In this document: positions 1 to 37,132 of the stretch, piece by piece
Layout: the number at the start of each line of letters is the position of its first letter
Numbering within the stretch: the first letter of the stretch is position 1
From: a virus
DNA length: 37,132 nt
Direction: 5' to 3' (one strand)
IMG/VR virus record: IMGVR_UViG_3300046692_000313
Coordinates: 1 to 37,132 of that record
Translations under genes and position numbers: made by a program
The notes under the pieces: generated by a model
Told to the model about the DNA's origin: nothing
Databases searched by the model: none
The model's input: the letters and a program-made list of their open reading frames with translations, nothing else

Positions 1-127
1 GGCGGGCCGCCCGCCGCTCCGACCATTGCGTCAGCCAATTGATCAGCCAGCGCAGCCCATACAGCCCCCCGCCCAGCCCGGTCGCCCCCGCCGCCACCTG
101 CACCGCGTCCTCAAACAGTTTTCCTTC
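1..127. repeat. Left copy of 127-bp terminal direct repeat (circular overlap)
   Basis: Bases 1-127 are identical to 37006-37132. An exact repeat of 127 bases at the contig ends, falling inside one gene that is only complete when the ends are joined, is the usual sign of a circular molecule assembled with a 127-base k-mer. It is not evidence for a biological terminal repeat. The unique genome length is then 37,005 bp. Confidence 0.95.
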
Positions 128-133
128 AGGCAT
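1..133 (-). CDS. 5' end of the membrane coiled-coil gene that crosses the circle join
   Basis: The ATG of this gene is at 133-131, after a GGGGGACGG ribosome site just past the stop of the 108-aa lipoprotein gene (142). Reading leftward gives MPEGKLFEDAVQVAAG and runs off base 1. The same bases recur at 37006-37132, where the gene continues to its stop at 36719. See the entry at 36719 for the full protein of 139 aa. Confidence 0.8.
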   Translation of the reverse strand, partial: MPEGKLFEDAVQVAAGATGLGGGLYGLRWLINWLTQWSERRAAR

Positions 134-141
134 CCGTCCCC

Positions 142-468
142 CTATCCGTGCCAGCGTCCATGGAGGCAGTGCGCAACTTCATGGCCGATCCATTCCGGCC
201 GATAGTCGCTGGCCGGGTCCACGATATGGATCGTGCAATGCGCCCGATCCGGTGAAATCACCCCGAAGGCCATCAGGCCGCGGCCGCCCTCGATCCTCAC
301 CCCCGCCGCAGCAGCAGCCCCGCGCAGCGCGCCGATGCTGTCATGCTCCACGACGGACAGCGCGACGCTGGCCTGCGCATATTCCGACTGTTCGAAACGA
401 TAACCGTCCGCCGCTTCCCGCGAACAGCCGCAGATCGCCAGCAGGGCGAGGATCACACCCCGCTTCAT
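142..468 (-). CDS. Small putative lipoprotein with HExxH metalloprotease-like motif
   Basis: The protein has 108 aa. I chose the ATG at 468 because it overlaps the stop of the gene before it (ATGA) and gives an immediate signal peptide: MKRG, a hydrophobic stretch to residue 14, then Cys15 in the context ICGC, a plausible lipobox. Near the C-terminus is GHEVAHCLHGRWHG (residues 95-108), with HEVAH at 96-100 and another His at 107. HExxH with a later His is the zinc-binding pattern of many metallopeptidases, but the protein is very short and ends one residue after that His, so activity is uncertain. It is in the late operon between tail genes and the membrane coiled-coil gene, so it is made late and probably exported to the envelope. 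The function is unknown. Confidence 0.7.
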   Translation of the reverse strand: MKRGVILALLAICGCSREAADGYRFEQSEYAQASVALSVVEHDSIGALRGAAAAAGVRIEGGRGLMAFGVISPDRAHCTIHIVDPASDYRPEWIGHEVAHCLHGRWHG

Positions 469-812
469 GCCGGCCACCCTGCATCGATATCCACCGCCTC
501 GATCGCGGCCAGCGTATCCGCCGCCTCCGTCATCGCGCGCAACGCGGAGGCATGGGCAACAAGGTCGCTGATCGGCGCCGCGCCGAAGGCCGCCAGCGCG
601 TCCCGCTTCACCCTGATTGCGATCCATGCTTTCGCTCGCGCGGCCGGAAGATCATCGACGATCGTCAGGCTGTCCCAATCCACCATCTTGCCAGCCCATG
701 TGAAGGCGCCAGCAACGGACAGAGTCGTGCAACCGGCAATGTCACAGGCCGGCAGCATTTCCGGCGTCACGATCTGGGCTTCCCGCTTTGCCGGGTCCAT
801 GATGACGATCAT
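465..812 (-). CDS. Small tail-region protein, possibly fibre accessory
   Basis: The protein has 115 aa. An upstream in-frame start exists inside the fibre gene, but the ATG at 812 has a good GGAAGGGG ribosome site overlapping the fibre stop (817-819), so it is preferred. Residues 1-60 are beta-like. The C-terminal half is alanine-rich and helical (ARAKAWIAIRVKRDALAAFG). That half resembles the helical segment of the small DUF4376-type proteins often found directly after phage fibre genes, but the match is by eye and weak. It overlaps the start of the lipoprotein gene by four bases, so the two are translationally coupled. Confidence 0.65.
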   Translation of the reverse strand: MIVIMDPAKREAQIVTPEMLPACDIAGCTTLSVAGAFTWAGKMVDWDSLTIVDDLPAARAKAWIAIRVKRDALAAFGAAPISDLVAHASALRAMTEAADTLAAIEAVDIDAGWPA

Positions 813-816
813 CCGC

Positions 817-3800
817 TTACCCCTTCCATGAGAGCGCGAAGGTGCCACCGAACGATATGAAATCATTCGTATTGGTCTTGCGCATGATGATCCGCACGGA
901 CACCGTCTGCCGAGCACCGAGGCCAATCGACGAGCCAGAGACGGAGAAAGATCCGGCAAAGTCGCCGCCCGCGCCGCCAATATCCGGCGTCACGGCGAAG
1001 GCGCTGCCGATCGTCGTCCACGATCCGCCGCCATTCAGGCTATATTGGAAATAAGCTTCGACAGAGATCGTGCCGCCCGAACCCAGCTTAAAGAAGCTGC
1101 CATTGGCGTCGGCTTCCAGCGTTCCGTTCGGCCCCATCAACAGGTCGATACGGCTCACTTCCGCCAGCGTCGTCGTGGTCGGCGCGCCCACGCCATTGTC
1201 CGCGAACACATAAGGCGCGCCATCCGGCACCTTGGTATAAGGCACGCGCACCTTCGTGCTCGATCCGCCCTGGCTCGCGGTCACTTCCACCCAGCCTTCG
1301 TTCGCAGACATGCCGCTGGCCGACACCGCGCCGCCGCCGGTGATGGACACACCGGTCATACCGCTCGACGACAGGCCATAGGTGGCGCTGCCGGTCACAT
1401 CGGTCGCGCCGCGCAGCACCGTCACCTGAAAACCGGGAATCGCGCCCTTGGGGGTGTAGTTCGCGGATGACGGGACGGCGATCGGATTGGGAACGGCAGT
1501 GATCGTCAGCGCGTCCAGGCCGTCCGTGCCATCGGTGCCGTTCGTCCCATCGCTGCCAGCGCTCCCGACAGGTGAAAACTTGATGCCGGAAATGCGCGCG
1601 CCAGATGCCCATATCGAGCTATCGAAATAGTAGCGCTGGCTGCCGGGCGCCGAAACCTGCCGCCGAATTTCTCCGCTGCGGTAATAGGTCACTGTCCGGT
1701 TGTCATATACGACCTGAAGGACATGACCCGGATTATAGTCGCCAAGAGCAATCAGGCTGCCACTTTCTGCAGCAAATAGCCCGCCGCCACCTTGAAGATA
1801 CAGACCATAATCGATCGTGGCCCAATCAGCATCTGTCGTCGGATCGGTGTTGAGACCAAAAATGTAATCATCACCGCCATTCGCCGTGACGGCAGCCATC
1901 GCCCCGCCAATATAGCCTTCCGACGAATAGGCGGAACCATCCCAGAAGCCGCTAGCGCCCGTCTTCAGGATATAGTCCTGACCCACGACGACATTGGCGT
2001 GCGGCACCAGGCCGAACAGCGCAGGCCCACGATAGGGCGACCATGTGTAATCTGCCGGGTTCGTGCTTTCGATCGCCGACGTCTTGTTGACCGCCAGTCC
2101 CTGATAGCCACGTCCACCGGGCGCGCCGGTGGCAAAGTTTACCGTGCCGTCCGCGCTGTCGGCATAGGCGACCCAGCTATAAAGCGTCAGGCCGTCTGCC
2201 CCGGGTGCGCCAGGTGCACCATCCTGTCCATCGGACGGCCCCGGCGCGAAGCTGGGAAAGCCGGATTGGATCTCCGTCGCCGAAGACACCATCGGCTCTG
2301 CGATGATCGCAGTCATGTGCCCGGCCGCGTTGGCCCTGACATAGAGCACCAGATGCATCGCGACCGCCGTAGACGGCGTTTCAACAAAGACCTGAAGCTT
2401 CGTATTAAACGGCTGCGCGCCCGATACCCCCGCGACATAGACAGCAGAGACACTCCCTGCAGCATCGACATAATGGGCATGCACATGCTGAATATCGATC
2501 GGACCTTGCCCCTCGATCCCCAACTGCACGGCCAGACGCTCGCCACCCTTGACCGGTATCGTGTAATCCGAGTGCGTCCGCAGTTCGAACTGAGCGCCTG
2601 CCGCGCCGGCATCATATTCGGCCTTTACATAGCGCACGCCCTGGTGAAGCCCGGCGAAGAAGCTTGTCAGCGTGAGCGGGCCGGTATTGATGCCGGTGGT
2701 CCACCCCTGCACGCCCCGCTCGAACATCGCATTGCGCACGCGGTTGCTACCGCTGATGCTGTCACTCCCTGCGCGAACGAAAAGGCTCCACCAGTCATTG
2801 CTTTCTACCGGCAGCGAAGGCGGCGCATTACCCGTGCTCGCCAGTGCCGCGACATAGACCCATGAAGAGCCCTCATACTGGACGATATCGCCCGCGCCAT
2901 AGTTCGTCGCCGGGTCATATGGCCCCCGCGGCACCAGAACGACCGGGGCGCTCGGCAGCGGCGCGGCCTTACTCAGGCCTTCCACCGTCAGCGACAGCTT
3001 GCTGACGGTCTCTCCCACCTCAATGGAGAAGTCCTTGAAGAACCCATAGATGGTCAGGCTGTCGGTCCCGGCCTCACCGATCCACAAGGACGGGCGCGTG
3101 CGAACCGCCGTGATGCGGCTCACCGCATCGTCCAGAGCAGCGGTGCGGATCAGCGAGCGCGTCGACATCCGCTTCGCCCATGCGCGCTCGACGACCGTCA
3201 CTTCGCCAAAATCGTCCGTTTCCTTGCGGCTATAATCGGTGATCCCGGCCGTAGGCGATGCCTCGGTTACGCCCAGCGCCACCAGCGGCCCGGCAAGCAA
3301 GGTGCCGACAGACACCGTACCCGCTCCGGTGACCGTCACGAGGATAGCGCTGGTGCCGGCGGGCAGGTCCAGAAAGGTGACTGCGCCCTCCCCGACCGCA
3401 ATGGTGCGATCATATCCGGCCGCCTCCACCCGCACCGTCGCCGCCACCACGTCCAACAGCGCCACGGCTGACACCGCATCGACATCGAGCGAGACGATGA
3501 TGGAACCTGCAGCAGACGTTACCGTACCCAGCGCCTGATCGAACATCGCCCAACGGTTGGTCGGGCCGACATCCAGCCACTTGCCCGAACTCCCCGCCGG
3601 ATCAGCCCCGACATTGCCTGCTGCCGTGCTCTCATAGATCCGGTGCGTCGCCGCCTTGATGACCCGAGCGCCCATCGGATAGACTGTCCCCGCCGACCAT
3701 TCCGCATGATCAGCCTCGGCAACACTGCTGGACGTCAGCACCGCGTCCGTGATCGTCTCAGGCTGCAGCAGCCAAAGCGTGGACAACTGCCCCTCTGGCG

Positions 3801-4179
3801 CCGGATCGGCGCCCGTGTCGTCCAGATCCTCGCTATCGAGCAGCCCTTCGATCGTCAGCGTGCAATAGCTGAGGCCGCCGGCCGCAAGGTCCAGCGAGAA
3901 GTCCTTGTAGAAGCCGCGCACGGACAGGCTCGCAAAGCGATCGTCGGCCACCCAGGTTGCCGGCGTGGCACGAAGGCCGGCCAGCAACTGCTGCAGCGCA
4001 TCGACATCATCGGACGGCACCCCCAGACGGGCGGACAACTGACGGGAGAAGCCGCGCGGCACAACCGTCGTCACCCCGAAATCATCCGTCACACGCCGGC
4101 TATAGTCGGTGATGCCGATCGTCAGGCCCGTTTCGGTCTGGCCGATATCCACGGTCCCGGTGTCGGTCTCCACCCTCAC
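817..4179 (-). CDS. Large tail tip / fibre protein with duplicated N-terminal domain
   Basis: The protein has 1120 aa and starts with ATG overlapping the stop of the tape measure gene (4176-4179). An N-terminal module (about residues 22-115, beginning ITDYSRRVTDDFG and ending near YCTLTIEGL) recurs at about 312-400 (ITDYSRKETDDFG ... LSLTVEGL), so the protein holds an internal duplication. Two short collagen-like Gly-X-Y stretches follow, at about 646-662 (DGQDGAPGAPGADG) and 871-888 (GSDGTNGTDGTDG). They separate beta-rich domains, including a carbohydrate-binding-like region at about 470-645. The C-terminus is Ig/beta-sandwich-like. Position after the tape measure and this modular build indicate a tail tip or receptor-binding protein. 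No separate distal tail or hub gene is recognisable, so this one protein may combine these jobs. Family assignment is inferred. Confidence 0.85.
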   Translation of the reverse strand: MRVETDTGTVDIGQTETGLTIGITDYSRRVTDDFGVTTVVPRGFSRQLSARLGVPSDDVDALQQLLAGLRATPATWVADDRFASLSVRGFYKDFSLDLAAGGLSYCTLTIEGLLDSEDLDDTGADPAPEGQLSTLWLLQPETITDAVLTSSSVAEADHAEWSAGTVYPMGARVIKAATHRIYESTAAGNVGADPAGSSGKWLDVGPTNRWAMFDQALGTVTSAAGSIIVSLDVDAVSAVALLDVVAATVRVEAAGYDRTIAVGEGAVTFLDLPAGTSAILVTVTGAGTVSVGTLLAGPLVALGVTEASPTAGITDYSRKETDDFGEVTVVERAWAKRMSTRSLIRTAALDDAVSRITAVRTRPSLWIGEAGTDSLTIYGFFKDFSIEVGETVSKLSLTVEGLSKAAPLPSAPVVLVPRGPYDPATNYGAGDIVQYEGSSWVYVAALASTGNAPPSLPVESNDWWSLFVRAGSDSISGSNRVRNAMFERGVQGWTTGINTGPLTLTSFFAGLHQGVRYVKAEYDAGAAGAQFELRTHSDYTIPVKGGERLAVQLGIEGQGPIDIQHVHAHYVDAAGSVSAVYVAGVSGAQPFNTKLQVFVETPSTAVAMHLVLYVRANAAGHMTAIIAEPMVSSATEIQSGFPSFAPGPSDGQDGAPGAPGADGLTLYSWVAYADSADGTVNFATGAPGGRGYQGLAVNKTSAIESTNPADYTWSPYRGPALFGLVPHANVVVGQDYILKTGASGFWDGSAYSSEGYIGGAMAAVTANGGDDYIFGLNTDPTTDADWATIDYGLYLQGGGGLFAAESGSLIALGDYNPGHVLQVVYDNRTVTYYRSGEIRRQVSAPGSQRYYFDSSIWASGARISGIKFSPVGSAGSDGTNGTDGTDGLDALTITAVPNPIAVPSSANYTPKGAIPGFQVTVLRGATDVTGSATYGLSSSGMTGVSITGGGAVSASGMSANEGWVEVTASQGGSSTKVRVPYTKVPDGAPYVFADNGVGAPTTTTLAEVSRIDLLMGPNGTLEADANGSFFKLGSGGTISVEAYFQYSLNGGGSWTTIGSAFAVTPDIGGAGGDFAGSFSVSGSSIGLGARQTVSVRIIMRKTNTNDFISFGGTFALSWKG

Positions 4180-7100
4180 GCGGCACTCTCCACGCTGATG
4201 GCCGTGCCGCCGCTTGCCGCCGTCACGTCGTCCATCCTGCGCGCGATCCGACCGGTATTGCCGGCGTTCGCGGCGTGGCCCGCATTATTGTCGCTGCGTA
4301 GCTGCACGACTTCGTTCCGCAACGCCCTTACCTCGCTGATCAGGTCATCATTCGCGGCGGCCGTGCTGGTCGACGCCTGCGCGGCGGTGGCCGCCGTGGT
4401 CAATATGCTGGCGCTGCCTGTGCTGCTGGGCGTGCCAGAGGCAAGCGCGGTGATGACAGAATAGGTCGCATCAAGGCTGGCGGCGGTCTGCGCCTGTATC
4501 CGGTCCAGTTCCTGCCGGCTCGTCGCGGTATCGGCTGCGGCCTTCAGCAAGGCCTGCGATAGGCCAGGCAGGCTCCTTGCCGCATCCTGATCGCCGGCGC
4601 GCGCCGCGCTCGTCGCCGCATTGAATTGCCCCATCAGCGACGCGAAACCGCCATCGGCGTTTGCGCCGGCCAATCCCCGGATGCGGTCAATTTCATCCCT
4701 GATGCTATCGCCCACGCTCGTCCATGCTGCGGCCAGGTCAGCGGCAGCCTGCGCCGCGGCCTTCGCATCCTCGATCGCGTAAATCTGCTGCTGCAGCGCG
4801 CGGTTGCTGGCATCCAGCTTGGCAAGGTCCAGTTCGCGGAGGGCGGCGGTGTTGCCCTGTAGCTCCAGGATCTTCCGTTCAAGATCCTGCCGTTCGCTCA
4901 GGATATCGGCCGCGCTTTTTGCGCCCGTCAGTGCCGATTGCAGATCGGCGAAGGCGGGCGCCAGCTTCAGCAGCGTGGCATAGGTCTCCATCCCGGCCTG
5001 CGTGGTCAGGTCCTGCGCCTCCACCAGCTGGCGGAAGGCGGCAAGCGTCGAAGGCATCGACAGGCCCAGGCTGTCGAAAACCCTGCTGAACTGCACCAGC
5101 TTCGCCGCCGACTGCTCCTCTTTCGAATAATAGCTCTGGAAATAGGCATCCACCGCATCGGTCATCGCCGAAACGCTGTCGAACTGATCAGCCAGATCCA
5201 GCTTGGTCGCCACGCCCAGCGCCTGCGCGCTCTGCCCCAGCAGGTCGAGCGCACTGGTGACGGCCTCTACCGTGGACGCCACCCGCACCAGGGTTTCGAA
5301 CGCGCCCTCCCCGACCTGCTGGAATTGCGCGATGCCAGGGAACGCCGCATTCGCCATACTGTCGGCCGCTGCGCCGAAGATTGCGGTCAGCTTCTCCTCG
5401 ATCTCGGTGCCGGTCAGGCCCTGCAGGTCGATCTTGCCGATATTGAGGACAAAGCTGTTCAGCCTGTTCTGGATATCCGTCGTCGCATTGCCCAGCGGTC
5501 CGGCGGCCGCGACGATCGCGTCATTGAACTGCCGCAGGATCAGCGTGAACTGATTTTCCAGCGTCGGGTCGGCGGCCGAATAATTCGTGCTGTATTTGGT
5601 CGACGTCGTGATGCCGAAGAATTTCTTCTTCTTCTGGATATCCGAATAATAGGACGCATCGAACCCGCCATTGAGGATGCTGCCCAGCGACTGCGCATCG
5701 CCAAAGAGGCCGCTGCCGATCACGCTGGTCTTGGTGCCGAACAGCGACTTGACGACGCTGCTGATGCCCCCGACGATACCGCCGATGATCGGAATTTTCG
5801 ATACCAGCCCGGTCGGATCAATCAGGCGGGACAGGATCTTGCCCGTCGTGTCGGTCTTGAAACCTTCCGTGACCCCGGCCGAGGCATTGATGTTGCCTGC
5901 GCGGATCAGGACGGACGCCAGTCCGCCGATCTGGCTGTCGATCGATTTGAGCGATGCGGACATGTCGCGCGCATAGCTGTTCGTGACGGTATCGACCTCC
6001 TTCAGCGCATCGATGGCGCGCTTGATGCTCTCGCTCTTGGCTTCGCTATCGCCCAGCACCGTGCCGGTTCCGGTATTGGCGGGTGTCAGGCTATTCTTGC
6101 CGCCGCCGCTGAAGGCGCCGCCGACCGCAACGCCGATCGAGGCCAGTGCGGCGACCGTGGCTGCGCCGGCCGCAAGGTTGAGTGGGAACGGCAGAGATTT
6201 GATAGCATTCACCACGGCTTCGACGGCGCCCGCCGCCGTGCGCGCTGCACTGTTGGCGATCTTCGCGCCGGTTTCGATGATGTCCTGCGCCATCGCGCGG
6301 ACTGACAAGGCGAACTCGACGGCGCGGAACGCCTTTTCGGCCGCCTGTGCCGCCTGATAGCCCTTGCTCTTCTCCCCGAAGAACCCCTTGGCCGCTGCCG
6401 CCATGTCACCGAATGCGCCGACCTGCGACGTGGCCGATGCCAACGCGAACCGCGCATTTTCGCGATCTATGCTGGCCTGATTTCCGGTCGCCGCCTTCAA
6501 TCTTGCGGCGTGCTGGGTTTCCAGGCGCGTCCTGTTCGCTTCATAGCTGGAATAGATCGCGGCCATGTCGCCTATCGCGCGGCCCACCTGGCCGAAGGCA
6601 TCGGCCATCCCCTGCGCCGCATCCTGCACATTGCCGGCGATCAGATCCCAACGATCGGCAGTGAAGTTCAGGGCATCGTTATAGGCGTTCTGCTTCTCGA
6701 TCAGCACCTGTTGGCGATCGGCGATGGCCACCTGCTGTTCGATATAATCGGCCTGCATCTGCGGATCCCGATATTTGGCCTCCGCCTCCTGGGTTGCCTT
6801 CAGCACCGCCAGCGTGTGCACGCGCACCGCATCGGTGGCGCCGACAACGCGCAGTTCCTCCCACAATTCGGCAAGCCGGTTCGATCCGGCGGCCATGTCG
6901 GCATTGAACTGCGCCTTTTCCGCTTCGGCATTCGCTGCTGTCCGCGCTGCACGCTGACGCTCCAGCGCCGCCGTGACCGCATCGATCGCCTGCCTGTCGC
7001 CGATCTGCTGCGCCGCCTGCATGGCTGTCAGCAGCGGCAGGTCGGCCAGCTGATCCTTCACCAGATCCGCCGCACGCGCTGCCGGAGCAAGCCCGTCCGC

Positions 7101-9047
7101 CACCATCGCATTGACCAAGGCCTGCGCCGCCGCTTGATCGCGCAGCCCTGCGCTCCCTTTCGAAGCGTCTGATACCCGCTGGGCAATGGCCAGGCGCACC
7201 TGCCGCGCCACAGCCGCCTCGATATCGGCGCGCTGCTTGATGGCCTGACTCTCCGCCTTCACCCGCGCTTCCGCGATCAGCGCCGCCGCGCCCGAAACGT
7301 CATAGGCGGCTGCCAGAGCATAGAGATTCCTGATCTGCGCCTCTACCGCCGCGGCGTCGCGCGCGAGCTGGTCGGCATGGCCATCTTTCTTCGGGTTGCG
7401 GTCTGCCTTGATCTCGGCCGCCTGCTTGCGCAGATCGGCCAGCTTGTTCGATCCGATCTGCTTGGTGACATCCTGGCCGAATTTGATCATCGATTTATTG
7501 GCGTCGTCGAAGGCATCCTTATAGCTGTTACCCACGTCGGTCATGATCTCGCCCATACCCTTGCCGGCAAAGACACCCTTCACGATCACGCCGATCGCCT
7601 TGAAGGTGCCGACAAATTCGGAATAGAGCGCGGCAAGGGCGACCCGACCCGCCTTCGTCATCCAGTCCAGCGCATCGCTGAACCACTTGCTCATGTCGCC
7701 CAGGTTGATGCCAACCCGCTGTGCCATCACCTGGAACGTCGCCTTCACGACGTCGCCGGTGCTGACCGACACATCCTTCAGCCGCTTGATTTCATCATGG
7801 GTCAGTCCGAGGCCGGCGACCATCGCCTTGGTATCGACCCCCTTTGAAACAGCCCGGTCGAACAGCGCCAATCCACCGACGGCGACCGCAGCGGCGGCGA
7901 TGACCGGCGCATAGGCGAGCGCCAGCCCGCCAAGCTGCAAGGCAAACCCCTTCACCCCGCCTTCGGCCATCTGCGCGATCTGGAATATCTGGCCCGCCTG
8001 CGTGGCGAAGATCTGCATCGGCTTCGCGCCAGACATGGCCATCGTCGCCACATCGTTCAACTGGAACGTAAATTGCGTCAGCGTATGACCATGCCGTGCC
8101 ACGGATGCCGCGCCCTTGTCATGCGCGCCGGTCATCTCGTTCAACCTACCGGTCAACACCTGCTGTTGCCGGGCGTATTCCTCAGGCGCCGTGGCGCCGG
8201 CATGATAGAGGCGCGTGGATTCCGCGATCTCTGCATTCAGCCGCTGGGTTGCGGCATAGAGCGGGTCCGTCGCCATCCGCAACCGCTCGGCCGCAGCAGC
8301 ATCGGCCTCCTGCGCCGCGTGGGAATCCCTTACCATCGCCGCAAGACGCGCATGCTCGGTGGCAAGCTGCGCCGCGGCGGCAGCGTCAGCGCGCAACTGC
8401 TGCGCCGCCTGATCGCGGGCCGCTGCCTTTTCGGCTGCCTCCATCTCGCGCAGCGCCGCAGCGCCCTGCCGCACACGTGCCTCGAACATTTGATACGCCC
8501 ACGCCGCCTCACGGACCGCCTTGGCTTCACGCTCTGCGGCGGCGACAGACTGCTGCGCGGCCATGATCTTCTCTTCGGCCAGGGCCTCGGCTTCCGCCCT
8601 GGCTTTGCGCATCGCGGCGAACTCCTGATCGTACAGATCGGCCTCCTGCGCGCGCAGCCGACCCGCCAGCTCGGTCAGGCCCTGCTGCTCAGCTGCCAGC
8701 GCTGCCGTTTCCACCTTCATGGCGCGCAGTTCCTCGCGGGTCTTGCCAAAGGTGGTGGCCTGGCGCTCCAGTTGCCGCGCCAGCGCTTCACCCGTCTTTT
8801 CCGCGCGCGCCGTCTCGCGTGCTACCGATTGCAGTTCACGGGTCGCGGCAGCACCGAACGTCGTCATGCTGGCGGTTGCCGGTCCAAGCTGCAGCATGCC
8901 GCCCGTTGCCTTCTCGATCTGGGCAACCTGCCGAACGATATCGACCGTCCTCTGATCGAACATCTGCGAGAAGCGCAGCAACTCTTCGAATGCGCCGCCG
9001 GTGTCGATGGCGAAGCCGACTTCCAGCGTCGGAGAACCCTCACCCAT
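4176..9047 (-). CDS. Tail tape measure protein
   Basis: The protein has 1623 aa and starts at an ATG 9 bases after a GGAGG site. Residues about 70-310 are a long Ala/Glu/Arg-rich coiled coil. The segment around 330-370 (FQLNDVATMAMSGAKPMQIFATQAGQIFQIA) is the signature of lambda-H/prophage tape measure proteins. It is followed by hydrophobic segments (GGLALAYAPVIAAAAVAVGG) that could enter the host membrane during DNA ejection. Further hydrophobic Ala/Gly-rich segments lie near 930-1000. The protein sets tail length; at about 1.5 angstrom per residue a tail of roughly 240 nm would follow, a long siphovirus tail. It lies between the G/T chaperones and the tail tip gene, the canonical place. 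Confidence 0.95.
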   Translation of the reverse strand: MGEGSPTLEVGFAIDTGGAFEELLRFSQMFDQRTVDIVRQVAQIEKATGGMLQLGPATASMTTFGAAATRELQSVARETARAEKTGEALARQLERQATTFGKTREELRAMKVETAALAAEQQGLTELAGRLRAQEADLYDQEFAAMRKARAEAEALAEEKIMAAQQSVAAAEREAKAVREAAWAYQMFEARVRQGAAALREMEAAEKAAARDQAAQQLRADAAAAAQLATEHARLAAMVRDSHAAQEADAAAAERLRMATDPLYAATQRLNAEIAESTRLYHAGATAPEEYARQQQVLTGRLNEMTGAHDKGAASVARHGHTLTQFTFQLNDVATMAMSGAKPMQIFATQAGQIFQIAQMAEGGVKGFALQLGGLALAYAPVIAAAAVAVGGLALFDRAVSKGVDTKAMVAGLGLTHDEIKRLKDVSVSTGDVVKATFQVMAQRVGINLGDMSKWFSDALDWMTKAGRVALAALYSEFVGTFKAIGVIVKGVFAGKGMGEIMTDVGNSYKDAFDDANKSMIKFGQDVTKQIGSNKLADLRKQAAEIKADRNPKKDGHADQLARDAAAVEAQIRNLYALAAAYDVSGAAALIAEARVKAESQAIKQRADIEAAVARQVRLAIAQRVSDASKGSAGLRDQAAAQALVNAMVADGLAPAARAADLVKDQLADLPLLTAMQAAQQIGDRQAIDAVTAALERQRAARTAANAEAEKAQFNADMAAGSNRLAELWEELRVVGATDAVRVHTLAVLKATQEAEAKYRDPQMQADYIEQQVAIADRQQVLIEKQNAYNDALNFTADRWDLIAGNVQDAAQGMADAFGQVGRAIGDMAAIYSSYEANRTRLETQHAARLKAATGNQASIDRENARFALASATSQVGAFGDMAAAAKGFFGEKSKGYQAAQAAEKAFRAVEFALSVRAMAQDIIETGAKIANSAARTAAGAVEAVVNAIKSLPFPLNLAAGAATVAALASIGVAVGGAFSGGGKNSLTPANTGTGTVLGDSEAKSESIKRAIDALKEVDTVTNSYARDMSASLKSIDSQIGGLASVLIRAGNINASAGVTEGFKTDTTGKILSRLIDPTGLVSKIPIIGGIVGGISSVVKSLFGTKTSVIGSGLFGDAQSLGSILNGGFDASYYSDIQKKKKFFGITTSTKYSTNYSAADPTLENQFTLILRQFNDAIVAAAGPLGNATTDIQNRLNSFVLNIGKIDLQGLTGTEIEEKLTAIFGAAADSMANAAFPGIAQFQQVGEGAFETLVRVASTVEAVTSALDLLGQSAQALGVATKLDLADQFDSVSAMTDAVDAYFQSYYSKEEQSAAKLVQFSRVFDSLGLSMPSTLAAFRQLVEAQDLTTQAGMETYATLLKLAPAFADLQSALTGAKSAADILSERQDLERKILELQGNTAALRELDLAKLDASNRALQQQIYAIEDAKAAAQAAADLAAAWTSVGDSIRDEIDRIRGLAGANADGGFASLMGQFNAATSAARAGDQDAARSLPGLSQALLKAAADTATSRQELDRIQAQTAASLDATYSVITALASGTPSSTGSASILTTAATAAQASTSTAAANDDLISEVRALRNEVVQLRSDNNAGHAANAGNTGRIARRMDDVTAASGGTAISVESAA

Positions 9048-9217
9048 GATTTTCCTCCAACTGAAAATATTAGCCCGAACAGTTCCATTGCCCCCGCGCC
9101 CATTGGCAGGGCGGCCATGTCATCAGCCGAAAATCAGGCTAGACTCTGAAACTCTGCAGAAATAACGCCGTAAATCTGGTGGCCGGCAAAGGTCGATAGC
9201 CAGAAATGGGGGCAAAA
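9048..9217. other. Divergent intergenic region between tape measure and TM2 genes
   Basis: This 170-base stretch carries the ribosome site of the tape measure gene (GGAGG next to 9047) and, on the plus strand, the leader of the TM2 gene. A promoter for the TM2 gene must be here or just inside the tape measure gene. No convincing -35/-10 pair could be picked by eye. Confidence 0.4.
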
Positions 9218-9523
9218 ATGGAAATGACAGCGACGAAATACTGCTCAGGATGCGGCCTTCAGATACATGAAAGCGCAAGAGCCTGCCCCAAGTGCGGGGC
9301 ACCTCAGCGCGGCACATTGAGCGAGAAAAGTAGGATTGGCGCCGTGCTTTTTGCACTATTTTTGGGCGGCTTTGGGATCCATAAATTCTATCTAGGCCGC
9401 ATTGGCGCGGGGGTGTTGTATCTGCTTTTCTTTTGGACGTTTATTCCCTCCATCATCGCCCTCATTGAGGGGATCGTCTATCTCTGCATGTCCGATGATC
9501 GTTTCCATGAAAAATATGGATAG
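9218..9523 (+). CDS. Zinc-ribbon plus TM2-domain membrane protein (moron on opposite strand)
   Basis: The protein has 101 aa from the ATG at 9218, which has GGGGGC in front; an in-frame ATG at 9206 would add four residues. The N-terminus holds two CxxC pairs (YCSGCG and CPKCG), a zinc ribbon. Residues about 40-90 are a TM2 domain with the typical FLGGFGIHKFYLGR turn between two hydrophobic helices. It is the only plus-strand gene inside the late tail block, tail-to-tail with the T gene (stop 9534) and head-to-head with the tape measure gene (start 9047). Codon use is less GC-rich than its neighbours. It is therefore probably an inserted accessory (moron) gene with its own promoter, acting in the host inner membrane, perhaps in the lysogen. 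Exact function is unknown. Confidence 0.85.
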   Translation: MEMTATKYCSGCGLQIHESARACPKCGAPQRGTLSEKSRIGAVLFALFLGGFGIHKFYLGRIGAGVLYLLFFWTFIPSIIALIEGIVYLCMSDDRFHEKYG

Positions 9524-9533
9524 CTGATTGTAT

Positions 9534-9956
9534 TCACCCCAACACCATCCGAAGCCGCGCCTCCTCGATCTCCAGCTCCTGCGGCGTAACCGGCGCGTGC
9601 CAGGGCGGCGGACTGTTCTCGCTTTCGGCGCGACGGCCTTCGGCAAGATATTCGGTCGACAGGCGGCGGATCAGCCGTGCTTCCCAGGGAGGGAGCACGA
9701 CCCCCGTCGCCTGCTGCCATGCCGTAATCTCGCGCCAGCTGAGCGGCACGGCGCCCATGCCGGCGGCCTCTGACAGGCCGATCTCGATCAGCCGGTTGAT
9801 GATGTGCGGCGCGGGATTGGGGGGCATCTGCGGGATGAGGCCCCGTTTCTGCATCTGGTCGATACGGCTGATGCCGGGCGCCTGATCGGCCAGCTTTGCC
9901 CGCTTCGATCCTTCGGGCGGCTTGGGCGTGGCATGCAGCCACGCCATCTGCCGCAC
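9534..9956 (-). CDS. Tail assembly chaperone T part (made as GT frameshift fusion)
   Basis: This frame is the downstream half of the tail chaperone pair. It can be read alone from GTG at 9956 (140 aa), but no ribosome site precedes that codon. The frame is open back to 10001 and joins gene G at a GGGAAAC slippery heptamer (9998-9992). After a -1 slip the reading continues as LQARLGRDLTLYVRQMAWLH, giving a G-T fusion of about 282 aa (10381 to 9534). In lambda-like phages the G and GT proteins bind the tape measure and tail tube proteins during tail assembly and are not in the virion. The free T form is probably not made. Confidence 0.85.
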   Translation of the reverse strand: MRQMAWLHATPKPPEGSKRAKLADQAPGISRIDQMQKRGLIPQMPPNPAPHIINRLIEIGLSEAAGMGAVPLSWREITAWQQATGVVLPPWEARLIRRLSTEYLAEGRRAESENSPPPWHAPVTPQELEIEEARLRMVLG

Positions 9957-9964
9957 ATAGAGGG

Positions 9965-10381
9965 TCAGATCCCGGCCGAGCCGGGCTTGAAGTTTCCCCA
10001 GTCAGCAACGAACTTCGCGACCTGCTTGGCAATGAAGCCCAGCTTGGGATCGCGATAGACCGCCTCGAACAGCGGCGCGCCCTGCGCATCGCCTGCAGGC
10101 GGATATTCCAGATTGTCGAAACGTACCGTGATGGCGGCCAGATCTTCGGCGGTTTCATTCACGCGCTCCTGATAGGGGGCGACGCTGATCTTGCCGTCAT
10201 TGTCCTGCATCCGCTTGACCGCGCGGGAGGATTGCCGAGCTTCGACGATGCCGAAGGCCTTGCTGCCGGGGCCGAAGATCACGATCTGCACCGGCCTTTC
10301 GCCGTCGTACAGCAATTCGCCATTGGCATTCTTGACGTGGATGGTCGCCGTCTCTTCGACGGCCTGCGTGGTAATGTCCAT
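9965..10381 (-). CDS. Tail assembly chaperone G
   Basis: The protein has 138 aa from the ATG at 10381, preceded by an AAAGGACA ribosome site. It lies directly after the major tail protein gene and before the T frame and tape measure gene, the standard place of the G chaperone. Its sequence (beta-rich start, acidic middle VNETAEDLAAITVRFDNLEYP, C-terminal PKLGFIAKQVAKFVADWGNF) fits the phage tail assembly chaperone type, but identification rests mostly on position and on the frameshift signal at its end (codons 129-130, Gly-Asn). Most ribosomes should stop at 9965 and a minority should shift to make GT. Confidence 0.85.
   Translation of the reverse strand: MDITTQAVEETATIHVKNANGELLYDGERPVQIVIFGPGSKAFGIVEARQSSRAVKRMQDNDGKISVAPYQERVNETAEDLAAITVRFDNLEYPPAGDAQGAPLFEAVYRDPKLGFIAKQVAKFVADWGNFKPGSAGI
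9971..9998 (-). promoter_or_regulatory. Programmed -1 ribosomal frameshift signal (GGGAAAC + hairpin)
   Basis: On the minus strand the G frame reads tgG GGA AAC, so the heptamer GGGAAAC is in the correct X XXY YYZ phase. After a six-base spacer (ttcaag) comes a perfect hairpin, CCCGGC-TCG-GCCGGG (9985-9971). Slipping back one base leads into the open T frame while the zero frame stops at 9965. This matches the lambda G/GT design, whose heptamer is GGGAAAG. Confidence 0.9.
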
Positions 10382-10456
10382 GATTGTCCTTTCGCGGAAG
10401 GTGCGCCGACCCGCCCCGACAGCCGCGAATGCGCGGGACGGGCCGATGCGAAGTGA

Positions 10457-10474
10457 CCGGGCGAAGCCGCCCGG
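10457..10474 (-). terminator. Perfect GC hairpin after the tail tube gene
   Basis: CCGGGCG-aagc-CGCCCGG forms a seven-base-pair stem 18 bases after the stop of the major tail protein gene, inside the 110-base gap before gene G. No U-run follows, so it is unlikely to be a strong intrinsic terminator. It may protect the 3' end of the tail tube message or reduce read-through, which would help the high tube-to-chaperone ratio. Confidence 0.5.
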
Positions 10475-10491
10475 AATGGCGTGGATGTGGA

Positions 10492-10944
10492 TCAGGCCGG
10501 TGCGGCGACCTTGACGACCTTGGTCGAGATCTCGATCGTCGGCGCGGCCATCAGGATCGTGTCGGCGCCGTCGGTGGTTTCCGGGTAGCCGAACACGCGT
10601 CCCTGGAAATAGCGGATGGCGCCATCCGCATAGGTGACCTTGAAGGAATAAAGCTTCGAGGTGGCGTCGTCGCCGGCCGTGCGCATCAGCGTCTGACCGG
10701 CATCGGCATCGTTATGCGCCATGGACGGCTGAAGCGACCCATAGTCAACCGAGCCCTTGTGCTTTTCGACCGGGCCTTTCAGCGGCTTGAATTCCACCTT
10801 GGCAAAGGTGGCGCCGAGCGCGCCGATCTTTTCGACGCCGCCCACTTCGGTAAAGGTCAGTGCGGCAAAACCTGCAGCGTCGTTGGTGGCGGGCAAGGCA
10901 GCGGAAATGGCGAGCGTGGAACCCGCCGCAGTCGTGGATGTCAT
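10492..10944 (-). CDS. Major tail (tube) protein
   Basis: The protein has 150 aa and starts at an ATG after a gap of 66 bases from the upstream gene, with AGAGGATC as ribosome site. It opens with a Thr/Ser/Ala-rich arm, followed by beta-strand-rich sequence (KVEFKPLKGPVEKHKGSVDYGS and YSFKVTYADGAIRYFQGRVFG) typical of siphovirus tail tube proteins. It is placed between the tail completion gene and the G/GT chaperones, as in lambda and HK97. Subunits would stack as hexameric rings around the tape measure. The free-standing position between gaps and the hairpin behind it suit a highly expressed structural gene. Confidence 0.88.
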   Translation of the reverse strand: MTSTTAAGSTLAISAALPATNDAAGFAALTFTEVGGVEKIGALGATFAKVEFKPLKGPVEKHKGSVDYGSLQPSMAHNDADAGQTLMRTAGDDATSKLYSFKVTYADGAIRYFQGRVFGYPETTDGADTILMAAPTIEISTKVVKVAAPA

Positions 10945-11010
10945 GATCGTGATCCTCTAAAAGGCGAGCCGGCAATCCGGCGGGATTCTGCCCGACACCG
11001 GGCGGAATAA

Positions 11011-11205
11011 TCAGGCTTCAGCCTTGCTCTTGCTGTCAGCCACTTCGGCCTTGGCGTCGGCCGCGGTCGCGGCGCGCACCAGACCGGCAGCTTCGTAATT
11101 GGCATAGTCGCCGTCATCGATGGAATGGACCTTGCCGCCCTCGAACGTCCGTTCGGTGCCCGCATCGGTGAAGGCCTTGAGGGCAAAAGCGTTTTTCGTA
11201 GCCAT
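11011..11205 (-). CDS. Small unknown protein of head-tail region
   Basis: The protein has 64 aa and ATG at 11205 with the GGAGACG ribosome site. The core (KVHSIDDGDYANYEAAGLVRAAT) reads as a short beta-hairpin plus helix, followed by a charged Ala/Lys/Asp-rich tail. The same type of small module is seen in the 79-aa protein at 13158-13397 (EYKVNDVAAVPVEAVRGAVADGWADD), so both may belong to one family of small head or head-tail decoration or connector proteins. That is inference from layout and resemblance. It lies between the tail completion protein and the tail tube gene. Confidence 0.7.
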   Translation of the reverse strand: MATKNAFALKAFTDAGTERTFEGGKVHSIDDGDYANYEAAGLVRAATAADAKAEVADSKSKAEA

Positions 11206-11230
11206 GGTTCGTCTCCTGTTGCTGGCCAGT

Positions 11231-11626
11231 TCAGGCGTCGTGACTGACGCGGAAATCCTGTGTCTGTTCGAAACTGCTCGCGGGGCCGCGCAGATCAGGG
11301 CCGGTCCCGGCCGTCAGGATCGAGACACGCTCGCCCCCGCCAATATTGCCTGTCCGGCCGGCGCAGATGCTCTTAACCAGCGCGATGATCGCCCGCTGCT
11401 CGCGATAGCTGTCGGCACACACCGTTGCCGCCACCCGGTCGATGGTCCGCACCTTCGCGCCGCGCTTCAACGGCTGCCGCTCGACCGAACTGACCAGCAC
11501 CAGCAGCAACGCCGGCAGTGCGACGCCATCGGGCAGCCCCCCGGCCTTGATCCTGTCCGTCGGCACGATCGCCGTCAGCGCGGCGTCGGCGCGCAGCAAT
11601 GCCCCCACGATGTCGACGCCGGTCAT
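11231..11626 (-). CDS. Tail completion protein (DUF3168 type)
   Basis: The protein has 131 aa. Its ATG overlaps the stop of the gp10-like gene (ATGA at 11626). The N-terminal DIVGALLRADAALTAIVPTDRIKAGGLPDGVALPALLL and the later VSSVERQPLKRG ... DRVAATVCADSYREQRAIIALVKSICAG are typical of DUF3168 proteins, which sit at the head-proximal end of the tail and finish the tube. It is followed by the 64-aa gene and the tail tube gene. Confidence 0.88.
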   Translation of the reverse strand: MTGVDIVGALLRADAALTAIVPTDRIKAGGLPDGVALPALLLVLVSSVERQPLKRGAKVRTIDRVAATVCADSYREQRAIIALVKSICAGRTGNIGGGERVSILTAGTGPDLRGPASSFEQTQDFRVSHDA

Positions 11627-12147
11627 GTCTCGTCGCCTTCATCAGAGCCGATGATCCCAGCCCGCGTGACACGCGCGGCGATGTAACGCCCTGCAGCGGC
11701 AAAGGCCTCCTGCTCTTTCATGTCGAGGGACACCCGCAGGAACGGATGCGGACGGGCGCCGGGATGATGCACGGTTTTTCCGACAAACTTCCCGCCAATT
11801 ATCAGCGACCCGGGCTCGACCGAGCTATTGATCTTTCTGACGCTCATGCCGCCGCGCTGGCTGTCGTCGACGCTGATGAAGTGCGGGTCGGTGCCATATT
11901 CCAGCCAGGGCGCAATGTAGGCGCCTTTCCCCTTGACCTGCACCTTGCCGACAACCTGGCCGTCCTTGACGCTGGTGCTGACCTTTATCGACGCCGTCAC
12001 CTCGTCCGAGATCGACCTCTCCCGCGCTTCATCGGCGATGACATTGGCGCCAGCCCGCGCTGCGCCGCGCAGAAGGCGCTTCTCAACATCGGTGGGAATG
12101 CGTGCGATGAAATCCCGCACCGCATCCCGCCCGCTTACCCTAGGCAT
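11623..12147 (-). CDS. HK97 gp10-like head-tail / tail completion protein
   Basis: The protein has 174 aa. The ATG overlaps the preceding stop by one base. The helical start (DAVRDFIARIPTDVEKRLLRGAARAGANVIADEAR) and the later motif KGKGAYIAPWLEYGTDPHFI, then GARPHPFLRVSLD, are the hallmarks of the HK97 gp10 family: a Trp-Leu-Glu-Tyr-Gly-Thr core and an Arg-Pro-His-Pro-Phe-Leu C-terminal motif. It acts at the head-tail junction or tail terminator ring. Its neighbours are the head closure protein before it and the DUF3168 protein after it, a fixed order in this phage type. Confidence 0.92.
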   Translation of the reverse strand: MPRVSGRDAVRDFIARIPTDVEKRLLRGAARAGANVIADEARERSISDEVTASIKVSTSVKDGQVVGKVQVKGKGAYIAPWLEYGTDPHFISVDDSQRGGMSVRKINSSVEPGSLIIGGKFVGKTVHHPGARPHPFLRVSLDMKEQEAFAAAGRYIAARVTRAGIIGSDEGDET

Positions 12148-12488
12148 CAGGCCGGGTTCCCGGCCGGGTCATAATCCTCGACCATGAATTCTAGACCCTG
12201 ACGGAAGCCAAGCTCGGCCGGGCCGGCGATGATCTGCATGACGCGGTCACCCATCACGAAACGCATGTTCGGGGTCACATCCGTCCGATAGCGCATGCGC
12301 ACGCGCGCAGGCCGGGCGGCGACGTTGATGCCGTCAGCAAGGCGCTCGCCCCGGCTGGGCAACGCATCCTGCACGCTGGCCCATGCCTCGCCTACCAAAA
12401 CCCAGTCTCCCGAGCCGGCACCATCCAGACTGTCATCGGCCACAGGGCGCTCGATCCTGATGCGCCGGTTTAGTTGCCCGATCCGCAT
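12147..12488 (-). CDS. Head closure / head-tail adaptor protein
   Basis: The protein has 113 aa and starts with an ATG overlapping the preceding stop at 12488. MRIGQLNRRIRIERP is the classic opening of the phage head-tail joining family (SPP1 gp16-like). The middle part, WASVQDALPSRGERLADG and RVRMRYRTDVTPNMRFVMGDRVMQI, carries the usual WA...SGxE and R..I.P..R motifs, and the end is LEFMVEDYDP. It closes the connector after DNA packaging. Translation is coupled on both sides. Confidence 0.93.
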   Translation of the reverse strand: MRIGQLNRRIRIERPVADDSLDGAGSGDWVLVGEAWASVQDALPSRGERLADGINVAARPARVRMRYRTDVTPNMRFVMGDRVMQIIAGPAELGFRQGLEFMVEDYDPAGNPA

Positions 12489-13081
12489 CAGGTGAACGAC
12501 CAGATGCGGTAGGGTTCCAACAGATCGTCAAAGGCCAGTTGAAGCGCATTGCTGACGGCGCCAACCACCACACTTTCGCGGTTTTCGAACCAATGGCCGA
12601 CAAGTAGCTGCATCGCCAGCTTCAGATCCTGCGGCACAGCCGCCGCGTCTGCGTATCCGGCGGAAAAATCGACCGCTATTGCGCCGATCACATCGCGGGC
12701 CGATGGCCAGGACTTTCCCCATTCCGTGGTGATGGGCGCGGGCTCTCGGGAAAGGTCATAGCGATAATCCGCCGGAGCCATCGTCCGTTCGACGCCGCCG
12801 GTGTCCAGATAGGTGATCGCTGAAATGGCGATGACAGGCCCGAGCGGCAGCAGGATCGCACGGCGAGCATCGCCGCAGGGGAAACGGTCTATCGTCATCT
12901 GCCAGGCGCTGGCGAGCAGGGCGCGGTTCGTCCGCCGTTCCACCATCCGCCGCGCGGCGGCGACAAGGGCAGCAATCAGCGCGTCCTGGGCAGTATCGTC
13001 AACACGCAGCCAAGCGCGTGCTTCCTCGATCGTGATCGGCTCAGAGGCGGGCGCCTCTGTCTGGACAAGCCCCCAGTTCAT
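12488..13081 (-). CDS. Head-tail connector (gp6-like)
   Basis: The protein has 197 aa from the ATG at 13081, which has a GGGGAATG site in front. A longer in-frame start at 13225 would add a Pro/Arg/Ser-rich stretch overlapping the 79-aa gene and is rejected. PITIEEARAWLRVDDTAQDALIAALVAAARRMVERRTNRAL is the conserved helical start of the HK97 gp6-like connector family. A beta region (ISAITYLDTGGVERTMAPADYRYDL) and the C-terminal PQDLKLAMQLLVGHWFENRE follow. The protein would form the ring under the portal. Confidence 0.92.
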   Translation of the reverse strand: MNWGLVQTEAPASEPITIEEARAWLRVDDTAQDALIAALVAAARRMVERRTNRALLASAWQMTIDRFPCGDARRAILLPLGPVIAISAITYLDTGGVERTMAPADYRYDLSREPAPITTEWGKSWPSARDVIGAIAVDFSAGYADAAAVPQDLKLAMQLLVGHWFENRESVVVGAVSNALQLAFDDLLEPYRIWSFT

Positions 13082-13157
13082 GTGCGCATTCCCCAAATAG
13101 ACGCCCGTCGCCGGCAAGGGGCTGACGACGGGCGCAGTTGGTCCCTGGGAGAGGGGA

Positions 13158-13397
13158 TCAGTTCGCCGTGATGCTCTTGGCGTAGGCGACGGCGGCCGGG
13201 CTATCATCGGCCCACCCATCGGCAACTGCGCCCCTCACGGCTTCGACGGGCACAGCAGCAACGTCGTTGACCTTGTATTCGCCATGGTCGGCGATCACGC
13301 GGACCTCTTTCGTCGCGACATGGACGGCAGCCGTGACGGTTTCGGCGTTTTCATCACCGGCTTGTTCGGTGGCGCCAGCCTTCAGCTTCGTAGTCAT
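13158..13397 (-). CDS. Small unknown protein after the major capsid gene
   Basis: The protein has 79 aa and ATG at 13397 with a GGAGAATATTCC leader. It begins with a polar, Ala/Glu-rich arm, and the rest (EVRVIADHGEYKVNDVAAVPVEAVRGAVADGWADD) predicts a beta-hairpin plus helices. It lies between the major capsid gene and the connector gene, where many HK97-like phages encode a decoration or stabilisation protein, so such a role is possible. It resembles in outline the 64-aa protein at 11011-11205. Function not proven. Confidence 0.72.
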   Translation of the reverse strand: MTTKLKAGATEQAGDENAETVTAAVHVATKEVRVIADHGEYKVNDVAAVPVEAVRGAVADGWADDSPAAVAYAKSITAN

Positions 13398-13460
13398 GGA
13401 ATATTCTCCAATGTGGGTTCTGGATCAGGAACGGGCAGGCATCAGCCCACCCCTCCCGTC

Positions 13461-14753
13461 TTAGGTCGCGCTGTTCTGGTAGAATTTCAGCGGGTTGGTG
13501 CCGGCATCGAGCAGGCGGCCATCGGCGCGCATGAACAGCTGGAACGCCACCTGACCATTGTCCGCGTAGCGCTCGACAAGGCGAAGCATGGTCACATCGC
13601 GGACAATGCGCAGCTTGTATTTCTTGAACGCGCCGAACAGGATCGACCGGGCATTCGCGGCCATCTGAGGCATGTCCTGATTGACGCGATAGGCGTAGCC
13701 CATCAGCGTGTCGGGCTGCTGAATGCCAATGCCGCTTTCATAGCCGGGCAGCCAGATCGGGCGGCCATTGGTGTCCGTCACCTTGCGGAGCACCTTTACC
13801 GACTGATCGTGCATCATGAAGGACGACTGCGGGCGGTAGGACGGATCGATGGAATGCACCAGATCGACAAGGTCAGGATAGACCACGGTGACAGTCTGCC
13901 CAGTGATGCCGACCTTGCCTGCGACAGCATCCGTCAAAGCGCCGCGCGGCTGCCCGGTGCCCGTTCCGATCGTGGCATGCTCATTGACGCCCCAGGCGAT
14001 CGAACGGGCCAGCGCGTCGATAATGAAGCCTTCCCCGAAGGAACTGTCCTGAAGGAACTCCCAAGACACGGGCAGCATGGGCGACCGATAGGTAAACGAA
14101 CCAAGGTTCGCCACGCCGAATGGCGTCGATCCATCGACTACGGACGCCTGATTTTCGCCGATGATGGTCGCCTTGACGTTCGTATAGTTGAACGACGGCA
14201 TGGGCAGCTGGGCGCCGCTGTCGGTGCGGATCACGTCGGCCGCTTCCATCATGCCGCCATAGGCCCGCATCGCGACTTCCAGTTGGTTCAGGAAGTCCTG
14301 CGGAACGGTGTAGCCGCCGACATTGCCGGTGCCGGCCGCGAAAGCGCGCTGCTCGCGCTCGGTCAGGCCGCGAAATTCCTGAACATTGGCGCGGCGCCCG
14401 ATCAGAAGGCCGCGCTGTTCTTCGTCCAGGAAATCCATGCCGCCGCGCAGGAAGGAGTTGAACGCGGTGCGGTATTCGCCGTCCACATTGTCGCCGCCGG
14501 TACCCGCGCCATGGCCACCGGGCTCACGGCCACCGGCGCGCAGTTCGCCCGGTTCCGGCGTGCCGATGCGGGTCAGGGTTTCGAGGCGACGGATATCGGC
14601 GTCGATCTTGTCGATATCGGCTTCCATCTTGTCCCAGTTGGACTGTTCATCGGCGGTGAAGCCGCGATCCTCCTTCTCCGAAAGCTGATGAAGTTCGTTC
14701 ATCGCCTTCGCGACCTTCTGGCGCTGTTCGCGCAGTTCGGCCAGTTTACGCAT
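13461..14753 (-). CDS. Major capsid protein, HK97 fold
   Basis: The protein has 430 aa. ATG at 14753 follows a strong AAAGGAGA site. Residues 1-65 form a charged coiled coil (the delta or scaffold domain). A Gly-rich linker (residues about 70-90) comes next. The mature part begins near 95-110 and contains TREQRAFAAGTGNVGGYTVPQDFLNQL, the conserved GGYxVP entry of HK97 capsid proteins. Later signatures are AIAWG..EH-like RSIAWGVNEHATIGTGTGQPRG and the C-terminal FGAFKKYKLRIVRDVTMLRL. The N-terminal domain is probably removed by the prohead protease encoded just upstream. No scaffold gene is separate. Confidence 0.96.
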   Translation of the reverse strand: MRKLAELREQRQKVAKAMNELHQLSEKEDRGFTADEQSNWDKMEADIDKIDADIRRLETLTRIGTPEPGELRAGGREPGGHGAGTGGDNVDGEYRTAFNSFLRGGMDFLDEEQRGLLIGRRANVQEFRGLTEREQRAFAAGTGNVGGYTVPQDFLNQLEVAMRAYGGMMEAADVIRTDSGAQLPMPSFNYTNVKATIIGENQASVVDGSTPFGVANLGSFTYRSPMLPVSWEFLQDSSFGEGFIIDALARSIAWGVNEHATIGTGTGQPRGALTDAVAGKVGITGQTVTVVYPDLVDLVHSIDPSYRPQSSFMMHDQSVKVLRKVTDTNGRPIWLPGYESGIGIQQPDTLMGYAYRVNQDMPQMAANARSILFGAFKKYKLRIVRDVTMLRLVERYADNGQVAFQLFMRADGRLLDAGTNPLKFYQNSAT

Positions 14754-14816
14754 GTCGCTGTCTCCTTTCCGGCCAAAGTGCGCCCGTTCGCGGTGGCCGG
14801 GGCAGCCGCGAGGGGA

Positions 14817-14832
14817 TTTCGAATGTTCGAAA
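14817..14832. repeat. 16-bp palindrome between protease and capsid genes
   Basis: TTTCGAA-TG-TTCGAAA is a perfect inverted repeat with a two-base centre, in the 89-base gap between the prohead protease stop (14843) and the capsid start (14753). It is too tight to be a good RNA hairpin but would suit a dimeric DNA-binding protein. No function assigned. Confidence 0.5.
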
Positions 14833-14842
14833 AATGAAGGGG

Positions 14843-15517
14843 TCAGGCGCCTATCAGCTTCAGCCGGCGGGCGCGGTGCTGCGCGGCGATGGAGCGGCGA
14901 TCGGCGGCATGAAGACGCTGGGTCGCTTCGCGCCGCTCTTTCTGACCCGCGACCAGGGCGGAACGCATGCCGACCGTGGCGTCAGGATAGGCAGGGTATG
15001 TGACCGGCGACACGTCATAGAGGCGTTCCAACTTCAGGATCGTGCGCAGCCATGTGCCGTCCGGCATTTCCTCCCAATGGTCGCCATTCTCGCGAGCGAC
15101 GCGGAACGCGAAGCTGGACTGGGACAGGTCGCCGCGCGCGACCATCGTCGCGACATTTTCGGCATAGTCGGTATCAGGCAGATCAACTTCGTAGATCAGG
15201 CCTGTGTCGTCCTGCTCGATCCGGCATGTGCCCGACAGGGTACGCCCCAGCAGCATGTTCGGATCATGGTTGAACAGCGCGCGGCAATCATCGCCCAACA
15301 CGGCGTCAAACGCTCTGGGTGCGATCGTTTCGGCGAAGCCGAACATCATTTCCGAACGGACGTTGAACTTCGCGGCATAGCCGCGCAACACCGCGACCGT
15401 CTGCGCGTCGGCCGGCGCGGCCTCGCCTTCGGCCAGCGCCGATCCATCGGCGGCGCGGATCATGCGGCGCAGCTCCATGCGCCCGACTTCGAACGGATTG
15501 GCACAATCGAAGATCAT
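14843..15517 (-). CDS. Prohead maturation protease (HK97 family, U35)
   Basis: The protein has 224 aa, ATG overlapping the portal stop (15514-15517). It shows the HK97 protease pattern: LRGYAAKFNVRSE, then ALFNHDPNMLLGRTLSGT with the catalytic His of the NHD motif near residue 83, and LSQSSFAFRV with the catalytic Ser. VYDVSPVTYPAYPDA-like sequence (LYDVSPVTYPAYPDATV) follows. The basic tail (REATQRLHAADRRSIAAQHRARRLK) probably binds the capsid assembly domain. It cuts the capsid delta domain and itself during head maturation. Order portal-protease-capsid is standard. Confidence 0.95.
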   Translation of the reverse strand: MIFDCANPFEVGRMELRRMIRAADGSALAEGEAAPADAQTVAVLRGYAAKFNVRSEMMFGFAETIAPRAFDAVLGDDCRALFNHDPNMLLGRTLSGTCRIEQDDTGLIYEVDLPDTDYAENVATMVARGDLSQSSFAFRVARENGDHWEEMPDGTWLRTILKLERLYDVSPVTYPAYPDATVGMRSALVAGQKERREATQRLHAADRRSIAAQHRARRLKLIGA

Positions 15518-16779
15518 GCGGGTTGCTCCTGTGCTGGGGTGCCGATCGGCACGAAATTCATGGGCCTGATACGTTCGTCGCCACCGGCGCCTTCGACCGG
15601 GTTTCGGTCCAGCAATTCCAGTCCATCGTTGACCGAATAAAGCCCAGCCTCCCGACCGATTTTAATGGCTTCCATCTGTGTCTTGATGTCACCGCGCAGA
15701 AGCGCTTTCAGGTTATGCTTCGCCTCATAGCCCTGATCGCGCTGGCGTTCCGTCAGCAGCTTGGCATTGGCTTCCTGTTCGATCTGCACGAAATGCGGCA
15801 TCATGCAGTCGTTCACGCTCTCGATGCTCTGATGCTCGATATTGGAGAAGGTGGCCTTGTCCAGATCGCCGATCTTGTGCGGCGGCACGCCATAGATGCG
15901 GGCGATTTCAGACACGCTGAATTTGCGCGTCTCGACATATTGCGCATCTTCCATCGGCATCGTGAACGGGTTGAACTTCATCCCTTCTTCAAGGATCGCG
16001 ACCTTGCCCGCATTCGCCTTTCCGGCATAAGTCGCCGTCCAGCTTGACCGCAGCCGTTCGGCCGCCTCGCTGGAAACTTTAGCGGGATGCTCCAATGCGC
16101 CGGCAAGCCGGGTGCCGTTGCGATAGAACTGCTCGCCATAGGCGAGGGCTTCCATCGCCATGCCGACCGTCATGCGATGCTGCCGGATCGGGGACAGGCC
16201 CCGAACGCCGTCGAAGCCCGGCGCCATCAGGTGGAACACATCGTCATTGGCAAGGGTGATCCCCCGGACACGAAAGGTCTTCACCCCGTTTTCAAGACGA
16301 GGGTCAACCTCCCATGCCGGGATCGGATAGAGGCCAAGTGGTTCGCCGGTACGAACGTCACGCTGAATTTCCGCATAGGCGTTGCCCCATAGGAGCATCT
16401 GCGCGATCATCGTCATGCGGAAAATGAACGGCGTCTGATAGCTGTTGGGCTTGGTATTCAACAGCTTTGCCAGGGCCATATCATTGGCGACGCGCGTCTT
16501 TCCGTCCGATTTCTGGATCAGGTGGAGCGGTATCCACCCGCCTGTCTTCGCGATGTAGAAAACGCAGGCATAGACCGCAGATACAGCGAGCGAAGATGGC
16601 GGCGTGACGACGGTTCCCGATGCCTCGCCAAGCCCCAGTGCCGCCAGCGCGGCAGGATCGGAAAGCGAGATATTGGGATTTTCAAGCGATGATCTGGCTT
16701 CGCTGTCGGCCATCGGACCATCGGCAAGCGCGATCGGCGCAGCCCCAGTCCAGCGGATTTCGAAGCCCAGGATGTTCAT
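15514..16779 (-). CDS. Portal protein, HK97 family
   Basis: The protein has 421 aa and ATG overlapping the large terminase stop (ATGA at 16779). Conserved segments are SAVYACVFYIAKTGGWIPLHL, QTPFIFRMTMIAQMLLWGNAYAEIQRD, the DVFHLMAPGFDGVRGLSPI stretch, and KFSVSEIARIYGVPPHKIGDLDKATFSNIEHQ, all diagnostic of the HK97-type portal. It forms the dodecamer at one capsid vertex through which the terminase pumps DNA and to which the connector attaches. The C-terminus is rather long in charged helix as usual. No anomaly seen. Confidence 0.96.
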   Translation of the reverse strand: MNILGFEIRWTGAAPIALADGPMADSEARSSLENPNISLSDPAALAALGLGEASGTVVTPPSSLAVSAVYACVFYIAKTGGWIPLHLIQKSDGKTRVANDMALAKLLNTKPNSYQTPFIFRMTMIAQMLLWGNAYAEIQRDVRTGEPLGLYPIPAWEVDPRLENGVKTFRVRGITLANDDVFHLMAPGFDGVRGLSPIRQHRMTVGMAMEALAYGEQFYRNGTRLAGALEHPAKVSSEAAERLRSSWTATYAGKANAGKVAILEEGMKFNPFTMPMEDAQYVETRKFSVSEIARIYGVPPHKIGDLDKATFSNIEHQSIESVNDCMMPHFVQIEQEANAKLLTERQRDQGYEAKHNLKALLRGDIKTQMEAIKIGREAGLYSVNDGLELLDRNPVEGAGGDERIRPMNFVPIGTPAQEQPA

Positions 16780-18671
16780 GCGATAATGACCCCACGACTC
16801 TCATAGACGGAAGGTGCTGTGCCGGTTTGCAGCACTAACGGCGCAATCGCATTGATCATGGCGTCAACCCCGTCGATCTTGTTCGGGCTGTCCGCCGTTT
16901 CCTTCTTCGGGATCAGCGTCCCGTTCACATGCCGCGTCACGACAGCGTTCGACACCATCCACGTCATGACGGGGTTGCCGTCATGGCCTATCATATGCGG
17001 CCCGGCCCTTACCCTGGCTTCCAGATCCTTTGCCGGATCCGTGACATTCGGCGCGCTCTTGTGAAGCTGCACCGCCAGATCGTCGCCTCCGTTGGCCAGA
17101 TCGGCGTTTAGCCGGGAAGCCATCTGCTGCGCGGCGGCGAACTGGTCGAATGTCACCTTCCGCACGGACTGGGTTGCGATCAGCCAGCGGATGAACATTT
17201 CCACCGAATTGTGATCTACGAAGTCACCGGGCGTCACCAGCAGATCAGGCAGCCATGCCGCCGGCAGCTCCGCCAGCGGTTTCGCCCAATCGGGGTCGCC
17301 ATTATCCTTCAGCGCGAACAATGGGGGCAGACCGGCGAGGCCATCTTCATCAAGTGGTGGCCCGCCGTTATGGCCCGCCCAGGTGCCATAGGTGGATTGG
17401 CCGGTATCGCTTTGCGTCTCTCGCATCAGCGCTGCCGCCGGGATGAAGAATTTCGGTTTTATCAGTAGCTTGTCGCCATCGGCCGAACCGATCAGCGCAA
17501 CGGCTGTGATATCGTCCTTGTCCGCGAGGTCAGCGCCGACCGTACATTCAAGCCCATGGAAATCGGCCCACCCCAGCCCTTCCATGGTTGCCTTCTTCCA
17601 CGCTTCCACGGACAGCCAGGCCGACGCCGCGTTCAGCCAGACATTGAGGCGCTTCGTCTTGAACTCGCCCAGCGAGGCAGGACTGGCCGCGGCTTCGATC
17701 GCATAGCCGCGCAGCTCGTCCAAATCGACCGCCGACCCAAGCAGCGGATTCGCTTTGCCCCAGACCCGTTCGTCAAAGACATCGTCGCCTTCGTCCACCG
17801 TGAAGACGATGCCGAAATAATGATCCGCAGCGACTGTCCCCGCGAGAATTTTCGCAACGAGCGTCCGCTGTTCATAGCAGACGCCGCGCACATTATAGCC
17901 GGCCGTCGTGATCATCCACATAAGCGGCTGCTTGCGCGCACCGAATGCGGATCGGATCACGTCGAAAAGACCGCGATCCTTATGGGCATGCAATTCGTCC
18001 AGAATGCCCACATAGGGGTTCCAGCCATCCTGCGTTGACGACTTGGCGTTGATCGGCTGAACAGCGCCGCCATTGTCGCCGCAAGTGATCGACCGTGCCC
18101 AGGCCTTCAGCGCGAAGGCTTCACGAAGGGCTGCGGTCCTGTCCACCATCAGCTTGGCCGGCTTGAACACCTTGTCGGCCTGTGCGCCCGTAGTCGCGCC
18201 GACAACGATGTCCGGCCCCATTTCGCCTTCGCATGTCAGGCAATACAGGGCGATACCGGCCGTCAGCGTGGACTTGGCGTTCTTGCGCGCAACCTCGATA
18301 TAGGCCCGCGTAAAGCGCCGACGATCATCAGCCCGACGGCGAAACCCGAAGACGTTCACCAGAATGAATATCTGTGCGGGTTCCAGTACCAGCGTTGCGC
18401 TGTCCCATGATCCCTGAACGTGCGGCAACTTCTCTATGAAGTCGCAGATGTCTTCGGCATGCCACTCGCTGAAATAGAACGGACAGGCTTTGCGTTTGGC
18501 CCGTTTCAGATCGTCAAGGAAGCGCTTCGCTGCCTGCCGGACGAACACGCATTGCCGCTCGCCCTTGCGATCCGCAACCGCATCCAGCGCATAGTCAACG
18601 GCGATCTGCGCGAAGAAGCTAAGGGGCGCGGCGGCCGTTGCGCGCAAACGGGTTTTCGGTTTGCGCGCCAC
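16776..18671 (-). CDS. terL: Terminase large subunit (HK97 type) with GHNGGPPLDE insertion
   Basis: The protein has 631 aa. GTG at 18671 is preceded by GGAAAGG. The ATPase domain carries the Walker A-like VARKNAKST (127-135) and Walker B with catalytic Glu, VGILDELH (221-228). The RuvC-like nuclease domain begins with CTVGADLADKDD (Asp381) and ends around NKIDGVDAM (Asp603). Between these lies an extra stretch (about 420-470) with GHNGGPPLDEDG at 433-444. That decapeptide is a recurrent short motif in alphaproteobacterial and phage proteins but is not part of the usual nuclease fold. The enzyme powers packaging and cuts concatemers. It overlaps the small subunit gene by 53 bases and is coupled to the portal. 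Confidence 0.95.
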   Translation of the reverse strand: MARKPKTRLRATAAAPLSFFAQIAVDYALDAVADRKGERQCVFVRQAAKRFLDDLKRAKRKACPFYFSEWHAEDICDFIEKLPHVQGSWDSATLVLEPAQIFILVNVFGFRRRADDRRRFTRAYIEVARKNAKSTLTAGIALYCLTCEGEMGPDIVVGATTGAQADKVFKPAKLMVDRTAALREAFALKAWARSITCGDNGGAVQPINAKSSTQDGWNPYVGILDELHAHKDRGLFDVIRSAFGARKQPLMWMITTAGYNVRGVCYEQRTLVAKILAGTVAADHYFGIVFTVDEGDDVFDERVWGKANPLLGSAVDLDELRGYAIEAAASPASLGEFKTKRLNVWLNAASAWLSVEAWKKATMEGLGWADFHGLECTVGADLADKDDITAVALIGSADGDKLLIKPKFFIPAAALMRETQSDTGQSTYGTWAGHNGGPPLDEDGLAGLPPLFALKDNGDPDWAKPLAELPAAWLPDLLVTPGDFVDHNSVEMFIRWLIATQSVRKVTFDQFAAAQQMASRLNADLANGGDDLAVQLHKSAPNVTDPAKDLEARVRAGPHMIGHDGNPVMTWMVSNAVVTRHVNGTLIPKKETADSPNKIDGVDAMINAIAPLVLQTGTAPSVYESRGVIIA

Positions 18672-19032
18672 CGGGAGCCTTTCCTATCCGGGTGCGCGGC
18701 CCTGCGATGCCCAACAGTTCGCGCATGCGGCGCAACTCTGTCAGATAGGCAGCGGGCGGCGGCTCATTGGAAAGAAAGGCCGCGCGCACCATCGCCTCGG
18801 TTGCGCAATATGTGGCGAACAGCGAGCTATCGCGCTCCGTCACACCGGCCAGCATCACCCGCGATATTTCCTCGATCCACACTTCCTGCGCCGCCGGCAT
18901 CAGGTAGTCTGGTGCTACCGGCGGATCGCCAGGCGAAAACACTTCGACCGCTTTGCCGGCATCGCGATCAGGGCGAAGCGTCCCGCGCTTTTCCTTTGTC
19001 GCTGGAAGCTGGGGTTTAGGCCCGCGCTTCAT
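18619..19032 (-). CDS. terS: Terminase small subunit (P27 family)
   Basis: The protein has 137 aa from the ATG at 19032. MKRGPKPQLPATKEKRGTLRPDRD is the typical basic opening of P27-type small terminases. PDYLMPAAQEVWIEEISRVMLAGVTERDSSLFATYCATEA and the C-terminal LRELLGIAGPRTRIG motif complete the match. It recognises the packaging start in concatemeric DNA and recruits TerL, whose gene overlaps its 3' end. The gene starts inside the last codons of the 61-aa gene upstream, so all are coupled. Confidence 0.92.
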   Translation of the reverse strand: MKRGPKPQLPATKEKRGTLRPDRDAGKAVEVFSPGDPPVAPDYLMPAAQEVWIEEISRVMLAGVTERDSSLFATYCATEAMVRAAFLSNEPPPAAYLTELRRMRELLGIAGPRTRIGKAPGGAQTENPFARNGRRAP

Positions 19033-19201
19033 TCTCAATATCCACTCGCATCGGCACCGGACTGACGAAGCCAGCCAGCGACAAGATCTTGCACGCCAAC
19101 TTCAGGCGGAACGAAAAACGGCGAACCCCGGTCAGTCTAACCAAGATCGTCAGGGACTTCCTGGCAGCGTCTGCGACATCAACGGTATGACAGGCCCGCA
19201 T
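19016..19201 (-). CDS. Small basic amphipathic protein before the terminase
   Basis: The protein has 61 aa. The ATG at 19201 has a strong TAGGGGGT site; a longer in-frame start at 19384 would run back into the HNH gene and is rejected. The sequence (LTILVRLTGVRRFSFRLKLACKILSLAGFV) is basic and amphipathic and ends in an acidic tail (MRVDIENEARA). Small proteins with an LTG-R-F-R-L pattern are seen near terminase or tail genes of sphingomonad phages in my recollection, without known function. It overlaps the small terminase start by 17 bases. Confidence 0.65.
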   Translation of the reverse strand: MRACHTVDVADAARKSLTILVRLTGVRRFSFRLKLACKILSLAGFVSPVPMRVDIENEARA

Positions 19202-19317
19202 GGCGCACCCCCTATCCTGAAAATTTAATTCGACGCGAAAGTTTAATCTGACTACGCAAATTTTCGACCCGGAGCCGGTACAGCGAATGAGGGCGGCAGG
19301 TTTTCGACCCGCCCCCC
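19202..19317. other. Repeat-bearing gap between HNH and terminase genes, candidate cos/packaging site
   Basis: This non-coding stretch holds two exact copies of TTTTCGACCCG (19261-19271 and 19301-19311, 40 bases apart) and two related AT-rich TTTAAT elements (19225-19230 and 19242-19247). In HNH-encoding HK97-like phages the cohesive end site lies near the HNH and terminase genes. Repeats here could be binding sites for the small terminase. The actual cut site cannot be identified from sequence. Confidence 0.45.
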
Positions 19318-19641
19318 TCATTGCTCCCGATGATGCCCAGCCTGACCTTCCAGAGCCGTCTTCGCCTTGTGGCAGGCCCGGCAAAGAGCCTGAAGGTTAT
19401 CGTCGCCCTCACTGCCTCCCTGACCGCGTGAGACGACATGATCGACATCAGTGGCCGGTCGCGCCTGCCCTTCACGCAAGCACTTCTGGCAGAGGTGCCG
19501 ATCACGGTCGAGGATGCGCTTGCGCTGCTTTTCCCATTCCCATCCGTATCCGCGCTGATGCCGCGAACCGCGCGACGTGGCAGACCATTTGCGCTGCTTG
19601 CCTACGGGACGAATGGTAAGGGAGGCGGGGCGCTTGGCCAT
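19318..19641 (-). CDS. HNH endonuclease next to terminase
   Basis: The protein has 107 aa from the ATG at 19641; the longer frame upstream crosses a terminator and is rejected. Residues 40-100 hold the zinc-binding HNH fold: LCQKCLREGQ (first Cys pair), DVDHVVSRGQGGSEGDDNLQ (catalytic DH and Asn) and LCRACH (second Cys pair). This is the small HNH protein that in HK97-like phages works with the terminase to cut packaging sites. It is the first gene of the late minus-strand block, placed behind a terminator and direct repeats. Confidence 0.93.
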   Translation of the reverse strand: MAKRPASLTIRPVGKQRKWSATSRGSRHQRGYGWEWEKQRKRILDRDRHLCQKCLREGQARPATDVDHVVSRGQGGSEGDDNLQALCRACHKAKTALEGQAGHHREQ

Positions 19642-19660
19642 ACGCTGCACCCATCCTGAT

Positions 19661-19693
19661 AAAAGAAACGCCCCGAACCAGAAGGGCCGAGGC
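19661..19693 (-). terminator. Terminator between ParDE and the late operon
   Basis: On the minus strand GCCTCG (19693-19688) pairs with CGGGGC (19675-19670), one G-U pair, 12-base loop, followed by GTTTCTTTT. It would end early leftward transcripts just before the HNH gene at 19641, which leaves almost no room for a promoter behind it. Late transcription may therefore depend on antitermination. Confidence 0.65.
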
Positions 19694-19727
19694 GCAGCTA
19701 TTAGCGATGAACTATTGCTAACACATA

Positions 19728-19770
19728 CTGGTCGCGGGTCAAGTGCAGATGGCATCTGGTAACGGGTCAA
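19728..19770. promoter_or_regulatory. Direct repeats upstream of the late operon
   Basis: Read on the minus strand, TTGACCCGNNACCAG occurs twice (19770-19756 and 19742-19728), 28 bases apart centre to centre, differing only in the two middle bases. They lie in the 247-base gene-free gap between parE and the HNH gene. They may be binding sites for a late regulator; each also begins with a TTGACC that could serve as a -35 box. Confidence 0.55.
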
Positions 19771-19888
19771 TTGGGAAGCTGCGACCCATGCCATCGGTTT
19801 CTGGTTCATCCTCAATTTGAGGACGGACGATCACGCCCGATCACGCTCACGGTAATAATGGTACGGGGCTTTCGGTGCCGAAGCTATC

Positions 19889-20185
19889 TCAATTCAACCG
19901 CAAGGCGCGGTCGTGATCCTGCCCCGGCCCAAGGAAGCGATAGATGACGATCCTGTCGTTCCGCACCGCGTAGAGGATACCATAACCCCGGTATGAGCGC
20001 CGCCGGATGCCATGCTCCTCATACCGCGGAATCAGCGGAAAGGCGCGGGGCATTTCACCAAGACGTAGGGCCGAATCTTCCAGCTCTGCAACAAACGTCA
20101 ATGCCCGCGCTGGGTTGTCCTTTGCGATGTGACGGCCGATCATCATAAGGTCATTACGCGCTTCGTGGGTCAGCGAGATTTTCAT
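19889..20185 (-). CDS. parE: ParE/RelE-family toxin
   Basis: The protein has 98 aa, start overlapping the antitoxin stop (ATGA, 20182-20185). MKISLTHEARNDLMMIGRHIAKDNPARALTFVAEL is the standard two-helix opening of ParE-type toxins. GIRRRSYRGYGILYAVRNDRIVIYRFLGPGQDHDRAL is the C-terminal beta-sheet with the conserved Arg-x-x-x-x-x-Y and the GQD.. end. ParE proteins poison DNA gyrase, whereas RelE proteins cut mRNA; the lack of RelE catalytic residues cannot be settled by eye. In a prophage it would stabilise the element. It sits between early and late genes. Confidence 0.9.
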   Translation of the reverse strand: MKISLTHEARNDLMMIGRHIAKDNPARALTFVAELEDSALRLGEMPRAFPLIPRYEEHGIRRRSYRGYGILYAVRNDRIVIYRFLGPGQDHDRALRLN

Positions 20186-20463
20186 TGAAGCGGCTGCTCG
20201 CCCGCCATTCCTTCAATTTCCGCGCGTACCTCCGCACAGACTTCGCCAAGATCGTAAAGGCGCCCCGCCTGTTCATCATCAAGGCCACGCACAACCGAAG
20301 CGTCCAGTTCACGCAACCAACGCTGTTCATCTTCCGTTTCTGTTTGATCGCGTCGGATCAGGTCGCGCACATAATCGCTTACGCTGGCATATTGGCCACT
20401 ATCGATACGATTCTGCACATAGTCCCGCATGGGATCGGGAAGGGATACATTCATGGTTGCCAT
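20182..20463 (-). CDS. parD: ParD-family ribbon-helix-helix antitoxin
   Basis: The protein has 93 aa, ATG at 20463 with an ideal AGGAGGT site. MATMNVSLPDPMRDYVQNRIDSGQYASVSDYVRDLIRRD is the ParD ribbon-helix-helix DNA-binding domain. The acidic C-terminal half (LDDEQAGRLYDLGEVCAEVRAEIEG) would wrap the toxin. It likely represses its own promoter, which is visible just upstream (TTGAAT-N17-CATATT). Coupled to the toxin by a four-base overlap. Confidence 0.92.
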   Translation of the reverse strand: MATMNVSLPDPMRDYVQNRIDSGQYASVSDYVRDLIRRDQTETEDEQRWLRELDASVVRGLDDEQAGRLYDLGEVCAEVRAEIEGMAGEQPLQ

Positions 20464-20484
20464 CGGCTAATACCTCCTGCGGCC

Positions 20485-20513
20485 AATATGACAAAAATTG
20501 CCATGATATTCAA
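20485..20513 (-). promoter_or_regulatory. Promoter of parDE
   Basis: On the minus strand TTGAAT (20513-20508), 17 bases, CATATT (20490-20485), then the AGGAGGT site and ATG of parD. The AATAT...ATATT arms around it could form the ParD operator. The pair can thus be expressed independently of the lytic transcripts. Confidence 0.6.
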
Positions 20514-20551
20514 TTACCCTTCCCTCTCAGCCATTCGGGATCGGATCAAGG

Positions 20552-21199
20552 CTAAGTCCGAATGCGCCCGTCAGATTGAGGTACGAACCTCATTTCCCAC
20601 TCTTCAGCAAACAACGTCGCCGCCTCAATGAACTGCCCGGCCAAGTTGCGCCGTGCCCGCTCAACCGAAACGCGCACATAGCGATTGGCATGCAGCCGGC
20701 GGGCAGTTTCCACGAACCGTTCGCCGTCCACCATCACAGCGTCGAACGCCGCGCGAAGATGGGCCGGCACAAGGCCGCGCACCCATGCGACGTCAGACCG
20801 CGCCCACATCGCCGCTTCAGTCACGGGGATGCGCGATCCGGCCGCGCTGCCGCCAGCGCCAGAAACGTCCAGCCCGCACTTGATCATGCCGGACTGCGCA
20901 AGGTCCAGACGGTCATCATACCATTCCAGCGCCGCCATGATCTGCTTGGCCGGGACGCGGGCACGGTCGAACGATCGCCGTTCGTACATTTCCCGAAACG
21001 CTGGCTTGATCCGCACGGACTTGTGGGTCCGCACCTCGCCGCGGACCATCACCTCGCCGTAGGGGTTCGCGACCTGAACGATCTCATAGCTGTTGATCTC
21101 GCGCTGCCTCGCCGGGATATCCGCCTGAACGATCAGCGAATGGACATTACCGGCGGCATCTGCCCGTGTCTTGGTTTTCCTGTTAGTGGCCTTGCCCAT
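20552..21199 (-). CDS. Unknown protein in late-regulator position
   Basis: The protein has 215 aa, ATG at 21199 with AGAGGG in front. It contains no motif I can name with certainty. The N-terminal part includes NPYGEVMVRGEVRTHKSVRIKPAFREMYERRSFDRARVPAKQIMAALEWYDDRLDLA. The C-terminal half (VAWVRGLVPAHLRAAFDAVMVDGERFVETARRLHANRYVRVSVERARRNLAGQFIEAA) reads like a helix-turn-helix of the sigma/antitermination kind. It is the last replication-side gene before the parDE pair and the late terminator, the position of Q-type antiterminators or late activators in lambda-like phages. That role is a hypothesis from position and the helical C-terminus. Confidence 0.6.
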   Translation of the reverse strand: MGKATNRKTKTRADAAGNVHSLIVQADIPARQREINSYEIVQVANPYGEVMVRGEVRTHKSVRIKPAFREMYERRSFDRARVPAKQIMAALEWYDDRLDLAQSGMIKCGLDVSGAGGSAAGSRIPVTEAAMWARSDVAWVRGLVPAHLRAAFDAVMVDGERFVETARRLHANRYVRVSVERARRNLAGQFIEAATLFAEEWEMRFVPQSDGRIRT

Positions 21200-21281
21200 T
21201 ATGCGGATCCCTCTGGTTTCGGGCTATTCGGATTTCGGCGTGGAACGTTGTGCGCAGCGAGGAAACCGCCGTCGTGCATCC

Positions 21282-21833
21282 TCATGCTTCGCCACCCCGG
21301 ACGGGCATCGACCAGTCGCCGGCCAGCATCCGCGTCAGACGTTCGATATGCTGCTTGCGCTCTGCTACGACGGGCTCCGCGTGCTGCCGGATCTCGCCCA
21401 CGCTGGGCATGAAGCCATGCCGGCTCGATTGAACCGCGTCATCGATCGCCTGGCCGAGAATGTCGTGCGGAATGTCACCCAGCAGCCGCGAATATTCCGA
21501 CATCCACAGGGCGATATGCTCCGCCCCAGGCGAGACGCGACCGATCGTGAACATCGACATCAGCATGGAAAGCCGATCGACCATCCAGCCTTTCGGCGCG
21601 GGTTCCAGGGCCGCATCGAGGCGTTGCAATTCCTCGCCCACATCGACTGCTGCCAGCCCCTTTGCCCTGGCGGCATGGATAGCAAAATCCGGCGTCCAGC
21701 CGGGCGAACCGTCGAAAACAAATTCACGGTCCCCCAGCGCCAAGCATAGCTCGGGCCTGACGGATATTGTCGACGGCAGACGGGCGGATGCTCCTGCCGC
21801 TGCTGTCACCGCTGCCGGGTCGGCCAGCATCAT
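21282..21833 (-). CDS. Unknown early protein after the initiator
   Basis: The protein has 183 aa from ATG 21833, which has GGAAGGAA in front; it overlaps the end of the initiator gene by 110 bases in another frame. Residues 1-60 are Ala/Pro-rich. The rest is helical (GEELQRLDAALEPAPKGWMVDRLSMLMSMF and DIPHDILGQAIDDAVQSSRHGFMPSVGEIRQHAEPVVAERKQHIERLTRML). Its place beside the initiator and helicase genes suggests a replication helper such as a helicase loader, but no ATPase motif is present. Function is unknown. Confidence 0.7.
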   Translation of the reverse strand: MMLADPAAVTAAAGASARLPSTISVRPELCLALGDREFVFDGSPGWTPDFAIHAARAKGLAAVDVGEELQRLDAALEPAPKGWMVDRLSMLMSMFTIGRVSPGAEHIALWMSEYSRLLGDIPHDILGQAIDDAVQSSRHGFMPSVGEIRQHAEPVVAERKQHIERLTRMLAGDWSMPVRGGEA

Positions 21834-22650
21834 CGTAATTTCCTTCCATCACTTTTCGGAGGTTTTTGGGTTCGAGCAGCCAGTCGATCGTTGCGACCAG
21901 CCGCCCGGATCGTGACGTTTCGCCACGCAGAAACGGGGAAGCACGGACTGAAGCCAGGACGTCAGCCCAGACGGCGCGCCCACCGAGCTCGTACAAGCGT
22001 GCAGCAAGCTTCCTGCGCCGATCCGCGCCAAGCTGCGCAGGGCGGGCATTGGGCACGATCGACTGACGGAGGCGCTCGTAGTCGGCGAATGCGACGTCGA
22101 CATCGTCGGGTGGTATCCGCGGTTGAGGCACAGCGGGCGGAGCCGGCGCAGCAGGCGGGGCATCTGCCGGCGTGTTGCTGGCTGACGAGTCCGAAGGACT
22201 CTTCTTCTTCTCTTTGTTCCCTTGTTTCCCTTCTTTCTGTTGTGTGCCCTCACTGTGCCCTTGCTGTGCCCCTCGTGTGCCCTTCGCTGTGCCCTTTACT
22301 GTGCCCTCTTCCTGCACCGCATCCTGATAAAACGCATAATTACATAGGGTTATGACCGTCGGAGACTGTGCCCCGTCATATGCCGTTCGCTGTGCCCATT
22401 TTTGGCACTTTCTCATGCGCTCCATGAAGCCACGTGTTTTCTTGATTGACCACTGAAATGCCTCGGACATTTGGCGGATCGAGGTGACGAATTCGCCCCG
22501 CTCCACCCACACCCGATGGCCGTTGAACCACTGGTCATGGGCTTGGAAGGCGGCCTGCTCGATCGACCAGAGAAAGGCCTCGCGCTCGCTGAAGGGCTCC
22601 GGCTTGAAGCTGTCCATCCAGCCGCGATGCATGATGTACCAACCGCTCAT
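21724..22650 (-). CDS. Replication initiator-like (lambda O / DnaD-type) protein with iterons in its gene
   Basis: The protein has 308 aa, ATG overlapping the stop of the 102-aa gene. Residues about 20-110 look like the winged-helix DNA-binding domain of phage initiator proteins (REAFLWSIEQAAFQAHD, GEFVTSIRQMSEAFQWSIKKTRGFMERM). Residues 115-138 are a short repeat (EGTVKGTAKGTRGAQQGHSEGT) encoded by tandem TGTGCCC iterons, then a Lys-rich stretch (about 139-150) and a Pro/Ala linker. The C-terminal part from 180 (DVDVAFADYERLRQ ... RKLAARLYELGGRAVWADVLASVRASPFLRG) resembles the C-terminal domain of such initiators that contacts the helicase. Gene order initiator near DnaB helicase fits. Confidence 0.8.
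   Translation of the reverse strand: MSGWYIMHRGWMDSFKPEPFSEREAFLWSIEQAAFQAHDQWFNGHRVWVERGEFVTSIRQMSEAFQWSIKKTRGFMERMRKCQKWAQRTAYDGAQSPTVITLCNYAFYQDAVQEEGTVKGTAKGTRGAQQGHSEGTQQKEGKQGNKEKKKSPSDSSASNTPADAPPAAPAPPAVPQPRIPPDDVDVAFADYERLRQSIVPNARPAQLGADRRRKLAARLYELGGRAVWADVLASVRASPFLRGETSRSGRLVATIDWLLEPKNLRKVMEGNYDDAGRPGSGDSSGRSIRPSAVDNIRQARAMLGAGGP
22243..22397. other. Probable phage replication origin (iterons plus AT-rich segment)
   Basis: Read on the plus strand, TGTGCCC occurs six times at 22243, 22254, 22265, 22276, 22288 and 22300, one helical turn apart, and again at 22367 and 22391. Between the two groups lies an AT-rich stretch (22326-22355, gataaaacgcataattacat...). Iterons plus an AT-rich unwinding segment inside the initiator gene is the design of the lambda origin inside gene O. 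Confidence 0.75.
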
Positions 22651-22955
22651 CTGGAGGATGCTTTTCCCTTGGCACAGGCGATGCGCGGCGCCTTGCGAAC
22701 ATGAAGATTGGACTGATACGAGAGTGTGCCCGCGTCAAATTGCGCGACCACCCGGGCGAAGATCTTGCCCGCATACTTGCCCTGGCGCTCCGTGAGCCCG
22801 CCCTTCCCCATGCAATAGGAAAACAGGCTTGCAGTGAATTCGAGGTCGGGATCGTCGTCGTCCATCACAGCGACCAGCCACCGTATCCGGTCTCTCCAGA
22901 GGTTGGACGTCGGCGGCTGCGGCACGGCCTCAAGGTGATAGCTGGTGTCGCTCAC
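22647..22955 (-). CDS. Unknown small early protein between helicase and initiator
   Basis: The protein has 102 aa, start overlapping the helicase stop (22952-22955) and end overlapping the initiator start. The middle part (DDPDLEFTASLFSYCMGKGGLTERQGKYAGKIFARVVAQFDAGTL) is a compact helical segment with LTERQGKYA, a pattern seen in small phage or plasmid proteins that act on replication. The tail is basic (LHVRKAPRIACAKGKASSR). It is tightly coupled to helicase and initiator, so a role in replication is likely, but I cannot name one. Confidence 0.75.
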   Translation of the reverse strand: MSDTSYHLEAVPQPPTSNLWRDRIRWLVAVMDDDDPDLEFTASLFSYCMGKGGLTERQGKYAGKIFARVVAQFDAGTLSYQSNLHVRKAPRIACAKGKASSR

Positions 22956-24388
22956 AGGCCACCTCCAGAGCGGTAGAAATCGGAATTGCGGATGGCCTGC
23001 CGGGCGCCGAAGAAATAGCCCTGCCGACGCGCTAGGTCGCCCTGTCGGTTCTTGGCGGTATAGATCTCGATGCGGTCGCGCACGCGCTGCATATCCAGCT
23101 CCCAGCTCTCCCGGCGCTTGGTGTCGAAGACGTCCGGCTCCGCCCGCTGGAGGTAATATTCCTCCCGGAACACGAAGATGACCTGATCGGCGTCCTGCTC
23201 GAGCGATCCGCTGTCACGCAGGTCGGAAAGCTGCGGCCGCTTGTCCTCTCGCTGCTCGAGCCCGCGGCTGAGCTGGGACAGCACAATGATGGGTAGGCCG
23301 TTCGCCTTCGCCACGCTCTTGATGGTACGGCTGATGGTCGTCACCTCTTCCTGCCTGTTCGAACGACCAGGCGGCGGGTCGATGAGCCCGAGATAGTCGA
23401 TGATGACGAGGTCGAGCGACTGGCCACGGCGCTCGAACGCCTGCTTGTGCCGACGGATAAGCGGGCCGATCTGCCCTGCGCTCAGGCTTTCGGGATCATC
23501 GATGACCAGCGGCCAAGATTCGATTTCAGCGCGCAGTTCCTGGAGCAGGCGAAGGTCGTGATCATCGACCCGCCCCGATTTGATGGCATCGAACCCCGCA
23601 CGGCCTCCAGCGTCGAACAGGAGGTCAGCGATCATCCGCTGCATCAGCTGCGGCGTTGCCATCTCCCGGCTGACGTAGAGCACGCCGTGCCCGGCCTGGG
23701 CAGCGCGGCGGGCAACGCCCAGGGACAAGGCGGTCTTCCCCATGCTGGGCCGTCCACCGATCAGCACATAGTCACCCGGCTGCATCCCGCCGGTAAGATC
23801 GTTCCAGTCCGACCAGTCGTGCACTTTCAGGCCGGGCGCGAGCTCCCCGCGGCGCAAAGCCTCTATCCGCCGCAGGGCGTCACCATAGGCATCTGCGAAT
23901 GTCTTCGTCCGGCCGGCGACATTGCCGGGCACTGTCTCGGCAAGGCAGCGCTCGAGTGTGTCCAGCGTTTCGTCAAGATCGACCGAGATGTCCGCCACCG
24001 CCGCCGTCCCCGCTTCCAGACTGCGGAGCAGCGACCGTCGGCGTGCCGAGTTGATCAGGTCGTCGACATAGGCGAGGGCACTGAGGACGAAGCTGTCGTT
24101 GGACAGTTTGATCCAGTAGCTGGCGCCGCCGATGTCCGCGAAAGAGGGCTCGCTAGACATGACGCGCGATACCGACGGGATGTTCACCGGCTTGCCGGCA
24201 TCGGCCAGCACCCCGATCTCATCATACATGCGCGCGAACAGCGGCTCGGAGAAGTGCTCGGCACGCAGCTTCCCGGCCACCCGATCATAACCGCCATCGG
24301 CTATCATGATCGCTGTCAGGATCGCCGCTTCCATCTGGACGGTCGAGGGAAGGGTTTGCGGGAGCGGCAATGTTTGGTGCGATCCCAT
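22952..24388 (-). CDS. dnaB: DnaB-type replicative helicase
   Basis: The protein has 478 aa from ATG 24388, which overlaps the stop of the XRE gene (ATGA); a longer frame upstream is antisense-like and is rejected. The N-terminal domain (15-110, VQMEAAILTAIM and FSEPLFARMYDEI) is the DnaB N domain. The RecA-like C domain has Walker A GRPSMGKTA (212-220), VSREM (239-243), and Walker B LVIIDYLGLI (327-336), then the QLSRGLEQREDKRPQLSDLRDSGSLEQDAD signature with catalytic residues. It unwinds phage DNA at the fork and is loaded through the initiator encoded after it. Length is typical. Confidence 0.95.
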   Translation of the reverse strand: MGSHQTLPLPQTLPSTVQMEAAILTAIMIADGGYDRVAGKLRAEHFSEPLFARMYDEIGVLADAGKPVNIPSVSRVMSSEPSFADIGGASYWIKLSNDSFVLSALAYVDDLINSARRRSLLRSLEAGTAAVADISVDLDETLDTLERCLAETVPGNVAGRTKTFADAYGDALRRIEALRRGELAPGLKVHDWSDWNDLTGGMQPGDYVLIGGRPSMGKTALSLGVARRAAQAGHGVLYVSREMATPQLMQRMIADLLFDAGGRAGFDAIKSGRVDDHDLRLLQELRAEIESWPLVIDDPESLSAGQIGPLIRRHKQAFERRGQSLDLVIIDYLGLIDPPPGRSNRQEEVTTISRTIKSVAKANGLPIIVLSQLSRGLEQREDKRPQLSDLRDSGSLEQDADQVIFVFREEYYLQRAEPDVFDTKRRESWELDMQRVRDRIEIYTAKNRQGDLARRQGYFFGARQAIRNSDFYRSGGGL

Positions 24389-24867
24389 CAGCCGACCATC
24401 CCCTGCGAGCGGAGCGAGGCCAGGCGCCAGCGCAGGGCATCCAGCGCGTTGCCGCAACTGTCGATGACGGCCGCGCCCTGAATCACCTCGTCGTCGCTGA
24501 TCCGGTTGTCGGCCATGGCCTTGGCGAGGAAGAGCTGGCCTTCGGCGACCACGATCGGCAATTCCTGATCCGTCGTGCAGATCGCCTGTGTCGGAACGCC
24601 GCGACCGCCCGCCAGGTGCATCCACGGATCCAGCCGGTTGATGCCGTATACCGCCCCGACCTTCAGGATGGTGAAGGCATTGAGGTCGCCCTTGCCGTTG
24701 CGGGCGTTGGCGATGGTGCCAGAGGAAACGCCCAGCCGATCCGCCATGTCCTGATCGCTTTCGCGGGTCTCGAGCTGGATCGTGCGGATGATACCGGAGA
24801 TCGCATCCCGCATAGAAGTTTGCGTGAGCGGCCGCACCGGCTGCAATACGTTAGTGCGCTGCAGCAT
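24388..24867 (-). CDS. XRE-family DNA-binding regulator
   Basis: The protein has 159 aa, ATG at 24867 with an ideal TGGAGGAT site. Residues about 35-80 form a helix-turn-helix (QDMADRLGVSSGTIANARNGKGDLNAFTILKVGAVYG). The rest is helical with no further known domain. It is placed at the head of the replication genes in the leftward early operon, as a Cro- or CII-like early regulator would be. Target sites could be the operators at 25485-25557. Coupled to the helicase gene by the ATGA overlap. Confidence 0.85.
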   Translation of the reverse strand: MLQRTNVLQPVRPLTQTSMRDAISGIIRTIQLETRESDQDMADRLGVSSGTIANARNGKGDLNAFTILKVGAVYGINRLDPWMHLAGGRGVPTQAICTTDQELPIVVAEGQLFLAKAMADNRISDDEVIQGAAVIDSCGNALDALRWRLASLRSQGMVG

Positions 24868-24880
24868 CTAATCCTCCAGC

Positions 24881-25141
24881 ATGGAAAAAGGGAAACCGAA
24901 GGGGCGTGAAACGAAGGCGGATCTCGCCATCCACATCGCGATCAGCACCATGTTCGCGTGGGCCAATCTGGTCGACGCATTGACCAGGGCCTTTGACCGC
25001 GCCGACATGTCGCGAGACATCATCCTCGAGTTTCTGGATGCGATCGAGGATGCCAACGATGACGTTATGCCGGAGGATTCCGCCATTGCGTTTCGGCAGT
25101 TCCTGGCGTCGATACGCAAGGAGGTGGCGTGCAATGACTAG
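24881..25141 (+). CDS. Small unknown protein encoded against the early left operon
   Basis: The protein has 86 aa. Codon use is strongly GC-ending and the composition (ISTMFAWANLVDALTRAFDRADMSRDIILEFLDAIEDANDD) is that of a real helical, acidic protein, unlike the opposite strand frames. The ATG at 24881 overlaps the ribosome site of the divergent XRE gene, and no ribosome site of its own is visible, so the start is uncertain. It faces the 95-aa gene (stop 25183), tail to tail. No function can be named. Confidence 0.6.
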   Translation: MEKGKPKGRETKADLAIHIAISTMFAWANLVDALTRAFDRADMSRDIILEFLDAIEDANDDVMPEDSAIAFRQFLASIRKEVACND

Positions 25142-25182
25142 GCAGTGGCGACTGGTCCATAAGCTGGCATGCGGAACCATGA

Positions 25183-25470
25183 TTAAGCGCCGCTGCGCGT
25201 TGCATCAAACCTCTCGGCCAAGTCGGCTAGGCACGACTGCGAACTTTTGGGGATTTTCCCCGCTGGCCAGTTTCCTGGTTGCTGGAACCAATGAAAAGCC
25301 GACTCGAAGCTTGTCAGCGTACAGGTTTTGCCAGAGCGGAGGCGTTCAAAGAATGCTCCTCTATTTAGCACAATGGTCGCAATTCGCGCCAATGATCGCC
25401 CACCATGCTCCGTGGCTTGCACCTCATATGAATCTGCGATCTGCAACAAGGATTTTCGAAGGTCTATCAT
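25183..25470 (-). CDS. First leftward early gene, possible Cro-type protein
   Basis: The protein has 95 aa. Its ATG at 25470 lies 9 bases after a -10 box (TATCGT), so the message may be nearly leaderless. LLQIADSYEVQATEHGGRSLARIATIVLNRGAFFERLRSGKTCTLTSFESAFHWFQQPGNWPAG resembles a family of small alphaproteobacterial phage proteins that sit divergent from the repressor and look like short helix-turn-helix proteins. A Cro-like role is therefore plausible but unproven. The promoter in front is covered by repressor operators. Confidence 0.72.
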   Translation of the reverse strand: MIDLRKSLLQIADSYEVQATEHGGRSLARIATIVLNRGAFFERLRSGKTCTLTSFESAFHWFQQPGNWPAGKIPKSSQSCLADLAERFDATRSGA

Positions 25471-25478
25471 ACCGTGCT

Positions 25479-25507
25479 ACGATACGGCCTAAATGCCGCA
25501 TTTGCAA
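25479..25507 (-). promoter_or_regulatory. Leftward early promoter (PL-like)
   Basis: On the minus strand TTGCAA (25507-25502), spacer of 17 bases, TATCGT (25484-25479). It points to the 95-aa gene at 25470. Operator copy 1 (25485-25499) occupies the spacer, so repressor binding would block RNA polymerase. Confidence 0.75.
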
Positions 25508-25557
25508 CGGCATAAATACCGCTAACAACCACACGCAATCCTGCGGTATTTACGCCG
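25485..25557. promoter_or_regulatory. Left operator cluster, three copies
   Basis: Three copies of a 15-base near-palindrome, consensus CGGYATAAATACCGC: CGGCCTAAATGCCGC (25485-25499), CGGCATAAATACCGC (25508-25522), and on the minus strand CGGCGTAAATACCGC (25557-25543). The third touches the start codon of the repressor gene (25559), so the repressor can also regulate itself. Confidence 0.85.
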
Positions 25558-25558
25558 C

Positions 25559-26392
25559 ATGAAAACCACTCAAGAATTACTGCAAGAACGGGTCGCCGAA
25601 CGCCTGGAGGCACTCAAACTAACCGAGCGCGCCGTCTCCATAGCCGTTACGGGCAAACCTGACCTCATCCGCTTCATTCGCACTCGCGGAACCGTACCAT
25701 CCGCCGACAAGATCATCACCCTTGCGGCAATCCTGGAATGCTCCGCAGCTTGGTTGATGGGAAAAACAAACGATCCAACGCCAGACGATGCGATGATGCC
25801 GCTGATAGAAGCAATGCGCGGAACCGTACCCTCGCGCGAACGCCCCAAGTTGGTTATGAATATTGAAGAATCTTACAGTCAGTTAAAAAAAGACAGTAGC
25901 CTCCCAGAACTATCCGATATTTCAATACGACCAAGCGTTCTCAATTATACAAAAGATGTCCCAGTCCATGCAGCATCCATAGGGAAACCATTCAAAGCTG
26001 ACGTAGAAGAAAATTTTGCCGATATGCTGACATTTGTTCTGTATAATGACAAACCAATAGAACACTTTTGGCGTCCATTTGGTCTAACCAGTAAGAAAAA
26101 AGCATATTCATTCTACATGCCTGACGGCAGCATGGAACCCGCATTCGAGCCGGGCGCCCCCATACTGGTGGATCCGATCCGCACCCCTACAACACTTGAC
26201 TACGCATTGGTATATCTCGACGACACAAATGATGTGGACGGCTCCACGGTGATATTCGGACGCCTCATTAGACGTGCCTCCGATCGAGTCACCCTTCACC
26301 AGTTTCATCCAGATGCGCAGAGCGAGATTCCCATGCTAAACATTCGCGCCATTCACCGCGTTTTGAGTATCGCGGAAATAATTGGGATATAG
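25559..26392 (+). CDS. Phage repressor, XRE plus S24-like domain, catalytic Lys missing
   Basis: The protein has 277 aa. N-terminal helix-turn-helix about residues 8-70 (ERLEALKLTERAVSIAVTGKPDLIRFIRTRG, then KIITLAAILECSAAWLMG). The C-terminal S24/LexA-like domain (about 133-277) has the Ser motif MPDGSMEP with Ser191. At the place where family members usually have Lys (VKRL) this one reads VIFGRL, Gly234, and no Ala-Gly cleavage pair is seen in the hinge (HAASIG at 137-142). Self-cleavage is thus doubtful. No ribosome site precedes the ATG, which abuts an operator; the message may be leaderless like lambda cI. The middle (25860-26110) is AT-rich relative to the rest, a sign of module exchange. 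Confidence 0.92.
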   Translation: MKTTQELLQERVAERLEALKLTERAVSIAVTGKPDLIRFIRTRGTVPSADKIITLAAILECSAAWLMGKTNDPTPDDAMMPLIEAMRGTVPSRERPKLVMNIEESYSQLKKDSSLPELSDISIRPSVLNYTKDVPVHAASIGKPFKADVEENFADMLTFVLYNDKPIEHFWRPFGLTSKKKAYSFYMPDGSMEPAFEPGAPILVDPIRTPTTLDYALVYLDDTNDVDGSTVIFGRLIRRASDRVTLHQFHPDAQSEIPMLNIRAIHRVLSIAEIIGI

Positions 26393-26400
26393 CCAAATTT

Positions 26401-26442
26401 GCGGTATTTATACCACATCTATTGACGCGGTATAAATACCAC
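26401..26442 (+). promoter_or_regulatory. Right operators and rightward early promoter (PR-like)
   Basis: Two further operator copies follow the repressor gene: TGGTATAAATACCGC on the minus strand (26415-26401) and CGGTATAAATACCAC (26428-26442). TTGACG (26423-26428) is a good -35 box, with a weak -10 CATACC at 26445-26450 (16-base spacer). The second operator lies in that spacer. This promoter would drive the block of unknown genes and the integrase. Confidence 0.75.
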
Positions 26443-26570
26443 GTCATACCTGCGTCCATCAGCCGATCGCCTGCGGGCCGAAGACGCTGATGCACGCAGG
26501 AACGCGCCGAGTTTCAACGCCGCTGGGGCAATGATCGGTCGATCCTGTGATGAAACAGGAGAACCCGACT

Positions 26571-27020
26571 ATGGCTATCGCCCTTCAGTCGCAGCGCCCG
26601 GTCGCGCTGCAGAGTGCCCCTCTGCGTCAGATAGACGCTCAACGACACCCCCGAGAACTCAAGCTCAATAGCCGGGACGAATGGGAACGGCGCCTTACTG
26701 CGTTCGATGCGGCACGTGCGACCGAGCAAGCCTATGACGACATCCATATCAACCCGCACTTCGAGGGCGTCGATCCGGACGACCGCGAGGCCTGGTTAGT
26801 TGCCGCCGCCGCTATCACCACGGAAATGTGGCAAGAGACCGAGCGTCTTCAGGAACTGCGCGAGGAAGCGGAGGACTTCCTGATGGATTGGCCCTCCCCT
26901 GATGCCAAGGCATTCGCGTTCAAATATCTGGTAGGCCACGGCAACGGCCGGGAGACTGACGGCTGGGACGAGATGCTCGAGGCAGAAGCGTTGCGTTTCA
27001 GCGGGAGGGCCGCACGATGA
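26571..27020 (+). CDS. Unknown protein, first gene of rightward early block
   Basis: The protein has 149 aa from the ATG at 26571, which has GGAGA in front; an in-frame GTG at 26547 would add eight residues. Sequence is acidic and helical (EWERRLTAFDAARATEQAYDDI, WLVAAAAITTEMWQETERLQELREEAEDFLMDWPSPDAKAFAFKYLVGHG). No known motif. First gene behind the rightward operators, so made early or upon induction; early small genes at such places often encode anti-defence or host take-over factors, but nothing in the sequence shows which. It overlaps the next gene by four bases. Confidence 0.82.
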   Translation: MAIALQSQRPVALQSAPLRQIDAQRHPRELKLNSRDEWERRLTAFDAARATEQAYDDIHINPHFEGVDPDDREAWLVAAAAITTEMWQETERLQELREEAEDFLMDWPSPDAKAFAFKYLVGHGNGRETDGWDEMLEAEALRFSGRAAR

Positions 27021-27730
27021 ATCAGATGACCGCCATCAAGTGCAGCCCCGAGTTCCCCCAATCCTCGCCCGCTGTCATGTGCCCGCCGGAATGTGGGCGC
27101 GGCAACCGCGATCTGGATTTCAGCGATCCCGCATTTCCAAACGGCCTTCCCGATCTCAGCAAGGGCCGCATGCTAGAGGATGCGCTGGCGCACCTCGATT
27201 GGATCGCCGCCAATGCACCCGGCTCCTATGCCCATGAATGGGTTGAAGAATGCGTCGACTGCGGCGTCGATGTTCGCGCCCATATCGAAGATGTTGGCAC
27301 GCGCCTGAATGTAGGGTGCGCGCTCGACGGATTGGAGCGCAATGTCTGGTGTCAGGCGCTGGTGAAGCATTTCAAGCGCAATGAGCGCCACCGGCAGGCA
27401 ATCACCGATCATCTCGTTCAGTCAGGTCGATATTTCGATCTCCGCGAGGTTTCGACTCGGGATCTGTTTGATGCCATGCGCGACTTTCTGCGGCACGGTG
27501 GCCGGGTCATGATCAATCCTAAAGGCCAAGTCAAAAGCAAGTTCGATCTGGGGAAGCTCTATCCGCGCGACGGCGGTTCCGATCCCGCGCCCGAACTGGT
27601 GGAAGCTGTGCTGCGCTTCACTCGGTTGGAGCGCCGCTGGGACGGAAGGGGCCGCCTCAAGCGCGCTGTACGGGTGCTGGGCGAAGCGACGCCGAACGGC
27701 TGGGTTGTTCTCGAGCAGGAGGCCGCGTGA
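27017..27730 (+). CDS. Unknown protein, early block
   Basis: The protein has 237 aa, ATG overlapping the previous stop (ATGA). Six or more Cys residues are spread in the first half (KCSPEF, MCPPECGRG, EECVDCGVDV, GCALDG), of which CxxxC/CxxC pairs could bind metal. A middle helical part (NVWCQALVKHFKRNERHRQAITDHLVQSGRYFDLREVSTRDLFDAMRDFLRHGG) and a basic end (RLERRWDGRGRLKRAVRVLGEATPNGWVVLEQ) follow. I do not recognise the family. Coupled to the genes before and after. Confidence 0.82.
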   Translation: MNQMTAIKCSPEFPQSSPAVMCPPECGRGNRDLDFSDPAFPNGLPDLSKGRMLEDALAHLDWIAANAPGSYAHEWVEECVDCGVDVRAHIEDVGTRLNVGCALDGLERNVWCQALVKHFKRNERHRQAITDHLVQSGRYFDLREVSTRDLFDAMRDFLRHGGRVMINPKGQVKSKFDLGKLYPRDGGSDPAPELVEAVLRFTRLERRWDGRGRLKRAVRVLGEATPNGWVVLEQEAA

Positions 27731-28227
27731 TGAACCACTTCACCACAATCAAGCCGGGCCAGCCGCTGGCGCCTGCGGAGATCCCCGCCCTCGGGGCTCA
27801 GCCCATTCCATCGCCTGCGGGAACCAGTGTCGAATGGGAGGCCGCAATAACGCAGATGCGGACAGCTGCAGCCGCCTCCACCGCTCATTACCGTTCGACC
27901 TACCAGCCGGCATTGGACGCTCGAAATGAGCGGCGTCGTCAGCGTGAAGTCGAGATAGCCACCATTCCACACTTCACCACAGGGCGGTCTTTCACGAGCC
28001 TCGACAGCAGGCAAATCCACATGATGATGGGTGTCCCAGCGGACATCCAAGCGGAATACGACCGCCTAGGGGAAGCCCGGGATGCAGCGTATGACGCAAT
28101 CTTGGAATTCGAGGCCGCAAGCCTGCCCGATCTTCGTGCCAAGATCGCATTTATAAAAAGCCAGGGCGGCGAGATCGACCAGGATATCCTGATCGCTGAT
28201 CTCAGCCGCATTGCCGGGGAGGCCTGA
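27730..28227 (+). CDS. Unknown protein, early block
   Basis: The protein has 165 aa from the ATG at 27730 (a GTG directly before it is also possible); GGAGG at 27719-27723 in the previous gene serves as ribosome site. The first 40 residues are Pro/Ala-rich. Residues 40-80 are helical with a basic patch (ALDARNERRRQREVEIA). The C-terminal 60 residues are helical (YDRLGEARDAAYDAILEFEAASLPDLRAKIAFIKSQGGEIDQDILIADLSRI). No motif recognised. It overlaps the upstream stop, so it belongs to the same operon. Confidence 0.8.
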   Translation: MNHFTTIKPGQPLAPAEIPALGAQPIPSPAGTSVEWEAAITQMRTAAAASTAHYRSTYQPALDARNERRRQREVEIATIPHFTTGRSFTSLDSRQIHMMMGVPADIQAEYDRLGEARDAAYDAILEFEAASLPDLRAKIAFIKSQGGEIDQDILIADLSRIAGEA

Positions 28228-28229
28228 TC

Positions 28230-28565
28230 ATGGGCATTCACGTCAGCATCAAACCCGACGCGCAATTCCGTGATGCGTGGGCCCGCTTCGTCGAATTACG
28301 GTGGTCGGACGGAGGTGATCCCCCCTCCAATGAGCAGGGTCGCGCAGACGAGAATCTGCTGTCCGCGGGAGTTGCGGTAACCGCAGCAGGAGCGGCGCTC
28401 AAGCTGCGCTATGCGATGTACCTCAATTGCGTAGAACCCTATCTGATGGCGGCTGCATTGGGCGCGGAAATCCCGGGGATGGCAGAGAAGATCCGGATGG
28501 AAGATACTGTGGTTGAAACCATGTGGTCTACGATCCGGAGCCTCGAAGCGATGGCGGCGACCTGA
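28230..28565 (+). CDS. Unknown protein, early block
   Basis: The protein has 111 aa and ATG at 28230, two bases after the previous stop, with GGGGAGG in front. It is mostly helical (NLLSAGVAVTAAGAALKLRYAMYLNCVEPYLMAAALGAEIPGMAEKIRMEDTVVETMWSTIRSLEAM). No domain recognised and no membrane segment of clear length. Co-transcribed with its neighbours behind the rightward early promoter. Confidence 0.8.
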   Translation: MGIHVSIKPDAQFRDAWARFVELRWSDGGDPPSNEQGRADENLLSAGVAVTAAGAALKLRYAMYLNCVEPYLMAAALGAEIPGMAEKIRMEDTVVETMWSTIRSLEAMAAT

Positions 28566-28703
28566 AATGCGCATTCGCCCGCACGCTGAGCAATGCCTCG
28601 TCGCAGCCGACCATCCCACCAAACCGTGAAGCACGAAAGCTGGCGTCGGCAGATGTCGACGCCAGCCCAGACTGAACCACGGCAGCAATCCAAGGATTTT
28701 CCC

Positions 28704-29027
28704 ATGTTCGCAGTCCCCAATCCCATCGAAGGCGACACCACGGAGCAGATCGCTGCGTTCGATGCATATTCTGAAGCCGCCCGCGCCTTGCATGAGCTCC
28801 AGACGAGCAGGACCTCCAGTCCGCAGGAAAAGCGGGCAGCGCTCCACAATCTTCTCAGGCTGCAGAAGGATCTTCAGCGCGCATTCGGCGCCGGCGATGA
28901 CGCGGCGGACCTGATTTCCCTGCGCCGGCGGTATAACGAATTGAAGGCCTCGGTTCGCAACGCGGTCTCAATTCTACGCGGCGCGGCAGACCTGCTGGCG
29001 GCTGAAGTCGAGAAGGAATTGCACTGA
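28704..29027 (+). CDS. Unknown helical protein, early block
   Basis: The protein has 107 aa from the ATG at 28704, seven bases behind AAGGA. An in-frame ATG at 28593 would add 37 residues of Arg/Ser/Gln-rich sequence that looks non-coding, so the shorter form is preferred. It is almost wholly helical with heptad character (FDAYSEAARALHELQTSR, EKRAALHNLLRLQKDLQRAFG, SLRRRYNELKASVRNAVSILRGAADLLAAEVEKEL), a probable coiled coil. The function is unknown. Its stop overlaps the next ATG (TGATG). Confidence 0.78.
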   Translation: MFAVPNPIEGDTTEQIAAFDAYSEAARALHELQTSRTSSPQEKRAALHNLLRLQKDLQRAFGAGDDAADLISLRRRYNELKASVRNAVSILRGAADLLAAEVEKELH

Positions 29028-29329
29028 TGGTCGGCGCCACCCTTACCGCCCGCCTCAGCTATCCGTTCGCGGTCGTGCGGAAGGGAAAGGAAGCCCTGCC
29101 CCGGTTCCGCCACGCGACGATCGAGGAGGCCGCGGCGGAGGCAGAACGTCGCGCCAATGCCCGACCAGGCGCGACCTTCCTCGTCATGCAGGAAGTCCTC
29201 AGGGTCAGGTCTGAATTTGAACCACCGGCTGCCCCCTCGCCGGTGCTGGAGCCGGGCGCATCATGCCCCCATGGATCGCCCGGCTCCTACTCCACGCTGA
29301 ACCCGTGCCTTGCACGCGTTGCAGGATAG
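29027..29329 (+). CDS. Unknown small protein, early block
   Basis: The protein has 100 aa. ATG overlaps the preceding stop. The first 65 residues look like a compact alpha/beta domain (LSYPFAVVRKGKEALPRFRHATIEEAAAEAERRANARPGATFLVMQEVLRVR), typical of small phage proteins that carry an F-x-V-x-R ... T-x-E-E-A ... G-x-x-F-x-V-x-x pattern. The C-terminal 35 residues are Pro/Ser-rich and partly overlap the leader of the next gene. Function unknown. Confidence 0.78.
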   Translation: MVGATLTARLSYPFAVVRKGKEALPRFRHATIEEAAAEAERRANARPGATFLVMQEVLRVRSEFEPPAAPSPVLEPGASCPHGSPGSYSTLNPCLARVAG

Positions 29330-29337
29330 GGGAAGAT

Positions 29338-29640
29338 ATGGCCGCCGACGTCGCCGGATATGGCAATGGCCCTGAAAGCGGCCCACGGCAGTCCGGGCTT
29401 GAGGATGCGCTCATGAACGCGCCCGCGCTGGCTGGCAGGCGACGCCGCGCGAAAGCGGTCTATCCGGGCAAGGTCGCAATTCGCCATGCCCGGGAGGCGG
29501 CGGAATCGATGGGGATTGATCCAGGCGGCCTTGAGATACGCCCTGATGGCACGATACGCATCTTCGATCGCGCAGCGATTTCCACGGCCTCACCGAAGGA
29601 TGAGTTTGAAGAATGGCTACAGGCCGGAAAACTGGGGTAG
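29338..29640 (+). CDS. Small protein coupled to integrase, candidate excision factor
   Basis: The protein has 100 aa from ATG 29338, right behind AGGGGAAG; a longer frame from 29263 overlaps the previous gene and is rejected. AVYPGKVAIRHAREAAESMGIDPGGLEIRPDGTIRIFD is a short basic alpha/beta module that I recognise as a frequent companion just before tyrosine integrases in alphaproteobacterial prophages. Its stop lies 28 bases inside the integrase gene. A role as recombination directionality factor is possible from this position, but no classical excisionase helix-turn-helix is evident. Confidence 0.75.
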   Translation: MAADVAGYGNGPESGPRQSGLEDALMNAPALAGRRRRAKAVYPGKVAIRHAREAAESMGIDPGGLEIRPDGTIRIFDRAAISTASPKDEFEEWLQAGKLG

Positions 29641-30731
29641 AGGGCGTCCACATCGTCACGGCCCGCAAGCTGGGCAAGCCGGTGCGCCATTACATCTACG
29701 CGTGGCGCGGCGGCCCCTGCATCAGGACCGTCGTGGGCGGTGAAAAGCCCACCATCACCCAGGATGACGTAAAGGCGATTGCCGCCGCCCTGGAGGCCGC
29801 GAAGCCAGTACTGAAGGACACCATCGCAGGACTGGCCACCGCCTATCGCTCAAGCCCAGAATGGAAGGCGCTCGAGGCGTCCACCCGCGACACATGGGGG
29901 CGAGCGCTCGACAAGATCGAGGCGCGGTGGCCGAACGTTCCTTTGCGGCTGTTCTGCGATCCCCGCATGGTCACACAGGTCGTCAAATGGCGCGACGAAA
30001 TGGCAGAGACCCCACGCGCTGCAGACATCGCCATCGCCCAGCTTTCCCGCCTGCTGGAATTCGGCCGGCTGCGAGGCAAGGTGACCGTGAATATCGCGGC
30101 CGGCATCCCGACCCTTTATCGCAACGCCCAGCGCGCTGAAATCATCTGGACCGACGAAGACATGAAGGTCTGGAATACGCATGAGGACGTTTACCAGTCC
30201 CTGCGTGATGTCGTTGCCCTGGCGGCCGAGACCGGCCTGCGCCGCGCCGACCTGATCGGCCTGACGTGGGACGAGATTGGAGAGGTGGCCATCACGCGGA
30301 TCGCCAGGAAGAAGAGCCGGGGTAAGCGCCGACGGGTCGTCATGCCGATCGTGCCGGGGCTCGCGAAGGTGCTGGATGATTTGAGGAAACGCCCCCGGCA
30401 CGACGGGATCAACACCGTGCTTGTCACCAGCCACGGTACGAGCTGGTCAGGCAATGGCCTGTCAGGCAGTTTCGGAAAGGCGGTGCGCGCCGCGGACATC
30501 CATCATGTCGATTCTGACGGCGAAAAGAAATTCAAGCACCTTCACGACATCCGCGGCACCTATGCAACCAAGCTGATGACGGCGCCGGGGCTCAATTTGA
30601 CCGACAAGGAAATTGCGCAGTTGATGGGCTGGACGCCGGAACAGGTGTCAGAGATCCGCGCACACTATGTGGACGATGCTGCTGTCGTAATCGCGCTGGG
30701 ACGTAGGATCGCCAAAGTCACGAATCGTTAG
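29613..30731 (+). CDS. int: Tyrosine-type phage integrase
   Basis: The protein has 372 aa. Arm/core-binding domain about 60-170, catalytic domain about 175-372. Catalytic residues: Arg210 in TGLRRADLIGL, Lys region around ARKKSRGKRR (231-240), His311-x-x-Arg314 in HLHDIRGTYATKL, Trp340 at the second His/Trp position (LMGWTPEQV) and the nucleophile Tyr352 in AHYVD. All are present, so the enzyme should be active. It is the last gene of the rightward block and converges with the Fic gene, overlapping its stop by 14 bases. The likely attP is about 1.2 kb downstream. Confidence 0.95.
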   Translation: MATGRKTGVEGVHIVTARKLGKPVRHYIYAWRGGPCIRTVVGGEKPTITQDDVKAIAAALEAAKPVLKDTIAGLATAYRSSPEWKALEASTRDTWGRALDKIEARWPNVPLRLFCDPRMVTQVVKWRDEMAETPRAADIAIAQLSRLLEFGRLRGKVTVNIAAGIPTLYRNAQRAEIIWTDEDMKVWNTHEDVYQSLRDVVALAAETGLRRADLIGLTWDEIGEVAITRIARKKSRGKRRRVVMPIVPGLAKVLDDLRKRPRHDGINTVLVTSHGTSWSGNGLSGSFGKAVRAADIHHVDSDGEKKFKHLHDIRGTYATKLMTAPGLNLTDKEIAQLMGWTPEQVSEIRAHYVDDAAVVIALGRRIAKVTNR

Positions 30732-31368
30732 CGGCTCCAGCCGCCTGTGCAGCAGCATCCTCCTGAGCGATACGCAATTGTTCCACAACCATTTTATCTA
30801 TGAAAGCCGTCATCTCTGACAGGTCCGTCTCCATCGCAGGGCGTAGTCGTGCCGCATCCATTCTGTTCAGAATGTCGCAATAATCTTGGCGGTTCGCCGT
30901 GCGCATCAGTTCAAGGATAGTGGTACGGCCAGGGAGCCATTTTCGAAACTTTTTGCAAAGCACATAGTAACATAGCGCGCGCGCAGTGCGGCCATTACCT
31001 TCGCAAAATGGGTGGACGTGATTGATCGCCCACAAAGTGTACGCGGCGGCCTCGGTTGGCTCCCATTTTGCCCAGTTTTTATGGAGAATTTCGAGGAAGC
31101 CATCCATCTCCTCATAAGCAAGCGACCAGTCGGAAGGCGTATGCTTCCCAACCACCACATTGTAGTGCCGCCGATAACGGCCCGGCTGCATTGAAAGATA
31201 ACGCGCGGCATAGGCGTTCAGCGTGCAGACGAACTCATGATCGATTTCCAAACCATCAGCATTTTCTGAGATCACGAAAGATGTCTGGAGAAAATCGAAC
31301 TGCCTCGCCCTGTTCCTCTCTGAAACAAACTGACCAAGCGGGCTTTTGCCCTCTACTACTAATCCCAT
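30718..31368 (-). CDS. Fic-domain protein (AMP-transferase type)
   Basis: The protein has 216 aa from the ATG at 31368 (TGGGG in front); an in-frame ATG four codons earlier at 31380 is also possible. The core motif HPFCEGNGRTARAL contains the full Fic signature HPFxxGNGR (residues 119-127 in this numbering), with the catalytic His, so it should transfer AMP or a related group to a target protein. GRYRRHYNVVVGKHTPSDW looks like the Fic flap region. No inhibitory motif is obvious in the protein itself. A 55-aa partner is encoded directly upstream, with a hairpin between. The function is probably toxin, or interference with host or rival phages. Confidence 0.9.
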   Translation of the reverse strand: MGLVVEGKSPLGQFVSERNRARQFDFLQTSFVISENADGLEIDHEFVCTLNAYAARYLSMQPGRYRRHYNVVVGKHTPSDWSLAYEEMDGFLEILHKNWAKWEPTEAAAYTLWAINHVHPFCEGNGRTARALCYYVLCKKFRKWLPGRTTILELMRTANRQDYCDILNRMDAARLRPAMETDLSEMTAFIDKMVVEQLRIAQEDAAAQAAGAANDS

Positions 31369-31384
31369 GCTGCCCCACATAACA

Positions 31385-31411
31385 AAAGACCCGGAACAAG
31401 TCCGGGTCTTT
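31385..31411 (-). terminator. Hairpin between the small partner gene and fic
   Basis: A perfect 11-base-pair stem, AAAGACCCGGA with TCCGGGTCTTT, loop of five. On the minus strand it is followed by CTTTTGTT, so it should terminate part of the transcripts after the 55-aa gene and before fic. It may set a surplus of the small partner over Fic. Confidence 0.75.
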
Positions 31412-31437
31412 AGAAAAATCGCTTGTATCGGATCAGG

Positions 31438-31605
31438 TCAAGCAAATTCTGCCATATCAATGGAGCGCCTGACCGATTCCTTGGTGCCATTCTCTTGTTC
31501 GGGTGCATTTCCGTAAACGAAACTGATCCGCTGAGCCTCGATTTCCTCGTGCGACATGCGATAGTCTTTGAGACTTTCAAGCGCTTTTTTGAGTTCCTCG
31601 GACAT
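31438..31605 (-). CDS. Small protein upstream of fic, candidate Fic antitoxin
   Basis: The protein has 55 aa, ATG at 31605 with an ideal AAGGAG site seven bases before it. Its sequence is MSEELKKALESLKDYRMSHE, then EIEAQRISFVYGNAPEQENG, then TKESVRRSIDMAEFA. The stretch ISFVYGN (27-33) resembles the (S/T)xxxE(G/N) inhibitory motif of VbhA-like Fic antitoxins, with Gly at the Glu position. Coding is supported by the ribosome site, by position directly before fic on the same strand, and by the terminator after it. As Fic inhibitors are usually small proteins encoded directly upstream, an antitoxin role is likely. Confidence 0.75.
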   Translation of the reverse strand: MSEELKKALESLKDYRMSHEEIEAQRISFVYGNAPEQENGTKESVRRSIDMAEFA

Positions 31606-31892
31606 GCGTTTCTCCTTGGCTAGCCCCTGTTCACCAACGAAAGAAGAGATAAACTGTTCCGGTTAAGGAATTGCTACCAGCACCCCGCTGAACGGCCACT
31701 CTCTCGCTCTCGATTGCCCCCACCTATGTGAACGGCATAGTCGAAGCAATACAACGACGCGGAGAATGCAAAATAAACCTGTCAAGTCCTTGATCGCGTT
31801 TTTTTACTTATTCTCTTCGATATGTGGCGAGCGGTAGGTGTTGACGACGCGCCCCTAACCATGGCACTGGGCGGACGTCTCGCACAGACCGT
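31606..31892. other. Gene-free region between fic module and attachment site
   Basis: No frame with convincing codon use was found on either strand. Composition is more AT-rich than the genes, with a T7 run at 31799-31805. It must contain the promoter of the fic module on the minus strand, but no clear boxes could be fixed. Confidence 0.5.
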
Positions 31893-32023
31893 TGTAAAAC
31901 GAACTGTAAAACGCCAGACGTCAATGTCCATAAGTCATTGAAAAGCGGGTATAGCTCAATGGTAGAGCACTAGCCTTCCAAGCTCTCTAAAATCCAGTGA
32001 GTGCGGCGCCTTTGCTGTAAAAT
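31893..32023. other. attP: Probable phage attachment site (attP) with 5' half of tRNA-Gly(TCC)
   Basis: 31945-31984 reads as the 5' half of a tRNA-Gly: acceptor strand GCGGGTA, D-arm GCTCAATGGTAGAGC, and the anticodon arm with loop CTTCCAA (anticodon TCC). After GCT the sequence leaves the tRNA: no T-arm or 3' acceptor strand follows. On both sides are TGTAAAA elements, at 31893 and 31905 on the left (12 bases apart) and at 32016 on the right, as expected for integrase arm sites. Crossover in the anticodon loop of a host tRNA-Gly gene is inferred. Confidence 0.7.
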
Positions 32024-32152
32024 GGCGAATTATGCACTCCTGCTTTTTCAACATGATAGAACTGGTCCGTAAACCATATGAGACGCTGAACGGCGCTTCA
32101 AATAATCTGAACAATCCTGTTTTCTACATAGCAGCACTCTGCCCGATCGCTG

Positions 32153-32257
32153 ATGAGACCTGTGCGCGGGGCGAGCCACCAAACCTTTAAGATGGCCCTG
32201 AAATACGCCACCCAGCGCCTGCGCGCGAAAGCCGCGATGGAAAAGATGCAAGCATAG
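32153..32257 (+). pseudogene. 34-codon open frame, possible gene remnant
   Basis: A short frame between attP and the S24 fragment, ending KMALKYATQRLRAKAAMEKMQA in reading order. The basic helical end looks like real protein sequence, but there is no ribosome site and no longer context. It may be the tail of a damaged small gene. Low certainty. Confidence 0.25.
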
Positions 32258-32326
32258 CCAGCTTTTCAACTGCATCGCTCATCGGAGATCAGACGTAACG
32301 ATGGCATCACCGCAGGAACGACCGCC

Positions 32327-32608
32327 GTGGCGCGAACAATGCAGGAACACCGAATTATAGGCGGGAGGGGATTTTGTCCGCTGCCTGGCGATATTGTGAT
32401 GATCGAGACGACCAAGAACATGCTCAACATGCAGGATCGGGTCTATGCGGCCGCTGTCAACGGAGCTGCCGCGATCAAGCGACTGCGGGTTGAGAAAGAG
32501 CGCAAGATCATGGTCGTGTCCGACAATCCGCACGTCGAGAATTACACGATTGATGCGGCTGATGTCGTGATCCACGGGCGCGTCGTTTGGTTCAGCCGCG
32601 AGCTTTAA
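32327..32608 (+). pseudogene. Truncated S24 (LexA/CI-like) repressor, C-terminal part only
   Basis: The frame gives about 93 aa. From LPGDIVMIETTKN onward it follows the C-terminal half of S24 repressors: AAIKRLRVEKERKIMVVSDNPHVENYTIDAADVVIHGRVVWFSREL, with the catalytic Lys in IKRL and the SDNP...Y..I....V.IIGRVVW signature. The Ser motif and the whole helix-turn-helix are absent, and the first dozen residues do not fit. It is most likely a relic of another prophage repressor gene beside the attachment site. A residual role as dimerisation partner of S24 proteins is conceivable but not shown. Confidence 0.75.
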
Positions 32609-32679
32609 GGCTGTCCGTATTCCTATCGTAGCTGTGGATAAGTGGGGTTCTGGTTCACGGAACTTTAAGCTAGCGCAGG

Positions 32680-32698
32680 CTATGTCACCTTGACATAG
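32680..32698. promoter_or_regulatory. Perfect operator palindrome of the MerR/PIN module
   Basis: CTATGTCA-CCT-TGACATAG, eight-base arms with a three-base centre, ends eight bases before the ATG at 32707. It overlaps the ribosome-site region and is a clear binding site for a dimeric regulator, most likely the MerR-like protein encoded just behind it (autoregulation). Confidence 0.8.
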
Positions 32699-32706
32699 AG
32701 GGTATC

Positions 32707-33342
32707 ATGGACCGGGCAATTGTTGGAGCATTCAGTGAAGAGCAGGTGGCTAAACTCACCGGACTTTCGCGTGCCCAGCTTCGGCAATGGAACCGAAACG
32801 GCTTCATCCGACCATCGTTCAAGGCCAGCGATGATGCCCGCAAGCCATACAATTACATCTATTCGTTCACGGATCTGCTGAAGCTGAGGGTTTTGAACCA
32901 GCTGCGCAATAGGCACGGCGTTTCGATGCAGGAACTCCGCAAGGTTGAACGCTCTCTCGATCACCTTGGCGATGACAAGTGGACAAAGCAGAAGCTTTGG
33001 GTGTCGAACCGCAAGGTGGTTTTCAACGAGCCCGAATCGCTCCGCAAGCGCGAAATTTCGAGTAAGCAGTTCGTCGCTGAAATCGCGTTGGAGGTCGTTA
33101 CGTCGGATGCGCGTGAAGACATCCGTCGCCTGAATGACCGTGATGAAGAAGCGGTGGGTCAGGTCGTAAAACGCCGGCACGTCCATTCGTCCGAGCCAGT
33201 GTTCGCCGGCACCAGGATACCAGTGGCGGCGATCGTGGATTATATCGAGGCTGGGTATTCCAATGAGCAAATCATTGGACAATTCCCCGCCTTGCGTGAT
33301 GGCGACATAGAGGCTGCTCGTCTAATGCCTGAGGCTGCTTGA
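32707..33342 (+). CDS. MerR-like / DUF433 antitoxin
   Basis: The protein has 211 aa, ATG at 32707 with AGAGGG in front. Residues 8-80 are a MerR-type winged helix (FSEEQVAKLTGLSRAQLRQWNRNGFIRPSF, YSFTDLLKLRVLNQLRNRHGVSMQELRKVE). Residues about 155-205 are a DUF433 domain (VFAGTRIPVAAIVDYIEAGYSNEQIIGQFPALRDGDIEAA). DUF433 proteins are antitoxins paired with PIN-like DUF5615 toxins, and here such a toxin follows with a TTGA overlap. The MerR domain probably binds the palindrome at 32680-32698. The module is complete and looks functional. Confidence 0.9.
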   Translation: MDRAIVGAFSEEQVAKLTGLSRAQLRQWNRNGFIRPSFKASDDARKPYNYIYSFTDLLKLRVLNQLRNRHGVSMQELRKVERSLDHLGDDKWTKQKLWVSNRKVVFNEPESLRKREISSKQFVAEIALEVVTSDAREDIRRLNDRDEEAVGQVVKRRHVHSSEPVFAGTRIPVAAIVDYIEAGYSNEQIIGQFPALRDGDIEAARLMPEAA

Positions 33343-33740
33343 CCCGGAAGAAGGTTTGTATTCCCTTTTTCACCGACAACGACGTCCCGGACGATGTTGG
33401 TGAATTTCTCCGCGATTCCGGCCATGACCTGACCCGGCTGAGGGATGTCATGCTCGACAGTTCAGCAGACCCTGTGGTGGCAGCAGCTTGTCGTCGGGGT
33501 GGATTGATTTTGATCACGCACAACGTCAAGCATTTCCGCGCCATCGTGAAAGATCATCAGGTTACTCGCGGTGAAGTCGACACGTTGAATCGCATTGAGA
33601 TGGGGTGCCGGCAAATTCGCTCACGCGCGCGTATCGAAGCCGCCCTATCTGTCATAGAGGCTGAGTGGTCACGATCCGAAACGCAGAAAACGGGAATACG
33701 TCTTTGGATTGGCGATGAGGTTATCCGCATCCACCGCTGA
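33339..33740 (+). CDS. PIN-like (DUF5615) toxin
   Basis: The protein has 133 aa from TTG at 33339, which overlaps the antitoxin stop (TTGA), so it is translated by coupling. Motifs of the PIN-like fold: FFTDNDVPDDVGEFLRDSGHDLTRLRD (acidic Asp pair at the N-terminus), DPVVAAACRRGGLILITHNVKHF (T-H/N motif). The C-terminal 40 residues are variable. Members are predicted ribonucleases that act with DUF433 antitoxins. In a prophage the pair may serve stabilisation or defence. Confidence 0.85.
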   Translation: MTRKKVCIPFFTDNDVPDDVGEFLRDSGHDLTRLRDVMLDSSADPVVAAACRRGGLILITHNVKHFRAIVKDHQVTRGEVDTLNRIEMGCRQIRSRARIEAALSVIEAEWSRSETQKTGIRLWIGDEVIRIHR

Positions 33741-33761
33741 TATTTTGAGATCCCCCGACGG

Positions 33762-33784
33762 CCCCGCCCGACCAGCTCGCGGGG
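33762..33784 (+). terminator. Weak hairpin after the toxin gene
   Basis: CCCCGC with GCGGGG, loop of 11 bases, followed on the plus strand by GGTTTCC. It lies between the convergent toxin (stop 33740) and Rz1-like gene (stop 33819). The U-run is short, so its strength is uncertain. Confidence 0.4.
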
Positions 33785-33818
33785 GGTTTCCGAATGGCCT
33801 GCGAACTTTTCTGCCTGT

Positions 33819-34055
33819 TTATCGATCGCCACCCTTCCCCGCATTGAACGCCTCCACCTTCGCCCGCGCGGCGTTGTAGGCGTTCACCGCGCCGGCATGG
33901 CGCACCTGGCATTCCAGATAGTCAGGGATGTCCTGCGTCATCACCGTCACCAGCTGGCCCAGCGCCGGCCCCGGTATCGGCTGCAGGTTGAGGCAGGGCG
34001 CAGACAATTCCGCCGGCAGCGGTGGCGGCACAGGCGCTTGCCGCTCTGGCGGCAT
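33819..34055 (-). CDS. Rz1-like outer spanin frame without signal peptide
   Basis: The frame gives 78 aa and lies in the +1 frame relative to Rz, overlapping its 3' end by 134 bases, as Rz1 does in lambda. A Pro-rich part (RQAPVPPPLPAELSAPCLNLQPIPG) and a conserved end (MTQDIPDYLECQVRHAGAVNAYNAARAKVEAF) match the mature part of Rz1/LysC-type lipoproteins. A TGA lies directly before the ATG, so no signal peptide or lipobox can be encoded upstream in this frame. Either the start codon used is different, the domain is reached by frameshift from Rz, or the outer spanin is degenerate. Confidence 0.7.
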   Translation of the reverse strand: MPPERQAPVPPPLPAELSAPCLNLQPIPGPALGQLVTVMTQDIPDYLECQVRHAGAVNAYNAARAKVEAFNAGKGGDR

Positions 34056-34401
34056 TCATGGCGTCGAGCAGCTGCACAGACACGCCAGCAGCAGGATCGG
34101 AATAGCGCGCATTGCTTGCGATCTCCTTCGTCAATGTGGGTTGCACGATGGTGCGATTGATTTGCCTGATGCCGGCGACCTGGGCACCGACGGTCCGGCC
34201 GATCGCCGCGATCTCCGCCGCCATCGCCGCCTCGCTGTCCCGGCGCGCGCGCACGATCATGGTGGCCGTCACCATGCGCTCATAGGCGGCATCCTTCTTC
34301 GCCCGCGCATAGCCGCGATGGTCGATCCATCCGATCGCACCCAGCACGGCTGCGACGACCAGGACATGCGGCAGGATACGGATAAGCCATGCCGGCATCA
34401 C
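33922..34401 (-). CDS. Rz-like inner membrane spanin
   Basis: The protein has 159 aa, start overlapping the holin stop (ATGA, 34398-34401). Residues 7-25 are a single membrane helix (IRILPHVLVVAAVLGAIGWI). The periplasmic part is an alpha-helical rod (YERMVTATMIVRARRDSEAAMAAEIAAIGRTVGAQVAGIRQ) followed by the typical YSDPAAGVSVQLLDAMNAAR end. The last 40 residues (CAATAAGGIVCALPQPAADTGAGAG...) look like the shadow of the overlapping Rz1 frame. With the outer spanin it would fuse the two membranes at lysis. Confidence 0.85.
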   Translation of the reverse strand: MMPAWLIRILPHVLVVAAVLGAIGWIDHRGYARAKKDAAYERMVTATMIVRARRDSEAAMAAEIAAIGRTVGAQVAGIRQINRTIVQPTLTKEIASNARYSDPAAGVSVQLLDAMNAARAASACAATAAGGIVCALPQPAADTGAGAGPAGDGDDAGHP

Positions 34402-34742
34402 TGCTCTCCCTTCGTCACTGTCACCTGATCACCGTCGCGAATCGGCGCCGGCGCGTCATCCCCGCCGCCGGTCGCGCCGAAGCCCGATCCGCCGGGCAGG
34501 TCGACCCGGAAGCTCTTGAGCGCCACCACCATCGCAAAGCCCAGCGACGGCACGCCCAGCAGCAACAGCGCCCCATAGGCGAAATAGGCGAGCGGCCAGA
34601 TCTGCATCAGCCGTTCGGACATCCGCACCAGAGAGGTCAGGCTGCGCCAGCTCAGGATGAAGGCGCCCGCCCCGGCCACCGCCAGCAGGCACAGCGCCAC
34701 CATCATCCGCCAGTCGCGCGGCGGCCAGCCAGGCGGGATCAT
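34398..34742 (-). CDS. Holin-like small membrane protein
   Basis: The protein has 114 aa from the ATG at 34742, overlapping the endolysin stop (ATGA). Two hydrophobic helices: residues 13-30 (MMVALCLLAVAGAGAFIL) and 51-73 (LAYFAYGALLLLGVPSLGFAMVV), with a basic amphipathic loop between and a polar, Gly/Asp-rich C-terminal tail, the plan of a two-helix holin. It is placed between endolysin and Rz in the lysis cassette and is coupled to both, so it probably forms the pores or lesions that release the endolysin. Sequence family is not recognised. Confidence 0.8.
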   Translation of the reverse strand: MIPPGWPPRDWRMMVALCLLAVAGAGAFILSWRSLTSLVRMSERLMQIWPLAYFAYGALLLLGVPSLGFAMVVALKSFRVDLPGGSGFGATGGGDDAPAPIRDGDQVTVTKGEQ

Positions 34743-35254
34743 GCCTCGTTCCGCGATACCGGCACGCCGCCGGCCGTCAGCTGCACGGGCTTGCCATAGA
34801 CCGGCCACCCGATCGGCCAGCGCCGCGCGATGCAGCGGCTTTTCTCGATCCGCATGATGGTGACGGCGTCGCCCTGGTTGCCGCCCAGCACATGATAGCA
34901 GCTGGCGTCCTCGCCCACATAAAAGGCGACATGCCCGCCGCCGGCACGCTCGAACACCAGGATCGCGCCGGGCGAAAGCCGTTCGGCCGCAAGATTGGCG
35001 CCCCACGTCGCCCAGGCCGATGCCCGCACGCCCACCTTCATCAGACCCAGGTCGACGCCAGCCTCCTTCAGGCACGCACAGACGAACAGCCCGCACCAGG
35101 GCACGCTATCCGCATTGTAGAGAATGCCCAGGATCCTGACGCCGATCGCCTTCGCCCACCCCATGATGGTCGCGCTGTTGCCGGCGCCGGGCACTTCGCG
35201 CGTGCCCAGCTTCTTCCGCGCGGCGAGCAGCCACGCAGGTTCGGTTGTGTTCAT
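34739..35254 (-). CDS. Endolysin, Cys/His (CHAP/NlpC-like, TIGR02594 type) peptidoglycan hydrolase
   Basis: The protein has 171 aa from ATG 35254; a longer in-frame start at 35314 would read through the terminator hairpin and is rejected. WLLAARKKLGTREVPG is the characteristic opening of the TIGR02594 family; VPWCGLFVCACLKEAG holds the catalytic Cys54; GGGHVAFYVGED holds His108; YHVLGGNQGDAVTI holds the polar third residue (Asn126). It cuts cell-wall peptides or amide bonds at the end of infection. No signal peptide, so it needs the holin encoded next. A terminator lies 15 bases before its start. Confidence 0.92.
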   Translation of the reverse strand: MNTTEPAWLLAARKKLGTREVPGAGNSATIMGWAKAIGVRILGILYNADSVPWCGLFVCACLKEAGVDLGLMKVGVRASAWATWGANLAAERLSPGAILVFERAGGGHVAFYVGEDASCYHVLGGNQGDAVTIMRIEKSRCIARRWPIGWPVYGKPVQLTAGGVPVSRNEA

Positions 35255-35269
35255 GATGGATGTCCCATG

Positions 35270-35292
35270 AAAAAGGGCGCCCGAAGGCGCCC
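35270..35292 (-). terminator. Terminator between esterase and endolysin genes
   Basis: On the minus strand GGGCGCC-TTCG-GGCGCCC followed by five T, a textbook intrinsic terminator with a UUCG loop, 23 bases behind the esterase stop and 15 bases before the endolysin start. Lysis genes would need read-through or antitermination. Confidence 0.9.
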
Positions 35293-35315
35293 CAGATGGC
35301 TGATCGTCGTTCACG

Positions 35316-36641
35316 TCAGCCCGTCACCCGGCGAGCACCCCATGAGGTGAAACGCAGATCGAGCGCCACCGGGACATTCTGTATGAACTTGATGATCAGG
35401 TTGGTGCCCAGGCTTCCACTGGTGACAACCGCTCGCGAAGGCGTCCTCAGCCCCATCTCCAGTGCAGCGGCAGGAAAGGCCGGGGAGACAAGCGTGGTCG
35501 GCCCCCCGTCAATCAGAGCCCATGCGCTGCCGGGGTCAAGCAACACGATGCCAAGCGTCGCGACACCGGTCTGTCCGGCAGCAAGGCTGTAGCGGCACAT
35601 TGCTTCCACCACGTCACCTGCGGCCACCGTGCCGGAAGAGTGCCGAATGCTCAGCTGCGGATCAGCCGCAGTCGGCGTACCGCTCACCTGTACGCGCTGG
35701 CAAACTTTGCCATCGGGCATGGTGCCCTTCGAAAGGGCAACAGTCAGGCCCGTACCGTTACTAAGCGTCGCGACGTGATTGTCAGCCAGCGTCCCCATGC
35801 CGCCGGCATTGCCTGCTGTGCCAGCGCACATCGGGTTGTTATCAAATATGCCGCCAGGGTTGCCGGCCGAATACACGTCGACATTCGAAGACGGCAGGTA
35901 GCTCACGGGGGGATGCCAAGCCTCGATAATGGGCTGGATCATCTTCGCAATCAGATAAGCACCAAGGCCAGACTGATGGACTCCGTCCTTGCTGCGGCCA
36001 TCATCGATGACATCGATCAAAGCTGTGGAGGTCGGATCGAGTACCCATGTTGGCCAGGGATCGACCACGGCGGAATTGCGAACAAAAGACTGCGCCAGCA
36101 GCCAGTTATGGACAGCGATGTGATCGAGCAGGACCTGTCCACTCAGTCGAGAGTCCTGAAATGTTTGGTTGCGCTCGTTCCCCAGTGGTAGCTCAGCCAC
36201 CCAGATGATCCGCTTTCCGGCTAAGTGGACCGCATTCCGGAACGCCGTCATCGCGGCAATCGAGCGGGCGGCGGTGAACGGAGTCGGCTGCGTGCGGTCG
36301 TTGCGCGAGCATAGGTAAATGACCGTTGAAGCCTTGCTTGCCAACACCTGGGGCAGATGCACGTTGTTGACCGCCTCGGTCGTATAGCCACCCGTCGCGA
36401 AATTGTTCGTCGTCGGAAAATAGAAGCGCTGCATCGTGAGCCCGCGCAGGAAGTGCGCGATGCCGTCGCCGCGATAACCGAAGGTCGTTCCGCCGGCCGG
36501 GCCGGTATTCTGCTCGATGCGACTGTCGCCCGCAAAGCAGATCTCCGGCAGTGTGGAAGGGATACCCCGATCGGCGAACAGCTCATCGATGTCCTCACCA
36601 ACATCATCGCTGCGCACCGTCACATAAGTCTTCTGCGCCAT
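35316..36641 (-). CDS. SGNH/GDSL-type esterase, tail-associated
   Basis: The protein has 441 aa from ATG 36641 (GGGAGTGAAG in front); a longer start at 36692 would translate the terminator and is rejected. SGNH signatures: CFAGDSRIEQ (GDS with Ser40), Asn in CSRND (112-115), and the catalytic pair in KDGVHQSGLGAYLIA (Asp219, His222). The C-terminal 200 residues are beta-rich, fibre-like (VDVYSAGNPGG ... LRFTSWGARRV). Such enzymes on phage tails remove acetyl groups from capsule, exopolysaccharide or O-antigen. The gene is flanked on both sides by near-identical terminators, like a cassette. Confidence 0.88.
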   Translation of the reverse strand: MAQKTYVTVRSDDVGEDIDELFADRGIPSTLPEICFAGDSRIEQNTGPAGGTTFGYRGDGIAHFLRGLTMQRFYFPTTNNFATGGYTTEAVNNVHLPQVLASKASTVIYLCSRNDRTQPTPFTAARSIAAMTAFRNAVHLAGKRIIWVAELPLGNERNQTFQDSRLSGQVLLDHIAVHNWLLAQSFVRNSAVVDPWPTWVLDPTSTALIDVIDDGRSKDGVHQSGLGAYLIAKMIQPIIEAWHPPVSYLPSSNVDVYSAGNPGGIFDNNPMCAGTAGNAGGMGTLADNHVATLSNGTGLTVALSKGTMPDGKVCQRVQVSGTPTAADPQLSIRHSSGTVAAGDVVEAMCRYSLAAGQTGVATLGIVLLDPGSAWALIDGGPTTLVSPAFPAAALEMGLRTPSRAVVTSGSLGTNLIIKFIQNVPVALDLRFTSWGARRVTG

Positions 36642-36657
36642 AATCTTCACTCCCACG

Positions 36658-36677
36658 AAAAAAGGCGCCGAAGCGCC
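36658..36677 (-). terminator. Terminator before the esterase gene
   Basis: On the minus strand GGCGC-TTCG-GCGCC followed by six T. It lies 41 bases after the stop of the membrane coiled-coil gene and 16 bases before the esterase ATG. Stem, loop and spacing are almost the same as at 35270-35292. Confidence 0.9.
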
Positions 36678-36718
36678 CGCCATTGTCACCAATCAAACTT
36701 CACATTCGCGCCAAGCGC

Positions 36719-37132
36719 CTACCCGCCGGCCTGCTGCGCCCGGTCCAGCGCCGCCTCCGCCCTTGCCGCGCCGATCTCGAAATCATCGGGGAAGGCCAGC
36801 GCCAATATGCGGTCGGCCTCCGCCAGCGCCCTGTGCTGCGGATCGATGCGGATCAGCGCGGCGGCCAGGTGATTGAAGGCCCGGCGCATCGCCATGTTCT
36901 GCTGCTCCACCTTCTCCAGCCGGCTCTGCGCATCGGCCAGCTGCCGCCGGATCGTCTCGCGGATCTCCTTCCATTGCTGGTCGGCCCGCTCCTCCTGTAC
37001 GTCCAGGCGGGCCGCCCGCCGCTCCGACCATTGCGTCAGCCAATTGATCAGCCAGCGCAGCCCATACAGCCCCCCGCCCAGCCCGGTCGCCCCCGCCGCC
37101 ACCTGCACCGCGTCCTCAAACAGTTTTCCTTC
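36719..37132 (-). CDS. Membrane coiled-coil protein crossing the circle join
   Basis: The full protein has 139 aa when the ends are joined (ATG at 133, stop at 36719). Residues about 10-35 (AVQVAAGATGLGGGLYGLRWLINWL) form one membrane segment. Residues 36-80 are a charged coiled coil (SERRAARLDVQEERADQQWKEIRETIRRQLADAQSRLEKVEQQNMAMRRAFNHL), and the C-terminus is Ala-rich. Position after small tail genes and before the lysis block suggests a late membrane protein, perhaps holin- or spanin-like. The strong holin and Rz candidates nearby make an accessory role more likely. Confidence 0.8.
   Translation of the reverse strand, partial: EGKLFEDAVQVAAGATGLGGGLYGLRWLINWLTQWSERRAARLDVQEERADQQWKEIRETIRRQLADAQSRLEKVEQQNMAMRRAFNHLAAALIRIDPQHRALAEADRILALAFPDDFEIGAARAEAALDRAQQAGG
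37006..37132. repeat. Right copy of 127-bp terminal direct repeat
   Basis: Identical to bases 1-127. Joining the ends once restores an uninterrupted gene of 139 codons with a proper ribosome site, supporting a circular map rather than a duplication. Confidence 0.95.

Follow-up and report, generated by a model that had tools for sequence, protein, structure and literature searches.

We suggest that the heptapeptide GHNGGPP is a short linear docking motif for a putative alphaproteobacterial partner, possibly a case of host mimicry, and hold this reading with somewhat more confidence than doubt. The peptide recurs in unrelated proteins, with the large terminase subunit (TerL) and the portal as its phage target proteins, has been gained independently and is conserved at the peptide level. 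It is also carried by a family of small host proteins and shows a taxonomic bias towards Alphaproteobacteria.

The motif-bearing insert in the TerL of this phage

The window, which is the whole stretch of 37,132 nt analysed here (record IMGVR_UViG_3300046692_000313), contains a tailed-phage gene set. The genes of the small terminase (phrog_83), TerL, portal, S78 prohead protease, a Phage_capsid protein and the tape measure are located on the minus strand, and a repressor-like gene (25559-26392) and an integrase gene (29613-30731) on the plus strand. Judging from the latter two, the phage is probably temperate. A lipase-like gene (phrog_6102, 4.3e-46) lies at the edge of the record, at 35316-36692. 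Features of the TerL region are collected in Table 1.

Table 1. Features of the TerL region, in positions of the window
Feature	Position	Strand	Basis
terL, large terminase subunit, 631 residues, HK97-like fold	16776-18671	-	Pfam, PDB 6z6d, structure model
Portal protein, without a motif copy in this phage	15514-16779	-	Phage_portal PF04860, 8.8e-102
Probable small terminase subunit, upstream neighbour of terL	18619-19038	-	phrog_83, 5.3e-08
GHNGGPPLDE motif, TerL residues 433-442	17346-17375	-	sequence
TerL insert of 44 residues, 433-476	17244-17375	-	alignment, 6z6d, model; 10/80 relatives and the window
Predicted beta hairpin, TerL residues 452-465, second half of the insert	17277-17318	-	model

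The ATPase and nuclease domains are both present in the window TerL (TerL_ATPase, 7.6e-32; TerL_nuclease, 2.3e-34), and the best TerL_nuclease stretch stops at residue 429. HK97 TerL (6z6d; TerL_ATPase PF03354/TerL_nuclease PF20441) is alike in its whole fold and is the top PDB match both by sequence (9.2e-21) and by structure. However, it lacks the counterpart of residues 433-476 together with the motif: the phmmer alignment to 6z6d_A runs through residues 121-432, continues with 477-609 and skips what is between them. The insert starts with the motif and separates the invariant W431 from the core strand LLVTPGD, which begins at residue 477. Across the 53 sequences aligned, W431 and G482 do not vary and T480 hardly does.

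An earlier note on this DNA had described the decapeptide as part of an extra loop of about 50 residues. Its coordinates and residue numbering are correct, and we add the strand, which the note had left unstated; the plus strand at the same place translates as FIKWWPAVMA. The extra loop is also there, with a length of 44 residues instead of about 50. Among the TerL relatives aligned (best 80 of 314), the additional ~44 residues are found in 10, with 70-78% identity, and are absent from 70, so the possibility that all homologous TerL proteins share the loop, raised in the same note, does not hold. Since 70 of the 80 relatives and 6z6d are devoid of it, the insert with the motif is not part of the normal HK97-like TerL fold.

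The strict motif is present in 4 of the 10 insert-bearing relatives; two more (L003 and L004) have GHAAKEGMGGGPPLDD, and the other four have unrelated letters. The motif thus changes within a retained loop, as 6 of the 10 insert carriers are without its strict form. Judging from the alignments, the tag is dispensable, with the insert itself missing in most relatives. Other loops, e.g. GIGCEGGRFPLDHE or GRVPRSE, take the place of the motif in close relatives.

In the AlphaFold2 model of the window TerL (53 sequences, mean pLDDT of 87) the motif segment is a coil with means over ten-residue blocks of 59-73, which is below the core and not clearly disordered. The coil is followed by the small confident hairpin (ten-residue blocks at ~91) and then by the core strand. 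GHNGGPPLDE is a single copy in the whole window, where the coding pattern with at most one mismatch gives 1 match against 0.09 expected.

The same peptide in unrelated proteins

The codon pattern of GHNGGPP is found at no fewer than 120 loci of viral contigs (121 sites among the matches listed) and at no fewer than 119 loci of genome contigs. As the control for the viral collection one permutation was used, namely the reversed peptide, which gives 34 loci in a complete scan. The motif is located in the longest frame at 99 of the 121 sites among the matches listed, compared with 2 of 34 for the control. It lies in a TerL or a portal at 93 of the 121, compared with 0 of 34; the former count restates the cluster labels, and the class searches were seeded with motif-bearing proteins in which the motif was masked.

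The longer form GHNGGPPLDD[DE], with leucine encoded by CTN, yields 63 loci in a complete viral scan, with 48 in TerL, 10 in portal and 5 in other proteins. Six of the 120 GHNGGPP loci listed reappear in this set, and the overlap suggests a viral total of ~1,260 GHNGGPP loci, roughly 600-3,300. Scan, control and placement together show that this short peptide, with the consensus GHNGGPP[LIM][DE][DE], occurs in unrelated proteins more often than expected by chance. This abundance is the opposite of the absence elsewhere that the earlier note had considered, and the note's statement that the motif is shared by unrelated proteins of alphaproteobacteria and phages agrees with the clusters, the PHROG labels and the genome matches.

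With the motif masked, the ORFs of at least 60 residues (227 of 240) form 74 clusters, and 117 of the 121 listed viral sites are inside ORFs of at least 100 residues. PHROG scans were made with the cluster representatives and with 116 ORFs from the listed 121 viral sites, an ORF with two sites being entered once. Carriers are mostly labelled as TerL, by phrog_2, 9, 38 and 979, or as portal, by phrog_12, 2662, 156, 1216, 12082 and 21. By cluster, the listed viral sites divide into 56 portal, 37 TerL and 28 other or short. Further carriers include PlsY, a DNA polymerase and exonuclease-like proteins; hence, the role of the motif may exceed packaging, and the putative partner may have nothing to do with it.

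Its position differs between proteins, from N-terminal through internal to C-terminal. Some TerLs have it at the N- or C-terminus, and portals often in the C-terminal tail. One portal (L097:5190-5239) has two tandem GHNGGPP copies ten residues apart, and another (L172:1849-4425) combines the motif with an apparent intein, with LAGLIDADG_3 and Intein_splicing matches inside. In bacterial genomes the motif is C-terminal in PlsY, the glycerol-3-phosphate acyltransferase (L277:3651-4340, confirmed; L267 and L294, assigned by clustering).

Gain and loss of the tag

Within the window TerL family the motif occupies three non-homologous loops: at residues 433-439 (window and L002), at ~280-282 (L133 and L222) and at ~481-482 (L123, L092 and L290). 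An unselected set was formed by 80 TerL relatives of L133 (best 80 of 286), chosen without regard to the motif. The motif is present in 50 of the 80, and a quick LG tree, with the motif columns left out, gives at least 15 state changes of the tag.

The portal tails undergo 14 state changes among 78. GHNGGPP is found in 20 of the 80 members of the portal set and near variants such as GHNGGPS in 40, many of the sequences being nearly identical. Taken over 80 loci, 14 are tagged in both proteins, 36 in TerL only, 4 in portal only, and 26 have neither in the strict form, which indicates no exclusion and no clear association (sign test, median p 0.625). A rule of one tag per phage, considered as nearly all motif loci are single-copy, was dropped because of the 14 unselected loci tagged in both TerL and portal.

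Hosts and a small alphaproteobacterial protein

We judged the bacterial class of the genome matches from the genus in their titles: the 80 titled matches (of at least 119) comprise 54 alphaproteobacteria, 3 unresolved Proteobacteria and 23 others. The motif is in a TerL, a portal or a certain small protein in 40 titled cases, 38 from alphaproteobacteria (9 TerL, 4 portal and 25 small protein) and 2 labelled only as Proteobacteria (one TerL and one small protein). None of these three kinds of carriers is found among the 23 matches from other classes. In the class of G001 (Rhizobium metallidurans) 10 of 289 sampled genomes, including the seed, contain the pattern and none contains the reversed control; in the class of G003 (Streptomyces), with 98 genomes, the pattern is in the seed only and the control gives 2. 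The TerL of Moraxella phage Mcat18, a gammaproteobacterial phage, is a relative of the L133 TerL and has no motif. Ochrobactrum phage POA1180 is also without it, so alphaproteobacterial phages are not all tagged, and a search of seven named phage stretches found no GHNGGPP.

This undescribed small protein makes up the largest of the clusters from bacterial genomes, with 38 sequences, most of them roughly 65-130 residues long. GHNGGPPL[ED] is located near its N-terminus, followed by a conserved helical domain. Its consensus (L204:5083-5370 and L670-L681) reads WRxAHRxAWKxPPREIALRRLxRAExLGMTYxEYTLEILERG. A profile search of 142 genomes from the class of G004 (Bradyrhizobium) finds the protein in 13, including the seed; the profile included the motif columns, and GHN[GNML]GP[PTSG] is present in 12 of the 12 N-terminally complete members, the thirteenth being cut by the contig end. 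In the one model made, the motif is in a disordered tail (pLDDT <50) ahead of four helices. The small-protein members scanned have no match in Pfam or NCBIfam, and the fold search with the model gave nothing significant. We rejected a phage origin of the small protein, as the Pfam matches among 37 of the 76 listed neighbouring ORFs are mostly to ordinary metabolism or helix-turn-helix proteins. A DUF2312 protein of a Bradyrhizobium phage (L663:4588-4854) starts with MEATIGHNS, possibly a further GHN variant.

The sister motif GHNNPP[ED]

GHNNPP[ED] has the GHN..PP core in common with GHNGGPP and differs from it in the protein families. It is present at no fewer than 120 loci of viral contigs; of the 120 listed, 100 have it in the longest frame, 1 is a portal and 0 are TerL. 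Its families are virion structural, exonuclease-labelled, NifU-like and integrase proteins, and a scan of 115 genomes from the class of G001 gave no match. Viral NifU/IscU-like Fe-S scaffolds (PF01592) end exactly in GHNNPPE or GHNNPPD (L544:11208-11696, L545, L547, L565, L577, L661 and others), as though a gene of host origin had received a tag. No published account of GHNNPP[ED] was found in the accessible part of the literature.

Alternatives to docking

The peptide might be an inert spacer without any partner, recurring because loops and tails tolerate such a favourable flexible turn. It does occur in loops, tails and linkers, is rich in Gly and Pro, and is replaced by other loops in relatives. 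However, the reversed peptide has the same composition and shows none of this placement (2 of 34 in the longest frame, no TerL or portal). The His-Asn pair, irrelevant for flexibility, is mostly kept. A spacer also does not predict the preference for TerL, portal and a single bacterial class, or the conservation in 12 of 12 disordered host tails. Hence, we consider the spacer unlikely.

A putative enzyme recognition site, acted on at any position by a host protease, by Asn/His modification of GHN or by a similar activity, seems to us rather improbable. Position independence and the presence of the motif in both host and phage proteins would agree with it, as would the host protein, whose 12 complete members all retain GHN but differ at position 4 and at the second Pro. 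It is opposed by the lack of visible cleavage logic in a motif that may be N-terminal, internal or C-terminal, and by the phage TerL relatives, in which His and Asn are themselves sometimes changed (GQNGGPP, GHDGGPP, GHGGGPP).

TerL and portal are known sensor targets of Avs systems, and the structure search with the TerL model lists 8dgc, in which Avs3 is bound to a phage terminase. The loop could thus be an immunity decoy, altering the surface read by a defence sensor. The two main carriers and the patchy gain and loss, which fits an arms race, speak for the decoy. Nevertheless, the peptide recurs at many places rather than diverging and is conserved in a host protein, which makes this explanation very unlikely.

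The copies were also compared at the level of DNA. There are 117 distinct 21-mers among 166 motif sites (from 240 listed, after filtering by ORF length, class and flank redundancy). As the codons vary among copies, selection acts on the peptide. Fourteen genomes have one copy in TerL and another in portal. Within a genome these agree at 4.43 of 7 third positions, compared with 4.33 across genomes, and thus the same-genome copies are no more alike (permutation p 0.38). A DNA-level constraint was initially indicated by codon bias that looked strong against the codon usage of these ORFs (GGC at position 4, z 7.1; GGC/CCG jointly, z 8.6). It was rejected, because most of the bias shrinks in the control for the context of neighbouring residues, in which GGC at position 1 rises. 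What is left, namely GGC at positions 1 (z 6.2) and 4 (z 4.4) and AAT at position 3 (z 3.0), falls short of identity at the DNA level. Ribosome stalling of the EF-P type at Pro-Pro is also out, since relatives often have Ser, Ala, Leu or Thr in place of the second Pro.

Rickettsia palindromic elements are coding, mobile DNA repeats of ~100-150 bases and are similar in making peptide inserts in unrelated alphaproteobacterial proteins. Unlike them, the GHNGGPP copies are unrelated at the DNA level. The mobile coding element proposed in the earlier note is thus extremely improbable: the same peptide at many places of different proteins, the insertion-like gain and the residual codon preference recall one, but synonymous positions vary, copies of one genome are not closer to each other, and the peptide common across clusters is, by eye, only ~7-10 residues long.

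Proposed role of the tag

Short linear motifs are short peptides of loops or disordered tails onto which a partner docks. GHNGGPP is like them in being short, repeatedly gained and position independent; its segment is disordered in the model of the host protein, and in the window TerL is modelled with lower confidence than the core but is not clearly disordered. It differs in occurring both in the packaging motor of a phage and in a protein of the host, and in that its partner is putative here. The location in loops or disorder, the repeated gain and the restriction to one class are as a docking motif predicts. The docking peptide, the other suggestion of the earlier note, fits these observations as well as the peptide-level conservation and the disorder in the host protein, with the partner itself remaining putative. 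Against docking stand the dispensability of the tag, the lack of either exclusion or clear association between the TerL and portal tags, the carriers outside packaging and the codon bias left after the context control.

We suggest the following mechanism. The tag would be displayed on a flexible loop or tail and read as a peptide by the partner protein. In this phage it stands at the root of the insert, which is specific to its clade and belongs to the nuclease half of TerL. Alphaproteobacterial phages have gained it many times, mostly on TerL or portal, at any loop or tail available. The partner is most simply an alphaproteobacterial factor, because the small host protein carries the same core; this factor would be encoded by the host and would read the disordered GHNxGP N-terminal tail of that protein. 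The phage tag would dock the packaging motor onto the same factor, presumably to the benefit of packaging or assembly. We also put forward, tentatively and as possible rather than probable, that the factor normally binds the GHNxGP tail of the small protein and that tailed phages copy the peptide onto TerL, portal and further proteins to recruit or place the motor through this factor, which would make it a lineage-wide host-mimicking address.

Phage or bacterial use of the peptide strings was not found in the mostly open-access literature covered, and topic searches of the same literature for a tag common to a packaging motor and a host protein gave nothing relevant.

If the tag docks on a host factor, packaging would have an unsuspected host dependency, common to unrelated phages of one bacterial class. 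The peptide would then serve as a bait for finding the factor, and the small protein would have a function to be sought. The tag would, moreover, clearly exemplify a host-like peptide motif that phages have evolved over and over again.

Follow-up and report, generated by a model that had tools for sequence, protein, structure and literature searches.

Reversed-polarity integration of a Sphingomonadaceae phage family within tRNA-Gly(TCC) and a probable promoter of the rebuilt tRNA gene in the integrase 3' end or beside attP

Integrases are usually described as restoring their target genes without change. The Islander collection contains 159 islands out of 3919 that carry a 5' tDNA fragment (PMC4383910). 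This class resembles the locus described here, since the island supplies the 5' part and the host the 3' part of the gene, a tyrosine integrase is involved and the crossover is centred on the anticodon. It differs in that it is a minority statistic, for which we found no report of an integrase-embedded promoter or of a fossil host promoter. In the archaeal pTN3/TKV4-like integrases, attB likewise lies in the 5' half of a tRNA gene, a block of 41 bp is shared and the tRNA is parted from its original promoter (PMC5495485, PMC8371274). However, integration splits the archaeal integrase gene, whose promoter is said to drive expression of the tRNA, whereas here the integrase gene stays whole and the promoter is proposed to lie at its 3' end or beside attP. 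The defining feature of the pTN3 type, an integrase disrupted at an att site within its own gene, is therefore not met, as the gene is intact in the prophages. According to a review on this type, citing Williams 2002, such expression of a tRNA from the promoter of an integrase is seldom met in bacteria. The classical 3'-half integrases include related ones (L053/L145, G079), which are 47% identical, use the same tRNA with an anticodon-loop core and face the att site with the 3' end of their gene. In contrast to the present case, they keep the host promoter, the phage contributes the 3' half, and the integrase gene lacks the motif TTGAC-N16-TGGCA described below. While the 5'-half polarity is thus already known, the new part is the location at which the promoter most likely lies, for which no transcription data exist. 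In the open-access literature searched (most subscription papers were outside the scope), no report was found in which a tRNA promoter lies in the 3' end of an integrase gene, or in which the promoters of host tRNA genes descend from such an end.

The window, by which we mean the whole analysed stretch of 37,132 nucleotides from the virus record IMGVR_UViG_3300046692_000313, is a circular-looking whole phage genome, whose contig closes on itself through a terminal repeat of 127 bp. It encodes a tyrosine integrase of 372 aa (29613..30731, plus strand; Pfam Phage_integrase PF00589 8e-10, PHROG integrase 5e-27). The criterion for a tyrosine recombinase is met, with Arg210, His311, Arg314 and Tyr352 invariant in the integrase alignment and the catalytic tyrosine codon at 30666-30668. 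A megablast comparison of window 27-37 kb with named phages gave no match, and the closest integrases of named phages are at most 34% identical. Between the integrase gene and attP lies a cargo segment (about 30.7-31.84 kb) with a gene for a Fic-domain protein (30718..31380, minus strand; Pfam Fic 1e-13) and an adjoining upstream ORF of 55 aa found in the sequence (31438..31605, minus strand), which we take to be a VbhA-like antitoxin on a reading of the sequence only, without a search. In homologous close relatives this segment is absent and the integrase gene directly precedes the tRNA gene.

The sequence at 31945..31984 (plus strand), GCGGGTATAGCTCAATGGTAGAGCACTAGCCTTCCAAGCT, matches nt 1-40 of the Sphingobium tRNA-Gly(TCC) at 40/40 positions, which is not attributable to chance. 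This attP core comprises the 5' acceptor strand, the D-arm, the 5' anticodon stem, the loop CTTCCAA with the anticodon TCC at 31977-31979, and 3 nt of the 3' stem. After 31984 the window departs from the tRNA and no 3' half is present; neither ARAGORN nor Rfam called a tRNA at 31945-31984. A tRNA-Cys was called by ARAGORN at 23597-23685 (minus strand) within a DnaB-like helicase ORF, and is probably a false positive. Based on Pfam and PHROG, phage or integrase genes flank the half tRNA on both sides. Two TGTAAAA repeats at 31893..31899 and 31905..31911 form a pair in the segment conserved beside the tRNA in relatives, and a third at 32016..32022 lies in the other attP arm (all plus strand); CTGTAAA(A/G) occurs at a comparable position to the third in the attL of G001, G003 and G002. 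All three are putative arm-type sites of the integrase. The first-pass annotation, made from the sequence alone, had stated that attP holds the 5' rather than the 3' half of tRNA-Gly(TCC), that the fragment ends after the anticodon loop, that TGTAAAA repeats flank it and that this polarity is unusual among tRNA integrases. These claims held, with the amendment that the polarity is of a rare but already known kind.

No genome with an integrated copy of the exact window phage was found; the junctions were determined from relatives. Integrases 79-89% identical to that of the window occur in Sphingobium faniae, S. soli, Sphingobium sp. C100 and viral contigs. If the contig extends far enough, the integrase stop codon is followed by 27 nt, the complete tRNA-Gly(TCC) and then host DNA. 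Across the prophages the intact integrase gene is directed towards the tRNA and stops 27-57 nt short of it. This side, ending in the complete tRNA, represents attR, while the far end, with a 5' half followed by phage DNA, represents attL. In G003 and G002 the host promoter precedes the 5' half at attL; in G001 this half lies 42.7 kb away, behind the integrase remnant of a second, tandem element. The same layout of an intact tRNA, an integrase and a displaced upstream 5' fragment was observed over about 41.8 kb in G033 and 30.3 kb in G081. A comparison of the occupied G033 with the empty G032 showed a left flank of 96% identity aligned to exactly nt 40 of the tRNA and a right flank of 98% aligned from exactly nt 1. 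The same overlap of 40 nt (nt 1-40) was found between the empty G047 and G073, which holds a remnant of ~1.8 kb. As the attL of G033 departs from the tRNA right after CTTCCAA, and fragments retained by opposite-polarity elements at the same gene start at the anticodon stem or loop, the crossover is inferred to lie in the anticodon loop.

These junctions show that whatever lies upstream of the crossover comes from the phage, and that the host's own promoter and 5' half remain at attL. A normal 3'-type attP read backwards was rejected on the same grounds, and the features of classical 3'-fragment integration, an attP with the 3' part and a host promoter that is kept, are not met. The prediction of the first-pass annotation that the tRNA is rebuilt from a phage 5' half and a host 3' half is supported by attL and attR of the Sphingobium relatives, though not for the exact phage. 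Its further statement, according to which the promoter of the rebuilt tRNA has to come from phage DNA, follows from the junction geometry. A specific candidate was found, whose transcription is inferred only.

Upstream of the Sphingobium tRNA-Gly(TCC), the motif TTGAC-N16-TGGCA was found at -38 to -58 in 40 of the 58 genes with upstream DNA in hand, at -78 to -105 in 12, and was absent in 6. Since the sample was partly picked by similarity to one host upstream, 40/58 is not a random count. In the 5'-type prophages the motif lies within the integrase gene, where it covers the codons of V353-D354 and V360-A361, directly behind that of the catalytic Tyr352, and encodes YVD....VA as GTTGAC...GTGGCA about 104 nt before the tRNA (mostly 103-107 nt). 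Among 29 distinct integrase genes ending at most 100 nt from the tRNA, the full motif was present in 24 and TTGAC in 27. In contrast, neither was detected in the six opposite-polarity integrases (0/6 each), though most of these retain the V-D residues. Exceptions are L187 and L237, without motif or obvious substitute, and L181, L204, L207 and L243, which retain TTGAC only. Other tRNA upstreams sampled in G073 showed TTGAC-N17-NATAGN-like promoters, with TTGAC as their -35, or none that was obvious. The full motif occurred in none of those sampled in this one genome, and TGGCA was on this basis rejected as a general Sphingobium tRNA promoter element. Because TGGCA is unlike the NATAGN -10 of these promoters, the -10 bases of the candidate are uncertain.

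The polarity of the related integrases was assigned from the neighbouring tRNA. A 5'-type label, meaning that tRNA-Gly (TCC or CCC) or its 5' half lies downstream in the same direction as the integrase gene, was given to 35 of 92; in 6 of 92 the tRNA has the opposite direction. The 5'-type set includes phage contigs whose attP holds the 5' half only (L237, L243, L247), and half-tRNA attP in L244, L252 and L294 were recognised later by inspection. With the same polarity and an embedded motif, tRNA-Gly(CCC) is targeted by L183-L185, L193, L199, L201, L203, L206, L208 and L209. One anticodon-loop site is shared by 5'-type and 3'-type elements. On the integrase tree, polarity changes only twice, one change being a strongly supported reversal (L145/L241) nested in the 5' clade. 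With only two changes, the values of 24/29 and 0/6 are not phylogenetically independent, and weight was therefore placed on a codon control within the genes, which does not depend on the polarity contrast, and on adjacency to the tRNA. At V353 the codon is GTT in 26/28 compared to 15% elsewhere in the same genes (p 8e-20), at A361 it is GCA in 24/24 compared to 15% (p 2e-20), and at V360 it is GTG in 27/28 compared to 30% (p 1e-13). These p values assume independent genes and are overstated among the closest relatives.

With the integrase stop codon within about 65 nt of the tRNA, 28/33 genes contained the motif, compared to 0/12 of those separated from it or without a following tRNA (Fisher 2e-7; classes assigned by hand, later additions counted). 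Separated integrases use GTGGAC, GTCGAT or GTCGAC at this position. The window integrase, with the C-terminal codons GTGGAC...ATCGCG, lacks the motif in this copy. The only TTGAC-N16-TGGCA in the 37 kb, on both strands, is TTGACG-ACGCGCCCCTAACCA-TGGCA (TTGACG-N15-TGGCA) at 31841..31866 (plus strand), while about 0.07 would be expected by base counting. This proposed promoter of the rebuilt tRNA, assigned by motif match and distance, precedes 31945 by exactly 104 nt, the spacing seen in the Sphingobium prophages. It is part of a segment homologous (78-88%, blastn against L004, L005, L008 and L010) to an integrase 3' end, spacer and tRNA 5' half (31839..31984, plus strand), which by comparison with related prophages is likely a second copy of the integrase 3' end kept beside attP. 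A relocated motif stands beside the tRNA at exactly 104 nt in L210 and L232 and at 143 in L211, and is replaced by TTGACG-N17-TAATAG in L238 and TTGACG-N17-TAAGGG in L186. In the separated L237, nothing was recognisable as motif or substitute.

Altogether, reversed-polarity integration combined with a phage-borne TTGAC-N16-TGGCA promoter is considered the likely explanation, in which transcription is inferred without transcription data. The window would represent a temperate phage of Sphingomonadaceae, with Sphingobium prophages as close relatives, that integrates with reversed polarity via the anticodon loop of tRNA-Gly(TCC). At attR, the regenerated tRNA gene would comprise phage upstream DNA, the 5' half (nt 1-40) and the host 3' half, with the host promoter and its 5' half stranded at attL. 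Transcription would most likely start from TTGAC-N16-TGGCA about 104 nt upstream, and RNase P is inferred to trim a leader of up to about 80 nt. In most relatives this promoter would be embedded in the integrase gene, where it overlaps the codons that immediately follow that of the catalytic tyrosine. For the window, it is inferred by comparison that the fic cargo split the integrase gene from attP and that the promoter survives in the duplicated integrase 3' end at 31841-31866. Such a function would explain the dual-coding constraint on the integrase gene. Since the only tRNA copy in an infected cell would depend on a promoter borne by or adjacent to the integrase gene, a deletion of this phage segment would be expected to come at a cost for the host. 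Window 32707-33740 (plus strand) encodes, in this order, a MerR + DUF433 protein and a DUF5615/PIN-like protein, which together look like a toxin-antitoxin pair. The host tRNA promoter stranded by integration would be directed towards them.

Among the rival explanations, it is unlikely that integration supplies the 5' half as described but the tRNA is read through from the integrase promoter, the motif being an attP site for Int, Xis or a host factor. Read-through is favoured by the short distance of 27-57 nt over which the integrase gene reads into the tRNA and by the expression reported for the archaeal pTN3, and the near-constant spacing of mostly 103-107 nt could also reflect a protein-binding site of attP, which remains possible. 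Against this rival speak the presence of the motif at -38 to -58 upstream of the gene in uninfected hosts, the use of TTGAC as -35 by other tRNA genes of the genome, and the canonical-looking promoters that take the place of the motif in L238 and L186. In the window, the cargo with its convergent fic gene parts the integrase from the tRNA. A purely protein-based constraint, in which the motif merely reflects conserved residues and codon usage, is very unlikely. The residues YVD....VA are indeed conserved in the family, but GTT and GCA are used at only ~15% of other valine and alanine codons, separated integrases encode the position with GTGGAC, GTCGAT or GTCGAC, and the motif is still present in fossils that have lost the capacity to encode Int.

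It is equally very unlikely that the half tRNA of the window represents a decayed attL or some stray piece of tRNA instead of a working attP. The absence of a tRNA call and of the 3' half would fit this view. Against it stand the contig closing on itself with its terminal repeat, the phage or integrase genes on both sides, the upstream segment on the phage side, which matches the attR of relatives and not host DNA, and other phage contigs with the same half-tRNA layout; a decayed attL was rejected on the junctions of the relatives.

It is further inferred, from fossils, that upon decay of a prophage the promoter in the integrase 3' end is retained beside the tRNA and takes over as that of the host. 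In at least 7 host lineages, a fossil of the integrase 3' end with the motif lies upstream of the tRNA, with no intact integrase of the family beside it. From the motif onward these upstreams read as the integrase C-terminus, with the catalytic tyrosine codon lost: VDDAAIVVALGER (L073), VDDATFAVALADRIG (L078), VDDPVPVVALGKRLAAASVKRS (L081), VDDAAVVMALAHRIG (L083), VDDAAVVVALSPRIG (L151), VDAAAIVMALSDRI (L155) and VDEGGTVMAIATRI (L161). In L073, L078 and L081 the tRNA is preceded, at a distance of 139-158 nt, by the end of a long unrelated ORF. Three members of a 60-genome sample of the family (L154, L160, L163) have a tRNA-Tyr directly upstream in the same direction and no motif, an arrangement inferred to be the older state. 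That the ordinary Sphingobium promoter at -43 is itself an old integrase fossil is plausible and possible, but not shown. On balance, we lean towards the bolder reading that a host tRNA gene, apparently present as a single copy, has repeatedly had its promoter replaced by phages. The Sphingomonadaceae tRNA-Gly(TCC) promoter, ancestrally probably downstream of tRNA-Tyr, would then now widely be a fossil of the integrase 3' end, kept by selection after loss of the prophage. If true, a phage rewires an apparently essential host tRNA gene, which runs on viral DNA even after the virus has decayed, and prophages have a concrete route to leave permanent regulatory DNA in bacterial genomes.

Further observations concern the occupation of tRNA-Gly genes by related elements. 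In G077 (L087/L143), the tRNA-Gly beside the integrase has a change of C2 to G, which would mismatch position 71, and a second intact tRNA-Gly copy is present; no attL was found for the changed tRNA, and no conclusion was drawn. The tandem 5'-type remnant beyond the first prophage of G001 (C61 around 222075, L019) has a different integrase C-terminus, YVDGSKVVVAIGR. Another upstream class without the motif (..GGAATGGCC.TGGAA.AGCC..) precedes tRNA-Gly(TCC) or its 5' half in L076, L082 and L088 and possibly represents another family of 5'-type elements. On contigs C54, C13 and C12 of G003 (L020, L010, L017), one tRNA-Gly(TCC) apparently served as the target of a 5'-type prophage as well as of a 3'-type element, and both halves of the working tRNA may therefore be derived from mobile DNA.
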